Shown piece after piece: positions 1-64,000 of a stretch of DNA of 64,000 nucleotides. This DNA comes from Planctomyces sp. SH-PL62 (GTDB lineage Bacteria > Planctomycetota > Planctomycetia > Isosphaerales > Isosphaeraceae). Under the pieces are notes generated by a model that ran no database searches, was not told the DNA's origin, and was given only the letters and a program-made list of their open reading frames with translations. Numbering within the stretch: position 1 is the first letter of the stretch; each line of letters starts with the position of its first letter. The DNA lies in the NCBI RefSeq assembly GCF_001610895.1, contig NZ_CP011273.1, forward strand, positions 4,774,001 to 4,838,000. The letters run 5' to 3'. A program made the position numbers and the translations under genes.

Positions 1-3000
1 CTCGGCAGGAGTTCCTCCTCCCAGAATTCCGCCGTCGCCGCGAAGCCCTGGAACTGCTCCAGGACCGCCTCCACCCCTTCGATCCCCGAGAGCCGGGTCT
101 CCGGGTGGACGTGCTGCCGGCGGGCGAAGAAATCGGCGAATACCTCGGGCGCGACGGCGACGCTCTCCTTCCGCCTTTGCGCCAGCGTCAGGCGCTGGAT
201 CTCGGCAAGGTTCTCGCGCTCGGCCCACCGGGGACCGTCGTCCCCCTCCTCGATCTGGACGACGTCGCTCGACTCCACCCAGGCTTCCAGGAGCGTGCGG
301 GCGGTCTCGGGGGGGATCGGATACCGCCGGATCAGGTCGGCCAGCCCCACCAGCGCGTGGGTCTTCAAGTAGCGCCGGACGATCGTCTCGACGGCCTCCG
401 CGTCGGGCGCGGCTTCCGGCGCGAAGGCCGACGCGTAAAGCGCCGACTCCTCGGCCGAGATCCAGCGGCCGGGTTCGCTGGTTCCTTCCAGTTCGATCCG
501 GGCCGCCCTCCCCTGCCCGGCCAGGTCGACCGCGAACGCCTCCATCGGCCCGGCCAGGTCGGAGGCCGCGAGGTCGCCCAGGGTGCGGAGCGTCTCGGCC
601 ATCTCGTCGGCGGTGCGCGGCGGGCGTCCGCGCTGGCGGAGTCGGCCCTCCACGCGGCCGACGGCCTGCTCGTCGAGCCCCCGACCGGCTTCCAGGCCGT
701 GCAGCAGGCCGTCCAGGAGGTCGACGTCGATCGTCGCCGAACGGGACTCGTCGGGCTTGCGGCGGGGCTCGTCCCACTCGTAGATGTAGGCCGCCGTGAA
801 CTGGAAGACCAGGTCCGACGCGAACGGCGAGGCCAGTTCGTCGGCCCGCTTCTCGACGCGGATCGTCCCGGCGGAGACGGCGTCCAGGAACTCGCGGAGG
901 CGGGGCGTCTGGAGGTCGTCGTCCAGGCACTCGCGATACGTCTCGACCACGATCGGGTGGTCGGGAAACTCGCCGACGACGCCGAGCAGGTCCTTGGCGC
1001 GGAGCCGTTGCAGCCAGAGCGGCGTGCGCTTCGAGGGGTCGGGACGGGGCATCAGGAGGGCCCGCCCGGCGTTCTGCCGGAACCGCAGGCCGAAGAGGGA
1101 GGTGTCGGGGAGCACGCGGCGGATCAGCCGCTCGGCTTCGGCGCCGTCGAGGCCGTCGAGCAGGTCGAGCGGCGGCTCCTCCGTCTGGGGCAGGCGAAAC
1201 AGCAGGCCGTCGTCGCCGTGCAGGCAGGACGCGGTGAATCCGTATCGGTCCTGGATCCGCGCCAGGAGCGCGAGCTTCAAGCCCAGGTGCATTCGGCCGT
1301 AGGGGGAGAGCACGGCGAGGGCGGTCTCGCCCGTCGGGTCGCGGAAGCTCTCGACGAGGATCGTACGGTCGTCGGGGACCACGCCCGCGAGCCGCCGCTG
1401 CCGGGCGACGCGGCGGATCAGCAGACGGGCCGCGGCGGGTTCGAGGCGGCACTCCCGCTCCAGCCTTGCGGGCAGACCGGGGTCGTCGAGCCCCTCCGCG
1501 ATCTCGCGGGTCAGGACGCCGACGGCTTGGCCCAGTTCCATCGAACGGGGGTTGGTTTCGCCTCGCCAGAAGGGCATGACGACCTGGCTCCCCTCGGCCG
1601 GGCCGACGATCACCTTGTGGACGTCGATGACCTCGATCCGCCAGGCGCTGTTGCCCAGCATGAAACTCTCGCCGACGCGACGCTCGAACACGAACTCCTC
1701 GTCCAGCTCGCCGAGCTTCGGCCCCCCTTCGCCCAGGTAGACCGGGAAATGTCCGACGTCGGGGATCGTCCCGCCCCCCGTCAGCGCCAGGCGGGAGGTC
1801 CCGGGCAGCGCCCCGAGTTGATTGTGGACGCGGTCCCAGGCGACCCGGGCGCGAAGGTCGCGGATCGAGCCGGTGGAGTAGCGTCCCGAGACCAGCCGGA
1901 GCACGCGTTCGAAGGCGTCGGCGGAAAGTTCGCTGAAGGAGTAAGCCCGGCGAACGAGGTCGTAAAGCTCGGAGGCGTCCCAGCGATCCATCGCCACGCA
2001 CGCCACGACCTGCTGGGCCAGCACGTCCAGGCAGTTGCGGGGGACGCGGAGCGGCTCGATGTCGCCGGCGAGCATCGCCCGCGCCAGGGCCGCCGTCTCC
2101 AGCAGGTCGCTCGGCGTCTTGGCGATGAGTCGCCCCCGGCTGATCCCGCCGACGAGATGGCCCGATCGCCCCACGCGCTGGAGCCCCCGCGCGACGTTGC
2201 CGGGAGATTCCACCTGGCAGACGAGGTCCACCTCCCCCATGTCGATCCCCAGCTCCAGCGAAGCCGTGGAAACGACCGCCTTGAGGTCCGCCCGCTTGAG
2301 CATCTCCTCGGTCGTCCTCCGCTCGTCCAGGCTGAGGCTGCCGTGGTGGGCGCGGAAGGGGGTTGCGACGGGCTCGTCCGATTCTCCGGGCGCCTCACGC
2401 TCGACGTCGCGGGTCGCCAGCTCGTTCAGGCGGGCCGTGAGCTTCTCGACCGTCCGGCGGTTGTTGGCGAAGACGAGGGTCGAGCGGTGCTCCTCCACCA
2501 GCCCCAGCACCCGGTCCTCGATGGCCGGCCAGATGGAACCCGGGGGGCCGAGTTTCCCGCCGTCCTCGCCGGAGGGCCAGATGACCTGCAAGTCCATCGG
2601 CTTCCGGCCGCCGGCGTCGACGATCTCGACGGGACGGAACTCGCCGCCCTGCGCACCATCGGGTCGGACCCCGCCCAGATACCGCGCGACTTCCTCCAGC
2701 GGCTTCTGCGTGGCGGAAAGACCGATGCGAGTGAAGGGCCTCCCCGCGCCGAGAGCTTCCAGGCGTTCGAGGAGCAGGGACAGGAAGACGCCGCGTTTGT
2801 CGCCGCAGAGGGCGTGGATCTCGTCGACGACGACGTGCGACACCTCCCGGAGCGTGTCGCGGGCCCGCGAGGTCAGCATCAGGTGGAGCGACTCGGGGGT
2901 GATGATGAGGATCTCGGGCGGCTTGCGGAGGATCCGCGCCCGCTCGCTGGCCGGCGTGTCGCCGCTCCTGACCGCCGTGGACAGCGGCCGCAGCGGCGTC

Positions 3001-3371
3001 CCCGACGCCTCGGCTTCCTCCAAGATGCCTTCGAGGGGCGTCCGCAGGTTGCGATGTACGTCGGCGTTGAGCGCCTTGAGCGGCGAGACGTAGAGGATGC
3101 GGACGCCTCGCCCCCGCTCGGGGGATCGCCAGAGGAGGTCCAGCCCGGCCAGGAACGCGGCCAGGCTCTTGCCCGAGCCGGTGGGCGCGGCGATCAGCGT
3201 GTTTCGGCCGGCGGCGATCGACCGCCACCCCAGGCGCTGGGGGAGCGTCGGCTCGCCGAGGGTCGAGCGGAACCAGTTCGCGACCGGGGGCAGGAACAGG
3301 TCGAGGACGTCGGAATCCCCCGGGGCCTCGGTCGCGCCTCGCCCACCTCGCTTCTTGCGTCCCGACGACAT
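1..3371 (-). CDS. Lhr-type DEAD/DEAH superfamily 2 helicase, C-terminus cut by window edge
   Basis: This is an ATP-dependent nucleic-acid helicase of the Lhr (large helicase-related) family, which acts in DNA repair. Reading the minus strand from the ATG at 3371 gives an uninterrupted frame to base 1, about 1,120 residues, so the stop lies outside the window. Motif I APTGSGKS is at about residues 62-69, the Walker B box is VVVDEIHAL (a DEIH type, as in Lhr), SATQ is motif III, and the second RecA domain carries STASLELGIDMGEVD and QRVGRSGH. The family is usually 1,400-1,500 residues, so roughly the last quarter is missing. A TGAGG ribosome site sits 5 bases before the ATG. It lies 104 bases downstream of the kinase gene on the same strand. 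A long open frame on the opposite strand is a high-GC shadow. Confidence 0.93.
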   Translation of the reverse strand, partial: MSSGRKKRGGRGATEAPGDSDVLDLFLPPVANWFRSTLGEPTLPQRLGWRSIAAGRNTLIAAPTGSGKSLAAFLAGLDLLWRSPERGRGVRILYVSPLKALNADVHRNLRTPLEGILEEAEASGTPLRPLSTAVRSGDTPASERARILRKPPEILIITPESLHLMLTSRARDTLREVSHVVVDEIHALCGDKRGVFLSLLLERLEALGAGRPFTRIGLSATQKPLEEVARYLGGVRPDGAQGGEFRPVEIVDAGGRKPMDLQVIWPSGEDGGKLGPPGSIWPAIEDRVLGLVEEHRSTLVFANNRRTVEKLTARLNELATRDVEREAPGESDEPVATPFRAHHGSLSLDERRTTEEMLKRADLKAVVSTASLELGIDMGEVDLVCQVESPGNVARGLQRVGRSGHLVGGISRGRLIAKTPSDLLETAALARAMLAGDIEPLRVPRNCLDVLAQQVVACVAMDRWDASELYDLVRRAYSFSELSADAFERVLRLVSGRYSTGSIRDLRARVAWDRVHNQLGALPGTSRLALTGGGTIPDVGHFPVYLGEGGPKLGELDEEFVFERRVGESFMLGNSAWRIEVIDVHKVIVGPAEGSQVVMPFWRGETNPRSMELGQAVGVLTREIAEGLDDPGLPARLERECRLEPAAARLLIRRVARQRRLAGVVPDDRTILVESFRDPTGETALAVLSPYGRMHLGLKLALLARIQDRYGFTASCLHGDDGLLFRLPQTEEPPLDLLDGLDGAEAERLIRRVLPDTSLFGLRFRQNAGRALLMPRPDPSKRTPLWLQRLRAKDLLGVVGEFPDHPIVVETYRECLDDDLQTPRLREFLDAVSAGTIRVEKRADELASPFASDLVFQFTAAYIYEWDEPRRKPDESRSATIDVDLLDGLLHGLEAGRGLDEQAVGRVEGRLRQRGRPPRTADEMAETLRTLGDLAASDLAGPMEAFAVDLAGQGRAARIELEGTSEPGRWISAEESALYASAFAPEAAPDAEAVETIVRRYLKTHALVGLADLIRRYPIPPETARTLLEAWVESSDVVQIEEGDDGPRWAERENLAEIQRLTLAQRRKESVAVAPEVFADFFARRQHVHPETRLSGIEGVEAVLEQFQGFAATAEFWEEELLP

Positions 3372-3475
3372 GATGCCTCACGATCCCCGAGCATCGCTCG
3401 ACCGGCCGGCCGGGGCGGACCTCCCGCCCCCCCCCTCCATGATACGGAGGTTCACCGTCGGGTCCATGAGAGGGG

Positions 3476-4816
3476 TCAGGAATGCCGGAACAGCGCGATG
3501 GCGATGATCGCGATCAGGCCCACCGCCATCGCGATCAGCGTGAAATGGATCAGCCAGCGCGCGTCGCCGAACGGATCGGTGCGGGGCTCGCGCACGGAGT
3601 TCGGCCGGATCCGGGCGGGGATCGGGGGGGGCGGCGCGCGATGCCGGGGCGCCGGCGAGGGCTCGGCGTCGCCCAGGTCGCGGAGCGAGATCACGCTGGG
3701 ACTCGCGTCGGCGACGAGCAGCCGCAGGTCGTCTTCCTCGAGGGTCGGAGGGGGGGGATGGAAGGCGTGGCCGGCGTCGGCGGCGGGACCGAGCAGCGAG
3801 CGGACGCGGAGGGGGTCGGTCCACCGCTCCAGGTCGACCCGGAGTTCGGCGCAGTTCTGGTAGCGTTCGGCGGGTTCCTTCGCCATCAGCTTGCGGACGA
3901 CGGCGCCGAATGCGGCGGGGACCCCCTTGGCGACCCGCTCGATCGGCTCGGGGTCCTCCATCCGCTGCTTGAAGATCTTGTTGATGGCGTCGCCCCCCTC
4001 GAACGGGGGTACGCCCGCCAGGGCGAAGTAGAGCGTGCAGCCCAGGCTGTAGAGGTCGCTGCGGACGTCGGCCCGGGTGGCGTCGCTGAGCTGCTCCGGG
4101 CTGGCGTAGTCGAGCGTGCCCAGGAGCGTATTGGCGCGGGTGAGCCCGGCGTCCTCGCCCAGGGCTTTCGCCAGGCCGAGGTCGAGGATCTTCGCATCGC
4201 CTTCGGGCGTGATCATGACGTTCGAGGGCTTGATGTCGCGATGGACGATCCCCACCGCGTGGGCCGCCTCAAGCCCGCTCAGGATGCGCAGGAACAGGCG
4301 GGAGGCCGAGGCGACCCGGAGCGGGCCGTAGCGCTCGCTCTTGACCATGTCGTACAGGCTCAGGCCCGGGATGTATTCCAGGACCATGAAATGGACGTCG
4401 CCGTCGTTGCCGAACGTCAAAGTCCGCGCGACGTTGGGGTGGTCGCATCGCATCGAGAGTTCCATCTCGCGCTTGAACCGCGCCAGGCTGTTGGTCTCCT
4501 CCTGGGCGCGTCGAGGCGGGAGGACCTTGATCGCGACCTTCCGGCCGTCTTCCTCGTGGGAGGCGAGATAGACCTTCCCCATGCCCCCTTCGCCGAGCGG
4601 GCGGAGGATGCGATACCCCCCCAGGATGAAGCCGCGGACGGCCCCCGCCAGCAGTTTTCGGGCCTGGTACTGGGTCAACAGGCCCTGCTGGACGAGCCGG
4701 CGGGCGAGCCCCTCCACGTCGTCGCGGCCGCCCCGCGCGCGATGGGGCGCGAGGTCGGCCCGAGAGACGAGGCCCGACCGCTCCGCGCACTCCAGGAACT
4801 CGTCCCGACCGATCAT
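3476..4816 (-). CDS. Membrane-anchored serine/threonine protein kinase (PknB-like)
   Basis: A Hanks-type kinase of 446 residues that phosphorylates Ser/Thr on unknown targets. An N-terminal helical segment (1-60) includes LLTQYQARKLL, a motif common ahead of planctomycete kinases. The kinase domain runs from about 68 to 330, with the glycine loop GEGGMGKVYLA (75-85), Lys97 in AIKVLP, the catalytic loop HRDIKPSN (192-199), DLG in place of DFG (212-214), and SPEQ in the activation segment. A Pro-rich linker leads to one C-terminal membrane helix (about 422-442) ending RHS, so the kinase domain is cytoplasmic and there is no extracellular sensor. It follows the PP2C gene by 79 bases on the same strand and is probably cotranscribed with it. 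Confidence 0.95.
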   Translation of the reverse strand: MIGRDEFLECAERSGLVSRADLAPHRARGGRDDVEGLARRLVQQGLLTQYQARKLLAGAVRGFILGGYRILRPLGEGGMGKVYLASHEEDGRKVAIKVLPPRRAQEETNSLARFKREMELSMRCDHPNVARTLTFGNDGDVHFMVLEYIPGLSLYDMVKSERYGPLRVASASRLFLRILSGLEAAHAVGIVHRDIKPSNVMITPEGDAKILDLGLAKALGEDAGLTRANTLLGTLDYASPEQLSDATRADVRSDLYSLGCTLYFALAGVPPFEGGDAINKIFKQRMEDPEPIERVAKGVPAAFGAVVRKLMAKEPAERYQNCAELRVDLERWTDPLRVRSLLGPAADAGHAFHPPPPTLEEDDLRLLVADASPSVISLRDLGDAEPSPAPRHRAPPPPIPARIRPNSVREPRTDPFGDARWLIHFTLIAMAVGLIAIIAIALFRHS

Positions 4817-4895
4817 CGCCCGACCTTCATCGCCTGGGATCGCGGTGGCCCGCCGGAATCCTCCCGCGGCCCCTCGCGCCGAGGGGCGGGGCGGG

Positions 4896-5831
4896 CTAGG
4901 ACTGGGCCACGACGTGGACGATCAGGCATGTGACGTTGTCCTTGGAGTCGTTCGCCAGCGCCAGATTCTTGAGCAGCACGGCCGCCTCCTGGGGGTCCTC
5001 GACGGCCCCCAGGACCCGACCGATCTCCTCGTCGCCGACGACGCCGGTGAGGCCGTCGCTGGCCATCAGGAAGCGGTCCCCCGGCCGGACGTCCAGGACC
5101 CGGAAATCCTCCGGGCCGCTGCGGGCGTCCTTGCTCCCCAGGTAGAGGTAGAGGACGTTCTTGAATTTGTGGTTGCGAAGCTCGTCGGCCGTGATCGTCC
5201 CGGCGTCGAGCAGGGCGTCGGCCAGGGAGTGGTCCTTGGTCAACCGCTCCAGGACCCCCTCGCGAAGGCGATAGGCCCGCGAGTCGCCGATGCCGGCGAC
5301 GTACACCTTGTCGGGGCGGAACTGGGCGAGGACCACGGTGGTCCCCATGTTCGAGAACTCGGTCATCGCGCCGGAGCTGCCGAGGATCTCCTGATTGACC
5401 GTCGCCACCGCCTCGCGGATCGCCTCCTGGACGTGTCGGGGCTCGGCCTGGTCGACGGGGAGCCGCTTGGCGACCTCCCTGGGGATCAGCTCGACGGCCA
5501 TCAGGCTGGCCTGCTCCCCCCCCTGCTGCCCCCCCATGCCGTCGGCGACGATGAACAGGTTCGAGGGCTCCAGGGTCATCGCCGCGTGCTCGGCGCTGTC
5601 GTGGAGCACGTCGTGCCGGACCGGGCGGCGACCGGGGACGAAATAATTGTCCTCGTTGTGCTCGCGGTAGTTCCCGCGCACCGAGACGACCCCCACCCGC
5701 AGGCGGAGCCGGCCGGGGTCGAGCGTGAGCGAGGAGAGTGTGGCGAACTCGTCGGTCGCCTCCGGGTCGTGGCCGGCCCGTCCGCCGAACGTCTGCTGCC
5801 ACCATCGTTTCAGGCTGGATAACACGGCCAC
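4896..5831 (-). CDS. PP2C-type serine/threonine protein phosphatase
   Basis: A Mn/Mg-dependent phosphatase of 311 residues, likely the partner that reverses the adjacent kinase. The metal-binding motifs are in order: REHNEDNYF (Asp61), VADGMGGQQGG (Asp97), GDSRAYRL, SDGLTGVV and the terminal DSKDNVT. No membrane segment is seen, so it is cytoplasmic. The start is GTG at 5831 preceded by AAGGCGG; a GTG two codons later is an alternative. The N-terminal 45 residues before the domain are unassigned. Confidence 0.94.
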   Translation of the reverse strand: MAVLSSLKRWWQQTFGGRAGHDPEATDEFATLSSLTLDPGRLRLRVGVVSVRGNYREHNEDNYFVPGRRPVRHDVLHDSAEHAAMTLEPSNLFIVADGMGGQQGGEQASLMAVELIPREVAKRLPVDQAEPRHVQEAIREAVATVNQEILGSSGAMTEFSNMGTTVVLAQFRPDKVYVAGIGDSRAYRLREGVLERLTKDHSLADALLDAGTITADELRNHKFKNVLYLYLGSKDARSGPEDFRVLDVRPGDRFLMASDGLTGVVGDEEIGRVLGAVEDPQEAAVLLKNLALANDSKDNVTCLIVHVVAQS

Positions 5832-5955
5832 GAGAACCGCCTTCGTCTAGTTTTCGACCGCCACTCCGCCACTCCGCCGGCGGCGCGGTGCCCTGGTCCG
5901 TCGCCCCGGACCGGACCGCGTCTGCGATAAGGTCACGTCCGGCCGACCGTCGGGG

Positions 5956-6714
5956 TCAGGTTCGCGCGTGGGTCGGACTCGCCCAACGCATGAGGTCGTC
6001 GACGCCGACCGACCTGTAAGTCAGGAACAATTCGCCCGCCTCATATCCGGCCGTCAGCCCGTGATACCGATTCATCGTCTCGACGGCTTTGTAGATCCCT
6101 ACTTTCTTGGCGGGGAACTGTGTCTGGTAACAACGGACGGCGTCCAGTTTCTGTTCGAGGGTGCTCCCCATATCGGCGATGATGAAGCCCGACGCTTCGG
6201 GCAAGTCTAACCCATGCAGCGCCAACGGAAAACTCAATTGGTTTAGAATTGTATGGGGTGGAAGGCCGTCGAAATACTCGTCCCATTTCGTCAGCCGGCT
6301 GTAGAACACCGCCGCGTCGGTGATCAGCATCGCCTGGTAATGATCGGGAGAGGCCATCACCGTCTTGCCGCCGAACCCGAGCACGACCTTGGGGCGATGC
6401 CGCCGGAAGACCTTGGCCAGGGCCACCCTCGCCTCGAAGCAGTCGAACAGGCGGCGGTTCGGCAGGTTCAGGTTGATCCGAGTTTGGACGCCCAGGATCT
6501 CGGCGGCCTTCCGCGCCTCCTCCAGGCGGACGTCGGGACCCGGCGAGCCCGGGGTGGGCTCGCCGTCGGTCAGGTCGACGATCCCCACCGCGTAGCCCTT
6601 ATGGGCGAGCTTGGCGAGGGTGCCGCCGCAGGCGATCTCGATGTCGTCGGGATGCGCGCCGACGGCGATCAGGTCCAGTTCCACGTCGGCGGGGCCGGGT
6701 ATGCCTTGATCCAT
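5956..6714 (-). CDS. PIG-L family deacetylase (BshB1-like)
   Basis: A zinc-dependent N-acetylglucosaminyl deacetylase-like protein of 252 residues from the ATG at 6714. The frame stays open upstream to 6771, but the conserved region begins just after 6714. The family signature AHPDD with the following [11 protein letters not shown] and the second metal motif SPDHYQ are present, as is [11 protein letters not shown]. In Firmicutes the closest relatives (BshB1) deacetylate GlcNAc-malate in bacillithiol synthesis; related planctomycete proteins are widespread and not necessarily in that pathway. No bshA or bshC is visible nearby, so the substrate is open. Confidence 0.88.
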
Positions 6715-6936
6715 TTTTCGAATCGAACCTCGTGAATCCGCCGTCGCGGCGTCGCGCAGGGGATCTACCAACGGCCGAATCGGCCGACCCCGGCCTGAAC
6801 GCCGGACGTCTCGCCCGTCGGGCCATCCTCCGCCGCCGGGACCGCCTCCAGAATGACGTCTCTATTGTAGGGCGCGGCCGGCTCAGGGGCCAGACGTGAA
6901 GCCGGTTCGGGCGTGACGACGTCGGCTGCGGGGGCG

Positions 6937-8196
6937 TCACAGGGCCTCGCGAAAGATCATGCTCGCGAACGAGACGCACGCTCGGCCGCGCTCGTCGACG
7001 GCCTGGTCGTATCGGAGGACCTCGCCTTTCGACGGGCCGATGGCGTGCAGCATCGTATAGGTCGCGGCCAGCCCGCAGACCCGCCAGCGGTCCCCCACGT
7101 CAGCGACCGCGCGAAACCAGCCCTCGGGATCGACCGCTTCGGCCCGGTCGAGCAGCGCGCGGTCGAACGCGCGGATGCGGCCCCGAGATTCCTCGTCGAC
7201 CGGATCCGGGTCGCCGAACTCCGGCCCCACGTGGCAGAGGTCCACGCCGCCGATGTACGCGACCTTCCGTCCGCTCGCCGCTTCCGCCCCGCGCAATGCG
7301 TTGATGAACCGCGCGATCTCCGGGTCGGCGATCGGGTCTACCCGACGCTTCAGCAGGTCGTGGAACGAGCCGACCAGGATCGGCACGATGGTGAACGGAC
7401 GGTCGCCGAGGACGTGCCGGAGGAAGACCGCCTGAAACTCGATCGAATGCTCGGTCCGATGCGTCAGCTCGTCGTTGAAGAGCTGATCGCCGCACTCCCG
7501 CACGAGGAGGTCGACGAACGCCTGGTCGGTGCGCGCAGGGCCGAGCGGGGTCGCGAAGTCCTTCCGAGTCAGGACGAACCGGCTCCGACAGGCCTGGTGG
7601 GCCACGCCCAGGATCACGAACACGTCGGCGTCGCACTCCTCGACCAGACGCTTGTAAGCCCAGGTGTAGACCGGCCCCCCCCGACCGAAGTCGATATGCG
7701 GGCTCACCACGCCTCGTAATCGTGGCGCCGGGAGCGCCCCGTTCGACGTCGGTTTCGGTGCGGCGAGGGCGAGCCGTCCCGCCCCTCCTCGAGACCGGAA
7801 GAAACGGTTGAGGTCGGCCGCGAGTCGACGGGGCTCCGATTCATAGGATCGACCCGCCAGCGCCGCGGGCCGCTCGGTCGCGTCGCGGAACGCCTCGACG
7901 GCGGCCTCGTACGTCGGCCCTTCGAAGGCCAGCGAGCGGTCGAGATCGTCGACGAGCTTCCGCAGAAATCCCGCGTCCACGCGCAGCGAGGTCGCCTCAA
8001 GGATCAGGCGCTGGACGTCCTCGACGGTGTTCCGGCCGTCGAAACGCCGGACGACGTGCAGGTAGACGTCGATGGGCAGGACGATCGGCGATGGGCAGAA
8101 TCGCGACGGGTCCTCCAGGACGACGAGGGCCTGGCCTTCCCAATCCTGACGACGCGGGAGCAGGGGGCGAAGCCGGGGGCGTTCGGGTGCGGCCAT
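6937..8196 (-). CDS. MEMO1 / AmmeMemoRadiSam system protein B family, with N-terminal extension
   Basis: A 419-residue protein. The C-terminal 250 residues or so match the MEMO family (an extradiol-dioxygenase-like fold): VSPHIDFGRGG near residue 187, ILGVAHQ, THRTEHSIEFQ, VPILVGSF and GGVDLCHVGPEF supply the conserved His and Asp positions. About 185 residues precede this domain and contain no motif I recognise. The AMMECR1 and radical-SAM partners that name the family in other genomes are not adjacent here. It lies upstream of the PIG-L gene with a 220-base gap, same strand. The function of bacterial MEMO proteins is unsettled. Confidence 0.88.
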   Translation of the reverse strand: MAAPERPRLRPLLPRRQDWEGQALVVLEDPSRFCPSPIVLPIDVYLHVVRRFDGRNTVEDVQRLILEATSLRVDAGFLRKLVDDLDRSLAFEGPTYEAAVEAFRDATERPAALAGRSYESEPRRLAADLNRFFRSRGGAGRLALAAPKPTSNGALPAPRLRGVVSPHIDFGRGGPVYTWAYKRLVEECDADVFVILGVAHQACRSRFVLTRKDFATPLGPARTDQAFVDLLVRECGDQLFNDELTHRTEHSIEFQAVFLRHVLGDRPFTIVPILVGSFHDLLKRRVDPIADPEIARFINALRGAEAASGRKVAYIGGVDLCHVGPEFGDPDPVDEESRGRIRAFDRALLDRAEAVDPEGWFRAVADVGDRWRVCGLAATYTMLHAIGPSKGEVLRYDQAVDERGRACVSFASMIFREAL

Positions 8197-8772
8197 GAGT
8201 CGTCCGGATCTCGAAGCGGGTTCAAGGGAGGATCATCACCGAGACCGACTTCGAGATTTTCAAGGGCCGCCCGCCCCCGGTCAAGTGATCGACGTCAACC
8301 GTCCCGGCGCGGGCCTCGCGGCTCGATCGCGATCAAGGGAAGCGGCCAGGACGGGGGGGACATTTCCTGAATGGGATGAGGTCGCATGGCGCTCTCCTTC
8401 CTCGTTCGGGGCGTCGAAGCTTGGCCGGTCCACTGGTTTCGAGTGTTTTCATTCGCAAGTCTTGAGCCCTTGCAATGAAAAATCGCAAGACCTTACCAGC
8501 AAACTTCTTGTGTACGATTTCCCCTCCGGTTTCTCCCCAGCTTCCGCCCCATGTCCAGGCGTCGTGGCGAGAAAATCGGCAGGCTTCCGCCGGGGCGGGA
8601 GTTCGCCGTGAACGGCGGGACGAGCCGCACCGGGCTGCTCTGGTGGGAATCCGCGGTCTTTGGTAATTAGACCTCAAGGGAGGGCCCGACGCGCGCCGAG
8701 AGGGCGACGGGTCCCGGATCGGAGGGCCGCTGGCGCCCGGGACGAGTCGCAAGGATGGGGAGGGATTCCAGA
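8197..8772. other. Gene-free interval
   Basis: No supported gene lies in these 576 bases. Open frames on both strands here lack motifs and good ribosome sites. The stretch from about 8440 to 8530 is noticeably less GC-rich and holds a small inverted repeat CTTGC/GCAAG at about 8469-8489, which may belong to the promoter region of the downstream plus-strand gene. No convincing -35/-10 pair was found. Confidence 0.5.
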
Positions 8773-9666
8773 ATGGCACGAGGACTGACCATCGGGGCGA
8801 GCGGACTGCTGACGGCCTGGACCGTCGGAGGGGCGCTCGCGTTCGGCCAGGCCCCCCAGCCGGCGGCCGCGTCTCCGCAGGCCCAGGAGCCCGCCCAGGC
8901 CGCGCCCGTCGCCCCGGGGACGGACGTCGACACCCTGCTGAAGCGTTGGGAGAGCCAGAGCACGAAGCTCAAGACCCTCGACGTCACCATCTTCCGGACC
9001 GACGTCATCCCGGCCTGGGATGAAATCGAGTACTACGAAGGTCGGGCCATCTTCAAGAGCCCGAACCTGGCTTTCATCGACTTCAAGAAGATCAAGCAGG
9101 GCGAGGACAAGCGGCCGATCAAGAAGGCCGACGGCGAGGCGTGGGAGAGCACCCACGAGGAGCGCATCGTCTGCACCGGCACCGAGGTCTGGCAGTACAA
9201 GACCGATACCAGCCAGATCTTCATCTTCCCGCTGGAGAAGGATCAGGCCGAGAAGGCCATCGAGGAGGGCCCCCTCCCGTTCCTCTTCAACATGAAGGCC
9301 GAGGAGGCCAAGAAGCGCTACACCATCGGCCTGATGGCCACGCCCGACGACAAGAGTTACGGCGTCAGCATCAAGCCCAAGCTCGACGTGGACCGGGAGA
9401 GCTTCAGCCAGGCCCTCGTCCAGCTCGACCGCCGATTCATGCTCCCCATCCGAATCGTCCTCATCTCGCCCGACGGCAAGAGCCGCAAGGACTTCCGGCT
9501 CGATCCCGTGAAGCCGAACGCCGCCGTGAAGGATGAGAACTTCGAGGGGAAGGAATTCCCCAAGTGGAAGATCGTCCGCAACCCGACCGGCGAGGATCGC
9601 CCCCGGACCGCGCCCGCCGCCAGCGCGTCGCGTCCCGCCCCCGCCCAGTCGGCGCCCTTGCGCTGA
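8773..9666 (+). CDS. Secreted TIGR03009-like planctomycete protein (LolA-like fold suspected)
   Basis: A 297-residue exported protein. The ATG at 8773 is chosen over an in-frame GTG-type start at 8755 because GGGAGGG lies 8 bases before it. A signal peptide (hydrophobic to about residue 24, ending ALAFGQA) is followed by an Ala/Pro/Gln linker. The mature part resembles the planctomycete-specific TIGR03009 family: TLLKRWESQS, an FKSPNLAFIDF strand, CTGTEVWQYK and RFMLPIRIVLISPDGK. The pattern of strands and the P-x-x-x-x-I/V-D-G/C-x-x-x-W-x-Y segment recall LolA-type lipoprotein-sorting proteins; that is inference. It ends in an Ala/Pro-rich tail and is followed by a terminator. Confidence 0.85.
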   Translation: MARGLTIGASGLLTAWTVGGALAFGQAPQPAAASPQAQEPAQAAPVAPGTDVDTLLKRWESQSTKLKTLDVTIFRTDVIPAWDEIEYYEGRAIFKSPNLAFIDFKKIKQGEDKRPIKKADGEAWESTHEERIVCTGTEVWQYKTDTSQIFIFPLEKDQAEKAIEEGPLPFLFNMKAEEAKKRYTIGLMATPDDKSYGVSIKPKLDVDRESFSQALVQLDRRFMLPIRIVLISPDGKSRKDFRLDPVKPNAAVKDENFEGKEFPKWKIVRNPTGEDRPRTAPAASASRPAPAQSAPLR

Positions 9667-9697
9667 GTCCGCGGGCCGCACCGCCACTCCCCCAGCG

Positions 9698-9725
9698 AGC
9701 CCTCCCCGCAACGGAGGGCTTTCTG
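9698..9725 (+). terminator. Intrinsic terminator after the TIGR03009-like gene
   Basis: The perfect 8-bp stem AGCCCTCC / GGAGGGCT with a 7-base loop ends at 9720 and runs into TTCTG. It lies 32 bases after the stop codon. The U-tract is short, so termination may be partial. Confidence 0.6.
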
Positions 9726-9778
9726 CTGCGCGCCGTCCTGGACGAGACGGCCGCGGGCGGGACGGCGCGACCGTTGGT

Positions 9779-9807
9779 TTGACGGTCATTTCGCGGAGCC
9801 CTATAAT
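9779..9807 (+). promoter_or_regulatory. Sigma70-type promoter for the NfeD-family gene
   Basis: TTGACG (9779-9784) and TATAAT (9802-9807) are separated by exactly 17 bases. This predicts a start near 9814 and an untranslated leader of about 175 bases before the ATG at 9990. It is one of the best promoter matches in the window. Confidence 0.72.
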
Positions 9808-9989
9808 CAGCGCGGTCGAACAGTCAGGGACGCATCCGACGCGAACCGCGACGTCGTCGGACGCCCGAGGACGTCCCGGGGCTCCGGCCCCGGCCTTCGT
9901 GCGAAGGCGCCCCGTTCCTCGGCGGCCGATCGGACGCGTGATTCCCGTAGACGCCCGGCGACGACGGTTTGCGGTGGGAGTCCGAGTTC

Positions 9990-12275
9990 ATGCTACGCCC
10001 CCTTGTGATCCCCCGCCTCCACGCTCGCTCCGTCCTTCAGGCGACGGCCCTCGGCTGCTGGCTCGCGATCCTGGGCGACGCGGCGGCCCTCGCCCAGGCC
10101 CAGGCTCCTGGCACCCCAGACGAGTCGACGCCCGGTCAACTCTTCACGATCGTCGAGCCGATCACGCACGAGACGATCGCGAAGCTCCGCGCCCAGACCC
10201 GCAGCCTCGTCGACAAGACCTCGGGCGGCGCCCAGGGCCGCAGGGCGGTCCTGATCTTTCAGTTCATCCCCGGCGAAACCGCCCCCGGGACCAGCGACTT
10301 CGGGGCGTCGTACGACCTGGCGAACTTCATCGCCAAGGAGCTCGGCGGGGCCAAGCTGACCGTCGCCTACGTCCCCGAACCCCTCTCCGGCTTCGCCGTC
10401 CTGCCGGTCTTCGCCTGCACCGAGATCGTGATGGGCGCGCAGGCCAGCCTGGGGCCGATCACCCCGGAGAACCAGTCGTTCGACCCCGCCCTCCGCGAGC
10501 CCCTGCGGTTTCTGGCGGTGCGCAAGGCCCGCGACCCCGACCTGATCCTGGGCATGCTCGACCGCGACGCCGACCTTCGGCTCGTCCGCACCGCCGACAA
10601 GGGCGTGCACTACGTCCTCGCCGAGAACCTGCCCGAGTTCCTCAAGAACCACCAGGCGATCGACCAACCTTCCGCGTGGGAAGGGGGCCGTCGCGGCGTC
10701 CTCACGGCCGATCGTGCGCGTGAGGAAGGTTTGTGCAAGCGGGTGGCCGCGACTCCCGCCGAGGTCGCCCACCTGTATCGGATCGACGGCTCGGCCGCGA
10801 TCGACGACCCGACGCTGGGGAGCCTCCTGCGCCCGGTCTGGATCCGGATCGACGGCCCGATCGAGGCTTCCAAGCTCTCGTACCTCGGTCGTCGGATCGA
10901 GCAGGCCCGGCAGGAGCGGGCGAACCTCGTCTTCTTCGAGATCGACAGCCCCGGAGGCATGGTCGAGGCCGCCGACGGCGTCGCCGACCTCATCGCCGGC
11001 ATCGAGGACATGAAGACCGTCGCCTATATCAACGAGCGGGCGCTGGGGGTCTCGGCCCTGCTCCCGCTCGCCTGCCGCGACATCGTCTTCAAGGCCGGCG
11101 CCTCCCTGGGCGACGTCCGCCAGCTCATCACCGCCCGAGGGCGGCTGGAATCGCTCACCGAAGCCCAGATCGCCGGCCTCGCCGACAAGGCCGCGTTCCT
11201 CGCCTCCAAGAAGGGCCACCCCGAGGCCGTCGCCCGCGCGATGATCGACCCCGACGTCGAGGTCGTCGAGGCCCTCGATCAGACCACCGGCGCGACACGG
11301 CTCCTGTCGCGACGAGAGGCCGAGGCCGACCCGAACCGCTACGCGAACATCGAGACCCGCAAGGAGCCGGGACGGCCGCTCGCCATCGAGGCCGAGAAGG
11401 CTTTCGCCTTCGGCATCGGCGAGACCGTCCGCGACGTCGAGGAACTGAAGGCCGTCTACGGGCTCCAGGGGATGGCGATCCGCGTCGAAGGTCCGACCTG
11501 GGTCGACTCGCTCGTGACCCTGCTGACCGACCCTTACGTGAGTTGGCTCCTCCTGTTCGTCGGCCTCTTCATGATGGTGCTGGAGCTCAAGCTGCCCGGC
11601 ATCGGCCTGCCGGCGATCGTCTCGTCGCTGGCGTTCATGCTCTTCTTCTGGAGCCACTACCTCAGCGGCACGGCCGACCAGCTCGAGATCATCCTCTTCC
11701 TCATGGGCCTGCTCTCGCTGGCCGTCGAACTCTTCGTCCTCCCCGGCTTCGGGATCTTCGGCATGTCCGGGATCGTGCTGATGCTCGCCAGCATCGTCAT
11801 GGCGAGCCACACCTTCGTCTGGCCCACCCAGGAGTACGAATATCGCGAGATGGGGCTGACCCTCATCCAGTTGACCATCTCCCTCATCGGCGTGACCATC
11901 GGGGCGGTGATCCTGGCGCGGTTCTTCCCGGCCATCCCGATCTTCAATCGTCTCATCCTCCAGCCCGAGCCGAGGAACCTCGGCGAGAGCGTCGACCCGG
12001 CCGCCAAGCCCTCGATGGAGGGCTATGAGTCGTTCGCCTTCCTGATCGGCGAGACCGGGCGCACCACGTCCCCCTTGCGTCCCACGGGCAAGGCCCGATT
12101 CGGCAACCTCCTCATCGACGTCACCGCCGACAATTTCTACATCGAGCCCGATAGCCTTGTGGAGGTCGTCGACGTGCACGGAACGCGGGTCATCGTGAAG
12201 CTGTGGACCGGCTCCGGCGAATCGCAACTCGGGCTCGACCCGGAATTCGACGAGGACTCCCAGCCCCTCGGCTGA
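9990..12275 (+). CDS. NfeD long-form membrane protease with tandem ClpP-like domains
   Basis: A 761-residue protein of the NfeD/STOPP family, whose long forms pair a ClpP-fold serine protease with membrane helices and a C-terminal OB domain and act with stomatin-like partners. The ATG at 9990 has GGGAG 9 bases upstream and opens a signal peptide ending ALAQAQA. Two ClpP-like units follow. The first, about residues 85-180, has LSGFAVLPVFAC and a GAQASLGPITPEN strand. The second, about 300-400, is a typical unit with FFEIDSPGGMVEAAD, then a VSALLPLACRD helix with the candidate serine, then GASLGDV. Four to five membrane helices (LLLFVGLFMMVLEL onward) precede the OB-like end. No stomatin gene is adjacent. 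Confidence 0.9.
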   Translation: MLRPLVIPRLHARSVLQATALGCWLAILGDAAALAQAQAPGTPDESTPGQLFTIVEPITHETIAKLRAQTRSLVDKTSGGAQGRRAVLIFQFIPGETAPGTSDFGASYDLANFIAKELGGAKLTVAYVPEPLSGFAVLPVFACTEIVMGAQASLGPITPENQSFDPALREPLRFLAVRKARDPDLILGMLDRDADLRLVRTADKGVHYVLAENLPEFLKNHQAIDQPSAWEGGRRGVLTADRAREEGLCKRVAATPAEVAHLYRIDGSAAIDDPTLGSLLRPVWIRIDGPIEASKLSYLGRRIEQARQERANLVFFEIDSPGGMVEAADGVADLIAGIEDMKTVAYINERALGVSALLPLACRDIVFKAGASLGDVRQLITARGRLESLTEAQIAGLADKAAFLASKKGHPEAVARAMIDPDVEVVEALDQTTGATRLLSRREAEADPNRYANIETRKEPGRPLAIEAEKAFAFGIGETVRDVEELKAVYGLQGMAIRVEGPTWVDSLVTLLTDPYVSWLLLFVGLFMMVLELKLPGIGLPAIVSSLAFMLFFWSHYLSGTADQLEIILFLMGLLSLAVELFVLPGFGIFGMSGIVLMLASIVMASHTFVWPTQEYEYREMGLTLIQLTISLIGVTIGAVILARFFPAIPIFNRLILQPEPRNLGESVDPAAKPSMEGYESFAFLIGETGRTTSPLRPTGKARFGNLLIDVTADNFYIEPDSLVEVVDVHGTRVIVKLWTGSGESQLGLDPEFDEDSQPLG

Positions 12276-12444
12276 GCCGTCGAGGGAGTGCGCAGGCCAG
12301 GCGGATCGCTTTCGATCATCGTTCCCCCCGAGAGGATCCGATCGATGGGCGGTCCGTCCGGCTCTCGGCTGCGGGAGTCGATCGCGTCCAAGTCCCCGCA
12401 ATCGAGCGATGAATCCGCGATCCGACGAGTTGCCGCCGCCTGGA

Positions 12445-12837
12445 TCAGTTGTCGTAGAACTTGCGAAGCGCCTTGTGGACCACATGGATGACCACGTGGC
12501 GGCTGACCGGCTTCTCCAGCACGCAGAAGGCGTGTTCGGACAGGGCGCGGCGCATCAGGCTCTCGTCGCAGGCGCCGGAGATCAGGATCGCCGGCAGCGC
12601 GGCTCGCATCTGGCGGAAGACCGCCAGGGTCTCCAACCCCGACAACCGGGGCAGGTGCATGTCCAGCAGCGCGATGTGGACGTGATGATCACGGACGATA
12701 TCGATCGCCTCCTCGCCGCTCTCGGCGAGGAACGTGCGATAGCCGTGCGGGATGAGGATGTCGCGGAGGGTTTCGCGAACGCCCGCATCATCGTCCGTGA
12801 TGAGGATCGAGTAATCGTGTACTGCTGATGACGTCAT
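12445..12837 (-). CDS. Single-domain response regulator (CheY-like)
   Basis: A receiver domain only, 130 residues, with no output domain. The acidic pocket is ITDDD (Asp15-17), the phosphoacceptor is Asp59 in LLDMHLP, the switch Ser is in ILISGA, and the conserved Lys is in LEKPV. No histidine kinase or sigma factor is adjacent, so its partner is unknown. It is convergent with the NfeD gene upstream in the window. Such stand-alone receivers act by protein contact or as phosphate shuttles. Confidence 0.93.
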   Translation of the reverse strand: MTSSAVHDYSILITDDDAGVRETLRDILIPHGYRTFLAESGEEAIDIVRDHHVHIALLDMHLPRLSGLETLAVFRQMRAALPAILISGACDESLMRRALSEHAFCVLEKPVSRHVVIHVVHKALRKFYDN

Positions 12838-13043
12838 AGTCTCGACCCACGTTTGATCCGCTCCGAGGATTCAACCAGGGTGATCGCACGCAAAGGATGG
12901 GCCAATAGACTCCTCGGCCCGCCATCCATCAGACACGATCGAAGCAACCGCTTGCAAGGTCGGGTTTTAAAAAAACCCCTAAGTCGCACGAGCGAGTCGA
13001 TCGCGGGACCTCGCCCGCGACCGACAGCCCGCCGAATTGGCAG

Positions 13044-14465
13044 TCAACGCGTCGCCGTGGGCGCAGGTTGGTCGGACGCGGCGGAGGCGGCCTTGGCGAG
13101 CCGCGAGAAGAGGCCCTTGGACTCCCCCCACCGTTTGTCGGGATCGAAAGCGTCGGCGGCGGCGAGTTCGGTCGGGTCCGCCTTGAGTCCGTCGTATCGG
13201 TACGACTCCAGCAGCGCCCCGTCCGCCTGGTGGGCGGTGACGACGACCGGCATCAGGCTGTCGGCGTCGAGATAGACCCGCCAGACTTCCCTGGTGGGCG
13301 TGATCCGCTGGATCAGGTGACATTCTCGATCCACGTCCTTGGGCTTCTGCACGCCTTTATACGTCAGCCTGCCTTCGGCCCCGGTCGGCCGGCCCTGAGA
13401 ATCGACCTGGCTGGCGAGGTTGTTGAAGATCGTGTCGAAGCCCGCCTCGGTGATGGCGTGTCGACTGTTCCGCAGGGCGAGCGGGCTGTCGACGGGGATG
13501 CTCATGCGCGGGATCGGGATCGCCGAGTTGGCGATGTTGACGTGCATCACCCGATCGTTGATCGCGGCCGAGTAGATGACTTCGCGGCCCTTGTTCGCCC
13601 CGTCGGGCCATTCGAGCCGGACGGCCTTGGGCTTGCGACGGATGCTCAGCAGGGCCTTCTCCTCGGGGAGGACCTGATTGCCGACGCGCTCCACGCGGGT
13701 GATCGAGACCTGATAGGTCGACATGGCCTCCAGACGCGCGCGAGCCTCGTCGAGGATCGACTTCAGGGACGGCCCGGCCGCCCCGACCGGAGCCTCCCCG
13801 CCCGGCTTGGCCTGGGCGAGCGCAGGGGGAGGCGACTGGGCCGGGGCTGGCTCGGCGATGGGCTCGGTCGCGAGGTCGTCGGCGACGGCCTCCGGCGGAG
13901 CGGGCGCCAGGTCGGCGGCGGCGAGTTCAGGCGGCGCCGGCGCAAGCTCGGCCGGCGGTTCGACCGGACGAGGCTCGGCCGCGACTGCGGCGGGGGCGGG
14001 GTCGGGAGCGGCGGAGGCCATCAGCGGTCCAGCCGCGCCGTCGGGGTCTCTCAGCACGGGAAGGCTCTCGGGACGTCCCAGCGTGACGCGGACGCTTTCA
14101 TCGGCCGTCCCACGAGACCGTGGGCGTGTCGCGGCGAGCGCCGGGGTCGTCCGACCGTCCGAGGCCGGTTCCCCTTCGTAGCGGCCCTCTGCGCCGGCCT
14201 GGGGCTTCCGGTCGGGACCGGCGGCCAGGGCCTCGGCGTCCTTGACGGCCTTCGATCCAGCCATGCCTTCAGCGTAAAGGTCGTATCCGGGTGCTGAGGG
14301 GGCGCGGGACCATAGCATGCTCGACATCGCCCCCGCGGAGGCCTGCAAGGCCTGGCTGGTCGCGCAGCCGAGCTGCCCGCAGATCGTGGCGGTCGCGGCG
14401 GCCACGATGAGCATCGTTCGTCGTACCGAGATCGTCTGCCGCGCTTCGGCGTTCGCCCAAGTCAT
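13044..14465 (-). CDS. Exported DUF1571-family protein
   Basis: A 473-residue exported protein. A signal-like stretch TMLIVAAATATICGQLGCA sits at about 17-35; the Cys could be a lipid site although the -3 residue (Gln) is not canonical. A long low-complexity region rich in Ala, Pro and Glu (about 100-225, with repeated PAPPE units) links to the C-terminal DUF1571-like domain, which has RARLEAMSTYQVSITRVERV, SIRRKPKAVRLEWPDGANKG and IYSAAINDRVMHVN. The fold again resembles LolA-type lipid-binding proteins, by inference only. GAGGGGG lies 9 bases before the ATG. Followed at 12962-12980 by an AT-rich hairpin that may help end the transcript. Confidence 0.82.
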   Translation of the reverse strand: MTWANAEARQTISVRRTMLIVAAATATICGQLGCATSQALQASAGAMSSMLWSRAPSAPGYDLYAEGMAGSKAVKDAEALAAGPDRKPQAGAEGRYEGEPASDGRTTPALAATRPRSRGTADESVRVTLGRPESLPVLRDPDGAAGPLMASAAPDPAPAAVAAEPRPVEPPAELAPAPPELAAADLAPAPPEAVADDLATEPIAEPAPAQSPPPALAQAKPGGEAPVGAAGPSLKSILDEARARLEAMSTYQVSITRVERVGNQVLPEEKALLSIRRKPKAVRLEWPDGANKGREVIYSAAINDRVMHVNIANSAIPIPRMSIPVDSPLALRNSRHAITEAGFDTIFNNLASQVDSQGRPTGAEGRLTYKGVQKPKDVDRECHLIQRITPTREVWRVYLDADSLMPVVVTAHQADGALLESYRYDGLKADPTELAAADAFDPDKRWGESKGLFSRLAKAASAASDQPAPTATR

Positions 14466-14643
14466 GAGAATGGTTCCCCCTCGCTGGGGAGTCCGCCAGA
14501 GTCGGAATCGTCTGGACGGCGGCCCTGGAGCCCTGGCCTCGATTTGAAAGCAGGCGCAGCCTTATCATAAACGCGGCGTCCGGGCAAGGCGAAGCTTGCC
14601 GGCGGGGGCGTCGACCGAGCGGCCCGCCCCCCTCCCCGCGAGG

Positions 14644-16338
14644 TCAGGAGCCGATGGTCGCGGCCATCGGGAACCCGTGGATCGCCTCGACGTCCGGGAT
14701 CAGGTGCGGCTGCTTATACTGTTCGACGGTCCCGCCGCTGCGGGCGAGCCGACGCTTCTGGAAATCGCCCCAGGCTCCGTCCTGGATGCGGATCGTGCGG
14801 ACCGGGCCGAGGCGGAGGCTGTCCCGCTTGGCGGCATACTCCACGTTCAACGTCCGAAGCTGCTCCTCGACCGCCGCGTCGAGCCGCTCAGCGGCCCCGT
14901 CGTCGGGGAGGTCGGAGGTTTCGACGAGCAGCCCGTAGGACGGCGGGTCTCCCCAGATCGGCAGCAGCAGGTACGAACGCAGACGGATGCCGACGGCCCG
15001 TTGCGCCGTCTCGACGGCCGTGATGACCTGGTGCTCGGAGATCTTCTCCCCCGTCAGGCTGGAGAAGTGGGCCCCCTTGTTCAGGAACTCGACGATCGGG
15101 GCCTCGCCGTGGAATCCGACGCAACGCACCAGATCGAAGATGTTGTAGCGGTACAAGCCGCCGGCCGTGGACAGGAGGACGAAATAATTCTTCCCCTCCA
15201 CAAGGTCCGCCGCCTCGATCGTCTGGGGGTCGGCCTTGTCGGCGTCATCCTCGGGGATGAACTCGAAGTAGTGGTGCCGGATGTCGAGCACGCCGGCGGG
15301 GGTGCCGTCCTCGATGGGAATCGTCATCCGCCCCTCGGAGGCGATCAAGCCGACGTCGCGCACCGGCTTCTCGCCGAAGAATTCAGGATAGCCGCGCAGG
15401 TACGCCCGCATCGTCCCCCCCATCCAGTTGGAGAGGAACTCCAGATTCGGCCAGTAGTCGCGGGGGAGGAGGCGGCCGGTCTCGCCGACGATCGCCTCCA
15501 GGCGCCGCGCGGCCGCCTTGCGCCGGAACCTCGTCCGGAACTTCAGCTCCTTGCGGACGTCGTCGGGGATGGCCCACTTGGTCGCGAGGGTGCCGTCGTA
15601 CAGGTCGCGGATCAAGGTCTCGCGCTCGCGATCGCCCAGCCGGACCATGTTGAGGATCGTGCTGGGGTTCGCGGCGATGATCGTCCCCAGGTTCTTGGCG
15701 ATCGAGAACCGCAGCGCGACGTAATACTTGGACTCCACGTCCTTGATCCGCGAGCCGCTGGGGGGCATGCAGTAGGTGGTCCGGATCATCCGCGACTGCA
15801 TCGAGGCCGTGAGCCCCGTGATCGCCCCGCAGGGAATGCCGGCGGGCGAATAGCTCTCGCGCCAGTCGCTGGCGATCTGGAGGATGGGACGCAGGCCGTT
15901 TTCGATGATGTCGGGATGGGAATCGAACGCCTGAATGCCCCAGATCAACCAGCCCGCGCGGTAATTCTCCAGGGACTCGCGGGTGACCGGGATGGTCTTC
16001 GGGCGGTTGGTGGTCCCCGAGGTCATGGCGAACATCAGGACGTCCGTCCCCGGCCCGAAGAGCGCGGAGACGTCGCCGTTGCGGACCCGGTCGATGTAGG
16101 GCTCGTGGCGGCTGTAGTCGCCGATCGGGACCTGCCTGCGAAAATCCTCCGGGGTGCGGATCTGGCCGAAGTGGTGGTCGCGGCCGAACGCGCTGTCGGC
16201 GTTGCGGGCGATCCGAGAGAGGAGCAGCTCGCGCTGGACCTTGCGGGCCTGCTTCGTCTGGTCGTGGAACTCGACCGCCAATCGGCGGGCGCGGTTCGCG
16301 ATCCGGCGGCCGACGAGCCGCTTCAGGAACGTGAGCAT
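14644..16338 (-). CDS. GH3-family acyl-adenylating ligase
   Basis: A 564-residue member of the GH3 family, best known from plant enzymes that adenylate a carboxylic acid and join it to an amino acid. The ATP-binding segment FAMTSGTTNRPKTIPVT is at residues 103-119, the second adenylation motif region is FLSNWMGGTMRAYL, and the conserved YRYNIFDLVRCVGF and LTGEKISEHQV motifs complete it. No signal peptide or membrane helix. It is the last gene of a same-strand block with an alpha/beta hydrolase (30 bases upstream), two ketosynthases, an ACP and two dehydratases. I infer that its substrate is an acyl acid made by that block; the acceptor is unknown. Confidence 0.88.
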   Translation of the reverse strand: MLTFLKRLVGRRIANRARRLAVEFHDQTKQARKVQRELLLSRIARNADSAFGRDHHFGQIRTPEDFRRQVPIGDYSRHEPYIDRVRNGDVSALFGPGTDVLMFAMTSGTTNRPKTIPVTRESLENYRAGWLIWGIQAFDSHPDIIENGLRPILQIASDWRESYSPAGIPCGAITGLTASMQSRMIRTTYCMPPSGSRIKDVESKYYVALRFSIAKNLGTIIAANPSTILNMVRLGDRERETLIRDLYDGTLATKWAIPDDVRKELKFRTRFRRKAAARRLEAIVGETGRLLPRDYWPNLEFLSNWMGGTMRAYLRGYPEFFGEKPVRDVGLIASEGRMTIPIEDGTPAGVLDIRHHYFEFIPEDDADKADPQTIEAADLVEGKNYFVLLSTAGGLYRYNIFDLVRCVGFHGEAPIVEFLNKGAHFSSLTGEKISEHQVITAVETAQRAVGIRLRSYLLLPIWGDPPSYGLLVETSDLPDDGAAERLDAAVEEQLRTLNVEYAAKRDSLRLGPVRTIRIQDGAWGDFQKRRLARSGGTVEQYKQPHLIPDVEAIHGFPMAATIGS

Positions 16339-16368
16339 GATCGGTCGACGCCCCGCAGGTGGAAGGAT

Positions 16369-17484
16369 TCAGCCGGTCACGGAGGAAGCGATGTTCGTGA
16401 TCAAGCCCGAGGCTTCGGCGCGGCCGTGGACGGCGTCGTACTTGCCGAACTCCGAGGCCGCGATCTCCTCCTCGATCTCGGCCAGGGGCCGCCGAGGAGC
16501 GTGCAGGTCGACGAACTCGCCGAGCCGGCGGGCGTACTCTTCGGGCTCGGTCTCGCGGCAGCGATTATGCTTCGCGTCCGCCACGAACCACTGGCTCCTG
16601 GGCTCGCCCGCCCAGTCGAAAAGCTCATGTGCGATGTCGGTTCCGATATAAACGTCGCGCTCGCCATGGATCTGGAGCCAGGGACGCGGGGAGAGCCGGG
16701 CGACGGCCCGCTCGACGCTGGGATAGGTGCAGTTGCGGGCCCGTTCGGTCCCTCTCCGGGCCACGTCTCCCAGGGTCGCGAAGATGAACCGGGGGACCAG
16801 GGCCAGGAACCACCGGCTGCGGACGTAGATCTCGGCCCAGCGGACGATGTACGCGGTCATCGTGCCCCGAGTGGGGAAGGCGCCGTCGGTGACCACCCCC
16901 CAGACGTCGGGCTCGGCGGCGGCGACGAGCAAGGCGGTGCCGCCCCCCCGGCTCACGCCGAACAGCCCGTAGCCGGAAAGGTCGCGATCCGGCCGCGAGC
17001 GGAGATACGCCAGGGCGGCGCGGAGGTCCTCCACCTCGCGATCGGAGGCGTACTGGAGCGGCTCGTACGACGGGTCGACCGCGCTCGCCCCGTGGCTGCG
17101 GAAGTCGAAGCTGAAGACGTCGAAGCCGCGATCCCTCAGGTGGTCGAGATACGGCGCGTAGCTCCAACGGTCGCTGAGGAACTCGTGACAGTAGACCAGG
17201 ACGCCGACCCGCGAATCGGTGCGAGCCTTGAAGTAGCTCCCCTTGAGCGTCAGGCCGTCGGCCGTCGGGAAGGCGGCGGGTTCCCCGAGGTCTTCGGGGA
17301 CGATCTTCAGGGGCTGGAACACCGGCCGTTCCTGGAAGATCCGGCGGATCACCGGGCAGTACATCCAGGTGGTGTACGCCAGGAAGCCGCCGAAGACCAC
17401 GACCGGAGTGGCCGCCAGGACCGCCAGGACGATGAGAAGCGTTGAGAGGCCGACCACGACTGGGCTCCCGTCGGATTCGTCCAT
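16369..17484 (-). CDS. Membrane-anchored alpha/beta hydrolase
   Basis: A hydrolase of about 371 residues. The N-terminal membrane helix (LSTLLIVLAVLAATPVVVFGG) anchors an alpha/beta-hydrolase domain with the nucleophile elbow GVSRGGG, an oxyanion strand VYCHEFLSDRW, HGERDVYIG supplying the acid, and AKHNRC supplying the His. It could be an esterase, thioesterase or acyltransferase; the sequence does not say which. The start may be the ATG at 17484 or an in-frame GTG at 17493; neither has a strong ribosome site. It sits between the ketosynthase KS-alpha (79 bases upstream) and the GH3 gene (30 bases downstream), which suggests a role in releasing or transferring the acyl product. Confidence 0.85.
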   Translation of the reverse strand: MDESDGSPVVVGLSTLLIVLAVLAATPVVVFGGFLAYTTWMYCPVIRRIFQERPVFQPLKIVPEDLGEPAAFPTADGLTLKGSYFKARTDSRVGVLVYCHEFLSDRWSYAPYLDHLRDRGFDVFSFDFRSHGASAVDPSYEPLQYASDREVEDLRAALAYLRSRPDRDLSGYGLFGVSRGGGTALLVAAAEPDVWGVVTDGAFPTRGTMTAYIVRWAEIYVRSRWFLALVPRFIFATLGDVARRGTERARNCTYPSVERAVARLSPRPWLQIHGERDVYIGTDIAHELFDWAGEPRSQWFVADAKHNRCRETEPEEYARRLGEFVDLHAPRRPLAEIEEEIAASEFGKYDAVHGRAEASGLITNIASSVTG

Positions 17485-17563
17485 GCCGTCCACGACCGAC
17501 CCGGGCCCGGCTCGCCACGGAGCGAGACGGACGTCGGGGGCTGGAACGGCTGCGAGACTCCGG

Positions 17564-18850
17564 TCAATCGGTATAGCGTTTGAGGATCAAGGTGATGTTC
17601 TGGCCGCCGAAGCCGAAGCTGTTCGAGAGCGCGACGTCGACCTTCTTCTTCCGCGACTCGTGGGGGATGTAGTCGAGGTCGCAGTCGGCGTCGGGATTGT
17701 CCAGGTTGATCGTGGGGGGGAGGAGGCCGTCGCGGATGGTCAGCAGGCAGACGATGGCCTCGACGCTGCCGGCGGCGGCGATCAGGTGCCCCATCATGCT
17801 CTTGGTGCTGGAGATCGGCACCTTGTATGCGGCGTCCCCGAACGTCTTCTTGATCGCCAGGGTCTCGACCGAGTCGTTGACCGAGGTGCTGGTGCCGTGG
17901 GCGTTGACGTAGTCGACCTGATCGGCCTCCAGGCCCGCCACTTCGAGGGCCTGGCGGAGGCAGGCGATCGCGCCCCGGCCGTCTTCGTGGCTGTCGGTGA
18001 TGCGGAAGGCGTCGGCCGTGGAGCCGTAGCCGACGATCTCGCCGTAGATCTTGGCGCCGCGGGCCTTGGCGTGCTCCAGTTCCTCGAGGACGAGCATGCC
18101 CGCGCCTTCGCCGATGATGAAGCCGTCGCGGTCGCGGTCGAACGGCCGGCTGGCCTTCTCCGGCTCGTCGTTGCGGGTCGAGAGGGCCGTCAGGAGGATG
18201 AAGCCCGTCACGCCGAACGGGTGGATCATGCTGTGGGTCCCGCCGGACAGCATCACGTCGGCGCAATCGTGGCGGATCATCTCGAAGGCCTCGCCGATCG
18301 CCTGCGAGCTGGCCGCGCAGGCGGTCAGGCAGTTCGAATTCGGCCCTCGGGCCCCGAACTTCGCCGCGAGGTGGGCGGCCGGGGTGCCGGGCTCTTGCTC
18401 GGCCTCATGGATCATGTGCAGGTCGTGGACGCCGTACTTCGTGAAATCCTGGGTGGCGACCTTGCCCGATTTCCCGGACTTGTACACCAGCTTCACGAAC
18501 CGCTCGAAGTCCTGCTGGCCTTCGCCCGCGCCAAGGTAGATCCCGAACCGCGTCCGATCGAACTCGTCGCCAGCCTGGGAGAGCCCCGAGTCGTCCATCG
18601 CCATCCGACCGGCCGCCAGCGCGAACCGCGTGTTGCGGGAGTGCTCGCTCCAGCGGTCTCCGTCCTCGATGTAGGAAGACAGGTCGAAGTCCTTCACCTC
18701 GGCCGCGATCCGGGTCGGGAAGGTGTGGGCGTCGAAGAGCGTGATCGGCCCGACGCCGCTCTTCCCCGAAAGGAGCGCGGACCAGGTCGTCTCCACGTCC
18801 CGGCCGACCGGGGTGACCATGCCCATTCCTGTGACAACGACGCGCCGCAT
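17564..18850 (-). CDS. Beta-ketoacyl-ACP synthase, FabF-like, catalytically intact (KS-alpha)
   Basis: A 428-residue condensing enzyme that joins malonyl-ACP to an acyl chain. The catalytic triad is complete: Cys178 in LTACAASS, His318 in NAHGTSTSVND, and Lys350/His355 in STKSMMGHLIAAAG. The C-terminal GFGGQN motif is present. Length matches FabF (about 410). GGGAAG precedes the ATG. It is 73 bases downstream of a second, altered ketosynthase, an arrangement like the KS-alpha/KS-beta pairs of type II polyketide and aryl-polyene systems. Whether it is the cell's main FabF cannot be decided from this window. Confidence 0.94.
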   Translation of the reverse strand: MRRVVVTGMGMVTPVGRDVETTWSALLSGKSGVGPITLFDAHTFPTRIAAEVKDFDLSSYIEDGDRWSEHSRNTRFALAAGRMAMDDSGLSQAGDEFDRTRFGIYLGAGEGQQDFERFVKLVYKSGKSGKVATQDFTKYGVHDLHMIHEAEQEPGTPAAHLAAKFGARGPNSNCLTACAASSQAIGEAFEMIRHDCADVMLSGGTHSMIHPFGVTGFILLTALSTRNDEPEKASRPFDRDRDGFIIGEGAGMLVLEELEHAKARGAKIYGEIVGYGSTADAFRITDSHEDGRGAIACLRQALEVAGLEADQVDYVNAHGTSTSVNDSVETLAIKKTFGDAAYKVPISSTKSMMGHLIAAAGSVEAIVCLLTIRDGLLPPTINLDNPDADCDLDYIPHESRKKKVDVALSNSFGFGGQNITLILKRYTD

Positions 18851-18923
18851 GAAGCAACTTCCCGGGACTGCGCCCGACCTGGATGGAACGAGGAGCGATC
18901 GGAACCGATGCGCGAGGCGAGGC

Positions 18924-20249
18924 TCAGCCGGGAGACCCCGAGGGGGCGCCCCCCCGCACGACGACGGCGGAAGCCTGGCCGTTGACGGTCACGTTGGTGT
19001 TGACGAAGACCGAATTGTCGGTGGGCCGCGGGGCCCCGGTCACGACGTCGATCTTGCAGCCCGGGTCGAGGTCGTCGCAGTTCAGGGTCGGCGGGATCAG
19101 CCCCCGGTTCACCCCGACCAGGCTGGCGATCAGCTCGACCGCCCCGGCCCCGGAGGCGATGTTGCCGAAGAAACCCTTGAGGGCCGATACCGGCACCTTG
19201 CCCGGGCCGAACACCCGCTCGAACGCCCGGGCCTCGGCGAGGTCGCTGACCTTCGAGCCCGAGCCGTGGGCGTTGACGTGGCCGACGGCCCCGGGCTCGA
19301 GACGAGCTTCCCGGAGCGCCGCCTTGATGGCGATCTCGGTGCCGCCGCCGTCCGGGTCCTGGCCGCCGGCGAGGACCGCGTCGCAGCCCGAGCCCGAGCC
19401 GAGGATCTCGCCGTGGATCTTCGCCCCGCGCCGCAGCGCGTGGCCGAGTTCCTCCAGGATCAGGATCCCCGCCCCTTCGCCGGCGAGCGTGCCGTCGCGG
19501 CGGGCGTCGAACGGACGCAGCCCGGCGGCGGGCTCGCCGCTCCAGCGGGACATGGTGTCGTAGAGGGCCATCCGGGTGAGGCTGAGGGGGTGGATCTTCG
19601 AATCCCCGCCGCCGGTGATCATCACGTCGGCCTTGCCGCGGGCGATGATCCGCGCGGCCTCGGCGATCGCCAGGTTCGACGACGCATCGGCCTCGGTGAT
19701 CGTGTTGCTCGGCCCCTGGCAGTCCATCAGGATGGAGATGTGGCAGGCCAGCATGTTGGGCAGGTACTTGAGCAGCCAGATCGGCTCGATCACGCCGATC
19801 CCTTCGCGGCCCCAGACCGGGAACTCGAACTGGCCGGTCGCCGAGGAGGCCAGCGAGATCGCCGGAGCCAGCTCGTCCAGCTCGGTCGAGATCAGGCCGG
19901 CTCCCAGGTCGATCCCGATCCGGGTCGGCTCGACGCCGCCGTCGACCAGGCCGGCGTCGTCCATCGCCCGTTGGGCGGCGGCCACGGCGAGCTGGATGTC
20001 CCGGGCCATGTACTTGCGGCTCTTGCGCAGGGAGGTGCGATACTTCGGCAGGGCGTAGCCCTTGAGGAAGTCGAAATCGCGGATTTCGGCGACGATGTCG
20101 TTGGGCAGCCCCTCGACGGGGAACGCTTCGACGCGTCGCAGCCCCCCCTCGCCGGTCGCGAGCCGCTCCCAGATGCGATCCGGAGCGTCACCCAGAGGTG
20201 TGACGAACCCTAACCCGGTTATGACCACGCGGCGTTCGGAACCAAGCAT
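18924..20249 (-). CDS. Ketosynthase homologue with lost active site (KS-beta or chain-length-factor-like)
   Basis: A 441-residue ketosynthase-fold protein. Aligned with its neighbour, the active-site Cys is replaced by Asp188 (TEADASS against TACAASS) and the second catalytic His by Asn363 (LKGFFGNIASGAG against TKSMMGHLIAAAG), while His328 in NAHGSGSK and Lys358 remain. It should not condense malonyl units by the normal route. In type II polyketide systems such inactive partners dimerise with the active KS and set chain length; decarboxylation of malonyl-ACP is another known role for altered ketosynthases. An unusual insert (about 140-170, WGREGIGVIEPIWLLKYLPN) is otherwise like FabF. The frame is intact, so this is not a decayed gene. 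Confidence 0.9.
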   Translation of the reverse strand: MLGSERRVVITGLGFVTPLGDAPDRIWERLATGEGGLRRVEAFPVEGLPNDIVAEIRDFDFLKGYALPKYRTSLRKSRKYMARDIQLAVAAAQRAMDDAGLVDGGVEPTRIGIDLGAGLISTELDELAPAISLASSATGQFEFPVWGREGIGVIEPIWLLKYLPNMLACHISILMDCQGPSNTITEADASSNLAIAEAARIIARGKADVMITGGGDSKIHPLSLTRMALYDTMSRWSGEPAAGLRPFDARRDGTLAGEGAGILILEELGHALRRGAKIHGEILGSGSGCDAVLAGGQDPDGGGTEIAIKAALREARLEPGAVGHVNAHGSGSKVSDLAEARAFERVFGPGKVPVSALKGFFGNIASGAGAVELIASLVGVNRGLIPPTLNCDDLDPGCKIDVVTGAPRPTDNSVFVNTNVTVNGQASAVVVRGGAPSGSPG

Positions 20250-20426
20250 GTATGACCCGTCGAACTCCCCGGTGATGGCCTGCGGCTCGACCCCTCGGCC
20301 GTCCCGCCTTTCGCGGTGAGCCGTCGGGAGGCTCCAGGAACCGCCCGGACTGGATTCGTCCCGCGAGAGGACCCTGAACTTGGAATGCGTACAGTCTACC
20401 GAATGCCCGCGGACTTGGCGACCGCC

Positions 20427-20972
20427 TCAAGGGGCGGGCGGCGTCGCCGAGGGCTCGCCGTTGACCTCGTGCTCGACGGCCTTGCCGTCGAGTTCCTTGG
20501 CCCGTTGCTGCGCCTTGGCGAGGTCGAGCACGCCCAAGAGCTGTTGCGTGAACACGAAATTCTTGGGGCCGAAGATCTGGTTGGCCCGGGTGTTGTCCAG
20601 GTGGGCGAAGACGATCTCGGCGTCCGCGAGCAGGTCCGTCCCCAGGAACGCCTTGGCGTCGACCACCGCGCCCTCCGAACGGAGATCGGTCAGCGTCACC
20701 TCATAGATGAGCTGATCTCCGGCGCAGGCCACGCCGAAGAACTCGGCCCGGGGGATCTTGGCGAGCACCACCTTCTCGGTGAAGCCGCCGGCCTCCCCCA
20801 CGAGGATCCCGCCGGTCTGGGCCAGGCCCTCGATGATGAGCGACGCCGGCATGACCGGATAGCCCGGGAAGTGGTCGTGCAGGTGCTCTTCGGCGAGGGT
20901 CAGGTTCTTGATCGCTCGCGCGAACTGACCGCTCCGGAACTCCACGAACTTGTCGATCCAGATCCATCGCAT
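20427..20972 (-). CDS. FabZ-like hotdog-fold 3-hydroxyacyl-ACP dehydratase
   Basis: A 181-residue hotdog protein. The FabZ signature is present as HDHFPGYPVMPASL with the catalytic His, followed by EGLAQTGG with the catalytic Glu. About 30 residues longer than FabZ, with a charged tail (LDLAKAQQRAKELDGK). It lies between the ACP gene (163 bases upstream) and KS-beta (177 bases downstream). It shares RAIKNLTLAEE with the second hotdog gene (HAIKNLSLAEE), so the two look like diverged duplicates. Each could act on a different chain length or they may form a heteromer. Confidence 0.9.
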   Translation of the reverse strand: MRWIWIDKFVEFRSGQFARAIKNLTLAEEHLHDHFPGYPVMPASLIIEGLAQTGGILVGEAGGFTEKVVLAKIPRAEFFGVACAGDQLIYEVTLTDLRSEGAVVDAKAFLGTDLLADAEIVFAHLDNTRANQIFGPKNFVFTQQLLGVLDLAKAQQRAKELDGKAVEHEVNGEPSATPPAP

Positions 20973-21135
20973 GGTCGAAGACGCCGCCAGGCCAGGGGAA
21001 AGATTGGGAATTCGGTCCGGCCGCCCCGCGATCGCCCGAGGAGGTCGACGACGCCCGCCCGCGCGGGTGGGGGGGGACCACCCGCCGCGGCGTCGCGCGG
21101 ACCGTCCGTCCTCCGAGACGGCCCCGCGGCCCGGC

Positions 21136-21519
21136 TCAGGAGCCGAGCTTGCTCTGGACGTACTGCACCAGCATGTCGACCGTGTACAGGTCGCCCAGCT
21201 TCTCGACGTCGGGGTCGGCCTCCAGCTTCGAAAGGTCGGCGAACGGCAGGCGGGCCTTCAGCTCCGCGACGCCCTTCGACGTCAGCCGGCCGTCGGCGAT
21301 CCATTCGGGATCGGCCAGGTTCTCCGGGAACAGCTCGCCCCGGGGGATCTTGATGCCGAAGTTCCGCTCGAGGCGGAAGACGATGTCCAGGAAGTCGATC
21401 GACTCGGCACCCAGATCGCCCTGCAGCGTGGACTCGCGGGAGACTTCCTCCTCGTCCACCCCCAGCGCGTCGACCAGGGTGGACTGGACCTTCTCGAAGA
21501 TTTCTTCGTATGCGGGCAT
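21136..21519 (-). CDS. Acyl carrier protein, elongated
   Basis: A 127-residue carrier protein. The phosphopantetheine site is Ser40 in DLGAESIDFLD. The ATG at 21519 follows GAGGATGAC, a good ribosome site; the open frame further upstream is ignored. Ordinary ACPs are 75-85 residues. Here an extra segment of about 40 residues lies between the ACP helix II and the last helix (GELFPENLADPEW then KARLPFADLSKLEADP). The first 50 residues are acidic as expected. It lies inside the ketosynthase block and is probably the dedicated carrier of that pathway. Confidence 0.9.
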   Translation of the reverse strand: MPAYEEIFEKVQSTLVDALGVDEEEVSRESTLQGDLGAESIDFLDIVFRLERNFGIKIPRGELFPENLADPEWIADGRLTSKGVAELKARLPFADLSKLEADPDVEKLGDLYTVDMLVQYVQSKLGS

Positions 21520-21727
21520 GTCATCCTCAGGAATAAGGGGGAACACGGGCTCGCACTCGATCCACGGCGAATCGGGGACGCGGTCGGGCCTTCGATCAAG
21601 TCGGCTCACTTAATCGTCGGCGAGATCGAGCGGCGAACTTCAGGGGGGGTGGGTCGCAAGGTGGAAGCCCGATTCGCTTGGGGGGGCCTTCCCGGATCCT
21701 TCGGCCGGAATCCGAGAGTCGCGTCCG

Positions 21728-21756
21728 ATTGTCCAGAAAATCGGGATTCCTTGCAA
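21728..21756 (-). promoter_or_regulatory. Candidate promoter before the acyl carrier protein gene
   Basis: On the minus strand, TTGCAA (21751-21756) and GACAAT (21728-21733) are 17 bases apart, about 210 bases before the ACP start, inside the 382-base gap after the first dehydratase. If real, the ACP-dehydratase-KS genes can be expressed without the first dehydratase. The rest of the gap holds no supported gene. Confidence 0.45.
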
Positions 21757-21901
21757 CCTCATCACGCTCAACCAAGGATACGATCAAACTGGGCAAGGCT
21801 GGGGAAATATTCCGGGCTTCCCCGCGAAGACTTTATCGACCTTGCCGGATGGGCGGGTCGCGCCTGAGGAAACGGCCGCCGCCCTCCCCTTCCGGGCCGG
21901 T

Positions 21902-22429
21902 TCAGACCAGCTTCGCCGCCGCCGGCTCGGGCGTCCGGGCGATGGCGCGAGCGCCCACCGAGCCCTTCCGCAGAGTGGCGTAGAGGTCCCGAAGCCCGGC
22001 GACGATCTGGGCGTCGGTGTTGTGCAGGAGCGGATTCTTCTCCCGCAGGTTGTACCGGGTGAGGATGATCCGGCCCTTCACCATCTCCTGCCCGTCGATG
22101 ACCCCGACCCCCTTGAACGTGGCGTTCTGGCCGACGTCGGAGACCAGGTCCACCTTGAGTTCGAGCTGGCGGCCCGGCTCGACGAAGCTGCCGTACTTGA
22201 TGGTCTTGGCCTGCTTCAGCACGATGATGCTGTGGGCGAAGTCTTCCATGTCCCGGATCAGCCACGCTCCGGCCTGCGTCAGGGCCTCCAGCATCAGCAC
22301 CCCGGGCATGACCGGAAATCCCGGGAAGTGGTCGGCGAGGTATTCCTCGGCGAGCGAAAGATTCTTGATGGCGTGCAGCGAACGCCCGGGCTGGACGTCG
22401 AGGATGCGATCGATCAGGACGAAACGCAT
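21902..22429 (-). CDS. FabZ-like hotdog-fold 3-hydroxyacyl-ACP dehydratase (first gene of block)
   Basis: A 175-residue hotdog protein starting at the ATG at 22429, which has GGGAG five bases before it. The catalytic His and Glu are in DHFPGFPVMPGVLMLEALTQAG, closer to canonical FabZ than its sister at 20427. The C-terminal tail of about 35 residues (after NPLLHNTDAQIV) is extra. It heads the same-strand block and has its own promoter candidate at 22612-22639. Confidence 0.9.
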   Translation of the reverse strand: MRFVLIDRILDVQPGRSLHAIKNLSLAEEYLADHFPGFPVMPGVLMLEALTQAGAWLIRDMEDFAHSIIVLKQAKTIKYGSFVEPGRQLELKVDLVSDVGQNATFKGVGVIDGQEMVKGRIILTRYNLREKNPLLHNTDAQIVAGLRDLYATLRKGSVGARAIARTPEPAAAKLV

Positions 22430-22611
22430 GGATGCTCCCGAATTCAAGAAGGCGGAGACTCAAGGGGGCTCGACTCTCGAGCCGTCCGGGACCGGGGCGT
22501 CGGGGAAGTCCGCGAGCGACGATCCCTCATCTTATCGCCGGGAGGGAGGCCGATTCAAGGACCGGTCCGTAGGCCCTTGGCGCGACCGCTGGACGTAACT
22601 CGTTCGAGAGA

Positions 22612-22639
22612 AACATACAACTTTCGAAGGCTCGGTCAA
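22612..22639 (-). promoter_or_regulatory. Candidate promoter for the ketosynthase/dehydratase block
   Basis: On the minus strand, TTGACC (22634-22639) and TATGTT (22612-22617) are 16 bases apart. A start near 22605 would give a leader of about 175 bases before the dehydratase ATG at 22429. The interval also separates this block from the divergent gene at 22834, for which a TATACT at 22736-22741 is a weak -10 candidate without a clear -35. Confidence 0.5.
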
Positions 22640-22833
22640 ATGCGCGGGGTCGTCCGCCGCGACGGACGCGCCGTGGGAGCGGCCTGACCGGATTGGGGCG
22701 GGGCCTTTCAACTAGGAAGTCGGCTCCGGCGACCTTATACTTGAATCGCGTCGTCGTCGCGCCGGGCGAACGACGCCCTCTCCACAGTTGCGGAGGCGGA
22801 TCGCGGCCCCGACCCGGCGGAGGGTTTGGGAAC

Positions 22834-24912
22834 ATGCTGTCGAGCCTGGTGGGCCTCCCCCACGTCCTGTCGGCCGCGCTCGCGACGGTCGCATTCGGCG
22901 CTCCGATCGATTGGTCGCGCGACGGCCGGTGGATCGCCCACCTCGCCGTCGACTCCGCCGAGGCCCCCGCCCTCCCCCACGGCTGGATCCTTGCGCCGGC
23001 GATCCCGTCGCCGACCCCCGCCGCCGCGCGGCGGGTCTATCGGCTCTGGGCGACCCGAGCCGGCAGCTCGGACTCGGTCCTGCTCGCGGAATCTTCCGAT
23101 CCGCTTTCCTCGCCGACCTGGGGGCCCGACGGCCGTTCCCTGGTGTTCGGTCGTTTCGTTGCGACCCAGCCCGACGGGCCGTCCAGCGTCCGCGGCCGTT
23201 ACGAGGTCGTCGTCCAGTCGGGGCTGGACCAGAAACGAGTGATCGTCGTCCAGCCCGACCTGGAACTCGACGCCGAGTCTCGCGCCGCGATCGTTCTCCT
23301 GAGGCCGACCTTGAGCGCCGACGGTCGACGGCTGGCGATTCCGAGACCAGGCCCGGCCGGCGGCGTCTGGCTGCTGCGGCTCGACGAGGACCGGGTGTCT
23401 CGGACGATCGACGCCGCCCGCTTTCCGGCCTGGTCGCCCGACGGCCTCCGCCTCGTCTACCTCAAACTGGCGCCAGGGCCGGACGGCCCAGGAGTTTCCG
23501 TCCACCTGCTGAATCCGGCGGGTGGGGGCGACCGTCTCCTGAGCAACGACGCCGCGCTGACCGCCTCGCCCCCCGTCTGGGGCCTCGACAGCCAGACGAT
23601 CCTGATGATCGCCAGCCCGACGCGCGGGCCGTTCCGGCACACCCAGGTCGACCTCGTGAGGATCAATGTGGAGGCCGGCTTCAGCGCCCGGATCTCCACC
23701 CTCGAGGCCGCCGCGCCGGTTAACGTGCCGCAGCGGTTCCGCGGCCCCGCCACGGCGGTCGGCGAACGGCTCCCTACGATCCACGTCGAACTCGCGCTCG
23801 ACGGCGAGCAGGAGCAGGGAGTGTGCCTGGTCGACGCCGACGGCCAGGACCAGGTCATGAAGTGGTACACCGTGCAGACGCAGAACACGTTCAAGCGGTT
23901 CCACCCCCTCGACGCCGGCCTCCGCATCCGCGCCCCCGCCCTGTCCCCGGACGGCCGGACCCTGGCGTTCCGCGTGCTGGACGGCGGGCCCTCGGGACTC
24001 GCGGCCTTCTGCGACCTGAACACCGAGGAAATCGTCCTGATCGCCCCGGACGCCGCGACCCGGGACCGCTGGCTCGATCGACTCGCCGCCTGCGCCGTGG
24101 ACCTCATCCAGACCTGGCTCCCCATGACGGCCGGGGACGGCCCCGGAAACCGGGCGACCATCCTTCCCATCCTCAGCGAGCTGGGCGGGATCCATCCCCG
24201 GCAGTACCGGCTGCAACGGCTCGCGAAGTTCGCCCGGAGCCTGCTGGAAGAACTTCCCCCAGCCGATCGCGCGGACCCCTCGCCGGAATCGTTCGAGGAG
24301 TTCCGGCTCTTCTTCGCCTATCTGAACCGGGACTACGCGACCGCCGAGCGCCATCTCGACGCGGTCGAGGCGGCGTCAGACGATCCCGGCTCGCGGCTCC
24401 GTTGGCTCTGCCTCCGCACGCAGATCCTGCTGGGCCAGGGCGAGGTCGATCGGGCGCGGGGGATCATCGACTACATCGATCGCGAGACGAACGTCCGTGC
24501 GGTGAAGCTCGAACACTCCCCGGCCGGCCCCGTCCTCACCGAAGTCGAGAACCCCGAAAACGCCTGGGCGAAGCACCTGGCGCAGAAGGCGACCGATGGC
24601 GCGCTCCGGCGGGCCCAGGCCGGGATGGACGGCCTCGACTTCGAGGAAGCTCGCGAGCCGGATCCGGGACTGGGACCGGGCGAGCTGGACCGGATGCCGA
24701 ATCTCCCGTTCGCCCCGAACGCCGGCGTCGATCAGGGCCTGAACCCGATCGCGCCCGACGAGTTCGGCGGGATCGCACCGCCCCGGCCTCGCCCTCGGAT
24801 CTTCGTCGAGCCCGGCGATGGCGTCGAAGGCCCGGCGGGGAGGCCCTTCCGGGCCCCTGCTCCGCCGCCGCCCGGAGACGTCCCGATCCTGCATCTCGAA
24901 CAGGAAAACTGA
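22834..24912 (+). CDS. Exported TolB-like beta-propeller protein of unknown function
   Basis: A 692-residue exported protein. GGAGGG lies 9 bases before the ATG at 22834; in-frame codons upstream to 22693 are disregarded. After a signal peptide (LSSLVGLPHVLSAALATVAFGA), repeated segments of the WD40-like/PD40 type appear: PIDWSRDGRWIAHL, SSPTWGPDGRSLVFG, RPTLSADGRRLAIP, FPAWSPDGLRLVYL, APALSPDGRTLAFR. The second half (about 400-600) is helical with TPR-like character (FFAYLNRDYATAERHLDAVE). The C-terminus is Pro/Gly-rich. I infer a periplasmic propeller scaffold; no enzyme motif is seen. It is convergent with the M28 peptidase, ending 3 bases from it. Confidence 0.82.
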   Translation: MLSSLVGLPHVLSAALATVAFGAPIDWSRDGRWIAHLAVDSAEAPALPHGWILAPAIPSPTPAAARRVYRLWATRAGSSDSVLLAESSDPLSSPTWGPDGRSLVFGRFVATQPDGPSSVRGRYEVVVQSGLDQKRVIVVQPDLELDAESRAAIVLLRPTLSADGRRLAIPRPGPAGGVWLLRLDEDRVSRTIDAARFPAWSPDGLRLVYLKLAPGPDGPGVSVHLLNPAGGGDRLLSNDAALTASPPVWGLDSQTILMIASPTRGPFRHTQVDLVRINVEAGFSARISTLEAAAPVNVPQRFRGPATAVGERLPTIHVELALDGEQEQGVCLVDADGQDQVMKWYTVQTQNTFKRFHPLDAGLRIRAPALSPDGRTLAFRVLDGGPSGLAAFCDLNTEEIVLIAPDAATRDRWLDRLAACAVDLIQTWLPMTAGDGPGNRATILPILSELGGIHPRQYRLQRLAKFARSLLEELPPADRADPSPESFEEFRLFFAYLNRDYATAERHLDAVEAASDDPGSRLRWLCLRTQILLGQGEVDRARGIIDYIDRETNVRAVKLEHSPAGPVLTEVENPENAWAKHLAQKATDGALRRAQAGMDGLDFEEAREPDPGLGPGELDRMPNLPFAPNAGVDQGLNPIAPDEFGGIAPPRPRPRIFVEPGDGVEGPAGRPFRAPAPPPPGDVPILHLEQEN

Positions 24913-24915
24913 CTC

Positions 24916-26112
24916 TCAGAAGGCGGTCATGAGGACGATCCGAGCCGCCTGAATGATGCTCGCCCGCTCCGCCGGCGAGACGGTCCCGCGCTCGACCACG
25001 CCGTCGAGAGTGCGCAAGGCCCCGGCGATCACGAACGCCTGCGCGGCGTTGATCCGAAGCGCGGCCCGGTTGGCGTCGAGCACGCGCAGGACGTCTCGGA
25101 TGGTGACCGCCTCCTCGAGCGGGTGATCGACCTGGTCGCTCCACCGGGGGAGCGCGTCCGCGACCGCCGCCTTCGCGACGACCCCGTGGATGAGCTGGCT
25201 GATCTCGGTCAGCTTGGGATAATCCAGGGTCTCCGCGGTGTCGCTAGGCGCGTGGTAGCGAGGGTTCTCGCCGGTGCTGAAGAACAGGAAGGGGACCTTC
25301 CGACTACGGAACGGACCGTAGTCGCTCCGGTTCAAGATCAGGAGGTCCGCCCCCAGGATTCCGAGGGTCAACGGACGACCCGCGGCCTCCTCGAACAGCC
25401 AGGGACGCAGCGCCGGGATGTGCTCGGTCCCCATGACGAAGACGAGGTCTTCGCAGACCCCGCCGAGCGACCGGCCGATCATGTCGGCGGTCAGGAACAG
25501 GTCGATGCTCTCAATCGGGAACGGCGGGTTCGCGGCGAAGAAGCGCGAACCGTAAAGCCCCACCTCCTCCTGATCGAAGGCGAGGAACACGACCGAGCGC
25601 CGAGGCTTGCCGGCCGACTCGACCAGCGAGCGCGCCGTTTCCAGGAGCATCGCCACGCCCGAGGCGTTGTCGTCGGCCCCCGGATAGAGGACGCCCCCAC
25701 GAACCCCCAGGTGGTCGTAATGGGCCGATACGATGATGAAGCGGTCCTTCAACTCGGGATCGGCCCCGCGCAGGATCGCCCCGACGTTTCGACCGACCGC
25801 CTCCACCGGCGGCGCCGGGGGGATCTCCTGGCCGAACTGGCCGTCGAACAGCGGCTCCAGGCCCAGGCGGCGGTACTCCTCCGTGATCAGGGCGGCCGTC
25901 TTCCGCCCCCCCTCTCCGCTGCGGCCCTCCAGCTCGGGCGAGGCCAGGAGCTTCACCCAGCGTTCGAGGTGCGGGCGTTCGGGCCGGGGGGGCTCGGCGG
26001 CCCCGGCCGTCGCGATCGCCAGCAGCGCCGCGACCCCCGCGACCCCCATCCGACGACCAACCGGAATGAGCCATGACGAGGACCCGGACGGGCGATTCGG
26101 CGCTTCGTGCAT
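24916..26112 (-). CDS. Exported M28-family zinc aminopeptidase-like protein
   Basis: A 398-residue exported metallopeptidase. ATG at 26112 with AAGGA 8 bases upstream. Signal peptide about residues 20-40 (MGVAGVAALLAIATAGAAE). Zinc ligands and catalytic residues of M28 are in order: SAHYDHLG (His), GADDNASG (Asp), FDQEEVGLYGS (Glu-Glu), LTADMIG (Asp) and YHAPSDT (His). The C-terminal 90 residues are helical and unassigned. It likely trims peptides or amino-acid conjugates outside the cytoplasm. Confidence 0.92.
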   Translation of the reverse strand: MHEAPNRPSGSSSWLIPVGRRMGVAGVAALLAIATAGAAEPPRPERPHLERWVKLLASPELEGRSGEGGRKTAALITEEYRRLGLEPLFDGQFGQEIPPAPPVEAVGRNVGAILRGADPELKDRFIIVSAHYDHLGVRGGVLYPGADDNASGVAMLLETARSLVESAGKPRRSVVFLAFDQEEVGLYGSRFFAANPPFPIESIDLFLTADMIGRSLGGVCEDLVFVMGTEHIPALRPWLFEEAAGRPLTLGILGADLLILNRSDYGPFRSRKVPFLFFSTGENPRYHAPSDTAETLDYPKLTEISQLIHGVVAKAAVADALPRWSDQVDHPLEEAVTIRDVLRVLDANRAALRINAAQAFVIAGALRTLDGVVERGTVSPAERASIIQAARIVLMTAF

Positions 26113-26217
26113 AACCGATCCTTGGGAGGGGAATTGTTTTTCGGATTCGCCCCACGGCCGGGTTCCGTGTGTCATTCTATCCGTGGACTGGGTTAGTTCC
26201 CTACACGGAGGTGGAAC

Positions 26218-26550
26218 GTGTCGCGAGGCTCATGGATTTCGGCGTTCGCGCTGGCCCTGGCGTTCATGCTGGGTGGATCGGCGAAGGCGCAGGACTGGAA
26301 CGATTACCTGCACTGGCCCTACGTGCCCCCGCAAGTCCCGGGCAACGGCTTCGAGTACAACGGGCTGTACGACGGCTGGTACAAGTACCCCCGCGAGCAG
26401 CGGATCGTGCCCCAGATTCAGGGCCCGTACTACCGCAACTTCTACGGCGGCTATCGGGTCCTCGACAAGTTCCGTCATCCCCACGGCTGGCATGACTGGA
26501 ACAAGAAGAAGTTCTACCAGGGCAACCACTTCACCATGGACGTCTTCTGA
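26218..26550 (+). CDS. Small exported aromatic-rich protein, unknown
   Basis: A 110-residue exported protein starting at GTG 26218 with a near-perfect GGAGGTG five bases before it. A signal peptide (SWISAFALALAFMLGGSAKAQ) leaves a mature chain of about 86 residues that is extremely rich in Tyr, Trp, His and Pro, with WNDYLHWPYVPP, NGFEYNGLYDGWYKYP, YYRNFYGGYRVL and HPHGWHDW. It has no Cys. I do not recognise a family. Followed by a strong terminator, so it is a single-gene unit. The composition suggests a cell-surface or matrix component, which is inference. Confidence 0.8.
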   Translation: MSRGSWISAFALALAFMLGGSAKAQDWNDYLHWPYVPPQVPGNGFEYNGLYDGWYKYPREQRIVPQIQGPYYRNFYGGYRVLDKFRHPHGWHDWNKKKFYQGNHFTMDVF

Positions 26551-26625
26551 TCCGGTCTCCCGACCGATCAGCCTGAGCGTCGGGCCGCAGCCCAGGGATT
26601 CAACGTCCGGGTTGCTCCCGAGAGG

Positions 26626-26673
26626 AACCGCCCCGAACCTCTTCTCCCGGAAGAGGCTTTCGGGGCGGTTTCG
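26626..26673 (+). terminator. Strong intrinsic terminator after the small exported protein
   Basis: AACCGCCCCGAA (26626-26637) pairs perfectly with TTCGGGGCGGTT (26659-26670), and inside it CCTCTTC pairs with GAAGAGG around a 5-base loop; a 2-base bulge separates the two helices. The stem ends in GGTTTCG. It lies 76 bases after the stop at 26550 and just before the convergent M20 gene. Confidence 0.75.
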
Positions 26674-26704
26674 CATTCGCCTCCCGCGATGACCTCGGAA
26701 CGGC

Positions 26705-27856
26705 TCAGCCGAGGGCGCGGGCGATCTGGTAGTACGCCTCGACGGCCAGAGCCACTTGGTTCAGCTCGACCCACTCGTCGCGGGTGTGGGCCTGGGAGAT
26801 GTCGCCGGGGCCGAAGACGATCGCGGGGATGCCCACTTCGCCCAGCGGGCCGGCGTCGGTGCCGTAGGGGACCCCGATCAGGCCCGGCGTCCTCCCCGTC
26901 GCGGCCTCGACGGCCCGCGTCAGCGGTTCCAGCCAGGGGCCGAGCGGAGTCTCCAGGGCGGGCATCCGACCCCAGGGCTCCTCGAATACGACCCCGTCCA
27001 GCCCCTCGGCGCCGGCGGCCACGGCGGCCCTCGCCTGCTCGACGCAGCCTTGCCACGTCTCGCCGGGGAGGATCCGGCGGTCGATCTCGATCTCGCAGAA
27101 GTCGGGCACGACGTTGACGCTCTGGCCCCCCTCGATCCGGCCGACCGACAACGTCGGAGGGCCCAGTCGGGGATGCGGCGTCGATTCGATCAGGACGCGG
27201 GCGTGCCCCGCCAGGGCGTCGACGACCCGGGCCATGCGGTAGATCGCATTGACCCCCAGATCCGGCTTCGAGCTGTGGCAGGCGACCCCCTTCGTGCGGA
27301 TCTTCCAGCGCACCGAGCCCTTGTGCCAGGGGACGAGGTCGAGCTGCGTCGGCTCGGCCACGATCGCCAGGTCGATCCCCTTCTGGGTCTCGGCGAGCAG
27401 GTCCGACCCCAGGTGGGTGTACTCCTCGTCGACCGTGCAGGCCAGGACGACCGACGCGGAGCCCGCCGGCCGTTCGCGCCAGAGTCGGCGGAAGGCCAGC
27501 AGCATGGCCGCCATCCCCGCCTTCACGTCGCACGCGCCGCGACCGTAGAGCCGCCCCTCCTCGACGCGGGGCTCGAAGGGGGGGATCGTCATCCCTTCCA
27601 CGGGCACCGTGTCCTGATGGACGTCGAAGAGCAACGACCGCGCGCCGCGATCGGGGGACTCGTAGCGGGCGATCAGGTTCACCCGACCGGGCGCCACCGT
27701 CTGGCGCTCGACCGGGATCCCGGCCTCGCGGAACCAAGACTCCAGATACGCCCCGATGCGGGCCTCGTAATATTCCGGGCCGGTCACGTCCCTCCCCATC
27801 GGGTTGACGCTGGGGATCGAGACCAGATCGGACAGCAGCCGGGTCAATTCATCCAC
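26705..27856 (-). CDS. M20-family metallopeptidase (ArgE/DapE/acetylornithine-deacetylase type)
   Basis: A 383-residue cytoplasmic hydrolase that removes an acyl or amino-acid group from a small amide. Zinc ligands appear as FDVHQDTVPV (His, Asp), CDVKAGMA (Asp), TVDEEYTHLGS (Glu-Glu) and VAEPTQ (Glu), and the dimerisation domain lies at about 175-290. The start is GTG at 27856 with AAAGG 9 bases upstream. No arginine or lysine biosynthesis genes are adjacent, so the substrate (N-acetylornithine, succinyl-diaminopimelate or another) cannot be assigned. Confidence 0.9.
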   Translation of the reverse strand: MDELTRLLSDLVSIPSVNPMGRDVTGPEYYEARIGAYLESWFREAGIPVERQTVAPGRVNLIARYESPDRGARSLLFDVHQDTVPVEGMTIPPFEPRVEEGRLYGRGACDVKAGMAAMLLAFRRLWRERPAGSASVVLACTVDEEYTHLGSDLLAETQKGIDLAIVAEPTQLDLVPWHKGSVRWKIRTKGVACHSSKPDLGVNAIYRMARVVDALAGHARVLIESTPHPRLGPPTLSVGRIEGGQSVNVVPDFCEIEIDRRILPGETWQGCVEQARAAVAAGAEGLDGVVFEEPWGRMPALETPLGPWLEPLTRAVEAATGRTPGLIGVPYGTDAGPLGEVGIPAIVFGPGDISQAHTRDEWVELNQVALAVEAYYQIARALG

Positions 27857-27946
27857 GATCCGCGCCTTTACGGTGGAAGGGGATAGGACGGAACCGACGC
27901 GACTTCGCGCGGCCCCGGGCCGTTCGTCGTCGCGCCGCGACGCCGG

Positions 27947-28510
27947 TCATTTCACGCGTTCGAGGTATTCGCTGGTCCGGGTGTCGATGCGGATCTTCTC
28001 GCCCGGCTTGATGAACGGAGGAACCTGGACCTTGAGGCCGGTTTCCAGCGTCGCTTCCTTGTACTGGTTGGTCGCGGTGGCTCCCTGGAGGGCGGGGGGC
28101 GTGTCGGCGACGGTCAGCTCGACGGAGTCGGGGATCTCGATCGACACCGGCTTGTCGTTGATGTACTTGACCATGACCTTATTGTTGGGAAGCAGGAACT
28201 CCATCGCCGTCCCGATGATCTCGGGCGAGAAGTGGAGCTGGTCGAAGGTCTCGGTGTCCATGAAGACGTGCTCGTCGCCGGACGAGTACAGGTACTCGTA
28301 AGGCTTCGTCTCGACGTAAGGGACCTCGATCTGGTCGACCGACCGCAGCCGCTTGTCGATGAGCGAGCCGGAGTTCATGTTGCGGAGCTTGGTCTGGACC
28401 ATCGCGCGGAGGTTGCCGGGCGTGTGGTGGGCGAAATCCACCACGACATAGTTCACCCCCTCCATCGTGATCACCATGCCACGGCGGACGTCGGTCGCTT
28501 TGATCATCAT
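27947..28510 (-). CDS. efp: Elongation factor P with Asn at the tip position
   Basis: A 187-residue EF-P, which binds the ribosome E-site region and relieves stalling at polyproline. All three beta-barrel domains are seen, ending with IRIDTRTSEYLERVK. The tip loop of domain I reads HHTPGNLRAMVQTK. Aligned with KPGKGQAF of E. coli, the lysylated Lys34 is replaced by Asn33 (Asn32 if the second Met is the start). No epmA, epmB or earP homologue is in the window. EF-P genes with other tip residues exist in some phyla, but the meaning of Asn here is open. Either of two adjacent ATG codons can be the start. Confidence 0.95.
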   Translation of the reverse strand: MMIKATDVRRGMVITMEGVNYVVVDFAHHTPGNLRAMVQTKLRNMNSGSLIDKRLRSVDQIEVPYVETKPYEYLYSSGDEHVFMDTETFDQLHFSPEIIGTAMEFLLPNNKVMVKYINDKPVSIEIPDSVELTVADTPPALQGATATNQYKEATLETGLKVQVPPFIKPGEKIRIDTRTSEYLERVK

Positions 28511-28843
28511 GGGTGGTTGCGTCTCTCTCTGAGGGACCGTCAGGACGGGGGCGGCGATACCCTCCGGCCGTTCTCGTCCGTGTGGGACGGATCGGGGCGG
28601 CGAAACGGCGGAGTCCCCGCGAATTCAAAGCCCGAATTTACTGGCCTCGCGTCGGTTTGCCTAGACCGCCTTCCCCTTCCGTCGGGCCTCGCCCTCTGCC
28701 GGGAGCGACCATGCCGGGGCCGATGACCGTCGAATTTCCGGCGATCGACGACCGGGGCCCGGCCGTAATCCACCGTCGCTCCGCCCTCCCCTCTTTCCCC
28801 ATCTACCGGCTCCCCCGGTCGCCGTCCCGGGCGTGAAGTTGGA

Positions 28844-28881
28844 TTCGACGACTTGACGAATTTCGACGATCCGTCGATAAT
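28844..28881 (+). promoter_or_regulatory. Promoter and operator of the TetR-RND operon, leaderless transcript predicted
   Basis: TTGACG (28853-28858) and GATAAT (28876-28881) are exactly 17 bases apart, predicting a start at about 28888. The ATG of the TetR gene is at 28889, so the mRNA would have no leader, and no ribosome site is seen before that ATG. Overlapping the spacer and -10 is the palindrome TCGACG-ATC-CGTCGA (28863-28877), and the octamer TTCGACGA occurs twice, at 28844 and 28862, 18 bases apart. This is a good candidate for the autoregulatory TetR operator. The rest of the 378-base gap to efp shows nothing else I can support. Confidence 0.68.
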
Positions 28882-28888
28882 CCCCTTC

Positions 28889-29626
28889 ATGAGCACGACC
28901 ACGCGAAAACAGAAGGAGATCCGCCAGCGCGAGGCGTACCTGTTGGACGTCGCGCGAAGGATGCTGATGGAGCAGGGATTCGCGGGCCTGAGCATGGACC
29001 GCCTGGCGGAGGCGACCGAGTATTCCAAGGGGACGATCTACCAGCATTTCTCCACCAAGGAAGACCTCGTTGCGGCGCTGGCGGTGCAGAGCATCGAGCA
29101 CCGTCGCGAGCTGTTCGAGCGGGCCCGGGCCTTCGAGGGTCGCGCCCGCGAGCGGATGTTCGCGATCGGCGTGGCCGACGAGCTGTTCGGCCGGCTCCAC
29201 CCCCAATACTACCAGGCGGAAATGGTGATCCGCCTCGCGAACCTCCAGGATCGGGCGGACGTCCAGAGGCGAAAGCTCCTGAGGGAGCGGGATCGGCAGT
29301 GCGCCAGCTGGGTTTGCGAGATCATCGAGGCGGCGATCGCGGACGGCGACCTGACGCTGAGGGACCCCTGGACGCCCGAGGGACTGACCTCGGCCTCGTT
29401 CGCGGTGGCCGTCGGCACCCATCTCGGCCTGATCAACGCCGACCCGCTCTTCAAGGGGTGCCCCACGGAGCACGCCTGCCGACTGAAGCGCGAGAGCCTC
29501 AACATGATGCTCGACGGCTTCGGTTGGCGTCCCCTCTACACGGACTGGGATTACGCCGGGACCCGCCTCCGCGTCATGGAGACGATCTTCCCCGACGAGT
29601 GGCGAGTCATCCGCGAAGAGTCCTAG
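28889..29626 (+). CDS. TetR-family transcriptional regulator of the adjacent efflux genes
   Basis: A 245-residue repressor from the ATG at 28889; an in-frame TTG at 28853 is part of the promoter -35 and is not used. The helix-turn-helix is at about residues 15-60 (LLDVARRMLMEQGFAGLSM, then EATEYSKGTIYQHFSTKEDLV). The C-terminal ligand domain is larger than usual and includes a cysteine pair region (CASWVCEII) and a WRPLYTDWDY end. It is immediately upstream of the membrane fusion protein and RND pump on the same strand, so it most likely represses them and itself through the palindrome at 28863-28877. The inducer is unknown. Confidence 0.93.
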   Translation: MSTTTRKQKEIRQREAYLLDVARRMLMEQGFAGLSMDRLAEATEYSKGTIYQHFSTKEDLVAALAVQSIEHRRELFERARAFEGRARERMFAIGVADELFGRLHPQYYQAEMVIRLANLQDRADVQRRKLLRERDRQCASWVCEIIEAAIADGDLTLRDPWTPEGLTSASFAVAVGTHLGLINADPLFKGCPTEHACRLKRESLNMMLDGFGWRPLYTDWDYAGTRLRVMETIFPDEWRVIREES

Positions 29627-29752
29627 CCCTCTCGTCCCGGCCCGCGCCGGGGGCGAATTGAGACACCACCCCATTCCCGGGCCGTCGCGACCGTGTCGCG
29701 AGGCGCCCTTCCCCCTCCGACCGAGGACGCCCCGCGCAGGGGCCGGCAGCCC

Positions 29753-31201
29753 ATGAAGATCCCACGCAGCTTTCGACGCGAGTCCGCCCGGCGCCTCTTC
29801 CTGACGGCCGCGACGCTGGCCTGGGCGGCCTCGCCCGGCTGCTCGAAGCCCGAGGCCCCCCGGGTCCCGCCGCCGCCGCTGGTGGGCGTGGTCGAGTCGA
29901 GGCGGATGGACGTCCCCATCATCGACACCCCCAACGGCACCACCAGCGCGATGGAGGCCGTCACCCTCCGCGCCCGGGTCCGGGGCTTCATCACCGAACG
30001 TCGTTTCGAGGAGGGCTCGTTCGTCAAGAAGGGGGATTTGCTCTTCGTGATCGACGAGGAGCCCTACAAGGTGGCCCTCGATTCGGCCCTGGCCAAGCAG
30101 GCCGAGGCCGACGCGGCCGTCCGCAAGGCCGAACAGTCGAAGAACCGGGAGATCGCCGCCGCCAAGGTCGCGCTCGACCTCGCCCAGCTCAACCTCAAGC
30201 GGATCGAGGAGCGTCGCGCCCGCGTCCTCCTCACGCGCAACGCCGGCTCCCAGGAGGACCTCGACCGCGCCGAGGCCGATCGCAAGCAGTTCGAGGCCCA
30301 GGTCGAGGCCGACGAGGCCAACTACGACCAGGCCGTGGCCGATTACGACATCGGCATCCTCGCCGCCAAGGCCCAGCTCGAGGCGGCCAAGGCCGGCGTC
30401 CGCGACGCCCAGCTCGACCTCGGCTACTGCCGCATGACCTCGCCGATCGACGGCCGCATCGGCGTCGCCCAGGTCAAGGTCGGCAACCTCGTCGGCCCCG
30501 GCCAGGAAGGGGGCGGCTTCACCGACCTCGCCACCATCCAGCAGCTCGACCCCCTCTCGGTCGACATCCGGGTCAGCTCGCGATACCTCGACCGCGCCAC
30601 CCAGCTCGTGCAGCGGCAGGCGACCGTCGAGCTGACCCGCCCCGGCGTCGAGGGGGACGAGCAGCATCCCTACATGGGGCAGCTCTACTTCATCGACAAC
30701 TTCATCGACGAGACCACCTCGACCTTCCTGTCCAAGGCCCGCATCCCCAATCCCAACGACTCGCTGCTGCCCGGCGAGTACGTCAAGCTCAAGATGGAGA
30801 TCCAGCAGCTCAAGGACGTGGTGGTCGTCCCCGCCCAGGCGGTCTCCGAGAGCGAGTCCGGCCCCGTCGTCTACGTCATCGACAAGGAGGGGAAGGTCGC
30901 CATCCAGAGCGTCCAGGCCGGGCTGACGACCTACCAGGGGATGCGAGTCCTCTTCGGCGGCCTCGAAGCGGGGGTCCCCGTGATCGTCGAGGGCCTCCAG
31001 ATGATCCGGCCCGGCATGCCCGTCACGGTCCAGCCCGCGACCCTCGCCCGGCCCGTCGAGACCCCCACGAAGTCCGAGACGCCGACCGAGCCCGGGACGG
31101 CGACGAAACCCGAGACGCCCGCCGAGGCGAAACCCACGCCGCCGTCCCCGGCCGGGCCGAAGGCCGCCGAGGGCGCGCACGGGACCGACGACCGCGGCTG
31201 A
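29753..31201 (+). CDS. RND efflux periplasmic adaptor (membrane fusion protein, AcrA/MexA type)
   Basis: A 482-residue adaptor linking the inner-membrane pump to an outer-membrane channel. The ATG at 29753 opens an export signal (RLFLTAATLAWAASPGC), whose Cys may be lipidated although the box is not canonical. Lipoyl halves flank a long coiled-coil hairpin (about 95-230, with AKQAEADAAVRKAEQSKN), followed by the barrel (SPIDGRIGVAQVKVGNLV) and membrane-proximal domains. It ends with a Thr/Pro/Glu-rich tail of about 55 residues (after VTVQPATLARP) of unknown role. The pump gene starts 54 bases downstream. No outer-membrane factor (TolC type) is in the operon. Confidence 0.94.
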   Translation: MKIPRSFRRESARRLFLTAATLAWAASPGCSKPEAPRVPPPPLVGVVESRRMDVPIIDTPNGTTSAMEAVTLRARVRGFITERRFEEGSFVKKGDLLFVIDEEPYKVALDSALAKQAEADAAVRKAEQSKNREIAAAKVALDLAQLNLKRIEERRARVLLTRNAGSQEDLDRAEADRKQFEAQVEADEANYDQAVADYDIGILAAKAQLEAAKAGVRDAQLDLGYCRMTSPIDGRIGVAQVKVGNLVGPGQEGGGFTDLATIQQLDPLSVDIRVSSRYLDRATQLVQRQATVELTRPGVEGDEQHPYMGQLYFIDNFIDETTSTFLSKARIPNPNDSLLPGEYVKLKMEIQQLKDVVVVPAQAVSESESGPVVYVIDKEGKVAIQSVQAGLTTYQGMRVLFGGLEAGVPVIVEGLQMIRPGMPVTVQPATLARPVETPTKSETPTEPGTATKPETPAEAKPTPPSPAGPKAAEGAHGTDDRG

Positions 31202-31255
31202 GGACCTTGCCCGTCCCCGAGGGACCTCCCCAACCCCAACGAGCGCATTCTCAAC

Positions 31256-34200
31256 ATGGTGAATTTCTTCATCGGCCGGCCGATCTTCGCCACGGTGCTG
31301 GCGATCCTGATGGTGCTCATCGGCGGGATCTGCGCGACGCTCCTGCCGATCGCCCAGTATCCCCCGATCGCCCCGCCCCAGGTCCAGGTCACGACGACCT
31401 ACACCGGGGCCGACGCCCAGAGCGTCGCCCGGACCGTCACGACGCCCATCGAGCAGCAGATCAACGGCACCAAGGGCCTGCTCTACTTCAGCTCCGACAG
31501 CACCAGCAACGGCATCTCCAACATCGTGGCCACGTTCGACGTCGGCTACAACCAGGACATGGCCGCGGTCGACATCCAGAACAAGGTGCAGACCGCCAAC
31601 GCCCAGCTCCCCCCCGAGGTCAAGCAGTACGGCGTGACCATCAAGAAGACGTCGACCGACATGGTCTGCGTCGTCAACCTGATCTCGCCGGACGGCCGCT
31701 ACGACGCCAACTTCCTGGACAACTACGGTCAGATCTACATCTCCGACGTCCTCAAGCGCATCCCCGGCGTCAGCGACGTCATGTCGTTCGGCCGCAAGTA
31801 CGCCATGCGGATCTGGCTCGACCCCGACCGCCTGGCCAACATGCGGATCAGCCACGACGAGATCCTCGCCGCCGTCCGCTCGGAGAACCTCCAGGCGGCG
31901 GCCGGCAAGATCGGCGGCTCGCCCGTCCCCGAGGGCCAGGTCCGCGAGTTCCCCATCACCGTCAAGGGCCGGCTCTCCAAGGCCGCCGAGTTCGAGGAGA
32001 TCATCGTCCGCCGCAACGACGACGGCTCGATGGTCCGCCTCAAGGACGTCGCCCGCGTCGAGCTCGCCTCGGAGAACTACGAGACGGCCGGCTTCCTCGA
32101 CGGCCAGCCCGCCGGCGCCATGCCCGTCTTCCAGTACGCCGACGCCAATGCCCTGAACATCGTCGAGGCCGTCCGCCACGAGATGGAGCGGGTCAAGGAG
32201 GACTTCCCCGACGGCCTCGACTACGCGATGGCCTACGACACGACCAAGTACGTCGAGGAGAACATCGAGGAGGTGGAGCACACCCTCCTGGAGGCCTTCG
32301 GCCTGGTCATGATCGTGGTCTTCGTCTTCCTCCAGGGGATCCGGGCCACGATCATCCCCATGCTGGCGATCCCGGTGTCGCTGATCGCGACCTTCGCCGC
32401 GATGGCCCTCTTCGGCTTCTCGATCAACTCGCTGACGCTCTGCGGCCTGGTCCTGGCCATCGGCCTGGTGGTCGACGACGCGATCATCGTGGTCGAGAAC
32501 GTGGAGAAGTTCCTCCATCGCGGATACCGGCCGCTGGAGGCCACCCGGGCCGCCATGGCCGAGATCACCGCGCCCATCGTCACCATCACGCTGGTCCTCG
32601 CCGCCGTCTTCGTCCCGGTCGCCTTCATGCCCGGCATGACCGGCCGCCTCTACAACCAGTTCGCCATGACGATCGTCTTCTCGTTCGTCTTCTCGGCGAT
32701 CAACTCGCTGACCCTCAGCCCGGCCATGGCCCGGCTGTTCCTACGGCCCAAGCGCGGCGAGACCCGGTTCTTCCTCTTCCGCTGGTTCAACGCCGGCATG
32801 AAGTGGATCGAGGACTCCTACGACGCGGTCCTCGTCTTCACCGCCCGCCACTGGTGGACCATCGTCGCCCCCTCGCTCGGCCTGCTGGCCCTCACCGGCT
32901 ACATGATCGCGGCCCGGCCCAAGGCGTTCGTGCCGACCGAGGACCTGGGCTACCTCCTCGTCGTCATCCAGACCCCCGACGGCACCAGCCGCGAGATCAC
33001 CTCAAAGGTGGTCCACAAGGTGGCCGAGGTGGCCCAGAAGCTCGACGGCATCCAGCACATCGTCGCGCTGGACGGCCTCAACATCATGAACTCGACGACC
33101 CAGAGCAACTCGGGCATCGTCTTCACCCCGCTCAAGCCCTGGTCGGAGCGGCGGAAGCCCGAGCTCCGCGCCGCCGCCCTCGCGCAGCAGCTCCAGGGCA
33201 TGCTCTTCGCCGAGATCCACAACGCCCTGCCGCTGGTCCTCCAGCCCCCGCCGATCCGCGGCCTGAGCCAGACCGGCGGCCACGAGCTGGTCATCGAGGA
33301 CCGGGCGTCCAAGGGGGTCGACGCCCTCCAGCGGGTCGTCGACCAGTTCCAGGACGCGGCCAAGAAGCGGCCCGAGCTGGCCAGCGTCTTCACCCCCTTC
33401 ACGGCCCGCGTCCCCCAGCTCCGCTTCGAGCTCGACCGCGTCAAGGCCCGCCGCCTCGACGTCCCGGTCGCCGACGTCTTCGCCACCCTCCAGGTCAACC
33501 TTGGCGCTTATTACGTCAACGACTTCGACCTCTACGGCAAGGTCTGGCGCGTCCTGATGCAGGCCGAGGGGGGGGTCCGCAACAAGCCCGAGGACATCCA
33601 GAACCTCTACGCCCTCAACCGCAAGGGCGAGCGCGTGCCGCTCAGCAGCCTGGGCGAGGTCCACTACGCCCTCGGCCCGATCGACGTGCCCCACTACAAC
33701 CTCTACACGTCGGCCAAGATGACCGGCAACCCGGCCCCGGGCTACAGCTCCGGCCAGGCCCTCAACGCCCTCCGCGAGGTCGCCGACGAGGTGCTCCCCG
33801 AGGGCTTCGGCTACGAATGGACCGGGACGACCCTCCAGGAGATCAAGACCGGCGACCAGGCGACCTACATCTTCGCCCTCTCCATCGTCTGCGTCTTCCT
33901 GTTCATGGCCGCCCTCTACGAGAGCTGGATCCGGCCCACGGTCATCATCCTGACCGTCCCCCTGGCCATGTTCGGCGCCATGGTCGGCCTCTGGATCTAC
34001 GACATGCCCCTGGACGTCTTCGGCCAGATCGGCCTCGTCATGCTCATCGGCCTGGAGACCAAGAACGCGATCCTCATCGTCGAGTTCGCGGTCGAGCAGC
34101 GCGAGAAGCATGGCAAGAGCATCCTCGACTCGGCTATGATCGCCTCTCGCGAGCGACTCCGACCGATCCTCATGACCTCGTTCGCCTTCGTCATGGGCGT

Positions 34201-34504
34201 GCTCCCCATGGCCCGGGCGACCGGCGCCGGCGCCTACAGCCGGAACTCGCTGGGCGTCGTCATCGCCTTCGGCATCGCCATCAGCACGGTCCTCGGCCGG
34301 TTCGTCATCCCGATCTACTACGTCCTCGGCGAACGGCTGGGCGACTACCTCAAGAAACTCCGCCACAGCGAGGAAGACGAGATCGACCACGAGACCGACG
34401 ACGATCGCCGCGACGGACAACCCGCGCTGACGGCCGTCCACGGCAACGGCATGGTCCACTTCCACCACTCCCCCGAAAGCCCGAGCCACGCGACCGGCGA
34501 CTGA
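31256..34504 (+). CDS. RND-family efflux pump (HAE1/AcrB type)
   Basis: A 1,082-residue inner-membrane proton-driven drug exporter, the usual size for AcrB. Starts MVNFFIGRPIFATVLAILM (helix 1). The proton-relay pair is VVDDAII in helix 4, Lys is in ETKNAILIVEF in helix 10, and RLRPILMTSFAF marks helix 11. The two periplasmic loops (about 30-340 and 560-870) are present, with porter motifs PPEVKQYGV and VNDFDLYGK. The C-terminal tail is cytoplasmic and charged with histidines (HHSPESPSHATGD). It forms an operon with the TetR and adaptor genes and is closed by the terminator at 34536. Substrate unknown. Confidence 0.97.
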   Translation: MVNFFIGRPIFATVLAILMVLIGGICATLLPIAQYPPIAPPQVQVTTTYTGADAQSVARTVTTPIEQQINGTKGLLYFSSDSTSNGISNIVATFDVGYNQDMAAVDIQNKVQTANAQLPPEVKQYGVTIKKTSTDMVCVVNLISPDGRYDANFLDNYGQIYISDVLKRIPGVSDVMSFGRKYAMRIWLDPDRLANMRISHDEILAAVRSENLQAAAGKIGGSPVPEGQVREFPITVKGRLSKAAEFEEIIVRRNDDGSMVRLKDVARVELASENYETAGFLDGQPAGAMPVFQYADANALNIVEAVRHEMERVKEDFPDGLDYAMAYDTTKYVEENIEEVEHTLLEAFGLVMIVVFVFLQGIRATIIPMLAIPVSLIATFAAMALFGFSINSLTLCGLVLAIGLVVDDAIIVVENVEKFLHRGYRPLEATRAAMAEITAPIVTITLVLAAVFVPVAFMPGMTGRLYNQFAMTIVFSFVFSAINSLTLSPAMARLFLRPKRGETRFFLFRWFNAGMKWIEDSYDAVLVFTARHWWTIVAPSLGLLALTGYMIAARPKAFVPTEDLGYLLVVIQTPDGTSREITSKVVHKVAEVAQKLDGIQHIVALDGLNIMNSTTQSNSGIVFTPLKPWSERRKPELRAAALAQQLQGMLFAEIHNALPLVLQPPPIRGLSQTGGHELVIEDRASKGVDALQRVVDQFQDAAKKRPELASVFTPFTARVPQLRFELDRVKARRLDVPVADVFATLQVNLGAYYVNDFDLYGKVWRVLMQAEGGVRNKPEDIQNLYALNRKGERVPLSSLGEVHYALGPIDVPHYNLYTSAKMTGNPAPGYSSGQALNALREVADEVLPEGFGYEWTGTTLQEIKTGDQATYIFALSIVCVFLFMAALYESWIRPTVIILTVPLAMFGAMVGLWIYDMPLDVFGQIGLVMLIGLETKNAILIVEFAVEQREKHGKSILDSAMIASRERLRPILMTSFAFVMGVLPMARATGAGAYSRNSLGVVIAFGIAISTVLGRFVIPIYYVLGERLGDYLKKLRHSEEDEIDHETDDDRRDGQPALTAVHGNGMVHFHHSPESPSHATGD

Positions 34505-34535
34505 ACCTCGGCCCTGATCCGACCAGATTCCTCGA

Positions 34536-34571
34536 CCCCCGCCCGGCCTCCAGGCCCGGCGGGGGTTTTTC
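34536..34571 (+). terminator. Intrinsic terminator of the RND operon
   Basis: CCCCCGCCCGGCC (34536-34548) pairs with GGCCCGGCGGGGG (34553-34565) with one mismatch around a 4-base loop, followed by TTTTT at 34566-34570. It lies 32 bases after the pump stop codon. The 210 bases from here to the transposase remnant hold no supported gene. Confidence 0.85.
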
Positions 34572-34781
34572 GTCGGCGACGCCGGGGCTCCATCAGTCCG
34601 GGGCGGCGAGGGTCGATTCGGGCGGGCCGGCGACCGCGGCGCTGCGCCGACGAGGCGTCGGCGGCCCAGGGCGGCTGCGCATGATGGGTGGTTTGCGATG
34701 ATCAGGATGTGAGAATGCTCGGGGACGTCGGCCGCTGGCCCGGCTACCGAGACGCCGAAGCCCTCGGGACGTCCCACTCCC

Positions 34782-35500
34782 ATGCCTGACGAACCTTCCA
34801 CCCGGATCAAAGGGCACTTGGCCAGCTTGACCGACCCGCGTCGCCGCAAGGTCACCTACCCTCTGGCGATCTCGGGAGCGCAGGTGACGATCGATGCCAT
34901 GGGCAATCAGACCGAGATTGCTGAGAAGATAGCCAAGCAGGAGGCCACTATGTGTTGGCCGTCAAAGGCAACCAGCCGACGCTGCATGCTGGTATCGTGG
35001 AGTTCTTCCTGGTCCACATGGATGACGATTTCGCTCGGGTGAAGGTCAGCCCCCACGAGACGGTCGAGAAAGGTCATGGCCGGTCCGAGCAACGTAAGTA
35101 CCACGTGCGCGCCGTGCCCGAGAACCTGCCCGATCGGACCTGGTCGTAGGGCCTGAAGCAGCTCGGTCTGGCCGTCAGCGACACGGTTCGAGATGGCAAG
35201 CCAAGCGATAAGGTCCGCTATTTCATCTCGAGCAAGAAGATGATTGCCCGGCGATTCGGGGCGGCGGTGCGGGGTCGCTGGGGGATCGAGAACTCGTTGC
35301 ACCGGCGGTTGGACATGAGCTTCGGCGAAGACCGAAGTCGAGTGAGGAAAACAGACGCTGATGCCAACTCCGCCTTGGTTCGCCGGGCGGCGTTGAGCCT
35401 GCCGAAGAACGAGAAGAGTCAGAAGGCCGGGGTGAAGGCCAAACGACTGAGCGCCGCCTGGAATGATAGCTATCTCGAGGAAGTCCTGTTCGGGACGTAA
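34782..35500 (+). pseudogene. Decayed ISAs1-family transposase
   Basis: Three reading-frame pieces of one DDE transposase related to the ISAs1 family. The first (34782 onward) has HLASLTDPRRRKVTYPL and then jumps to VTIDAMGNQTEIAEKI, so about 140 residues including the first catalytic Asp region are deleted. A frameshift near 34952 moves to a second frame with LAVKGNQPTLHAGIVEFF. A TAG at 35147 breaks it, and the same frame continues with KMIARRFGAAVRGRWGIENSLH (the third catalytic Glu is in WGIEN) to the end at 35500. The family is normally 370-380 residues. No terminal inverted repeats or target duplication could be recognised. Confidence 0.85.
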
Positions 35501-35628
35501 ATCGGGCGACGGGGGTTCGCTTGTGAGCCCGCCCCCTGCGGCCCCTCCGACAAATGTCTTGATGGTGCGTGGCGCGGTTGCTAGCCTCGGTTACCAAGTG
35601 GTCCGTTCGTCCGGTCCGGAGTCCCACC

Positions 35629-36495
35629 ATGAAACGGAAATCGCGAACCGTTATCGTCGGGGCGGCCGCGCTTGCCGTCGCCTCCCTGGGGGTCTGGTTA
35701 TCGCGCCCGGGGAGCCCACCCGAGCCGTCCTACCGGGGGGAGACGCTTAGTGCATGGCTGGAGGACCGCCGCGCGACGCCCCGGAGGTCGGTGGTCCTTT
35801 CGGACGAGGCGGTCGCGGCCGTCCGTGCGCTCGGCCCGAAGGCGGTCCCGACGCTTCTGAACTGGCTCCGCTCATCGGACTCCTCGGTCAGTCGGAAGGC
35901 CAACATAGTGCTGGAGAGGGGCTTGAAGCTCCCGGTGCGGGTGCCGACGAACGAGGATAAGCGGATGCGGGCGATGTACGGGTTCCGGGCCCTCGGCCCC
36001 GCCGCCAGGTCCGCGTTTTCTGCCCTCGTCGCGATCGCCTTGAATTCACCGGACGAGTGGCAAAGGGGCGATGCGATCAACGCCCTAACCGAGTCCGACG
36101 CCGAAACGATGAGGCTCCTCGCCGGGGGCCTCAAGAGTCCCGACCGCGAGGTCCGTCTCCGGGCCGCCTTCGCCCTCGCCTGCATCCGGATCGCTCCCGA
36201 CGCGGTCTGCCTCCCCGCGCTCGAGGGGGCCCTCAACGACCCGGACACCGGGGTCCGTGGCGAGGCGGCCAAGGGCATCGCCCTTTTCCACCAACAGCTT
36301 AAGGCCTGCGCGGATCGTCTCGACCATCGCGACGCCGAAGTTCGGGCCTCCGCGGCACGAGTGGTGGGTGGCTACCGATCCCGCGCCCGCGCCTTCCTAC
36401 CGGCTCTCGAAGCCGCCGTTCGCGACTCCGATCCCGAGGTCTGCGATGCCATCGCCGAGGCGATCCAACAAGTTCGGGGTCGTGGATCACCCTGA
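35629..36495 (+). CDS. Exported or anchored HEAT-repeat protein
   Basis: A 288-residue protein from ATG 35629. An N-terminal hydrophobic segment (TVIVGAAALAVASLGVWLS) may be a signal anchor. The rest is a run of HEAT/PBS-lyase-type repeats: SDEAVAAVRALGPKAVPTLL, GLKSPDREVRLRAAFALACI, ALNDPDTGVRGEAAKGIALF, DRLDHRDAEVRASAARVVGG, AAVRDSDPEVCDAIAEAIQQ. Such repeats mediate protein contacts. It begins 128 bases after the transposase remnant; base composition is slightly less GC-rich than its neighbours. The 255 bases after it hold only a weak GCCTCG/CGAGGC hairpin at 36550-36565. Confidence 0.82.
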   Translation: MKRKSRTVIVGAAALAVASLGVWLSRPGSPPEPSYRGETLSAWLEDRRATPRRSVVLSDEAVAAVRALGPKAVPTLLNWLRSSDSSVSRKANIVLERGLKLPVRVPTNEDKRMRAMYGFRALGPAARSAFSALVAIALNSPDEWQRGDAINALTESDAETMRLLAGGLKSPDREVRLRAAFALACIRIAPDAVCLPALEGALNDPDTGVRGEAAKGIALFHQQLKACADRLDHRDAEVRASAARVVGGYRSRARAFLPALEAAVRDSDPEVCDAIAEAIQQVRGRGSP

Positions 36496-36750
36496 GCGAC
36501 TGAGAGCCGTAGCCAGCGTTAGCTCGTGTGGTGGAGATGAATAGCCGAGGCCTCGAAAACGAGGCTCCGGCGTCTGTCACCAAACCGGGCTTTACGAGCG
36601 AACTCCGGACACGCGGGGCCATCAAGACTGAGGGCCGATAATCAAGACCGATCGTGCCGAAGGGATTTCCTTGGTTCTCGATCCTGGTCTCATTGGCCAT
36701 CGCTTAGGGTGCAATCGCCCTGGTCGGCGGCCGTACCGCCCCCCGGTCGC

Positions 36751-38568
36751 TCAGGCCTCGTCCGCCTGCGGCCTCCGCCACAGGATCAGCATGCCCATCG
36801 CCCCGGCGGCCAGCGAGGCGAGGAAGATGGCGATCTTGGCGGCCGCGTAATCCGCCCGGTCCGGGAAGGCCACGCTCGCGATGAACAGGGACATCGTGAA
36901 GCCGATCCCGCCGAGCGCCCCGGCCCCGCACAGTTGGCGCCATGAGTAGGCGTCCGGCTTCGCGGCCAGGCCGGCGCGCACCGCGAGCCACGCGGCCAGG
37001 ACGATCCCCATCGGCTTGCCGACGACCAGCCCCAGCACGATCGCCAGGATCAATCGTACTTGCCCTTCGAGGACGCCGGGCGACCAGGCGACCCCCGCGT
37101 TCGCCAGGGCGAAGATCGGCAGCACCAGATAGCTCGACCAGGGCTCGACCGAACGAAGGAGCTTGTCGGCCGGGGACTCGATCCGGGCGTAGATCGCGTC
37201 CAGCGTGCGCATCGACGGCTCGGACGGCCCGGTCCGCATCGCCTCGCCGGTGTGGCGGTCCTCCAGGTGGATCACCGTCGCCGCCTGCGCCAGCAGCGCG
37301 TGGAAATTCGCGGGCGGGAGCGACGGGATGAGCACGGCCAGGATCACGCCCGCGAGCGTGGCGTGCAACCCGGCCTCGTGGAGCACGAACCAGAGGACGA
37401 CCCCGCAAACCGCGTACGGCAGGGTGGAGTAGACGCCGGCCCGGTTGAACCCCAACAGCAACGCGGTCGCCGCGCCGCCGGCCATCAGGTAGCCCATGTG
37501 GATCGCGCCGCTATAGAAGAGGGCGATGACCAGGATCGCGACGATGTCGTCGATGATGACCGCCGCGGTCAGGAACACCCGCAGCTCGACCGGGACGCGG
37601 CTCCCCAGCAGCACGATCAGGGCGACCGCGAAGGCCGTGTCGGTCCCGATCGGGATGCCCCACCCGTGCTTCAGCTCCGAGGGCGCGACCGTTGCGTAGA
37701 TCACCGCCGGCAGGACGATCCCGCCCAGCGCGGCGATCACCGGGAGCGCCCCCGACCGAACGGTCGCCAGATGGCCGACGGTGAACTCGCGCTTGATCTC
37801 GAGCCCCACGACGAAGAAGAAGATCGTCAGGAGCCCGTGGTTGACCCAGTGGAGCAGCGAATGGACGAATCCGCCCTCGCCCCACACGAATCCCACCCGC
37901 GTCTCCCACCACGCCGCGAACGCCGGGCCCAGGGGAGAATTGCTGAGCGCCAACGCCAGCACCGTCGCCAGCCCCAGCAGCAGCCCCGACGACGGCCCCC
38001 AATGCACGAAGCCGAACGCGGCGGACTGGATGCGATGGCCGAGCGAACCGAGCATCGCGTCGGCCAGCGAGCTCTCGTCCCAGGCGCCCGCATACCGGCG
38101 GCCGTTGATGAAGAAGGTCGGCGTCGCCCGCACGCCGCCGCGCTGCGCGCCCTCGACGTCCTCGGCGACCCGCGCCCGCGCCGCCGCGTATTCGGGCTCG
38201 TGCGTCGCGTCGCCCGGAGACAGGCCGTGGTCGCGGGCGATTTCGTCGAAGTCGCCCTCGGAGAACGACGGCCCCCGCTCCATCAACGCCTCGTGCACTT
38301 CCCAGAACCGTCCGGTCGTCTGGTCCGCGTATTCAGACAGCACGGAGGCTCGGGTCGCGTCCTCGTCGTCGGCCACGGGCAGGTGTCGAAACACGTACCG
38401 CATCCGATCGCCGAACCGGCTCCGCAGCCCCTCGACGACCTCGTGGACGGCCTGACAGCGGGGGCACGTATAGCTGCCGTACTCGACCAGGGTCATCTCG
38501 GCGTCTTCTGGCCCCAGGATGTGGTCACGGTCCCTATCGACCGGAGGATCAATCATGATGGGTCTCAT
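36751..38568 (-). CDS. DsbA-like thioredoxin domain fused to NhaA Na+/H+ antiporter
   Basis: A 605-residue fusion. Residues 1-170 form a DsbA-type thioredoxin fold with a CPRC active site (YGSYTCPRC, residues about 32-40) and the cis-Pro region [12 protein letters not shown]. There is no signal peptide before it. Residues about 175-600 are NhaA: the antiport pair is in [20 protein letters not shown], with GLEIKREF and [12 protein letters not shown] earlier and a final [16 protein letters not shown]. Na+/H+ exchange would protect against sodium or alkaline stress; the thioredoxin domain suggests redox control, which is inference. The start at 38568 has AGGCGG just upstream; an ATG four codons later is possible. 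Confidence 0.93.
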
Positions 38569-39461
38569 ATCCGCCTAAAATGCAACTGTTCGCCGACGTC
38601 ATGCCGTACGAATTCGTCCGGACGTCGAGCGGCCGCTTTCACTGATCTACGCGCGACCATTCGACGCGCGAAGCCGCGAAGTTCGCGGCAAACCGGATCG
38701 ACGCTTCCGCGCGGAGACGCGGCCGATCTCCTTCGATCTCGGCCAGCCGTGGGCGAGTCTCTCCAATCCGGTTGATCCCACTGTAGTGGATCGAACCCGA
38801 TGCGGCCATCCTTACTCCCGGAGGCTTCTCGGTCCGGCGCGGCGGAATCACAGCCGACGGATGGCCGAGCGGGTCGACGCCGCCGCCTCCCAGGGCAAGT
38901 GATCCGCCGTCGCTCGCCGCGCGGCGCTCCGCTCAGCCGACCCGTGGCGCTGCCGGCCCGGGATCGCTTTTCCTCCCGGATCGGCGCGCCAATCCCGCGA
39001 TCATGTCGCAAGGTCTACGATGGGCGGCTCCCGACCGTCCCCGCTCCTTGGCAATTCGCGATCCGCGATCCCGCGCCCGTGCGACGCCTTCGTCAAACGC
39101 GGGTCGTTGCGACCGCGAGGACGACTTGCCACCTCGGCGACGAGGCGAAATTGACCGATCGAAGCCAATTCTCGGATCCGAAATCGGCACGCAACAGCAA
39201 TACCGGCATCAAGTTGCGTCGATTGGCTTCGATTTCGTCGGCGCAGATCGAAGCCAATCCGGGGTCCCGTCCCGCCCGGCGACGGCTCAGGGCCGCACCG
39301 AGGCTTCGCGAGCGCGGCGAAATTGGTCGATCGAAGCCAATCCGAGGCCCCGAAATCCGGTTGCAAATCTCTACAAATTAATGCTTTACGTCAAACGGCT
39401 TCGTTCTCGCACGGGCGCGAACGAAGCCATTTCGGGGGAGGCGGGTCGGTGCTCGGGGGGA
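38569..39461. other. Gene-free interval carrying short repeats
   Basis: 893 bases without a supported gene. Open frames here are compositionally biased and have no motifs. The interval holds the repeat cluster at 39139-39369 and a small palindrome GATCC-ACT/AGT-GGATC at 38774-38792. Confidence 0.6.
39139..39369. repeat. Cluster of ATCGAAGCCAAT repeats with a 13-bp hairpin
   Basis: The 12-mer ATCGAAGCCAAT occurs four times within 190 bases: at 39158 (plus), 39222 (as its complement), 39247 (plus) and 39330 (plus). The middle two form a perfect 13-bp inverted repeat, GATTGGCTTCGAT (39221-39233) and ATCGAAGCCAATC (39247-39259), with a 13-base loop. The outer two sit in a longer direct repeat of about 50 bases (from GCGAAATTG to GCAA, at about 39144 and 39317) with scattered differences. 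They lie between the DsbA-NhaA gene and a metallopeptidase gene, both on the minus strand. Confidence 0.75.
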
Positions 39462-40301
39462 TCAGGGGCGGGCGTTGCGCGGGGGATCGCCCACGACGCC
39501 GGGCTCGTCGCCGTAGGCCAGGACGGCCTCGTTGGCGGGGGGGGCGTTGCGATTGGCGAGCAGGCCTCGGTGCCAGGATCGCCAGGCCCGGTCCAGCTCG
39601 CGGACGTCGGCCAGGCCGTAATGGTCGAGCGTCGCGGCGTCCCAGTCGGACTCCAGGCCGTCTCGGACGAACTTGAGGAACCGAGGCCGACCGCCGATCT
39701 CGATCAGGAACCGGGAGATCGAGTAGCCCTGGCCGTAGAAAGCCATGAGGTCGCTGGGATACTCGTCGATCCGGAAGAGGTCGTCGAGCGGGATCTCGCC
39801 GCGACGGGCGATCAGGTCCATGGCGATCTGGTCGTGGCGCTTCCGCTCGCGCTCGTCCTCGCTCAGGAGCGAGGCGCCCTCGTCGGCCCAGCGCGGCATG
39901 GGGCCGCCGAAGAAGGCGGCGAAGACCGTGTGGGTCACCTCGTGGGGGAGCGCCGAGGCGAGGATCCGGTCGAGACGGCCCTCGACCTCCATGCTCTGGT
40001 CGCTGACGTGGCCGTGGCCGAAGCCGAAGGACGTCAGGCCCCCCGCCTCGCCGCCGGTCAGCTTCACCTTGACCGGGCAGGGGTGCGCCCAGTCCGGGAG
40101 TTCGCGACCGAGCCAGGCGAGGGCGATCGTGCGTCGGCATTCCTCGGCGTGCTCGGCGACCTTCTTGGCCACGTCGCGGCTCGGGGCCTCGACGACGAAG
40201 TTGGTGGTCCGGTGCGAGGCGCCGCAGAGCAACGGCAGGGCGCCCAGGAGCAGGGCGACGCAGGCGCGGGGGACGGAAGACCGAACGCAATGAGCATCCA
40301 T
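39462..40301 (-). CDS. Exported peptidase-MA-like zinc metallopeptidase
   Basis: A 279-residue exported protein. The ATG at 40301 has AAGGAGGAG 8 bases upstream; a longer open frame is ignored. Signal peptide about 10-30 (RACVALLLGALPLLCGAS). The gluzincin signature HEVTH is followed 19 residues later by WADEGAS, giving the third zinc ligand Glu. The flanking text (LPHEVTHTVFAAFFG, DLMAFYGQGYSISRFL) resembles the peptidase-MA group. Substrate unknown. Confidence 0.85.
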   Translation of the reverse strand: MDAHCVRSSVPRACVALLLGALPLLCGASHRTTNFVVEAPSRDVAKKVAEHAEECRRTIALAWLGRELPDWAHPCPVKVKLTGGEAGGLTSFGFGHGHVSDQSMEVEGRLDRILASALPHEVTHTVFAAFFGGPMPRWADEGASLLSEDERERKRHDQIAMDLIARRGEIPLDDLFRIDEYPSDLMAFYGQGYSISRFLIEIGGRPRFLKFVRDGLESDWDAATLDHYGLADVRELDRAWRSWHRGLLANRNAPPANEAVLAYGDEPGVVGDPPRNARP

Positions 40302-40603
40302 GCGGCGCACTCCTCCTTGAGCGTTCGCGAGACGGGCCCGATCCTTCGAGCAAGCCGGGGGCGAGGGGCCGGAATCCGCATCGTCGCCGGGGGCCCTCGC
40401 CATCTCGTCGCCGAGACTTTAGCAGAATCCCCCTTCCCTGTCGCCTCTTTTTCCACCTCGCCGCAAGCCGGGAGCGGGCACGGAATTCGAGAGTGTCAGC
40501 CCGACGGCGATCGGTTAGAATCCCCGGATCGCGGGAGTCCCGCCCCTCCCCGGCCGCGTCCCAGACCCGCCAAACCCGAGAGCAGGAACCCGGCAAGCCC
40601 GAC

Positions 40604-41956
40604 ATGGAGACGTCCCACTTCCTCATCATCTCGGGCTTGATCCTGGTCAACGCCTACTTCGTCGCGGCCGAGTTCGCCCTGGTGAAGGTGCGGACCAGCC
40701 AGATCGACCAGCTGGCCGAGCAGGGGAACTGGGCCGCCCGGCTCACCAGTCGGGCCCTCGACCGGCTGGACCTCTACCTGTCGGCCTCGCAGATCGGCAT
40801 CACGGTCGCGAGCCTCGCCCTGGGCCGCGCCATCGAGAAGTGGATCGACCCGGTGATGGAGCGGCTCCTGGAGTGGGTCGGCCTGGGCCACTCCGAGTTC
40901 GCCGTGGGCGGGATGACGATCGCCCTGGTCCCGATCCTCTCCTTGAGCTTCGTGACCTTCCTGCACATGGCCCTGGGCGAGCAGGCCCCCAAGACGCTGG
41001 CGATCCGGGCCTCGCGGATCGTCGCCCTGGTCACGGCCCCCCCTTTGGTCCTGCTCGCCTACATCTTCTGGCCGGCGATCTGGCTCCTCAACTCCGCCAG
41101 CAACCTGACCCTCAAGGTGTTCGGCCTGGGCGGGACCAGCGCCGAGGAGATCACCCACACCGACGAGGAGATCCGCCACATCCTGGCGGAGAGCGACGAG
41201 GGGGGCCACCTCTCGCGCAGCGAGCGGATGATGATCGAGAACGTCCTGACCCTGGAGGAGAAGACCGCCAGGCGGGTCATGATCCCCCGGCCCGACATCG
41301 TCTACCTGAGCCTCTCGCGGCCCCTGGAGGAGAACCTTCGGCTCGCCCGCCAGGCCGGCCACACCCGCTACCCGCTCTGCGAGGACGACCTGACGACGGT
41401 CGTCGGCATGATCCACGTGAAGGACGTCTTCCGAAGCGGCGGCTTCCAGAACGGCCGGCTCGACCTCCGCCAGCTCGCCCGCAAGGCGCCCTACCTGCCG
41501 GTCACCCTCCGGCTCGACCTGCTCCTGCTGGAGTTCCAGCGCAACCGGGTCCACCTGGCGATGCTGCTCGACGAGTACGGCAGCGTCGTGGGCATGGTCA
41601 CGCTGGAGAACGTCCTGGAAGAGCTGGTCGGCCCGATCCAGGACGAGTTCGACCGCGAGGCCCCCGAGGTCATCCCGCTGGGCGACGGCGTGTTCGAGGT
41701 CGAGGCGTCCTGCCCGCTGGACCGCCTGGAGGACGCCGTGGGCATCGAGATCCCCGAGACCGACGCCGAGACGACCGGCGGTCTGATCCTCGACCTTCTC
41801 GGCCGCCTGGCCCACGCCGGCGACTACGTCGAGATCGAGGGCCACCGCCTCGTGGTCCTCAAGGCCGATCCCACCCGGATCCGCCGGATCCGGATCGAGC
41901 CGATCCGGGAAGGCGCCGCGGACGAGCCGGCGGGACGGGAATCCGAGGCCCCCTGA
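40604..41956 (+). CDS. CNNM/CorC family transporter-associated protein (DUF21-CBS-CorC)
   Basis: A 450-residue membrane protein from ATG 40604. The DUF21 (CNNM) membrane domain (1-190) has LIISGLILVNAYFVAAEFALVKVR and HMALGEQAPKTLAI. Two CBS domains follow at about 205-330 (HTDEEIRHILAES, ARRVMIPRPDIVYL, HLAMLLDEYGSVVGMVTLENV), then a C-terminal CorC/HlyC transporter-associated domain. These proteins are linked to Mg/Co efflux or homeostasis and are often annotated as hemolysins. Upstream in-frame codons to 40493 precede the conserved start. Confidence 0.94.
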   Translation: METSHFLIISGLILVNAYFVAAEFALVKVRTSQIDQLAEQGNWAARLTSRALDRLDLYLSASQIGITVASLALGRAIEKWIDPVMERLLEWVGLGHSEFAVGGMTIALVPILSLSFVTFLHMALGEQAPKTLAIRASRIVALVTAPPLVLLAYIFWPAIWLLNSASNLTLKVFGLGGTSAEEITHTDEEIRHILAESDEGGHLSRSERMMIENVLTLEEKTARRVMIPRPDIVYLSLSRPLEENLRLARQAGHTRYPLCEDDLTTVVGMIHVKDVFRSGGFQNGRLDLRQLARKAPYLPVTLRLDLLLLEFQRNRVHLAMLLDEYGSVVGMVTLENVLEELVGPIQDEFDREAPEVIPLGDGVFEVEASCPLDRLEDAVGIEIPETDAETTGGLILDLLGRLAHAGDYVEIEGHRLVVLKADPTRIRRIRIEPIREGAADEPAGRESEAP

Positions 41957-42002
41957 GTCCCGGCGTCCGCCCCTGGTCGCTGTCGTCGGGCGGGGCTTGG
42001 GC

Positions 42003-42008
42003 TATAAT
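42003..42008 (+). promoter_or_regulatory. Candidate -10 box for the lut operon
   Basis: A perfect TATAAT lies about 100 bases before the lutA ATG. The best -35 (TGTCGT at 41981-41986, 16 bases away) is poor, so a regulator may assist. Confidence 0.4.
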
Positions 42009-42109
42009 CCTTTTCCTTGATTGTTCGCGACTCGCGGGATGCGCGGTCGGCCTTTCGGCACGGCGGCTCGCCCCTCCCGGCCGCCGCGGGTCCGCAGGAG
42101 TCGGCGCCG

Positions 42110-42895
42110 ATGCAAGTTTCGCTCTTCATCACCTGCTTCAACGACACGCTCTTCCCCGGGACGGGCAAGGCCATGGTGGCCCTCCTCGAACGGCTCGGCC
42201 ACACGGTCGACTTCCCGATGGACCAGACCTGTTGCGGCCAGATGCACTACAACACCGGCTACCAGCGCGAGGCTTTGCCGCTGGTCTGTCGGTTCGTCGA
42301 GGTCTTCCGCGACGCCGAGGTCGTGGTCTCGCCGTCGGCCTCCTGCGTCGCCATGGTCCACGACGCCTACCCCAAGCTCGCCGCCGAGACCGGCGACGCC
42401 CAGCTCATCCGCGAGGTCGCCGCTCTGACGCCCCGGGTCTACGAGCTGTCGATGTTCCTGACGGACAGGCTGGGCGTGGAGGACGTCGGCGCGTACTTCC
42501 CGCACCGCGTCACCTTCCACACCACGTGCCATTCCAAGCGGATGCTCCACATCGGCGACGCCCCCGAACGCCTGCTCCGCAAGGTGCGGGGCATCGACCT
42601 GGTCGAGCTTCCCCAGGCCGACGAGTGCTGCGGCTTCGGCGGGACCTTCGCCGTCAAGAACGCCGACACCTCGATCGCCATGCTCTCGGACAAGATCCGC
42701 TGCGTGCTCGACACCCGCGCCGAGTACTGCGCCTCGGCCGACAATTCGTGCCTGATGCACATCGGCGGCGGGCTCCACCGCCAGCGGGCGGGCGTCCACC
42801 CCATCCACCTCGCCGAGATCCTGGCCTCGACCGAGGAAGGCATGCCGACCGGCGGCATCGCGGCGGCGGCGGCGACCGCCGAAAGGAACGCTTGA
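42110..42895 (+). CDS. lutA: LutA: (Fe-S)-binding subunit of lactate oxidation complex
   Basis: A 261-residue CCG-domain protein. The two CCG motifs are in DQTCCGQMHYNTG and DECCGFGGTFAVK, as in LutA/YkgE and heterodisulfide-reductase-type subunits. AGGAG lies 11 bases before the ATG at 42110. It is the first gene of a three-gene operon with lutB (2 bases between) and lutC, which together oxidise L-lactate to pyruvate and pass electrons onward. The C-terminus is Ala-rich (GGIAAAAATAERNA). Confidence 0.95.
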   Translation: MQVSLFITCFNDTLFPGTGKAMVALLERLGHTVDFPMDQTCCGQMHYNTGYQREALPLVCRFVEVFRDAEVVVSPSASCVAMVHDAYPKLAAETGDAQLIREVAALTPRVYELSMFLTDRLGVEDVGAYFPHRVTFHTTCHSKRMLHIGDAPERLLRKVRGIDLVELPQADECCGFGGTFAVKNADTSIAMLSDKIRCVLDTRAEYCASADNSCLMHIGGGLHRQRAGVHPIHLAEILASTEEGMPTGGIAAAAATAERNA

Positions 42896-42897
42896 TC

Positions 42898-44433
42898 ATG
42901 GCCCGACACGACCCGACCACCAACGCCGAGCTGATGTCGCGCGAGGGGGTCCCTCCCCTCCCCACGAAGCAGCCCGCCATGGCCTTCCAGGACGCGGCGA
43001 AGCTCTCCCTGGCCGACTCCCAGCTCCGCTTCAACATGGGCAAGGCCACCACGACCATCCGCGGCAAGCGGGTCAAGGCCGTCCAGGAACTGCCCGACTG
43101 GGAGGCCCTCCGCGAGGCCGGCCGCGCGATCAAGGAACGCACCCTCCGCCACCTGGACAAGTATCTGATCCAGTTCGAGGAGTCGGTGACCCGGGTCGGC
43201 GGCAAGGTCCACTGGGCGGCCGACGGCGACGACGCCAACCGCATCGTCGCCGACCTCGTCAAGGCCCAGGGTGCCCGCGAGGTGGTCAAGATCAAGTCCC
43301 TGACCACCGACGAGATCGGCCTGAACGAGGCCCTGGCGCATCAGGGGATCACGGCCCATGAGACCGACCTCGCCGAGCTGATCATCCAGCTCGCCGACGA
43401 GCGGTCCTCGCACATCCTCGTGCCCGCCATCCACAAGAGCCGGGCCGAAATCCGCGAGCTCTTCCGCCGCACCCTGGAGAACACCCAGGACCTGAGCGAC
43501 GACCCGAAGGCCCTCGCCGCGGCCGCCCGCGCCCACCTCCGCAAGAAGTTCCTCACCGTCCCCGTCGCGGTCAGCGGCGTGAACTTCGGCGTCGCCGAGA
43601 CCGGCACCGTCTGCATCGTCGAGTCCGAGGGGAACGGCCGCATGTGCCTGACCCTCCCCCGCGTCCTGATCTCGGTCATGGGCATCGAGAAACTCATCCC
43701 GACCTGGCGCGACATGGAGGTCTACCTCCAGCTCCTCCCCAGATCGAGCACCGCCGAGCGCATGAACCCGTACACCTCGTTCTGGACCGGCCTGGCCCCG
43801 GCCGGCGACGGCCCCGACGAGTTCCACCTGATCCTGCTCGACGACGGCCGCTCCCGGGTCCTGGCCGACCGCGAGGGCCGGCAGGCGCTCAACTGCATCC
43901 GGTGCTCGGCCTGCCTCAACATCTGCCCCGTCTATGAACGGACCGGCGGCCACGCCTACAACTCGGTCTACCCGGGACCGATCGGCGCCATCCTGACGCC
44001 CCAGCTCGTCGGAGTCGAGAACGCCGGCTCGCTCCCCTACGCCTCGTCGCTCTGCGGGGCCTGCTACGAGGTCTGCCCGGTGAAGATCAACATCCCGGAG
44101 GTCCTCGTCCACCTTCGCGGCAAGGTCGTCCGCCACAAGCAGGAGAGCCTCCTCGGCCGCCTCGCCCCGGAGAACCTGGCGATGAAGGCCCTGGCCAAGG
44201 TGTTCGCCTCGCCCCGGCGCTACGCCGCGATGCAGAAGATCGGCCGCCAGGGACAGAAGCTCGTCGTCAAGCGGGGCGTGATCGACCGCCTCCCCGGCTA
44301 CCTCGGCGGCTGGACGTCCGTCCGCGACGTCTACCCCGTCGCCCCCCAGACCTTCCGCGAGTGGTGGACGCAGCGCGAGCGCCAGCCCAAGGTCGAGCCC
44401 AAGCAGCCCCCCCGCGAGGAGACCCGGCCGTGA
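42898..44433 (+). CDS. lutB: LutB: LUD-domain iron-sulfur subunit of lactate oxidation complex
   Basis: A 511-residue protein. An N-terminal LUD domain (about 60-300) contains SGVNFGVAETGTVCIVESEGN, and two 4Fe-4S clusters are bound by CIRCSACLNICPVY and CGACYEVCPVKI. The C-terminus has the usual RRYAAMQKIGRQ region. AAAGGAA precedes the ATG by 9 bases. Its stop overlaps the lutC start (GTGA at 44430-44433), indicating tight coupling. Confidence 0.96.
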   Translation: MARHDPTTNAELMSREGVPPLPTKQPAMAFQDAAKLSLADSQLRFNMGKATTTIRGKRVKAVQELPDWEALREAGRAIKERTLRHLDKYLIQFEESVTRVGGKVHWAADGDDANRIVADLVKAQGAREVVKIKSLTTDEIGLNEALAHQGITAHETDLAELIIQLADERSSHILVPAIHKSRAEIRELFRRTLENTQDLSDDPKALAAAARAHLRKKFLTVPVAVSGVNFGVAETGTVCIVESEGNGRMCLTLPRVLISVMGIEKLIPTWRDMEVYLQLLPRSSTAERMNPYTSFWTGLAPAGDGPDEFHLILLDDGRSRVLADREGRQALNCIRCSACLNICPVYERTGGHAYNSVYPGPIGAILTPQLVGVENAGSLPYASSLCGACYEVCPVKINIPEVLVHLRGKVVRHKQESLLGRLAPENLAMKALAKVFASPRRYAAMQKIGRQGQKLVVKRGVIDRLPGYLGGWTSVRDVYPVAPQTFREWWTQRERQPKVEPKQPPREETRP

Positions 44434-45092
44434 ACATCTCCCGAGAAACCGTGCTGGCCAGCATCCGCGCCGCCCTCAAGGACGTCCCCGCGTCCGAGCG
44501 TCCCGAGGACGTCGTGGTCGATCGCTCCTATCGGCTCCTCGAGGAGGAGGGGGAGCGTGAGCGCCTCGAGCGCTTCATCGAGCGGGTCCGCGAGTACAAG
44601 GCGAAGGTCAAGATCGCGCGGGCCTCGGACCTGCCGAGGGCCATCGCCGAGTCGTGCGCCGCGAGGAACGTCGCGCGGCTGGTCGTCCCGGCCGACCTCC
44701 CGCAAGACTGGGCGCCGCCGGGCGTGACCCTGGTCCGCGAGCCGGGCCTGACGAACGACCAGCTCGAACAGAGCGACGGCGTCCTGACCGGCTCCGCCCT
44801 GGGGATCGCCCAGACCGGGACCGTGGTCCTCGACAGCGGCCCCGGCCAGGGCCGTCGCGCGATCTCCCTCGTCCCGGACTATCACCTCTGCGTGATCTTC
44901 GAAAACCAGGTCGTCGGCATCGTGCCCGAGGCCGTCGCCAAGCTCCAGAAGGCGGCCGAGTCCCCGGCGCAGCCGATCACCTTCATCTCGGGCCCGTCGG
45001 CCACGTCCGACATCGAGCTGAACCGCGTCGAAGGGGTCCACGGCCCCCGGACCCTGGAGGTCATCCTCGTGACCTCGCTCGACGTCTCCTGA
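44430..45092 (+). CDS. lutC: LutC: LUD-domain subunit of lactate oxidation complex
   Basis: A 220-residue LUD-domain protein. The start is GTG at 44430, overlapping the lutB stop by four bases, with GAGGAG upstream inside lutB. Conserved LUD motifs ALGIAQTGTVVLDSGPGQGRR and SGPSATSDIELNRVEGVHGP are present. Third and last gene of the operon, followed by a hairpin at 45122. Confidence 0.95.
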   Translation: MNISRETVLASIRAALKDVPASERPEDVVVDRSYRLLEEEGERERLERFIERVREYKAKVKIARASDLPRAIAESCAARNVARLVVPADLPQDWAPPGVTLVREPGLTNDQLEQSDGVLTGSALGIAQTGTVVLDSGPGQGRRAISLVPDYHLCVIFENQVVGIVPEAVAKLQKAAESPAQPITFISGPSATSDIELNRVEGVHGPRTLEVILVTSLDVS

Positions 45093-45121
45093 GCCGCGAG
45101 GTCTCTGGATCAACCCCGATC

Positions 45122-45147
45122 CCTCGACGCCCGGCCGGGCGTCGAGG
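45122..45147. terminator. Perfect palindrome between convergent lutC and citrate synthase
   Basis: CCTCGACGCCCGG and CCGGGCGTCGAGG form a perfect 26-base palindrome without a U-tract on either side. It sits 30 bases after lutC and 15 bases before the citrate synthase stop, so it probably serves as a two-way RNA-stabilising end or a weak terminator. Confidence 0.5.
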
Positions 45148-45161
45148 ACGGGTGTGGCGCG

Positions 45162-46487
<1,326 letters not shown>

Positions 46488-46641
46488 GGACGGACCCTCG
46501 TCGGGAAGCCAGGGAGGTCTCGGCACGGGGGCCGGGCGGGGCCGCGCCGGCGTGCGGCGGGGAAGGCGGGAGGCCGAGAAGTCGGGGGGGGAGCGGAGGG
46601 GCGGGGCGTCGGATCGCGCCCCGCCCATTCTCCGAGGGACG

Positions 46642-48201
46642 TCAGCCGCGGTTGGCGACGACCGTGGAGCCGTCGGGGGTGGCGTCGGACGCGTAGTCGA
46701 ACCACTTGGGATCGAACTCGATCCGACGGTTCTCCCGCATTGCGATGTTGGTGGTCAGGGCGATCACCGCGTCGGCCAGGGCGACCTCGCCGCGGCAGCG
46801 CGGCTGGTGGTCGGTGTCGGCGTGGTAGTTGGACGAGTCGCCGTGGCGGACGCAGTAAGCGAAGTGCTCCAGCTCTTCGCGGTAGCCGCGGGAGGGGTCG
46901 GCCGTCGCCAGGCCGCCGATCGCCGTCGCGGCGCTGGGGCCGGCGGTGCTGGGGCTGGTCTCCAGGACCGGCTTCTTGTTCTGGGTGTCGACGGTGACGC
47001 TCGTCGTCTTCGAGAGGGCGGCGGGGCCGGCCTCCTTGAACAGGAGGATCTCCTTCTCCTGGTAGACGATCATGGTCCCCTTGGACCCCATGATCTGCTC
47101 GCCGAAGCCGTCGAACGAGTTGGTGTTGATCGACGAGTAGGTGACGACGACCCGGTCCTTCTCGGCCTCTCCGGGGAACTCGTACATCGTGAAGATGTGG
47201 TCGTCCACCTCGCGACCGTCCTTGTAGAAGAAATTGCCGCCGACGCCGGTGACGGCGATCGGGTGCTTCTTGCCCAGGAAGATCGAGCAGGCGTCGAGCT
47301 GGTGGCTCCCAAGCTCGGCCATCAGGCCGGCGCCGGTGCGGTTGTAGAGCCGCCAGTTGATCAGCTCGTCGAGGCTCTTGTAGCCGCAGGCGGCGTAGTC
47401 GATCCCCTTGTCGGCGTCGGGGTAGGGCCGCTTCCAGGAATCCTGATAGACGATGTTCCCCTTGTCGTCGCGCTGGTACTGGGGGAGGCCGGTCGCCAGG
47501 TCGTAGACCGGGTTCCCGGCCTTGTCGCGGGCGACCTTGGGCTGGGCGTTGTTGCGGTGCCAGAGGGCGCGGATGTGGCGGACCTCGCCGAGAACGCCAT
47601 TGTTGAGCAGGAAGTTGGCGTTGTCGTAGAGGGCCGAGTAGTGCCGCTGGTGGCCGACGGCGAGCAGCTTGTTGGTCTCGCGGGCGACCCGGCACATCTC
47701 CTTGCACTCGCCGATGGAGTGGGCCATCAGCTTCTCGGTGAAGACGTGCTTGCCGGCCTTCATCGCCTCGATGGCGACCGGGGCGTGCAGCCAGAGCGGC
47801 AGGGCGATGATGACGACCTCGACGTCGGGGTCGTTGTACATCTCCTCCTTGGTCTGATACTGCTTGACGGCCTTGGCGTCGGCCTCGCCGTACTGCTTGT
47901 GGTTGGCGAACTCCTTGCGGGCCCGCTCCTGCTGGGAGGGGCGGACGTCGCAGAAGCCGATGATGTTCATGTAGTCGCGGTTGTGGAACCGGATCATGGC
48001 CTGGCAGCCTTCGTCGCCGGTCCCGATGATCGCGGCCTTGACCGGGGGCTTGTCGCCCAGGCCCTTGTTGTAGCCGAAATAGTAGGCGCCCATCGCGGGC
48101 GCGGCGGCGGCGGCGGCGAGCCAGTCTCGGCGGCTCATCCCCAGCGCCCGGTTCGCGTTCTCTCGGCCCAGAAGGCGCTGCTCGGCGGTCAGATTCGTCA
48201 T
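46642..48201 (-). CDS. Gfo/Idh/MocA family oxidoreductase with Tat-like signal
   Basis: A 519-residue NAD(P)-dependent oxidoreductase-like protein. A possible twin-arginine signal (MSRRDWLAAAAAAPAMGAYY, about 21-40) is followed by the nucleotide-binding region AAIIGTGDEGCQAM and the family motif EKLMAHSIGECKEM, with the catalytic-region His in ELGSHQLDACSIF. The ATG at 48201 follows AGGAG; a TTG two codons earlier is less likely. Planctomycetes carry many such exported paralogues acting on sugars or derivatives; the substrate is not evident. Confidence 0.93.
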   Translation of the reverse strand: MTNLTAEQRLLGRENANRALGMSRRDWLAAAAAAPAMGAYYFGYNKGLGDKPPVKAAIIGTGDEGCQAMIRFHNRDYMNIIGFCDVRPSQQERARKEFANHKQYGEADAKAVKQYQTKEEMYNDPDVEVVIIALPLWLHAPVAIEAMKAGKHVFTEKLMAHSIGECKEMCRVARETNKLLAVGHQRHYSALYDNANFLLNNGVLGEVRHIRALWHRNNAQPKVARDKAGNPVYDLATGLPQYQRDDKGNIVYQDSWKRPYPDADKGIDYAACGYKSLDELINWRLYNRTGAGLMAELGSHQLDACSIFLGKKHPIAVTGVGGNFFYKDGREVDDHIFTMYEFPGEAEKDRVVVTYSSINTNSFDGFGEQIMGSKGTMIVYQEKEILLFKEAGPAALSKTTSVTVDTQNKKPVLETSPSTAGPSAATAIGGLATADPSRGYREELEHFAYCVRHGDSSNYHADTDHQPRCRGEVALADAVIALTTNIAMRENRRIEFDPKWFDYASDATPDGSTVVANRG

Positions 48202-48244
48202 TCCCAAGCTCCTCTCGGATCGATGTGCGTCTGTCAGGGTCGAG

Positions 48245-49318
48245 TCAGGAAACGGACCGTTCCAGCCTGCGGGACGACTCGGCGTCGTCCTCGCCTTCCA
48301 GCGTCCCCTCGCGCCGGGCCAGGCGGCGTCGGCGTCGGGGGCCGAAGACGAGGGCGTCGAGCCCCACCCAGTGGGCGCTCGGGGTGGCCGCGATCAGCAG
48401 GCAGGCGATCAACTCGATGAGGTTCTTGCTGACGATCCAGTAGTGCCCCTCCACCTTCGGGCTCTCGGGGAGGCCCGGCCAGGGGGGCATGGAGAAATAG
48501 ATCATCGCCAGGAAGGCCGCAGCGAACAGCGCCGAGAACGGAGTCAGGAAGCCGACGATCAGGCAGGCCCCCATCAGGATCAGGCCGTACATGGTCAGTA
48601 CGTTGGCGACGTCCAGAAAGGTCGTCGGCGGCCGGTACTCGGCCCGACGGGCCAGCCAGCTCTCGTAGTCCGCCGCGAGCCCGGTGGGGAGGATCGACTT
48701 GACCCAGGCGACGTCGAGCCAGGAGCGGCCCGCCTGCTTCTGGTCGGGCGTGACCAGGCCGAGCACCGCCGATTCGAGCTCCGCGCCCTGGGCGACGATC
48801 GGCTCCGTGAGGGCCTTGCGCTCGGTGTTGAGCACCTGCCTGGATTCCCAGGCCCGCTCCCGCTCGAACGACATGGACTTCGGGTCGCGCTCGACGAGCA
48901 TCGCCGCGCGGAGGTCGTGGAGGTATTTGTCGCGGTTCTGGACGTTCTCCGGGTTGTTGAACCAGTAGTCGGCCCAGACGTAGCTGTCGTCGAGCACGAC
49001 CTTCGCCTTGCCCTTCTGGTCCTCGTCGAATCCGTAATGGGCGGCGATCCCGTCGACCGTCGCGGCCCACGACTTCTTGAGCCGGTCGGCGTCCAGCAGC
49101 TCCAGGCCGTTGGCGTCGGGGAGCATGCCCCGGAAATAGGGGGCGAGCGGCCCGCTGGAGTTTCGCAGATAGATCTCGGCCGAGAACGGCTTGCCGTGCC
49201 GGCCCGAATCGTATTTATCCAGCCCTTCGGTGAGGAAGTGCCAGCCGATCGCGATCCGGAGCAGGACGAGGAAGAGCGCCCCGAGGAACCCTATTTGATA
49301 GCGTCTGGCGGCGTTCAG
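48245..49318 (-). CDS. DoxX-family membrane protein, apparent CTG start
   Basis: A membrane protein of 357 residues. The frame stays open upstream of the first ATG (49126) and adds a conserved-looking N-terminus, NAARRYQIGFLGALFLVLLR then IAIGWHFLTEGLDKYDSG, which is the DoxX first helix, so the 49126 start is too short. No ATG, GTG or TTG occurs in the added part. A perfect AAAGGAGG (49325-49332) lies 6 bases before CTG at 49318. The second hydrophobic cluster (YGLILMGACLIVGFLTPFSA onward) forms three helices. DoxX proteins are membrane partners in quinone-linked oxidation; the middle domain (about 65-200) is soluble and unassigned. Confidence 0.85.
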   Translation of the reverse strand: MNAARRYQIGFLGALFLVLLRIAIGWHFLTEGLDKYDSGRHGKPFSAEIYLRNSSGPLAPYFRGMLPDANGLELLDADRLKKSWAATVDGIAAHYGFDEDQKGKAKVVLDDSYVWADYWFNNPENVQNRDKYLHDLRAAMLVERDPKSMSFERERAWESRQVLNTERKALTEPIVAQGAELESAVLGLVTPDQKQAGRSWLDVAWVKSILPTGLAADYESWLARRAEYRPPTTFLDVANVLTMYGLILMGACLIVGFLTPFSALFAAAFLAMIYFSMPPWPGLPESPKVEGHYWIVSKNLIELIACLLIAATPSAHWVGLDALVFGPRRRRRLARREGTLEGEDDAESSRRLERSVS

Positions 49319-49324
49319 GGGACG

Positions 49325-49332
49325 CCTCCTTT
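49325..49332 (-). promoter_or_regulatory. Strong ribosome-binding site that fixes the DoxX start
   Basis: AAAGGAGG is fully complementary to the 3' end of 16S rRNA and sits 6 bases before CTG at 49316-49318, the only plausible initiator at that spacing. Confidence 0.7.
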
Positions 49333-49349
49333 CTACGTGCGAGAGGCAA

Positions 49350-50414
49350 TCAGGACGAAGCGAAATCCCGGGGGCCGAGCCCCATCGCGACGACGCGGGG
49401 GGCGTGGTCGGAAGGGCCTTCGTGGACGAAGACGACGCCGACGTCGGGCCGAGCGGCGACCAGGTCGCGTGCGGCTTCGGCGCCCAGGACGTACAAGGCC
49501 GTCGAGAGCGCGTCGGCCTCGGCGGCGTTGGGGGCGAGGACGGTCACGCTCGCGGGGCCCTCGGCCGGCGAGCCGGTCCGGGGGTCGAGGATGTGGCCGT
49601 AGGAGCGACCGTCGACCTCGAAGTGCTGGAAGGCTCCGCCCGAGGTCCCGACGGCCCGATTCCGCACCCGGAAGACTCCCAGGGGGGATTCCGGGTCGAA
49701 CGGGTTCCGCAAGGCGACCTCCCAGCGGTCCGCGAACCGCCCCGGCGGAGAGCCCAGCGCGAACAGGCTCGATTGACCGCCGTGGACGAGGGCCGACGTG
49801 GGAAGCCAGTGGCCGCGAAGGACGTCGACCGCGCGGTCGATGGCGTATCCTTTGCCGATGCTGCCGAGGTTGACGACCATCCCCCGGGTCTCGAAGCCGA
49901 CCGTCCGCCGCGTGGGGTCCAGCCGCAGCCTGCACCAGCCGGTCTTCGCCAGGGCGTCGGCCCGTTCGGCGTCGGTCGGCACGCGTTTCGGGCCCCGGAC
50001 GAAGCCCCAGGCCTCGGAGAGCGCCCCGGCGGTGACGTCGTAAGCCCCGCCGCTCCACTCGGAGATCCCCCGCGCCAGGGTCAGCAGGTCGAACAGGCCC
50101 GGCTCGACGGCCACGGGGCCGTCCGGCGCGTCCCGGTTCAGGAGGCTGACCTCGGAGTCGTCCCGGTAGATCGTGAGCTGGCCTTCAAGAGCCTCGATCA
50201 GGTCGAGCGCGCGGGAGGCCAGCTCGAGGGCGCCCGGGACGCGGGCCCCGAGGCGGATCTCGAAGTACGAGCCCATGCCGGGGCGGTGCACCCGCAGCAG
50301 GTCCATGGAACCGTCGGCGCCGGCGGCCTCGGCATCGGCCCGGTGCGCCACCGAGCCCAGGCGTCGCAGACGCATGAGATCGCGACGATTCACTCCGCTT
50401 CGTGGAGCCTTCAC
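49350..50414 (-). CDS. apbE: FAD:protein FMN transferase (ApbE family)
   Basis: A 354-residue enzyme that attaches FMN from FAD to Thr/Ser of target flavoproteins such as Nqr/Rnf-type or extracytoplasmic electron carriers. Motifs PGMGSYFEI, NLGSIGKGYAID, GTSGGAFQHFEVDG, ILDPRTGSPA and DALSTALYVLG match. The N-terminal NRRDLMRLRRLGS is Tat-like but lacks an obvious hydrophobic core. The start is GTG at 50414 (ATG at 50375 is an alternative). It lies 31 bases upstream of the DoxX start on the same strand and is probably cotranscribed with DoxX and the Gfo/Idh gene. Confidence 0.93.
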   Translation of the reverse strand: MKAPRSGVNRRDLMRLRRLGSVAHRADAEAAGADGSMDLLRVHRPGMGSYFEIRLGARVPGALELASRALDLIEALEGQLTIYRDDSEVSLLNRDAPDGPVAVEPGLFDLLTLARGISEWSGGAYDVTAGALSEAWGFVRGPKRVPTDAERADALAKTGWCRLRLDPTRRTVGFETRGMVVNLGSIGKGYAIDRAVDVLRGHWLPTSALVHGGQSSLFALGSPPGRFADRWEVALRNPFDPESPLGVFRVRNRAVGTSGGAFQHFEVDGRSYGHILDPRTGSPAEGPASVTVLAPNAAEADALSTALYVLGAEAARDLVAARPDVGVVFVHEGPSDHAPRVVAMGLGPRDFASS

Positions 50415-50946
50415 GGAGAGGGCCTTTGCGCAAGGGAACGGGGCTGGCAGGGGTGCCCCGGGAGATCCCGGGCCTGAGGAGGTCGGCGGAAGGTCGACCG
50501 GGGCGGTTCATCAACTATAACAAACGGACATGTCGCGAGAAGAGTCCAGATCGAGAATCGAATCGACCCTCGCCCGCGTAATCGCCGGGGCGGACGAGCC
50601 GCTTTCTCGCGGCCCGGGCGGTTCGTCCCGGCGTCGACCGGCCGCGGCCCCGGCGTCCGCGCGGCCTCCCCAGGATGATCCGCGCGATCGATCCCCAGCC
50701 GGAGGCCGCGTCCCGGAGCGATCGTGACGGATGAGAAGGCGGAACCTCGACCGATTCCGGCGGAAATCCTGATGCCGCGACCGACCGGACGCCGATGGAT
50801 GATTCCGTCAGGATTGAGCCGGGAGGGTCGAAACCACGTCTCTATCGACGCGCCCCGGTCTCGTGCTCGGCCCTCGAGCGGATCATGGAACGGTTCGGGA
50901 CCGCCCGGTCATTCGAACCGCGGGAATGCACGGAGGACGAAAAACG
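50415..50946. other. Gene-free interval
   Basis: 532 bases between the divergent apbE and the small gene at 50947. A TATAGT on the minus strand at 50514-50519 is a weak -10 for apbE; no good -35 accompanies it. Overlapping open frames are composition-driven and unsupported. Confidence 0.5.
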
Positions 50947-51171
50947 ATGGCGACCGCACGTCTGCGACTCTTCCCCTACCCTGAGGAAGACCACGAGGAA
51001 GTCGAGGCTCCGTCCATCCCCATCCGCCTCTGCGACCTGTACCCCCTGCTCGCCCAGGCCTACCGCGACAACTACGTCTGGCTCCGCGATTTCGAGAACG
51101 ACGAGCTGCTCGTCAGCGGGGACCTCTACGAGGTGATCCGCGCCTTCTCGAATTGCCGCCCTTCGGCCTGA
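50947..51171 (+). CDS. Small cytoplasmic protein of unknown function
   Basis: A 74-residue protein. ATG at 50947 with GGAGGA 9 bases upstream. The sequence is acidic, with RLCDLYPLLAQAYRDNYVWL and FENDELLVSGDLYEVIRAF. It has no signal, helix or Cys cluster, and I do not recognise the family. Its ribosome site and balanced composition, unlike the Arg-rich shadow frames around, support a real gene. It could be a small regulatory partner of the STAS gene 178 bases downstream; this is only positional. Confidence 0.68.
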   Translation: MATARLRLFPYPEEDHEEVEAPSIPIRLCDLYPLLAQAYRDNYVWLRDFENDELLVSGDLYEVIRAFSNCRPSA

Positions 51172-51349
51172 CCCGCCGATCGGGCGACTTCACCCCGCCG
51201 CGCCCGTCGCCCTTGCGGCGGGTGGACCGGAGGCGGGTCTTCGACCTTGCCGCCGCCCCGCGGAAGCGCTAGGCTAGGTGGGTGGCTCCACAAGGACGTC
51301 CCACTCCATCTCGGTCCGACTCGGCATATCCACGAAGCGAGCTCCCACG

Positions 51350-51730
51350 ATGGTCACCAAGAAGATCAGCAATGACGAGGCCTTCACGATCGAACGGCAT
51401 GGCGACGTGACCGTCATCACGGCGACCCCCGCGCTGGAGAAGCTCTCGTTCCGGCTCGAAGAACAGGCCGCCGACCTCATCCTCGAACCGATCCGCCGGC
51501 AGGACGCCCCGCTGATCGTCTTCGACCTCAGCCGGGTCAATTACTTCGGTTCGATGTTCCTGGCCCTGCTGATCCGCACCTGGAAGCTGGCCACGGCTTC
51601 CGGCGGCTCGATGGCGATCTCCGGCGTGACGGCGAGGACCCGCGAACTGCTGCGGGTGACCTCGCTCGACATCGTGTGGCCGATTTACGACACCCGCAGC
51701 GAGGCCGTCGCGGCGCTCGAACTCGATTGA
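51350..51730 (+). CDS. STAS-domain protein (anti-anti-sigma factor type)
   Basis: A 126-residue STAS domain. The strand-helix core is DVTVITATPALEKL, then IVFDLSRVNYFGSMFLALLI, where the Ser in FGSM occupies the position phosphorylated in SpoIIAA-like antagonists, then KLATASGGSMAISGV. No anti-sigma kinase is adjacent. It precedes the rhomboid gene by 168 bases. It probably controls a partner-switching module whose kinase lies elsewhere. Confidence 0.85.
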   Translation: MVTKKISNDEAFTIERHGDVTVITATPALEKLSFRLEEQAADLILEPIRRQDAPLIVFDLSRVNYFGSMFLALLIRTWKLATASGGSMAISGVTARTRELLRVTSLDIVWPIYDTRSEAVAALELD

Positions 51731-51898
51731 GGCGTCACGTCGCCGGCCGGGCCCCGACGGCCCGGCCGCGTCGCGTTCTCGGCGGGCTTCGCGCCTGACG
51801 TTGACAGTTCCCCTGGCCGCCCCGATGATGAGTTTGTGGGCCTCGGCCGGATCCCGACCCGACCGCCGATCGTCCCGTTTCCCGGGAGCGGAGCCAAG

Positions 51899-52813
51899 AT
51901 GGGGATATACGACCGCGAATATTATCGTGGTGAGAAGAGCGGCCCCGGCTGGTTCAGCGGACCGGCGCCGTGGTGCAAGACGATCATCCTGATCAACGTC
52001 GTGATCTTCCTGGCCCAGCGGGCCTTCGCCATCGACCCGGACTTCATCCGGGAATGGGTCGCCGCCTCCCCCGAAGGGATCTTCCGGCAAGGCCGGGTCT
52101 GGGAGCTGCTGACCGCCACGTTCCTGCACGATTCCAAGATCTGGCACATCCTCGGGAACATGCTGTTCCTCTGGATCGTCGGCCGGGAGATGGAGTCGCT
52201 CTACGGCGGGCGGGACTTCCTGGCGTTCTACCTGGCCGCGGCGATCGTCAGCACGTTCTGCTGGACCGTCGCGCAGGCCTTCGCGCCGGGATATCATTAC
52301 ATGATCGGGGCCTCGGGCGCCGTCGCGGGGGTCCTCACCCTCTACACGCTCTACTATCCCCGCCGCGAGATCCTGTTCTTCTTCATCCCCATGCCCATGT
52401 GGGTCGTCCTGGCGATCTTCCTGGTCTGGCCGCTGCTGTCGGACGGCCGTGGCGGCGCCGTCGCCTACGAGTCGCACCTCGCGGGGGCGGCCTTCGCGGT
52501 GGCCTTCAAGCACTTCGACCTGCGTTGGTCCCGGCTGACCGACGGCCGGTTCAGGCGGCCCCGCCTCAAGCTCGTCACGCCGCCGCGCTACGAGCCGACC
52601 CGGCCCCGCACCCCGGTCGTCAGCCGGGGCGAGAAGGTCGGCGCGATGGCGTCGTCGGTCTCCGTCCTGCCCGAGGAACAGCTCGACGCCCGGCTCGACG
52701 AGGTCCTCGCCAAGATCGCCCGCGAGGGCCGCGACGGGCTCAACGAGGAGGAGCGCCGGGTTCTCCAGGAAGCCAGCCGACGAGCCCGAGATCGACGGAG
52801 CGACCGCAGGTGA
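51899..52813 (+). CDS. Rhomboid-family intramembrane serine protease
   Basis: A 304-residue membrane protease. Catalytic Ser is in GASGAVAGVL and catalytic His in ESHLAGAAFA; the oxyanion/His-Asn motif is WHILGNMLFLW. Six membrane helices lie at about 28-215. The C-terminal 90 residues are charged and helical (LPEEQLDARLDEVLAKI, NEEERRVLQEASR), a tail shared with other planctomycete rhomboids. The ATG at 51899 has GGGAG upstream; the longer frame is ignored. Its stop overlaps the GNAT start (GTGA), so both are translated together. Confidence 0.93.
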   Translation: MGIYDREYYRGEKSGPGWFSGPAPWCKTIILINVVIFLAQRAFAIDPDFIREWVAASPEGIFRQGRVWELLTATFLHDSKIWHILGNMLFLWIVGREMESLYGGRDFLAFYLAAAIVSTFCWTVAQAFAPGYHYMIGASGAVAGVLTLYTLYYPRREILFFFIPMPMWVVLAIFLVWPLLSDGRGGAVAYESHLAGAAFAVAFKHFDLRWSRLTDGRFRRPRLKLVTPPRYEPTRPRTPVVSRGEKVGAMASSVSVLPEEQLDARLDEVLAKIAREGRDGLNEEERRVLQEASRRARDRRSDRR

Positions 52814-53322
52814 CCCCGCAATCGAATCGCCCGGAGTCCTCCTTCACCATCCGGGACGGCGAGCCTTCCGATCTCGACGTGATCGTCGATTACAACCTGA
52901 GGCTCGCCGAGGAGACCGAGGACAAGCGGCTGGACCGCGTCATCCTCCGCAACGGCGTGGCACGGGCTCTGGCCGATCCCGAGCGGCTGCGCTACTGGGT
53001 GGCCGTCAGCCGCGACGACGGCCGGGTCGTCGGCCAGACCGCCATCACCCGCGAGTGGAGCGACTGGCGGGCCGGCTGGCTCTGGTGGCTCCAGAGCGTC
53101 TACGTCGAAGCCGAGTCCCGCGGTCAGGGCGTCTTCAAGGCCCTCTACGGCCGCATCCGGGACGAAGCGCTCGCGACCGACGACGTCCTCGGCATCCGCC
53201 TCTACGTCGAGCACGAGAACCACCGGGCCCGCGACGCCTACAAGGCGCTCGGCATGGACGAGGCCGGCTACTCCGTGCTCGAGGAACTCTGGCTGGGCCG
53301 ATCGCGGGCCAAGGCGGAGTAG
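52810..53322 (+). CDS. GNAT-family N-acetyltransferase
   Basis: A 170-residue acetyltransferase that transfers acetyl from acetyl-CoA to an unknown amine. Start GTG at 52810, overlapping the rhomboid stop, with GGAG 9 bases upstream. Motif A is QSVYVEAESRGQGVFKALY, followed by NHRARDAYKALGM. The frame begins FTIRDGEPSDLDVIVDYN, a typical GNAT start. It ends 5 bases before the convergent trpD. Confidence 0.92.
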   Translation: MTPQSNRPESSFTIRDGEPSDLDVIVDYNLRLAEETEDKRLDRVILRNGVARALADPERLRYWVAVSRDDGRVVGQTAITREWSDWRAGWLWWLQSVYVEAESRGQGVFKALYGRIRDEALATDDVLGIRLYVEHENHRARDAYKALGMDEAGYSVLEELWLGRSRAKAE

Positions 53323-53327
53323 GGCGG

Positions 53328-54359
53328 TCAGGACGCCCCGTGAGTCCGCCTCGCCCAGCGTTCCAGCAACCGGGCGGCCTCGCCCGAGTCCAGCGCCCGC
53401 GCGGCCCGAGCGACGGCCTCGGGCAGAGGCGTCTGTTCTACCACCCAGATGGCGGCCGCGGCGTTCGCCAGTAAGAACTCCCGAACGGGGCCGGGCTCGC
53501 CCTCGAAAGCCCCCCGGAGCATGGCGGCGCTCTGCGCCGGGTTCTCGACCCTGAGAGCCGACGCGGACGCCTCGGAGAGGCCGAAATCGGCCGGGATCCA
53601 GGAGAGCCGCGCGATCCGGCCGTCCTCGACCAGCAGGACCTCGGTCCTCGCGGCGAGCGTCACCTCGTCCAGCCCGTCTTCCCCCCGAACGACGGCCGCA
53701 CGGCGGATCGTCGAGGTCCGCGAGAGGACCTCCGCCATCCTTTCCGCGTGGGCCGGCTGGGGGGCGCCGACGAGCTGGAACGCCGGCGAGGCCGGATTGC
53801 AGAGCGGGCCGATCAGGTTGAAGACGGTGCGGAACGGCAGTCGGCGACGGACCGGCGCAACGGTTTTCATGCCGGGGTGGAAGCGGGGGGCGAACAGAAA
53901 CGCCAGGCCCAGGTCGTCGAGCGTGGATCGCAGGAGGGCGGGTTCCGACTCGATCGCGATCCCGAGTTCCGTGAGCACGTCCGAACTGCCCGAATTCCCG
54001 GACGCCGCGCGGTTGCCGTGCTTGACGACCGGCACGCCGCAGGCCGCCAGGATCACGGCCGTCCCGGTCGAGATGTTCACCGTCGCGGCGCGGTCGCCGC
54101 CGGTGCCGCAGGTGTCGATCGCCGCCGGGCGGCCCGACGCGAAGGGGATCATCCGCTCGCGGATGGCCTCGACGGCGCCGAGCAGTTCATCGCCGGTCTC
54201 CCCCTTCACGTGGAGGGCGGTGAGGAACGCGGCCGTCTCCACGTCGCCGGCCTCGCCGTCGAGGATCGCTCCGATCGCAAGCCGTGCCGCTTCGGTGCTC
54301 AGGGGACGTCCGGCCGCCAGGCTTTCGATCGCGGCGGTGATCGCTTCGTGCAGTGGCAT
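53328..54359 (-). CDS. trpD: Anthranilate phosphoribosyltransferase
   Basis: A 343-residue enzyme that joins anthranilate to PRPP, the second step of tryptophan synthesis. PRPP-binding motifs DTCGTGGD and KHGNRAASGNSGSSDVL, the anthranilate region FAPRFHPGMKTVAPVR, and FNLIGPLCNP are present. It starts only 3 bases after the HtrA stop on the same strand, so it is probably cotranscribed with a protease rather than with other trp genes, none of which is in the window. Confidence 0.96.
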   Translation of the reverse strand: MPLHEAITAAIESLAAGRPLSTEAARLAIGAILDGEAGDVETAAFLTALHVKGETGDELLGAVEAIRERMIPFASGRPAAIDTCGTGGDRAATVNISTGTAVILAACGVPVVKHGNRAASGNSGSSDVLTELGIAIESEPALLRSTLDDLGLAFLFAPRFHPGMKTVAPVRRRLPFRTVFNLIGPLCNPASPAFQLVGAPQPAHAERMAEVLSRTSTIRRAAVVRGEDGLDEVTLAARTEVLLVEDGRIARLSWIPADFGLSEASASALRVENPAQSAAMLRGAFEGEPGPVREFLLANAAAAIWVVEQTPLPEAVARAARALDSGEAARLLERWARRTHGAS

Positions 54360-54362
54360 GAA

Positions 54363-55898
54363 TCAAGGGACTCGCAAGACGTGGCGTTCGACGTGGTCCC
54401 CCACGGGACGATCGATGCTGATGATCAAGGGGCCGCCGTCCTTGAGCGCCAGGTAGCGGGCGGCCTGCTCGGCCGTCTGGATCGCCTGATCGTTGACCGC
54501 TGCGATCACGTCGCCGACCTGGCAGTGGGCGGCGAACGGGCTGTCGGGCTCGACGCGGACCACGAGGGCCCCTAGGAGGGTGTCGGGGAGGCCTCGGCCG
54601 GCGACGAGTTCCGCATTCAGGCTCTGGAGTTCCAGTCCCATCGAGCGGCTCGACGTCTTCGCCGGAGTCTCGGCCCGATCGCCCTGACCGCCCTGGGTCG
54701 ACTCCTCGGGGGGGCCGAGGGTCCGCTCGCGGTCTGCGACCATCACCTGGAGCTTGGTCTCGCGACCGTCGCGCCAGACGACCAGATCGGCGGGCTTGCC
54801 TACGGGGAACATGGAGACGGCGTTGATCAGGTGATTCAGGTCCTGGATCACGGCGCCGCCGAACTGGAGCACGACGTCGCCGTCGCGGACCCCGCCTCGG
54901 GCGGCCGGGGAATCGGTCCCGACTCGTTCGATCAGGGCGCCCCGGGGGCGGTCGAGGCCGCGTTCGACGGCCTTCTCGGGCCGGAAGTCGGGGTCGAGGA
55001 TCACCCCCAGCCCGCCCCTCGTGACCCGCCCGTTGACGATCAACTCGTTCATGATCCATCGGGCGAGGTTGATGGGGATGCTGAAGCCGACCCCCTCGTT
55101 GCCGCCGTGGCTGCTGGCGATCGAGTTGTTGATCCCGACCACCTCGCCGAGCATGTTGACGAGCGGTCCGCCCGAATTCCCCGGGTTGATCGCCGCGTCG
55201 GTCTGGAGGAAGTCCTGATTCTCGACGTCCTGCAGCTCATCCATGTGGCGGCTGCGGGCGCTGATGATTCCCTGGCTCACCGAATGAGTCAGCCCGAACG
55301 GGCTCCCCAGGGCCAGCACCCAGCTCCCGACCTGGACCACGTCGCTGTCGCCCAGGCGGGCGGCGGGAAGGTCGTCGCGATCGAGCTTCAGCACGGCGAT
55401 GTCCGCCATGACGTCGCTCCAGATCTTTTCGGGGGTCAGCGACCGGCCGTCTTGCAGGAACACGCGGATCCGGCTGGTCTTGCCTCCCTCGACCACGTGG
55501 TGGTTCGTCAGGACGTAGAGCCCGGACGCCTTGTCGCTCCGGACGATGACCCCGGACCCGGTCTCCTCGAACTTGCGCGTGCGCTGGCCTTCCTCGTGCC
55601 TCGTGGTCTTCTGGGTGATGATGTGGACGACCGTGGGGCGGACGGCCCGCGACACCAGCTCGAACATCCGATCGACGTGCTTGAACCTGTCGTACTCGCG
55701 GGCCAGCTCGTCGTACACCTGGACGTCGTTGGCCTCGACCCGGCTGATCTTGCGGACGTCGGGCTTCGCCGGGCCGTCCGGCGCCGAGGCGGCCTGCGCC
55801 GAGATCGTCCCGCCTCCCCGGCCCAGATGGAACCCGACGCCGAGCCCGGCGGCCATCGAGCCCGCCGCAAGGATGATCGAGGCCGACCGGATCTTCAT
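54363..55898 (-). CDS. HtrA/DegP-family serine protease with two PDZ domains
   Basis: A 511-residue envelope protease-chaperone. ATG at 55898; N-terminal anchor or signal ASIILAAGSMAAGLGVGF. Catalytic triad His in TNHHVVEGG, Asp in ADIAVLKLDRDDL, Ser in NPGNSGGPLV. A first PDZ (about 305-395, RGGVRDGDVVLQFGG) and a second (about 425-510, AHCQVGDVIAAVNDQAIQT) follow. A coiled-looking N-terminal stretch (VYDELAREYDRFKHVDRMFE) precedes the protease. It ends 3 bases before trpD. Confidence 0.94.
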   Translation of the reverse strand: MKIRSASIILAAGSMAAGLGVGFHLGRGGGTISAQAASAPDGPAKPDVRKISRVEANDVQVYDELAREYDRFKHVDRMFELVSRAVRPTVVHIITQKTTRHEEGQRTRKFEETGSGVIVRSDKASGLYVLTNHHVVEGGKTSRIRVFLQDGRSLTPEKIWSDVMADIAVLKLDRDDLPAARLGDSDVVQVGSWVLALGSPFGLTHSVSQGIISARSRHMDELQDVENQDFLQTDAAINPGNSGGPLVNMLGEVVGINNSIASSHGGNEGVGFSIPINLARWIMNELIVNGRVTRGGLGVILDPDFRPEKAVERGLDRPRGALIERVGTDSPAARGGVRDGDVVLQFGGAVIQDLNHLINAVSMFPVGKPADLVVWRDGRETKLQVMVADRERTLGPPEESTQGGQGDRAETPAKTSSRSMGLELQSLNAELVAGRGLPDTLLGALVVRVEPDSPFAAHCQVGDVIAAVNDQAIQTAEQAARYLALKDGGPLIISIDRPVGDHVERHVLRVP

Positions 55899-56154
55899 GA
55901 ACGGGCTCCACGCCGAGCGGTCATTGGGCGGCTCGGCTCGCGATGAACGGACGCGAGCCGCGCGACCCCGACGGACCGGCACCAGATCAATATACCCCCT
56001 GCCGGAATCCCAAGTCAAAACTCCACGCCCCCTCCCCCGGCCGCCTCGGCCTACAAGCCTCCTTCTCCGCATCCCCATAAGGAGTTGCCCGCGAAGACCG
56101 CGGGGCGTACCGTAGCGATCGGTTCCGCGAAGGATGGCTCCGAGGAGGTGCGTG

Positions 56155-56799
56155 ATGCCGGATGTGGCGGCGATCGTTCTCTGCGGGGGGGAGAGTCGGC
56201 GGATGGGAAGGTCGAAGGCCGACCTCCCGTTCGGGGCGGAGACGCTGCTCCAGCGGGTCGTCCGGCTCGTCGGGTCGGCGGCCCGGCCGGTGGTCGTGGC
56301 GGCGGCCTTCGATCAGGAGATCCCGCCGCTGCCGGACGGCGTCGTGATCGTGCGCGACCCCCCATCGCCTCGGGGTCCGCTCGAGGGCCTGTCCTCGGGC
56401 CTCGCCGCGCTTCCCGCCGAGGCCGAACTCGTCTACGTCGCCCCGGTGGACGCCCCGTTCTTCACGCCCGAATGGCTCCGAGCCCTCGTCGCGATGATCG
56501 GCGATCACGACGCGGTCGCTCCGGTCGTCGGCGGCTTCACCAACCTCGTCAACACCCTCTATCGCATCGAGCCGACTCGCCGGGCTGTCGCGAGCCTCCT
56601 GGAACGCAAGGAATATCGGGCGCGGGAACTCGGCCGGATCCTGCACTGCCGCGAGGCGACCGAGGTCGAAATGCGACGGGTCGACCCCGACCTGGACCCC
56701 CTCATGAATCTCAACGACCCCGAGGCCTACCGACGAGCCCTCGATCTCTGGGCGGCGCGGGAATCTCGACCTGGCGAAGCGCGGAAACCGCCTCGCTGA
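56155..56799 (+). CDS. mobA: Molybdenum cofactor guanylyltransferase (MobA-like)
   Basis: A 214-residue nucleotidyltransferase that adds GMP to the molybdenum cofactor. The signature LCGGESRRMGRSKADLPFG is at the N-terminus, then GPLEGLSSGLAAL and PVDAPFFTPEWLRAL (Asp in place of the usual CDxP Cys-Asp), and NLNDPEAYRRAL at the end. ATG at 56155 with GAGGAGG six bases upstream. It has no neighbouring moeA or moaA. Some relatives (MocA type) use CTP; a guanylyltransferase is the simplest reading. Confidence 0.87.
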   Translation: MPDVAAIVLCGGESRRMGRSKADLPFGAETLLQRVVRLVGSAARPVVVAAAFDQEIPPLPDGVVIVRDPPSPRGPLEGLSSGLAALPAEAELVYVAPVDAPFFTPEWLRALVAMIGDHDAVAPVVGGFTNLVNTLYRIEPTRRAVASLLERKEYRARELGRILHCREATEVEMRRVDPDLDPLMNLNDPEAYRRALDLWAARESRPGEARKPPR

Positions 56800-56892
56800 C
56801 GGCGTCCCGGGACGCTTTTCGGGCACGGCGGAGAGGCCGGCCCAGGGCCTCGACGAGCCTCGCCGCGATTCCCCAAAAAGCGTGGAAATTCT

Positions 56893-56922
56893 TTGGGAGC
56901 GTCGTTCGGGGTTCGGTATACT
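56893..56922 (+). promoter_or_regulatory. Candidate promoter for the RRM protein gene
   Basis: TTGGGA (56893-56898) and TATACT (56917-56922) are 18 bases apart. A start near 56929 gives a leader of about 160 bases before the TTG at 57087, long enough to hold a cold- or RNA-responsive structure, as known for some RRM and cold-shock genes; no such fold was proved. Confidence 0.45.
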
Positions 56923-57086
56923 CAAGGGTGGCTGGAAATGGATGTGTTGGCGACGTCGATCCGCTTTTCAGGACCCTCTCGCCCCCCCTCCGTTCCCTTC
57001 CGCCGGGCCGCCATCCGGCCCCTTTCGCCTCGGCCTAGAAAGTAAAACGAGGGCCGCTTTCACGTCCACGCTCAGGAGATTGTAAG

Positions 57087-57488
57087 TTGGGCAAGAAATT
57101 GTACGTCGGCAACCTGACCTACGGGGTCGCCGATGCCGACCTCGAGCAGCTCTTCTCCCAGTTCGGGACGGTCCAGAGCGCTCAGGTGATCACCGACCGC
57201 GAGACCGGTCGCAGCAAAGGCTTCGGATTTGTCGAGATGGACACGGATGCCGAAGCCCAGGAGGCCATCCGGGCCCTGCACGACCAGGATCACGGCGGAC
57301 GTCGGTTGACCGTCAATGAAGCCCGACCTCGCGAGCCTCGCTCGGGTGGCGGCGGCGGCGGCTACGGTGGCGGCGGCGGCTACGGTGGTGGCGGCGGCGG
57401 CTACGGCGGCGGCGGCGGTGGTCGCGGCGGCTATGGCGGCGGCGGCGGCTACGGCGGCGGCGGTGGTGGTCGCGGCGGACGCTATTGA
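57087..57488 (+). CDS. RRM-type RNA-binding protein with glycine-rich tail
   Basis: A 133-residue protein starting at TTG 57087, with AGGAG 9 bases upstream; the family consensus start MGKKLYVGNL fits this codon. One RRM domain (2-80) has RNP2 LYVGNL and RNP1 KGFGFVEM. The C-terminal 50 residues are almost all Gly, Tyr and Arg in runs such as GGGGYGGGGG, with RGG at the end. Such proteins bind RNA, are abundant in planctomycetes and cyanobacteria, and are often cold-induced. Confidence 0.95.
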   Translation: MGKKLYVGNLTYGVADADLEQLFSQFGTVQSAQVITDRETGRSKGFGFVEMDTDAEAQEAIRALHDQDHGGRRLTVNEARPREPRSGGGGGGYGGGGGYGGGGGGYGGGGGGRGGYGGGGGYGGGGGGRGGRY

Positions 57489-57692
57489 GCCCCCGACCCA
57501 GGGCGTGGACGATCGAACGACTGAGCGATTGTCGGCTTCCCGCGTGATGTCAAACCGGCTCGTCGAGATCCGGCCCCGGTCTTGAACCGGCTGGTTCTGG
57601 GTCTCGCCGTGCCATCCGCGAGACGGGCTGGTTCCGCTCTCGACCCTCGTGGGCTGGAATCCCTTCCCACCACCCGCGACCGACGACCCCAC

Positions 57693-57735
57693 CAAAAAAC
57701 GCAGGCCGCCGAGGGACTCCCCCTCGGCGGCCTGC
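57693..57735 (-). terminator. Intrinsic terminator of the DksA-like gene
   Basis: On the minus strand the perfect 15-bp stem between GCAGGCCGCCGAGGG and its complement (57701-57735) has a 5-base loop and is followed by GTTTTTTGG. It lies 45 bases after the DksA-like stop at 57781. Confidence 0.88.
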
Positions 57736-57780
57736 ATCATTTCGGGATCGAGTCGGCTCGACTCGATGCTTCGCTCGCGA

Positions 57781-58266
57781 TCAGCGGGCGGAGTCGCTGA
57801 AATCCATCTCGAAGTCGCTGAGGTTGATCTTGGCGTCGCCCTCTTCGTCGGAGGGCTTGGAGAAGACCTTCGCCCAGCGGAGCGAGTCGGAATCCATCAA
57901 CCGGCCCCCCTGCCCCAGCCGCTCGTTCTCGCGCTGGCAGTCGATGCAGCTGTTGGTATAGGGGAGGGCGTTGAGGCGAGGCTCGGAGATCTTCCCGCTG
58001 CAGAATTCGCAACGGCCATACACGCCGGCCGCGATCCGCTGGAGGGCGTGCTCGATCTGGCCGAGTTCGCGGCTCTCGATCTCCACCAGGCGCGAGCTGA
58101 TCTCGTCGTTGGCCGAATCCACCGCGGCGTCGACGTTGTCACCCACCCCGCCCATGTCGGAGAATTTCGGAAAGCCGTCCGAATCCCCGGAGAGGGCCTT
58201 GCGGAGAGCGTCCCGTCGCGCGATCAACCGAGAGGTCAAGCGAAGCAGAGCGTCTTTGCGGGCCAT
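57781..58266 (-). CDS. DksA/TraR-family zinc-finger regulator
   Basis: A 161-residue protein. The four-Cys zinc finger is CEFC at about 86-89 and CIDC at about 107-110. The N-terminal half is helical (LLRLTSRLIARRDALRKAL, ISSRLVEIESRELGQIEHAL), matching the coiled coil of DksA-type proteins that enter the RNA polymerase secondary channel; the exact tip Asp pair is not identified. AGGAGGTG lies 5 bases before the ATG. It has a strong terminator. Confidence 0.9.
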   Translation of the reverse strand: MARKDALLRLTSRLIARRDALRKALSGDSDGFPKFSDMGGVGDNVDAAVDSANDEISSRLVEIESRELGQIEHALQRIAAGVYGRCEFCSGKISEPRLNALPYTNSCIDCQRENERLGQGGRLMDSDSLRWAKVFSKPSDEEGDAKINLSDFEMDFSDSAR

Positions 58267-58860
58267 AGTACACCTCCTGGTGTATTTTCTTCTGGGATCA
58301 CTGAGACTCGGCCGCCGCGAATCAGGGGTCCGCTTTCACCTACAAGTGCCAGCGGGGGATGAAACGGCTGGGATCGGATATCGATCAAACAGATGATAGC
58401 TCATGGCTTGTGGGTCGCCGTCTCATTCGTGACGATCCCGCGTCGACCCTCGAGATGGCACCGAACTGCCCGGCGGCCTCTCGAATCGCGACACCCTTTA
58501 CTAGCACATGATGCGCCGTCGACAAGGTCTGGGCCTGGATCTCCCCAAAGCCGCAGTTACTACGTCGATTCCAGAGAAAGGTTTGACGAATTTTCTAGGA
58601 TTTTGTTCCCGAAACCTAAAACTTTCGGGGAAAGGGACGTTCCCTTCCACGGAGTTCCTCGTCCACGTCTGATATCAATTCGACCGCGAGCCTCTTCGAG
58701 TTGACGAGACTTCCCGGCTTCTGAAATTGAGGAGGGTGATGAGGCGGGAAAACGTCGTTATTCTGGACCCCGGTCGCCGGAAAGCAATCAAAAAATCTCG
58801 TGGAACGAAGATTTTATCGAAAATCGACGTGCCGGCCCGACACCTGGGCCCTCGGAATCG
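58267..58860. other. Gene-free, relatively AT-rich interval with an inverted repeat
   Basis: 594 bases without a supported gene. From 58540 to 58830 the sequence is clearly less GC-rich than its surroundings. TTCCCGAAA (58606-58614) and TTTCGGGGAA (58623-58632) form a 9-bp stem with one bulged G and an 8-base loop. Neither side has a convincing terminator U-tract. A short Arg/Lys-rich open frame at 58727-58918 overlaps the end of the next gene and is not supported. Confidence 0.55.
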
Positions 58861-60444
58861 CTACCGGGGCAGGAAGAAGTCCGAGGCGACCCGCGGATTC
58901 TGGCTTCCGGGGACGTAGAGGAAGTTGACGTAGCGTCGTTGCCTGGTCTCCACGAAAACCCATTGCAGGATCACGCGGCCCTTGGTCGCCACGATGGTCT
59001 TGCTGGAAGGCTCCAGCCCCATCACGGCCCGCACCTCGGCGGGCGTCTTGCCTCGCAGGCCTTGCTCGCCCTCCACGGGTGGGGGCGTCGCCGCCGCCTG
59101 GAGATTCGGGGAGTCCTTGATCCATTCGTCGCCGGCCCGGCGATAGCCCCGAAGCTTGAAGGCTTCGGTCACCTCGTTCGAGCCCGGGGCGATCTTCCAG
59201 GCTCGTTCCAGCAGCTCGCGGGCCTGGTCCGAATCGTGCAAGAGTTCGTCGTACAGCGCGGCCAGGGCGATCGGCCCTTCGGCGTCGGTCTCGCTGAGCC
59301 GGTCGCGCCGGGCCTTGAGCCAGTCGCGGTAGAAATCGATGGCCGCGCCGGGCTCCTTGGCGCGATCGGTCAGCAACGCGCCGATGGTCTTCACGTCCGA
59401 GAGCCGCAGGGAAGGGAGGGTCGCTTGCGCCCGGGTTCGGACCTGGTCGATCAGCCGGGCGGCGAGTTCGGGCCGATCCGGAACCAGGGCGGCGGCCTGA
59501 TCGACGACCCTCAGCGCCGACGGCACGTCCTGGGCCACCTGCACGCTCAGCCACTTCTCGACGACGTCCGACCAGAGTTCCCGATCCAGGGGCTTCCGAA
59601 GCTCGGCGGGCGCGGCCCGATAGGTCGCGGCCGGGTCCTGGTCGTAACGGGCCCGCAACGCGGCGACCGCCCCGACAGGACCGGAGACGGGCCGGGCGGC
59701 GTCGGGAAAGAACCCCTCGACCTCGCCTTTGAGCTTCTCCAGCTCGGCGGGAGACTTCGCGGAGCCGAGCATGGACCGGAAAGCGCGGTGCGCGAGGGCC
59801 GAGGGATCGGGCTCGGCGACCCCCTGCTTCCGTCCCTGCTTCGCCAGCGTAAGCCACTCGTCGGCGGCGTCGACTGTCCCCCGGCTCCCGTCGGCCTCGA
59901 TCCGAAGGGCCTCGGCCTCCACCGCCTTCGCGCGCGCGCCGAGGGCCCCGTCGCCGAAGTCCCTGGCGCGTTTCGCGGCCCACCGCCCCCATTCCCGACG
60001 CTGGGCGAAATCCCGAGCGGAGAGCGCGGCGACGGCCTTGTCCAACCGCTCCAGGTCCGCCGGCTGGAGGTTCAGGCCCGTCACGTCCACGTAAAGTCGC
60101 GAGCCCTCGCGAACCAGGCGACCCTGGACGACGACGGCCGGATTGCGGGGCGGAGTGTCAGGACGAAGTTCCTCGGGGAGCCGGAACGCGAGGGGCGTCC
60201 GCTTCAGGTAAAGCTCGTCGTAGCCGACTCGGGGATGATTCTGGAAGAACCGGATCCGGTCGTCGACCAACACCAACTTCCCGACCAGGTCGTCGCGACG
60301 GGTCAGATCGGCCGGTTCCACCGCCGTCACGGCTTCCTGGCCGTTCGCCCGAATCGCGAAGCACGTCGTCGCGAGGAGCAGGCCGATCGCCGTCGCGAAG
60401 GGACGAAGAGCGTGCCGTCGTCGACTTTCAGGGGTCGGCGTCAT
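58861..60444 (-). CDS. Large exported protein of unknown function
   Basis: A 527-residue exported protein. The ATG at 60444 overlaps the stop of the upstream gene (ATGA), so the two are coupled. A signal peptide (ATAIGLLLATTCFAI) is followed by a small beta-rich domain (about 30-130, LVGKLVLVDDRIRFFQNHP, VVVQGRLVREGSRLYVDV) and a long Ala/Arg-rich helical region. The C-terminus (GLEPSSKTIVATKGRVILQW, VNFLYVPG) is beta-rich. Repeated helical segments such as DWLKARRDRLSETDAEG and ALAALYDELLHDSDQAREL recall TPR proteins. I do not recognise a family. Confidence 0.82.
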   Translation of the reverse strand: MTPTPESRRRHALRPFATAIGLLLATTCFAIRANGQEAVTAVEPADLTRRDDLVGKLVLVDDRIRFFQNHPRVGYDELYLKRTPLAFRLPEELRPDTPPRNPAVVVQGRLVREGSRLYVDVTGLNLQPADLERLDKAVAALSARDFAQRREWGRWAAKRARDFGDGALGARAKAVEAEALRIEADGSRGTVDAADEWLTLAKQGRKQGVAEPDPSALAHRAFRSMLGSAKSPAELEKLKGEVEGFFPDAARPVSGPVGAVAALRARYDQDPAATYRAAPAELRKPLDRELWSDVVEKWLSVQVAQDVPSALRVVDQAAALVPDRPELAARLIDQVRTRAQATLPSLRLSDVKTIGALLTDRAKEPGAAIDFYRDWLKARRDRLSETDAEGPIALAALYDELLHDSDQARELLERAWKIAPGSNEVTEAFKLRGYRRAGDEWIKDSPNLQAAATPPPVEGEQGLRGKTPAEVRAVMGLEPSSKTIVATKGRVILQWVFVETRQRRYVNFLYVPGSQNPRVASDFFLPR

Positions 60445-61838
60445 GGCTCGTCTCCGGGTTCGGGCGTGGGTGGGGAGAGGGCGGCCTCGGGCCATCCCAG
60501 GGATGCGAGCGCCTCGTGGAACTGGACGAAGAGGCCGCTCCGGGGCTCCAGGCGGACGACCCACGCGTTGCTGCCGGCGTCGAACTCGATCGCGGCGAGC
60601 CGGGCGCCGAAGACGACGTGATCGCCGACTTGCGGTTTCGCGAGAGCGAACAGCTCGAAGTCCCGGAAATCAATCCGGGCCGACCGTTCGGGACGCGAGC
60701 CGCCGGCCCGGAAGCTGCCGGCGTCCTCGGTGGGCAGGACCACGTAGTCGATCTCATACCTCCCCTCGGGTCCGTCCGGGGTCGACCGGATCCGCGAGTC
60801 GAAGAGGACCCCGCGGCCCCGATGCTGGTCGTCGAAGCGGGACGCCCAGGACTTGGGATTGGTCCGGGCCGCCTCGTCGAGAAGCTCTTCCAGCCCGGCG
60901 GCGGCCAATCCCACGTAAAGCGACGCCTCGTCGGCGGCCTGGCGGATCCGGTCGGCCCCTTCGACCTCGCCGCCCAGGGCTTCGACGGCTTGCTTGGCCG
61001 GGGCGAGGAGTTGGTACGCCTTGTCGAAATCCCCGGCTTCCAGGGCGGGGATTCCCTCGTCGCGTCCCAGCGCGGCGACCTGGGGGAGCCCCTGCCGTCT
61101 CGTGCTCCAGACCCGGTACACCACGGTGCCGACGACCAGCAGGGCGACGATCGCGAAGACCTGGAGCGGCCTGACGCCGGAACGGCGACGACCACGGACG
61201 CCGACCTCGACGACCCCCCCTTGCGGGACCTCGCGGCGACGCGAGCCTTTCGGGGTCGGGTCCCGATCGGGCTCTGGTTCGACGGGTCGGACGGAAGGGC
61301 GCGGGGGCCTCCCAGCCGGGCGAGCCCTCGCGACCTTCGAGGGAGACGCGTCCGCGGGCGGCTCGGCCGCGCCGTCGGGCGTACGGGCGGAGCGGGACGG
61401 GGCGTCGTCTTCCCAGGAGATCTCCGCGTCCGGATGGGGGAGCGCGTCGGCGATCTCGACGGTGACCTCGCCGGGGTCGTGGAGTTCGATCGGCCCTTCC
61501 TCGACGACTCGGGACGTGGCGCCAGACTCGACGTTGCGACGTCCCGAAGGGGAGGAGAGCCGGGGGCCGGGGTCGGGCAGCGGGCTCGCGGGAAGGACGA
61601 ACACGCCCTCACCGCAGGCCGGACATCGGAGCGCCTGATAGCCCTCGGTCCGCTGGCCCCGAACGCGGTGGCCGAGCGGGCACACCACGTTGAAATGCTG
61701 GATGCCGACCTCGGGCGTCGTCGCCAGGCCCTTGATCAAGTTCCTCGCTCGGCCGAAGAGCCCCAAAGACCACCTCTTCCCGGCCGAACTTCCGTCCCTG
61801 GGGTCCCTCGTGGACCACGCCGCCGGAGTTCGAACCAT
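60441..61838 (-). CDS. Membrane protein with N-terminal zinc ribbon, unknown function
   Basis: A protein of up to 465 residues. An N-terminal zinc-ribbon-like region (VVCPLGHRVRG, ALRCPACGEGVFVLP) is followed by a long Pro/Arg/Glu-rich linker, one membrane helix (LQVFAIVALLVVGTVVYRVW, about 230-250) and a C-terminal domain (about 260-460) with YEIDYVVLPTEDAGSF, DFRDFELFALAKPQVGD and NAWVVRLEPR. The ATG at 61838 lacks a good ribosome site; a TTG at 61766 with AGAGGTGG before it is an alternative start. It is coupled to the next gene by an ATGA overlap. Confidence 0.82.
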   Translation of the reverse strand: MVRTPAAWSTRDPRDGSSAGKRWSLGLFGRARNLIKGLATTPEVGIQHFNVVCPLGHRVRGQRTEGYQALRCPACGEGVFVLPASPLPDPGPRLSSPSGRRNVESGATSRVVEEGPIELHDPGEVTVEIADALPHPDAEISWEDDAPSRSARTPDGAAEPPADASPSKVARARPAGRPPRPSVRPVEPEPDRDPTPKGSRRREVPQGGVVEVGVRGRRRSGVRPLQVFAIVALLVVGTVVYRVWSTRRQGLPQVAALGRDEGIPALEAGDFDKAYQLLAPAKQAVEALGGEVEGADRIRQAADEASLYVGLAAAGLEELLDEAARTNPKSWASRFDDQHRGRGVLFDSRIRSTPDGPEGRYEIDYVVLPTEDAGSFRAGGSRPERSARIDFRDFELFALAKPQVGDHVVFGARLAAIEFDAGSNAWVVRLEPRSGLFVQFHEALASLGWPEAALSPPTPEPGDEP

Positions 61839-62013
61839 GACGACCGTAAGACGGGAGTTTCCCGAATTATGGAGGCCTGCGAGCCGCAGGTCAACGATCG
61901 TCGTCCCGCGAGTCGTCGAGAGTGGAAATCGAACGGGCCGCCGACTCGCTGGAGAGGCGGCGGCCCCGAGAGGGCTGGAGGGTCGGGGCGGGATGTCGAG
62001 GAGGGTGGAGCCG

Positions 62014-62406
62014 TCAGCCCCGGGTCACCGCGTCGAAGAAATCGTCCGGGCATTCCTCGTGGAAACGGAGGCGGATCACATGGTCGCCCTCGGGAGTTTC
62101 GGAGACTTCGAGCACCTCGGCGCGCACGCAGTCGGACGCTTCGGGTTTCGCCGTCTTGAGCCAGACCTCCTCGAACTCTTCGAGAGGAGTCGGTGACGTG
62201 AGCCTGGCGCCGCCCCGGCTGAGATCCACGACCCGCGAGGCGACCGTGGCGAATTGCGTCTCCGAAGCCCACCAGCCGAGCCAGATCCGGCAGTCGACGG
62301 CCGGCATCCTGGGACTGGCCCGACGGTCGAGCGAGATGTGCGGGCCACGCCCTCGGCTCGGTCCGGAGATCAGCCGTCGCTGCGTCGACTTGTCCAGGTT
62401 CAACAT
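62014..62406 (-). CDS. PilZ-domain protein, possible c-di-GMP receptor
   Basis: A 130-residue protein from ATG 62406 with GGAGG 5 bases upstream. The PilZ hallmark ERR-type start is SLDRRASPRMPAVD, and the D/N-x-S-x-x-G motif is VVDLSRGGARLTSP, followed by a VIRLRF strand. The usual RxxxR is represented by RRASPR. It would bind c-di-GMP in the cytoplasm and pass the signal to a partner. It lies upstream of the two-gene membrane/exported pair on the same strand. Confidence 0.87.
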   Translation of the reverse strand: MLNLDKSTQRRLISGPSRGRGPHISLDRRASPRMPAVDCRIWLGWWASETQFATVASRVVDLSRGGARLTSPTPLEEFEEVWLKTAKPEASDCVRAEVLEVSETPEGDHVIRLRFHEECPDDFFDAVTRG

Positions 62407-62648
62407 CGGATCCTCCACTTTCTGGACCTCGGGCGTCCAGGCACCGTCTTGACCGCGGGACCGAGCCGGGCTCGCGTCCACGCCTCCGCTCCCCTCTGCA
62501 AATCAACCCTAGGGTGCGGATCGCGACGAGGCCGTCGGCGAGGTCGAAAATCTCGAAACGGGCCGCGGCGTGGCTTTTCCGAGACCTGATGCGGCGGTGG
62601 AGGAACGTCTCGGCGTTCGGGGAGTCGCGCCCGAATCGCCGCGGGGCG

Positions 62649-63011
62649 TCAGGCGCGGAAGAGTTCGACGGAGGAGCGGAGGTCGCGGTCGACGCCGAAC
62701 AGGCGGTCCAGGTTGGAGGTGCGGAAGACCTGCTGCAAAACGGGCGAGAGCTCGCAGAGGCGGAGCTTGCCGTGGGTCCCGTCGACCCGGCGCTGGAGGA
62801 GGATCAGCTTGCTCAGGAGGGTGCTGGAGATGAGTCCGACGTCGCTGAAGTCGAGCACGAGCCGAATCGGCTGGCCGTCGTTGGGGAGTTGGGCCGCGAT
62901 CTGCTCCGCAACCTCGCGCACGGTCCGCTCGTCGAACAGTTGCCGGTCGTGGAAGCGGACGACCTTGACCCCGTCGACCTCCGTCATGCTGATCCGGTCT
63001 GCTGGAGGCAT
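62649..63011 (-). CDS. STAS-domain protein (anti-anti-sigma type)
   Basis: A 120-residue STAS domain from ATG 63011 (AGGATC upstream). The core is VKVVRFHDRQLFDERTVREV and RLVLDFSDVGLISSTLLSKL, where Ser-Ser-Thr is the potential phospho site, then GKLRLCELSPVLQQVF and LDRLFGVDRDL. It follows the next STAS gene by 19 bases on the same strand. Confidence 0.9.
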   Translation of the reverse strand: MPPADRISMTEVDGVKVVRFHDRQLFDERTVREVAEQIAAQLPNDGQPIRLVLDFSDVGLISSTLLSKLILLQRRVDGTHGKLRLCELSPVLQQVFRTSNLDRLFGVDRDLRSSVELFRA

Positions 63012-63030
63012 TTTACTGATCCTGATAAGA

Positions 63031-63510
63031 TCACTCGGGTTCGGAAGCGGATCGCTTGCGACGAATTCGTTCGAGGCGGTCCGAGGCCGGACCGCTCCGC
63101 CGGGCCGGGGTCGGCTCGGCCGCTTCGGCGGGCTTGGGCGGAGCTTCGACCTCCCCTCGTTCGATCGCCTCGATCGCGGAGTCCCGATCGGCGACGAACT
63201 CGAAGAGCTTGTCGATGTTGCTGGCTCGGAAGACTTCGTGGACCGTGGGCTCGACGTGGCAGAAGACGACCCGCCCCCCATTCTGCCTGGCGGTCCGCTG
63301 GAGTGCCACGAAATTCCCGAGCGACGAGGAGCCCGCGAACCCCACCCCGGCCAGGTCGATCACCACGAACGGGCGTCCCTTGGACTTGAGATGCTCGTCG
63401 TAGCGGGTGCGAAGCTCGAGGGTGGGAGCCGGATCCAGGCGATGACAGTCCCAGAACTCCGCCAGCAGCACCCCGCCGACGTTGTGGACTTGCACGGAAG
63501 GCTTCAACAT
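63031..63510 (-). CDS. STAS-domain protein with charged tail
   Basis: A 159-residue protein from ATG 63510. The STAS core is LLAEFWDCHRLDPAPTL, FVVIDLAGVGFAGSSSLGNF and VVFCHVEPTVHEVFRASNID, with a Ser-Ser-Ser phospho-site candidate. A C-terminal tail of about 45 residues is rich in Glu, Pro and Arg (EAPPKPAEAAEPTPARRSG). It is the upstream member of a pair of STAS genes 19 bases apart. Confidence 0.88.
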   Translation of the reverse strand: MLKPSVQVHNVGGVLLAEFWDCHRLDPAPTLELRTRYDEHLKSKGRPFVVIDLAGVGFAGSSSLGNFVALQRTARQNGGRVVFCHVEPTVHEVFRASNIDKLFEFVADRDSAIEAIERGEVEAPPKPAEAAEPTPARRSGPASDRLERIRRKRSASEPE

Positions 63511-64000
63511 GGGTCGATCACCTGGGCCACACGGTTGCGAGGAACGGACCGGCCGCCCCGGTCGCCGCTCGCGGTCGAGCGGGCCGTCCCACGCGGCGAA
63601 AGGCCTGGACCCCCCGCGACGGCGCCGCAGACGGTTCGACCCCGCATCCGGGTGGAGTCGGCGGCGATGGCCATCGTAGCATCGGCCCGGAACTCCGACC
63701 AGGGAGCTGTTCGAACCGTTCCGCACGGGACGACGCGCGGAATCCATGCATCCGGAACTCGTCGGGGAGGATGGGCGGAATTTCGTCGTCGAACAGGGAC
63801 TTGATGGACGATCTCCCCAAGGAGGACCCGCTTCCCATACGACCCTTGGACCGCCCCGACAGGGGGCGACGCCCGCCCGGACGCCGACTCCCGCCGCGAC
63901 TCGACTCCCGGGTACAATGGGGGGAGGGCCCGCCGAGATCCACGGGCCCGGGCGGAATCGAGCCGAGGGGACGTGTCCAGGGTCGCCCCTCGATCGAGGT
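63511..64000. other. Window end, no supported gene
   Basis: 490 bases with only composition-driven open frames. TACAAT at 63913-63918 is a possible -10 for a gene beyond the window, without a good -35. Confidence 0.4.

Follow-up and report, generated by a model that had tools for sequence, protein, structure and literature searches.

A GH3 ligase distinct from OlsH adjoins a type II ketosynthase/chain-length-factor block and a predicted LolA-like partner in Isosphaeraceae: a candidate amide-lipid pathway

Introduction

In plants, GH3 proteins are known from hormone control, and the auxin-conjugating members inactivate or regulate the acid. Among the bacterial GH3 proteins in the literature matches listed, OlsH, described in 2025, is the only one with a tested function. 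According to the excerpted report, OlsH of S. acidiphila (Sinac_1599) uses ATP to couple free fatty acids to ornithine, giving N-acyl ornithine, accepts myristic, palmitic and stearic acid without an ACP or CoA donor, and is partnered by the alpha/beta hydrolase OlsI, which adds the second acyl chain (PMC12493201). The reference GH3 nucleotide-binding motifs given there are SSGTSQGRPK, YGSSE and GLYRYRLGD (PMC12493201). When olsH was deleted, TMOL, a strongly ornithine-labelled lipid, was gone, as was a further lipid without ornithine label, the loss of which the authors regard as indirect; a compound near the origin kept its label in both the mutant and the wild type (PMC12493201).

Several other systems resemble parts of the locus analyzed here, which lies in a 64,000-nt stretch of the Planctomyces sp. 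SH-PL62 genome (the window) and consists of a GH3 gene, a block of acyl-chain genes with a ketosynthase (KS) and a chain-length-factor (CLF)-type partner, and a DUF1571 gene. The ligase of the coronafacic acid system is reportedly CfaL. In the type II polyketide synthase (PKS)-like systems for coronafacic acid and cispentacin, a FabF-like KS, an acyl carrier protein (ACP) and FabZ-like enzymes likewise lead to an acid, which is coupled to an amino acid by a ligase (PMC10698177). The window differs from them in that its ligase is a GH3 protein and its block has two dehydratases and a CLF, and although the block proteins match the AmcF, AmcE and AmcB models, all of these matches lie below the cut-offs (232.8 of 325, 44.7 of 140 and 27.9 of 80, respectively). 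Aryl polyene clusters contain a KS with a Cys-less partner, two dehydratases and an ACP. Unlike them, the eight genes in the window include neither a ketoreductase nor an aryl starter gene, and the ligase is again a GH3 protein; it is the former set of components that the window shares with such highly reducing type II PKSs (PMC8358021). Planctomycetes are also reported to make N-acyl amino acids, the stieleriacine N-acyl tyrosines; unlike the product proposed here, these are formed by NasY-type N-acyl amino acid synthases, and "GH3" is absent from the main text of that paper (PMC12479983).

A GH3 gene combined with a KS/CLF line and a carrier-like partner was described in none of the literature matches listed, which came from a search that mostly did not extend to subscription journals and preprints. 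The enzyme class is known; what appears to be new is a GH3 subfamily with its own KS/CLF line and a carrier-like partner.

Materials and Methods

The family of the source genome, Isosphaeraceae, is designated f1, and the other families of relatives f2–f6. GH3 loci were fetched with up to about 10 kb on each side, and with less at contig ends: the neighbourhood is cut by the contig start at L083 and by contig ends at L074 and L080, and the L103 stretch is just 3.9 kb long. The hydrolase gene of G038 is split over two contig ends (L094, L164), and the GH3 gene may adjoin the block there. The window-type loci leave out G026 and G036, which gave only a weaker, OlsH-like GH3 match. All counts of active-site residues refer to alignments of the window protein with the loci from L049 on. 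The scan of neighbouring genes covered 20 chosen proteins and two more, taken from those listed for 36 loci.

Results

The Window GH3 Protein

The gene at 14644–16338 is a complete ORF with an ATG start, spans exactly this interval on the minus strand and encodes 564 aa. The Pfam GH3 N-terminal domain matched residues 23–326 with 241.4 bits, GH3_M residues 351–421 with 74.3 bits and GH3_C residues 437–549 with 67.0 bits (cut-off 23.6 each). The three nucleotide motifs are present in divergent form, TSGTTNRPK at 106, LIASEG at 331 and GLYRYNIFD at 394, with motif I one residue shorter than the reference and FD replacing GD in motif III. Among the aligned relatives, Ser334, Glu335, Asp402 and Lys432 are each kept in 69/69 sequences and Ser107 in 66/69 (Thr in the other three). 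By sequence, the relatives with solved structures were plant GH3s only (10 distinct sequences, of which JAR1 matched best with E 3e-30). The AlphaFold model, built with 17 sequences as input, reached a pLDDT of 79.5, with the motif I loop (108–111) poorly modelled, and its Foldseek ranks 1–30 were likewise plant GH3s (best E 3.5e-32; TM up to 0.76 by target length and 0.72 by query length), followed directly by PaaK-type AMP ligases, CoA ligases included. The plant enzymes JAR1/GH3.11, GH3.5 and GH3.12 are the best matches among solved structures by both sequence and fold, yet they are only about 20% identical to the window protein, which sits in a bacterial acyl-chain block and has the shorter motif I. 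Taken together, the three Pfam domains, the motifs and the predicted fold place the protein in the GH3 family (PF03321), as the first-pass annotation of this DNA had claimed. Paludisphaera soli has the nearest named GH3 (90%); those of other Planctomycetales and Singulisphaera come next.

Separateness from OlsH

The window GH3 is not OlsH. It scored 99.2 bits against the OlsH model NF052613 (cut-off 620), whereas the second GH3 of the source genome (L049), about 48 kb away, scored 977.1 bits and served as the positive control. Beside the latter gene lie those for OlsI, which exceeds its cut-off of 385 with 440.0 bits, and for an OlsG-like protein, which at 341.5 bits falls just short of its cut-off of 350, so that both score and context rule out the identification of the window protein as OlsH. 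The two GH3s of the genome are 23% identical (BLAST), and the window protein is 24% identical to S. acidiphila OlsH. Furthermore, the window hydrolase had no BLAST similarity to OlsI, and the OlsI model is absent from its profile matches. The two GH3 types have in common that they are planctomycete GH3s with three nucleotide motifs and an adjoining alpha/beta hydrolase gene, and that free acid and ATP are the reported (OlsH) or expected substrates; their partners differ, being OlsG/OlsI in the one case and the KS/CLF block with DUF1571 in the other. Genomes such as G000 and G031 contain both types.

Could the window-type GH3 nevertheless use ornithine as its acceptor? At locus L066, S. acidiphila (G031) has the complete block with DUF1571 and a window-type GH3 of 568 aa; its genome also encodes an OlsH that has the published values (526 aa, 1581 bp, 58.76 kDa, pI 7.33, motifs at 114, 289 and 353) (PMC12493201). 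The loss of olsH in the reported mutant was not covered by this second GH3 under the conditions used, which speaks against ornithine as the acceptor if the second GH3 is expressed; ornithine as the main acceptor is therefore disfavoured. On the other side, arginine-biosynthesis-type genes precede one f2 GH3 gene (L052) at a distance of 56 nt.

The Acyl-Chain Block

The GH3 gene is the seventh of eight genes that lie on one strand (Table 1) and are read in the order DH1, ACP, DH2, CLF, KS, hydrolase, GH3, DUF1571, with gaps of 382, 163, 177, 73, 70, 30 and 178 nt from DH1 down to DUF1571. Its position close after an alpha/beta hydrolase and acyl-chain genes, as annotated at first pass, is thereby confirmed. 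The "ketosynthases" of that annotation fared differently: one is a KS, with its Cys-His-His residues kept in 46/46 aligned sequences, whereas its neighbour lacks the active-site Cys in 53/53 and has Asn in place of the second His in 42/53, as in chain-length factors. The absence of the catalytic Cys makes it a CLF-type partner rather than a second ketosynthase, and the two are encoded by adjacent genes, as a type II KS-CLF pathway requires.

Table 1. Genes of the locus, in reading order, with window coordinates.
Feature	Coordinates	Strand	Basis
FabZ-type dehydratase DH1	21902..22447	-	Pfam FabA 67.9 bits
ACP of 127 aa (assumed start, 21519)	21136..21519	-	PP-binding 40.2 bits
FabZ-type dehydratase DH2	20427..20972	-	Pfam FabA 55.1 bits
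Cys-less KS-like protein, CLF type	18924..20249	-	36% identical to adjacent KS
FabF-type KS, Cys178-His318-His355	17564..18850	-	TIGR03150 519.1 bits, cut-off 493.75
Alpha/beta hydrolase, proposed acyl-ACP thioesterase	16369..17493	-	Pfam Hydrolase_4/Abhydrolase; Ser181-Asp280-His309
GH3 acyl-acid amido synthetase (putative), 564 aa, not OlsH	14644..16338	-	Pfam, motifs, predicted fold
DUF1571 protein, predicted LolA/RseB-like fold	13044..14465	-	Pfam PF07608 85.6 bits

The remaining block proteins also retain their active-site residues. The attachment Ser of the ACP is present in 38/38 aligned sequences; DH1 keeps its His in 39/39 and its Glu in 35/39 (Gln in four), and DH2 its His in 35/40 and its Glu in 40/40. 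The Ser, Asp, His triad of the hydrolase was found in 41/41, and its N-terminus, judged by eye, is hydrophobic. Domain scans found no ketoreductase among the eight genes (genes further out were scanned in part). No RNA family was found within 12500–23000, and promoter and terminator scans gave signals at chance level.

The source genome (6.78 Mb) contains 12 matches to the KS C-terminal domain and six to FabA/FabZ, those of the block included. With 598.4 and 498.3 bits, two KS proteins outside the block also exceed the FabF cut-off of 493.75, which indicates that the block supplements ordinary fatty acid synthesis; with other FabF-type KS and FabA/FabZ matches in the genome, the possibility that it is the sole fatty acid synthase is ruled out.

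The DUF1571 Partner

DUF1571 adjoins the GH3 gene at 30 of the 35 f1 loci, without exception in the same orientation, and stays beside it in G010 and G027, where the block lies apart from GH3. The source genome has only two DUF1571 genes. The model of the C-terminal 239 residues (pLDDT 85.9) is predicted to have a LolA-superfamily fold, with Foldseek matches to RseB (7.2e-9), LolA (7.1e-7), LppX (4.2e-6) and LprG (5.7e-6) and modest TM-scores (0.32–0.68 over the listed matches). Proteins of the LolA/RseB fold bind lipids or lipoproteins. The predicted fold and the linkage support a lipid product that would leave the inner membrane.

Conservation and Linkage across Genomes

Of the 59 relatives, 53 have GH3 domains; in a draw of 392 genomes from the whole phylum, 113 do. 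The first-pass annotation would have been refuted if GH3 homologues in related genomes always lay far from KS genes. The check showed that they do not, as the KS/CLF pair occurs within the fetched stretch at 31 of the 35 window-type GH3 loci of f1, at 30 of them on the same strand (in G025, GH3 and block are on opposite strands). The exceptions are G007, G010 and G027, in which the block is elsewhere in the genome, and G019, where the contig starts at GH3. As the chance level, random 20-kb stretches of the main contig contain another KS gene of the genome in 2.5% of draws. In other families, KS/CLF accompanies GH3 at 3/6 loci of f3, 1/6 of f4 (with two GH3 copies per genome) and 1/1 of f6; block and GH3 are apart in two of the three f4 genomes. 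The order DH1-ACP-DH2-CLF-KS-hydrolase-GH3 is found at most f1 loci as well as in G047, G053 and G056 (f3), G039 (f4) and G041 (f6), and it recurs in G111, a distant planctomycete of another class, with the hydrolase not detected. Among the other GH3 loci (nine of f2 and f5 and 40 of the wider phylum), the block was found at one of 49, L123 of G111. The annotated link to acyl-chain genes is supported. Strict coupling is spoken against by the f1 and f4 genomes in which block and GH3 are apart, and by the 48 of 49 loci outside f1, f3, f4 and f6 that are without the block. Partial arrangements also occur: in G043, hydrolase and GH3 are together with KS/CLF elsewhere, and in G044 and G048, the block keeps the hydrolase and GH3 lies at another site.

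In hand-compiled sets for 59 genomes, the source genome included, block and GH3 occur together in 44, the block only in two, GH3 only in seven (five of them f2) and neither in six (Fisher p 0.0008, uncorrected for kinship and with counts that are not independent). In these sets, G029 counts as lacking the block, though a KS lies at the contig edge (L089), and G043 as having it, with only KS and CLF seen around its CLF (L165). The two block-only genomes are 68% and 77% complete.

A quick tree of 101 GH3s, which has long branches, placed the OlsH group far off, and the control OlsH-type loci (L049, L106–L108) showed block linkage in 0/4. The block-linked GH3s fall in one 70-row clade (SH-aLRT 99) that also contains 30 unlinked genes. 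The "block" label, which here takes in L094 and L096 (only the hydrolase seen) and L104 (a type I PKS), needs nine changes on the tree, compared with a mean of 31.5 when shuffled. The link between GH3 and the block is old or repeatedly gained, and sometimes lost. A phylum-wide CLF search of the 392 genomes found three block-type CLFs above 530 bits (G000, G018, G111); it adds little, because few genomes of the source's family were drawn.

GH3 Genes behind Other Assembly Lines

Within the same clade, GH3 genes also follow assembly lines of other kinds. In G054 (L104), a type I PKS of 2681 aa precedes GH3 by 30 nt; it has KS, AT, DH, ER-like, KR and ACP domains and a terminal thioesterase, and an MMPL transporter gene is nearby. 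Similarly, in G368 and G264 (L109, L115), GH3 lies behind a multidomain PKS/FAS-like gene and a short-chain dehydrogenase; the multidomain gene has AT, four ACP, KR and DH domains in G368, and KR and DH in the part seen in G264. A thioesterase followed by GH3 is what would be expected if GH3 activates the freed acid, and this suggests the same part for the window hydrolase. In the tree, the GH3 of G330 is nearly identical to that of G368.

Two further kinds of neighbour were considered. In G007, GH3 adjoins the gene of a PigE-like reductase-aminotransferase, but this enzyme has a relative in only 4/59 genomes and is thus not a general amine source. Enolase-superfamily genes lie near GH3 at L114, L116, L117, L142 and L143, and on the other strand at L104; all score below named-family cut-offs, so their hint of N-acyl amino acid chemistry is a lead only.

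Discussion

Might the eight genes form a single pathway? The observed gene content, gene order, conservation and active-site residues, together with the predicted folds, are consistent with one in which a dedicated chain is made, released by the hydrolase, converted into an amide by GH3 and exported with the help of DUF1571, and our confidence in this reading is evenly balanced. The ACP, the KS/CLF pair and the two dehydratases would build the dedicated acyl chain, and ketoreduction would be borrowed from elsewhere in the cell, since no ketoreductase is encoded in the block. The alpha/beta hydrolase would then cut the chain from the ACP to give the free acid. A releasing enzyme is to be expected because GH3 chemistry uses free acids, OlsH being reported to need no ACP or CoA donor (PMC12493201). 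With ATP, GH3 would adenylate the acid to an acyl-AMP and transfer the acyl group to a small acceptor with an amine (most probably an amino acid that is not ornithine), yielding an N-acyl amide, and the LolA-like DUF1571 protein may carry this lipid towards the cell surface. An amide is the expected product by analogy with plant GH3s and OlsH (PMC12493201); the ester that the first-pass annotation had offered beside it is supported by no result.

An alternative that we consider rather unlikely is that GH3 uses ordinary cellular fatty acids and is only encoded in one operon with, or close to, the KS/CLF block, much as OlsH is reported to take myristic, palmitic and stearic acid (PMC12493201). 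Such a role would fit the seven of 59 genomes that have GH3 and no detected block, five of them in f2, the GH3 genes of G010 and G027 that keep DUF1571 and not the block, and the 48 of 49 block-free loci outside f1, f3, f4 and f6. It is harder to reconcile with the linkage at 31/35 f1 loci, with the same gene order in other families and in G111, and with a same-clade GH3 behind a type I PKS. The hydrolase could also be read differently: GH3 and hydrolase might act like OlsH and OlsI, forming an N-acyl bond and then, through an O-acyltransferase, an acyloxyacyl amino lipid. Although the ornithine-lipid operon likewise combines a GH3 gene with one for an alpha/beta hydrolase (PMC12493201), and the two stay together in G043 despite KS/CLF being elsewhere, the window hydrolase has neither BLAST similarity nor a profile match to OlsI, and the partner of the L104 GH3 is a thioesterase-ended PKS; we therefore hold this to be improbable.

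The nature and purpose of the GH3 product may be questioned as well. Disposal of the acid, with GH3 inactivating or regulating it and the amide arising as a side product, is an established role of plant GH3s, namely the auxin-conjugating ones, and yet the linkage to a lipid-carrier-like protein and a biosynthetic block suggests that the amide is made for its own sake, which leaves this reading the slimmest of chances. Hardly more probable is a product that is not an amide at all, such as an ester or a thioester of the acyl-CoA kind: the PaaK-type AMP ligases, some of them CoA ligases, come next after the GH3s among the Foldseek matches, but the 30 best are plant GH3s, and plant GH3s and OlsH are reported to make amides (PMC12493201).

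Beyond the window, the proposed amide-forming pathway may be one case of a wider pattern. We suggest, tentatively and with more doubt than belief, that one GH3 clade of the Planctomycetota acts as the amide-forming finisher of several unrelated acyl lines (the type II KS/CLF line here, the thioesterase-ended type I PKS of G054 and the PKS/FAS-like lines of G368 and G264), and that in Isosphaeraceae it makes a near-universal, previously undescribed surface lipid, which the LolA-like DUF1571 protein carries outward.

If the pathway is as proposed, there would be a second, separate type of bacterial GH3, linked with a dedicated acyl-chain line in the majority of the Isosphaeraceae genomes examined. 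S. acidiphila, which has the whole set and for which an olsH deletion is already reported, makes the pathway accessible to gene deletion. Isosphaeraceae would then make an undescribed amide lipid, the acid source, releasing enzyme, ligase and carrier of which are here named together.

Sequences in and around the block

Could the 382-nt gap between the DH1 and ACP genes of the block, which precedes the hydrolase and GH3 genes, carry a signal of its own? The final ~250 bases of this gap look conserved among five Paludisphaera-type genomes. The conserved part matched no Rfam family, and it is perhaps a promoter or a leader. A DUF1571 protein with a predicted LolA/RseB-like fold and a protein with a marginal Pfam LolA match are encoded near the GH3 gene, and the ornithine-lipid operon of the same genome lies ~48 kb away from it (coordinates in the table).

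KS-type genes also occur away from the block. A second KS in the window's own genome is 68% identical to the block KS; the other block genes are absent there, and a sulfotransferase-like frame adjoins it. Chain-length-factor-type KS-like genes were found in genomes of families f2 and f7 (L149-L156), without the remaining block genes in the surrounding stretch.

Coordinates of the features discussed
Feature	Position	Strand	Remark
DUF1571 (family of unknown function) protein	13044-14465	-	LolA/RseB-like fold predicted
Pfam LolA match	8755-9666	+	23.7 bits, barely above the 23.6 cut-off; ~5 kb from GH3
DH1-ACP intergenic gap	21520-21901
olsI-olsG-olsH	L049:6600-9743 = G000:C1:4737.6-4740.7 kb		~48 kb from window GH3
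Second KS (L170, L175)	G000:C1:2192470
Type I PKS and GH3 genes (G054)	L104:8776-18534		GH3 30 nt downstream
Arginine/ornithine-type gene set and GH3 (G058)	L052:8039-13106		GH3 56 nt behind
PigE-like gene and GH3 (G007)	L073:8803-13278		GH3 after ~85 nt

Neighborhoods of other GH3 genes

Some GH3 genes follow multidomain assembly lines. The type I PKS of L104 (2681 aa) ends in a C-terminal thioesterase, and genes for an MMPL transporter and an enolase-superfamily protein lie near the pair. In L109 (G368) and L115 (G264), GH3 follows genes for multidomain proteins of PKS/FAS-like type, among whose domains are KR, DH and AAT. Short-chain dehydrogenase genes are present there as well, and L109 also has a phosphopantetheinyl transferase gene.

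Other GH3 genes stand beside genes that resemble those of amino acid or amine metabolism. The carbamoyltransferase, class III aminotransferase and amino acid kinase genes upstream of GH3 in L052 form a set resembling that for arginine/ornithine synthesis. The 900-aa PigE-like protein of L073 scored 714 bits against the model of PigE, the prodigiosin aminotransferase, below its cut-off of 850, and a relative occurs in 4 of the 59 genomes.

An enolase-superfamily (MR_MLE) gene adjoins more distant GH3 genes in five loci (L114, L116, L117, L142 and L143), and in L114 a hydrolase gene also abuts GH3. A possible reading of these MR_MLE neighbors is chemistry akin to that of N-acyl amino acid racemases.

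Follow-up and report, generated by a model that had tools for sequence, protein, structure and literature searches.

Heterodimers of a ketosynthase (KS) and a chain-length factor (CLF) are known, and the KSα/KSβ pair analysed here is probably a planctomycete variant of them. In textbook CLFs, Gln replaces the active-site Cys. Like KSα/KSβ, the KS–CLF of type II polyketide synthases (PKS) (actinorhodin, PDB 1tqy; Iga11–Iga12, 6kxd; ApeO–ApeC, 6qsp) consists of two KS-fold subunits, one of them Cys-less; in Iga11–Iga12, contacts with the acyl carrier protein (ACP) are made mainly by the CLF (PMC8358021). The exchange of Cys for Asp or Glu in planctomycete FabF-like KS has been known since 2009, when Rattray et al. 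tabulated Asp163 and Glu163 in the Rhodopirellula baltica paralogues NP_865682 and NP_866153 (PMC2649909 Table 2), a study of ladderanes in which these proteins figure as odd paralogues, each on its own. The ladderane clusters of anammox bacteria likewise hold a Cys-less KS beside a Cys-bearing KS, together with an ACP and FabZ (PMC4790861). Within the limited coverage of the open-access literature searched, neither the pairing nor the operon or docking asymmetry reported below was found to have been described outside anammox, and the phylum-wide KSβ/KSα pairing with its carrier-protein docking pattern appears to be previously undescribed.

The window analysed in this study is a stretch of 64,000 nucleotides from Planctomyces sp. 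SH-PL62, an Isosphaeraceae relative of Paludisphaera. Its minus strand carries the gene order FabZ1–ACP–FabZ2–KSβ–KSα–α/β-hydrolase–GH3, and the same order was found in the Isosphaeraceae loci read. FabZ1 (positions 21902–22447, HFPGFPVMP motif) and FabZ2 (20427–20972, HFPGYPVMP motif) are FabA/FabZ-like dehydratases, and the ACP (21136–21609) has a C-terminal extension and a GAESID phosphopantetheine site with the serine present. KSβ (18924–20249) is a FabF-like KS of 441 aa with an ATG start, and KSα (17564–18850), an intact FabF-type KS, lies directly downstream of it. Two further conserved operon members follow, namely, an α/β-hydrolase (16369–17493) with a membrane-like N-terminus and a GVSRGG nucleophile motif, and a GH3-family adenylate-forming enzyme (14644–16338). 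A highly reducing type II PKS cluster combines KS–CLF, ACP and dehydratases with a ketoreductase. No ketoreductase was detected among the operon genes tested in the window; the homologous cluster L051 contains a short-chain dehydrogenase/ketoreductase (SDR/KR), and a ketoreductase-like SDR lies within the FabZ–ACP–FabZ–KS–KS core of family f49. Downstream of the operon, the Isosphaeraceae loci read carry a DUF1571 protein (window positions 13044–14465) and a response regulator (12445–12837), and L051 also has the DUF1571 gene downstream. Compensation by KSβ for a missing FabH was considered and rejected, as FabH was matched in all 11 genomes tested, in nine of them over the cut-off.

The KSβ gene was found in 43 of 45 Isosphaeraceae genomes, and the GH3 gene, at a loose threshold, in 44 of 45. 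The FabZ–ACP–FabZ–KS–KS core also occurs in the planctomycete families f78, f73, f51 and f18 besides f49, and KSβ–KSα adjacency extends to f101–f103. The operon of families f2 to f5 holds KSα only, and their KSβ copies lie elsewhere in the genome; in the f2 genomes searched, KSβ is found away from the FabZ–ACP–FabZ operon, whereas the window KSβ is inside it and paired with KSα. In several Planctomycetia families KSβ does not adjoin KSα, and the partnership is assumed there. As for the last two genes, OlsH/OlsI of Singulisphaera acidiphila (PMC12493201) provide a parallel, a GH3 enzyme and an α/β-hydrolase being adjacent in an Isosphaeraceae operon, as here. The window GH3 is a distant homologue, and its identification as OlsH itself was rejected on a score of 99.2 bits against a cut-off of 620 for NF052613, the model of the lyso-ornithine lipid synthetase OlsH. 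A second, distant GH3 gene, located approximately 34 kb from the window (G000:C1:4739870-4740628), is possibly the true OlsH.

The earlier note on this locus had described a KS with Asp for Cys and Asn for the second His next to an intact KS, and its residue numbering and open reading frame proved exact. KSβ carries Asp188 (GAT) in place of Cys, His328, Lys358 and Asn363 (AAC) in place of the second His, and so lacks the Cys-His-His-Lys set of FabF; Asp188 and Asn363 also set it apart from KSQ decarboxylases, in which Gln replaces Cys and both His are kept. R. baltica NP_866153 has the same set as the window KSβ: it retains His298 and Lys328, and Asn333 takes the place of the second His. KSα retains the complete set Cys178-His318-Lys350-His355 and the GFGG gate. 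In KSβ this gate is gone (Gly399 replaced by Thr, Phe400 variable), an additional change that had escaped the earlier note. Both ketoacyl-synt domains were found in KSβ by Pfam, and phmmer aligned approximately 400 of its residues with solved FabF structures (E down to 3e-64), matching TEADASS to the Cys163 motif, NAHGSG to His303 and LKGFFGN to Lys335/His340. With these motifs in register, the Cys is not located elsewhere in the KSβ fold; such a displaced Cys was what the earlier note had named as fatal to its reading. Against the TIGR03150 fabF equivalog (curated cut-off 493.75), KSα passed with 519.1 bits and KSβ fell below with 309.1 bits. KSβ is closer to FabF than to the KS–CLF subunits of type II PKS; among its best 60 PDB matches, the actinorhodin KS (1tqy_A) was present and the CLF (1tqy_B) absent. 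From the AlphaFold model of KSα (pLDDT 65, pTM 0.76), we took the FabF fold alone (Z 49 to FabF).

The substitutions in KSβ represent neither error nor decay, since the gene is intact and the acid is found in all 30 Isosphaeraceae KSβ read (Asp in 18, Glu in 12), in addition to the retention of the gene across the family. Both KS genes are intact, with a third-position GC of 0.93 in each, and KSβ is 92% identical to its P. soli counterpart. A tree of 80 ketosynthases, computed with the trait columns left out of the alignment, places the acid-site KSβ in a single planctomycete clade of 40 members (SH-aLRT 97), of which 38 carry Asp or Glu at the Cys position rather than the Gln of CLFs, one Ser (L131) and one Gly (L073). 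An Asp/Glu count of 72 of 73 was circular, its rows having been picked by that residue, and the clade-based counts were used instead. Changes between Cys, acid and other residues number six over the whole tree; within the KSβ clade, Asp and Glu were exchanged at least nine times and the acid was lost just twice, indicating that the negative charge, and not Asp itself, is conserved. The second His position was Asn in 27 and Thr in three of the 30 Isosphaeraceae KSβ, and varies among Asn, His, Thr, Ser and Tyr across homologues, so the His-to-Asn change is by itself less meaningful. Free variation among orthologues, raised in the earlier note as an objection, therefore applies to Asn363 and not to Asp188. 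Its view that Asp is unusual at this position stands in relation to textbook CLFs, but not within planctomycetes, where both acids had been tabulated in 2009.

Several other KS loci were observed in the course of these searches. In two f2 loci (L029 and L082), Lys335 of KSβ is replaced by Thr or Ser together with Glu349 by Lys, an apparent Lys–Glu swap by which a positive charge near the site is retained despite the loss of Lys335. In an f2 (Pirellulales-like) locus (L057:4647-10280), a Glu-site KSβ paralogue follows directly after fabF in a plsX–fabD–fabF cluster, and thus lies in the primary FAS locus, beside nusA–infB–rbfA. No KS relatives were found in viral contigs; the two DNA-pattern matches were capsid-like ORFs.

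Structures of FabF–AcpP identified Lys65, Arg68 and Lys69 among the residues that dock ACP, and showed that most ACP contacts come from the KS monomer that is not crosslinked (PMC7138838). At these sites (Ec65/68/69), all 47 slot-1/KSβ sequences had a charge of +1 or +2, and all 21 KSα a charge of 0 to −2, without overlap; the KSα docking residues are acidic, unlike the basic ones of KSβ, although an indel in the docking segment makes the site assignment in KSα less certain. The net charge of the whole docking segment does overlap (+2 to +7 for KSβ, −5 to +3 for KSα), but it is a poor measure, E. coli FabF itself scoring 0, and site-specific charges were used. The window KSβ carries the basic docking residues Lys76 and Lys79, with Pro156 and Trp158 on the pocket side; Pro131 and Trp133 (FabF numbering) are invariant in the slot-1 clade. 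The second docking region of FabF (Arg127, Lys128 and Arg206) is lost in KSβ, a point against the heterodimer reading given below. Glu occupies the pocket site of FabF Ile108 in all 29 KSα counted; this residue, Glu110 in the window KSα, may be comparable to the acidic Asp113 in the Iga11 cavity (PMC8358021).

The same docking polarity was found in the f18 operons, in which both KS subunits have Cys, suggesting that a division of labour can precede Cys loss. The f18 slot-1 KS, together with a paralogue from the window's own genome, form a Cys-intact sister clade (SH-aLRT 99) of the KSβ clade. We infer that the division of labour came before the loss of the nucleophile, while the moderate support (85) of the node joining the two clades and two L132 sequences leaves room for other orders. 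In the window's own genome, a Cys-intact KS that is unlinked and adjoins an aminotransferase (L002:1252-2787 and L043) bears the slot-1 docking signature Lys65, Lys68 and Trp133; a second KSα-like gene (L004/L044) is likewise unlinked.

A similar but weaker docking polarity was observed in the anammox pairs. Two f46 genomes were recognized as anammox, based on KS residue sets (Val, Asn, Lys, Glu, Gln, Arg) that match Kuste3606, with a second set equal to that of Kuste2805 save for the last residue (PMC2649909 Table 2). Their non-canonical KS retain Lys65 and Arg or Lys68, and position 65 is Gly or Ile in the canonical neighbours; the loss of docking residues is partial, as one canonical partner retains Lys68 and Lys69. 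The non-canonical KS matched chain C of PDB 9s5h (E 2e-257), and chain B of 9s5h/9s5i is the FabF-type canonical partner of chain C, a co-occurrence that is not by itself proof of a biological dimer. In the Kuste3606/Kuste2805 type, unlike KSβ, Cys is replaced by Val or Phe, the first His by Asn and the second by Glu. A further difference from anammox ladderane clusters is the absence of radical SAM and phytoene-desaturase-like genes from the members of the window operon. In the 80-KS tree, the non-canonical KS of anammox form a branch separate from the KSβ clade, so the likeness may reflect parallel evolution. A ladderane-like cluster at L132:3686-13936 combines an ACP and several FabZ-like genes with four KS, of which two retain Cys and the other two have Phe or Ala in its place and Asp for His.

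KSβ lies beside an intact KSα in an operon with an ACP, and Cys is lost in KSβ and kept in KSα, as in KS–CLF. From these sequence features, KSβ is likely to be the non-condensing subunit of a putative obligate KSα/KSβ heterodimer for one acyl-chain pathway. The chain-length-factor-like reading gains support from the conserved adjacency, the opposite ACP-docking surfaces and the anammox analogue. By analogy with FabF structures, KSβ would dock ACP on behalf of KSα: the basic docking of KSβ and the acidic docking of KSα, combined with the cross-subunit docking of FabF, suggest that an ACP bound to KSβ supplies the Cys of KSα. Acyl- or malonyl-ACP would dock mainly on the basic helix of KSβ (Lys76 and Lys79), and the phosphopantetheine arm would enter the neighbouring KSα pocket for condensation by Cys178-His318-His355. 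KSβ may shape the acyl pocket, its invariant Trp158 walling the dimer-side end as a chain-length factor would, and Asp188 with His328/Lys358 is probably a buried charge pair that holds the dead site closed. Both dehydratases would work on the operon ACP, with a ketoreductase supplied from elsewhere in the genome. The finished chain might then, speculatively and by analogy with OlsH/OlsI (PMC12493201), be passed to the GH3 enzyme and the α/β-hydrolase, perhaps to give an N-acyl amino-acid type lipid.

The nearly constant acid, first His and Lys exceed what an inert scaffold would need, and this counts against a silent KSβ. One active role would be that of a malonyl-ACP decarboxylase, KSQ/MadA-like in effect, in which Asp188 mimics the Gln of KSQ and His328 and Asn363 form an oxyanion hole as in the Cys-His-Asn KAS III and chalcone synthases; the product would be acetyl-ACP or a carbanion equivalent. 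In KAS III and chalcone synthase, His/Asn pairs do assist decarboxylation, many f2 orphan KSβ retain both His, and KSβ–KSβ homodimers would possess the docking patch. The role is nonetheless unlikely, because the second His position varies, the GFGG oxyanion-hole loop is gone, electrostatic repulsion is expected between an anionic side chain and the malonyl carboxylate, and FabH leaves no priming gap to fill. In a heterodimer, moreover, KSα has no basic docking helix, so that nothing would dock to feed the KSβ pocket.

KSβ could also perform a chemistry of its own with Asp-His-Lys-Asn, such as cyclization, hydrolysis or acyl transfer. AmcF–AmcG of cispentacin synthesis, with the cyclization factor AmcG, indicates that a KS partner is able to gain a chemical role (PMC10698177), and the survival of the charge at position 163 through the Asp/Glu exchanges agrees with such a role. 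However, no product is known, several members have lost the first His (to Gln, Asn, Val or Thr) and others the Lys (to Thr, Ser or Leu), so that no fixed catalytic set survives; we give this reading little probability. We consider it very improbable that KSβ is a relic kept solely to stabilize KSα, with the old active-site residues drifting neutrally. Gate residue Phe400 and the second His do vary, and Gly and Ser each occur at 163 in one clade member, but a drifting relic is hard to reconcile with retention in nearly all family genomes, with invariant Pro131 and Trp133, or with two losses of the acid against at least nine swaps. A further scenario, rather unlikely, is a separate heterodimeric KS lineage of planctomycetes in which two Cys-bearing subunits first divided ACP docking and condensation between them, after which the Cys of the docking subunit became an obligatory acid performing a non-condensing step (decarboxylation or release/cyclization) in the same complex.

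With KSβ read as the non-condensing partner of KSα, the scattered record of odd FabF paralogues becomes a testable family. Acid-site KSβ and docking-depleted KSα are apparently encoded by most of the Planctomycetia genomes searched, and the KS pairs of anammox ladderane clusters are brought into the same frame. A route from FabF to a KS/CLF-type heterodimer is suggested, in which docking asymmetry came first and Cys loss later, and the operon points to a conserved acyl product in Isosphaeraceae.
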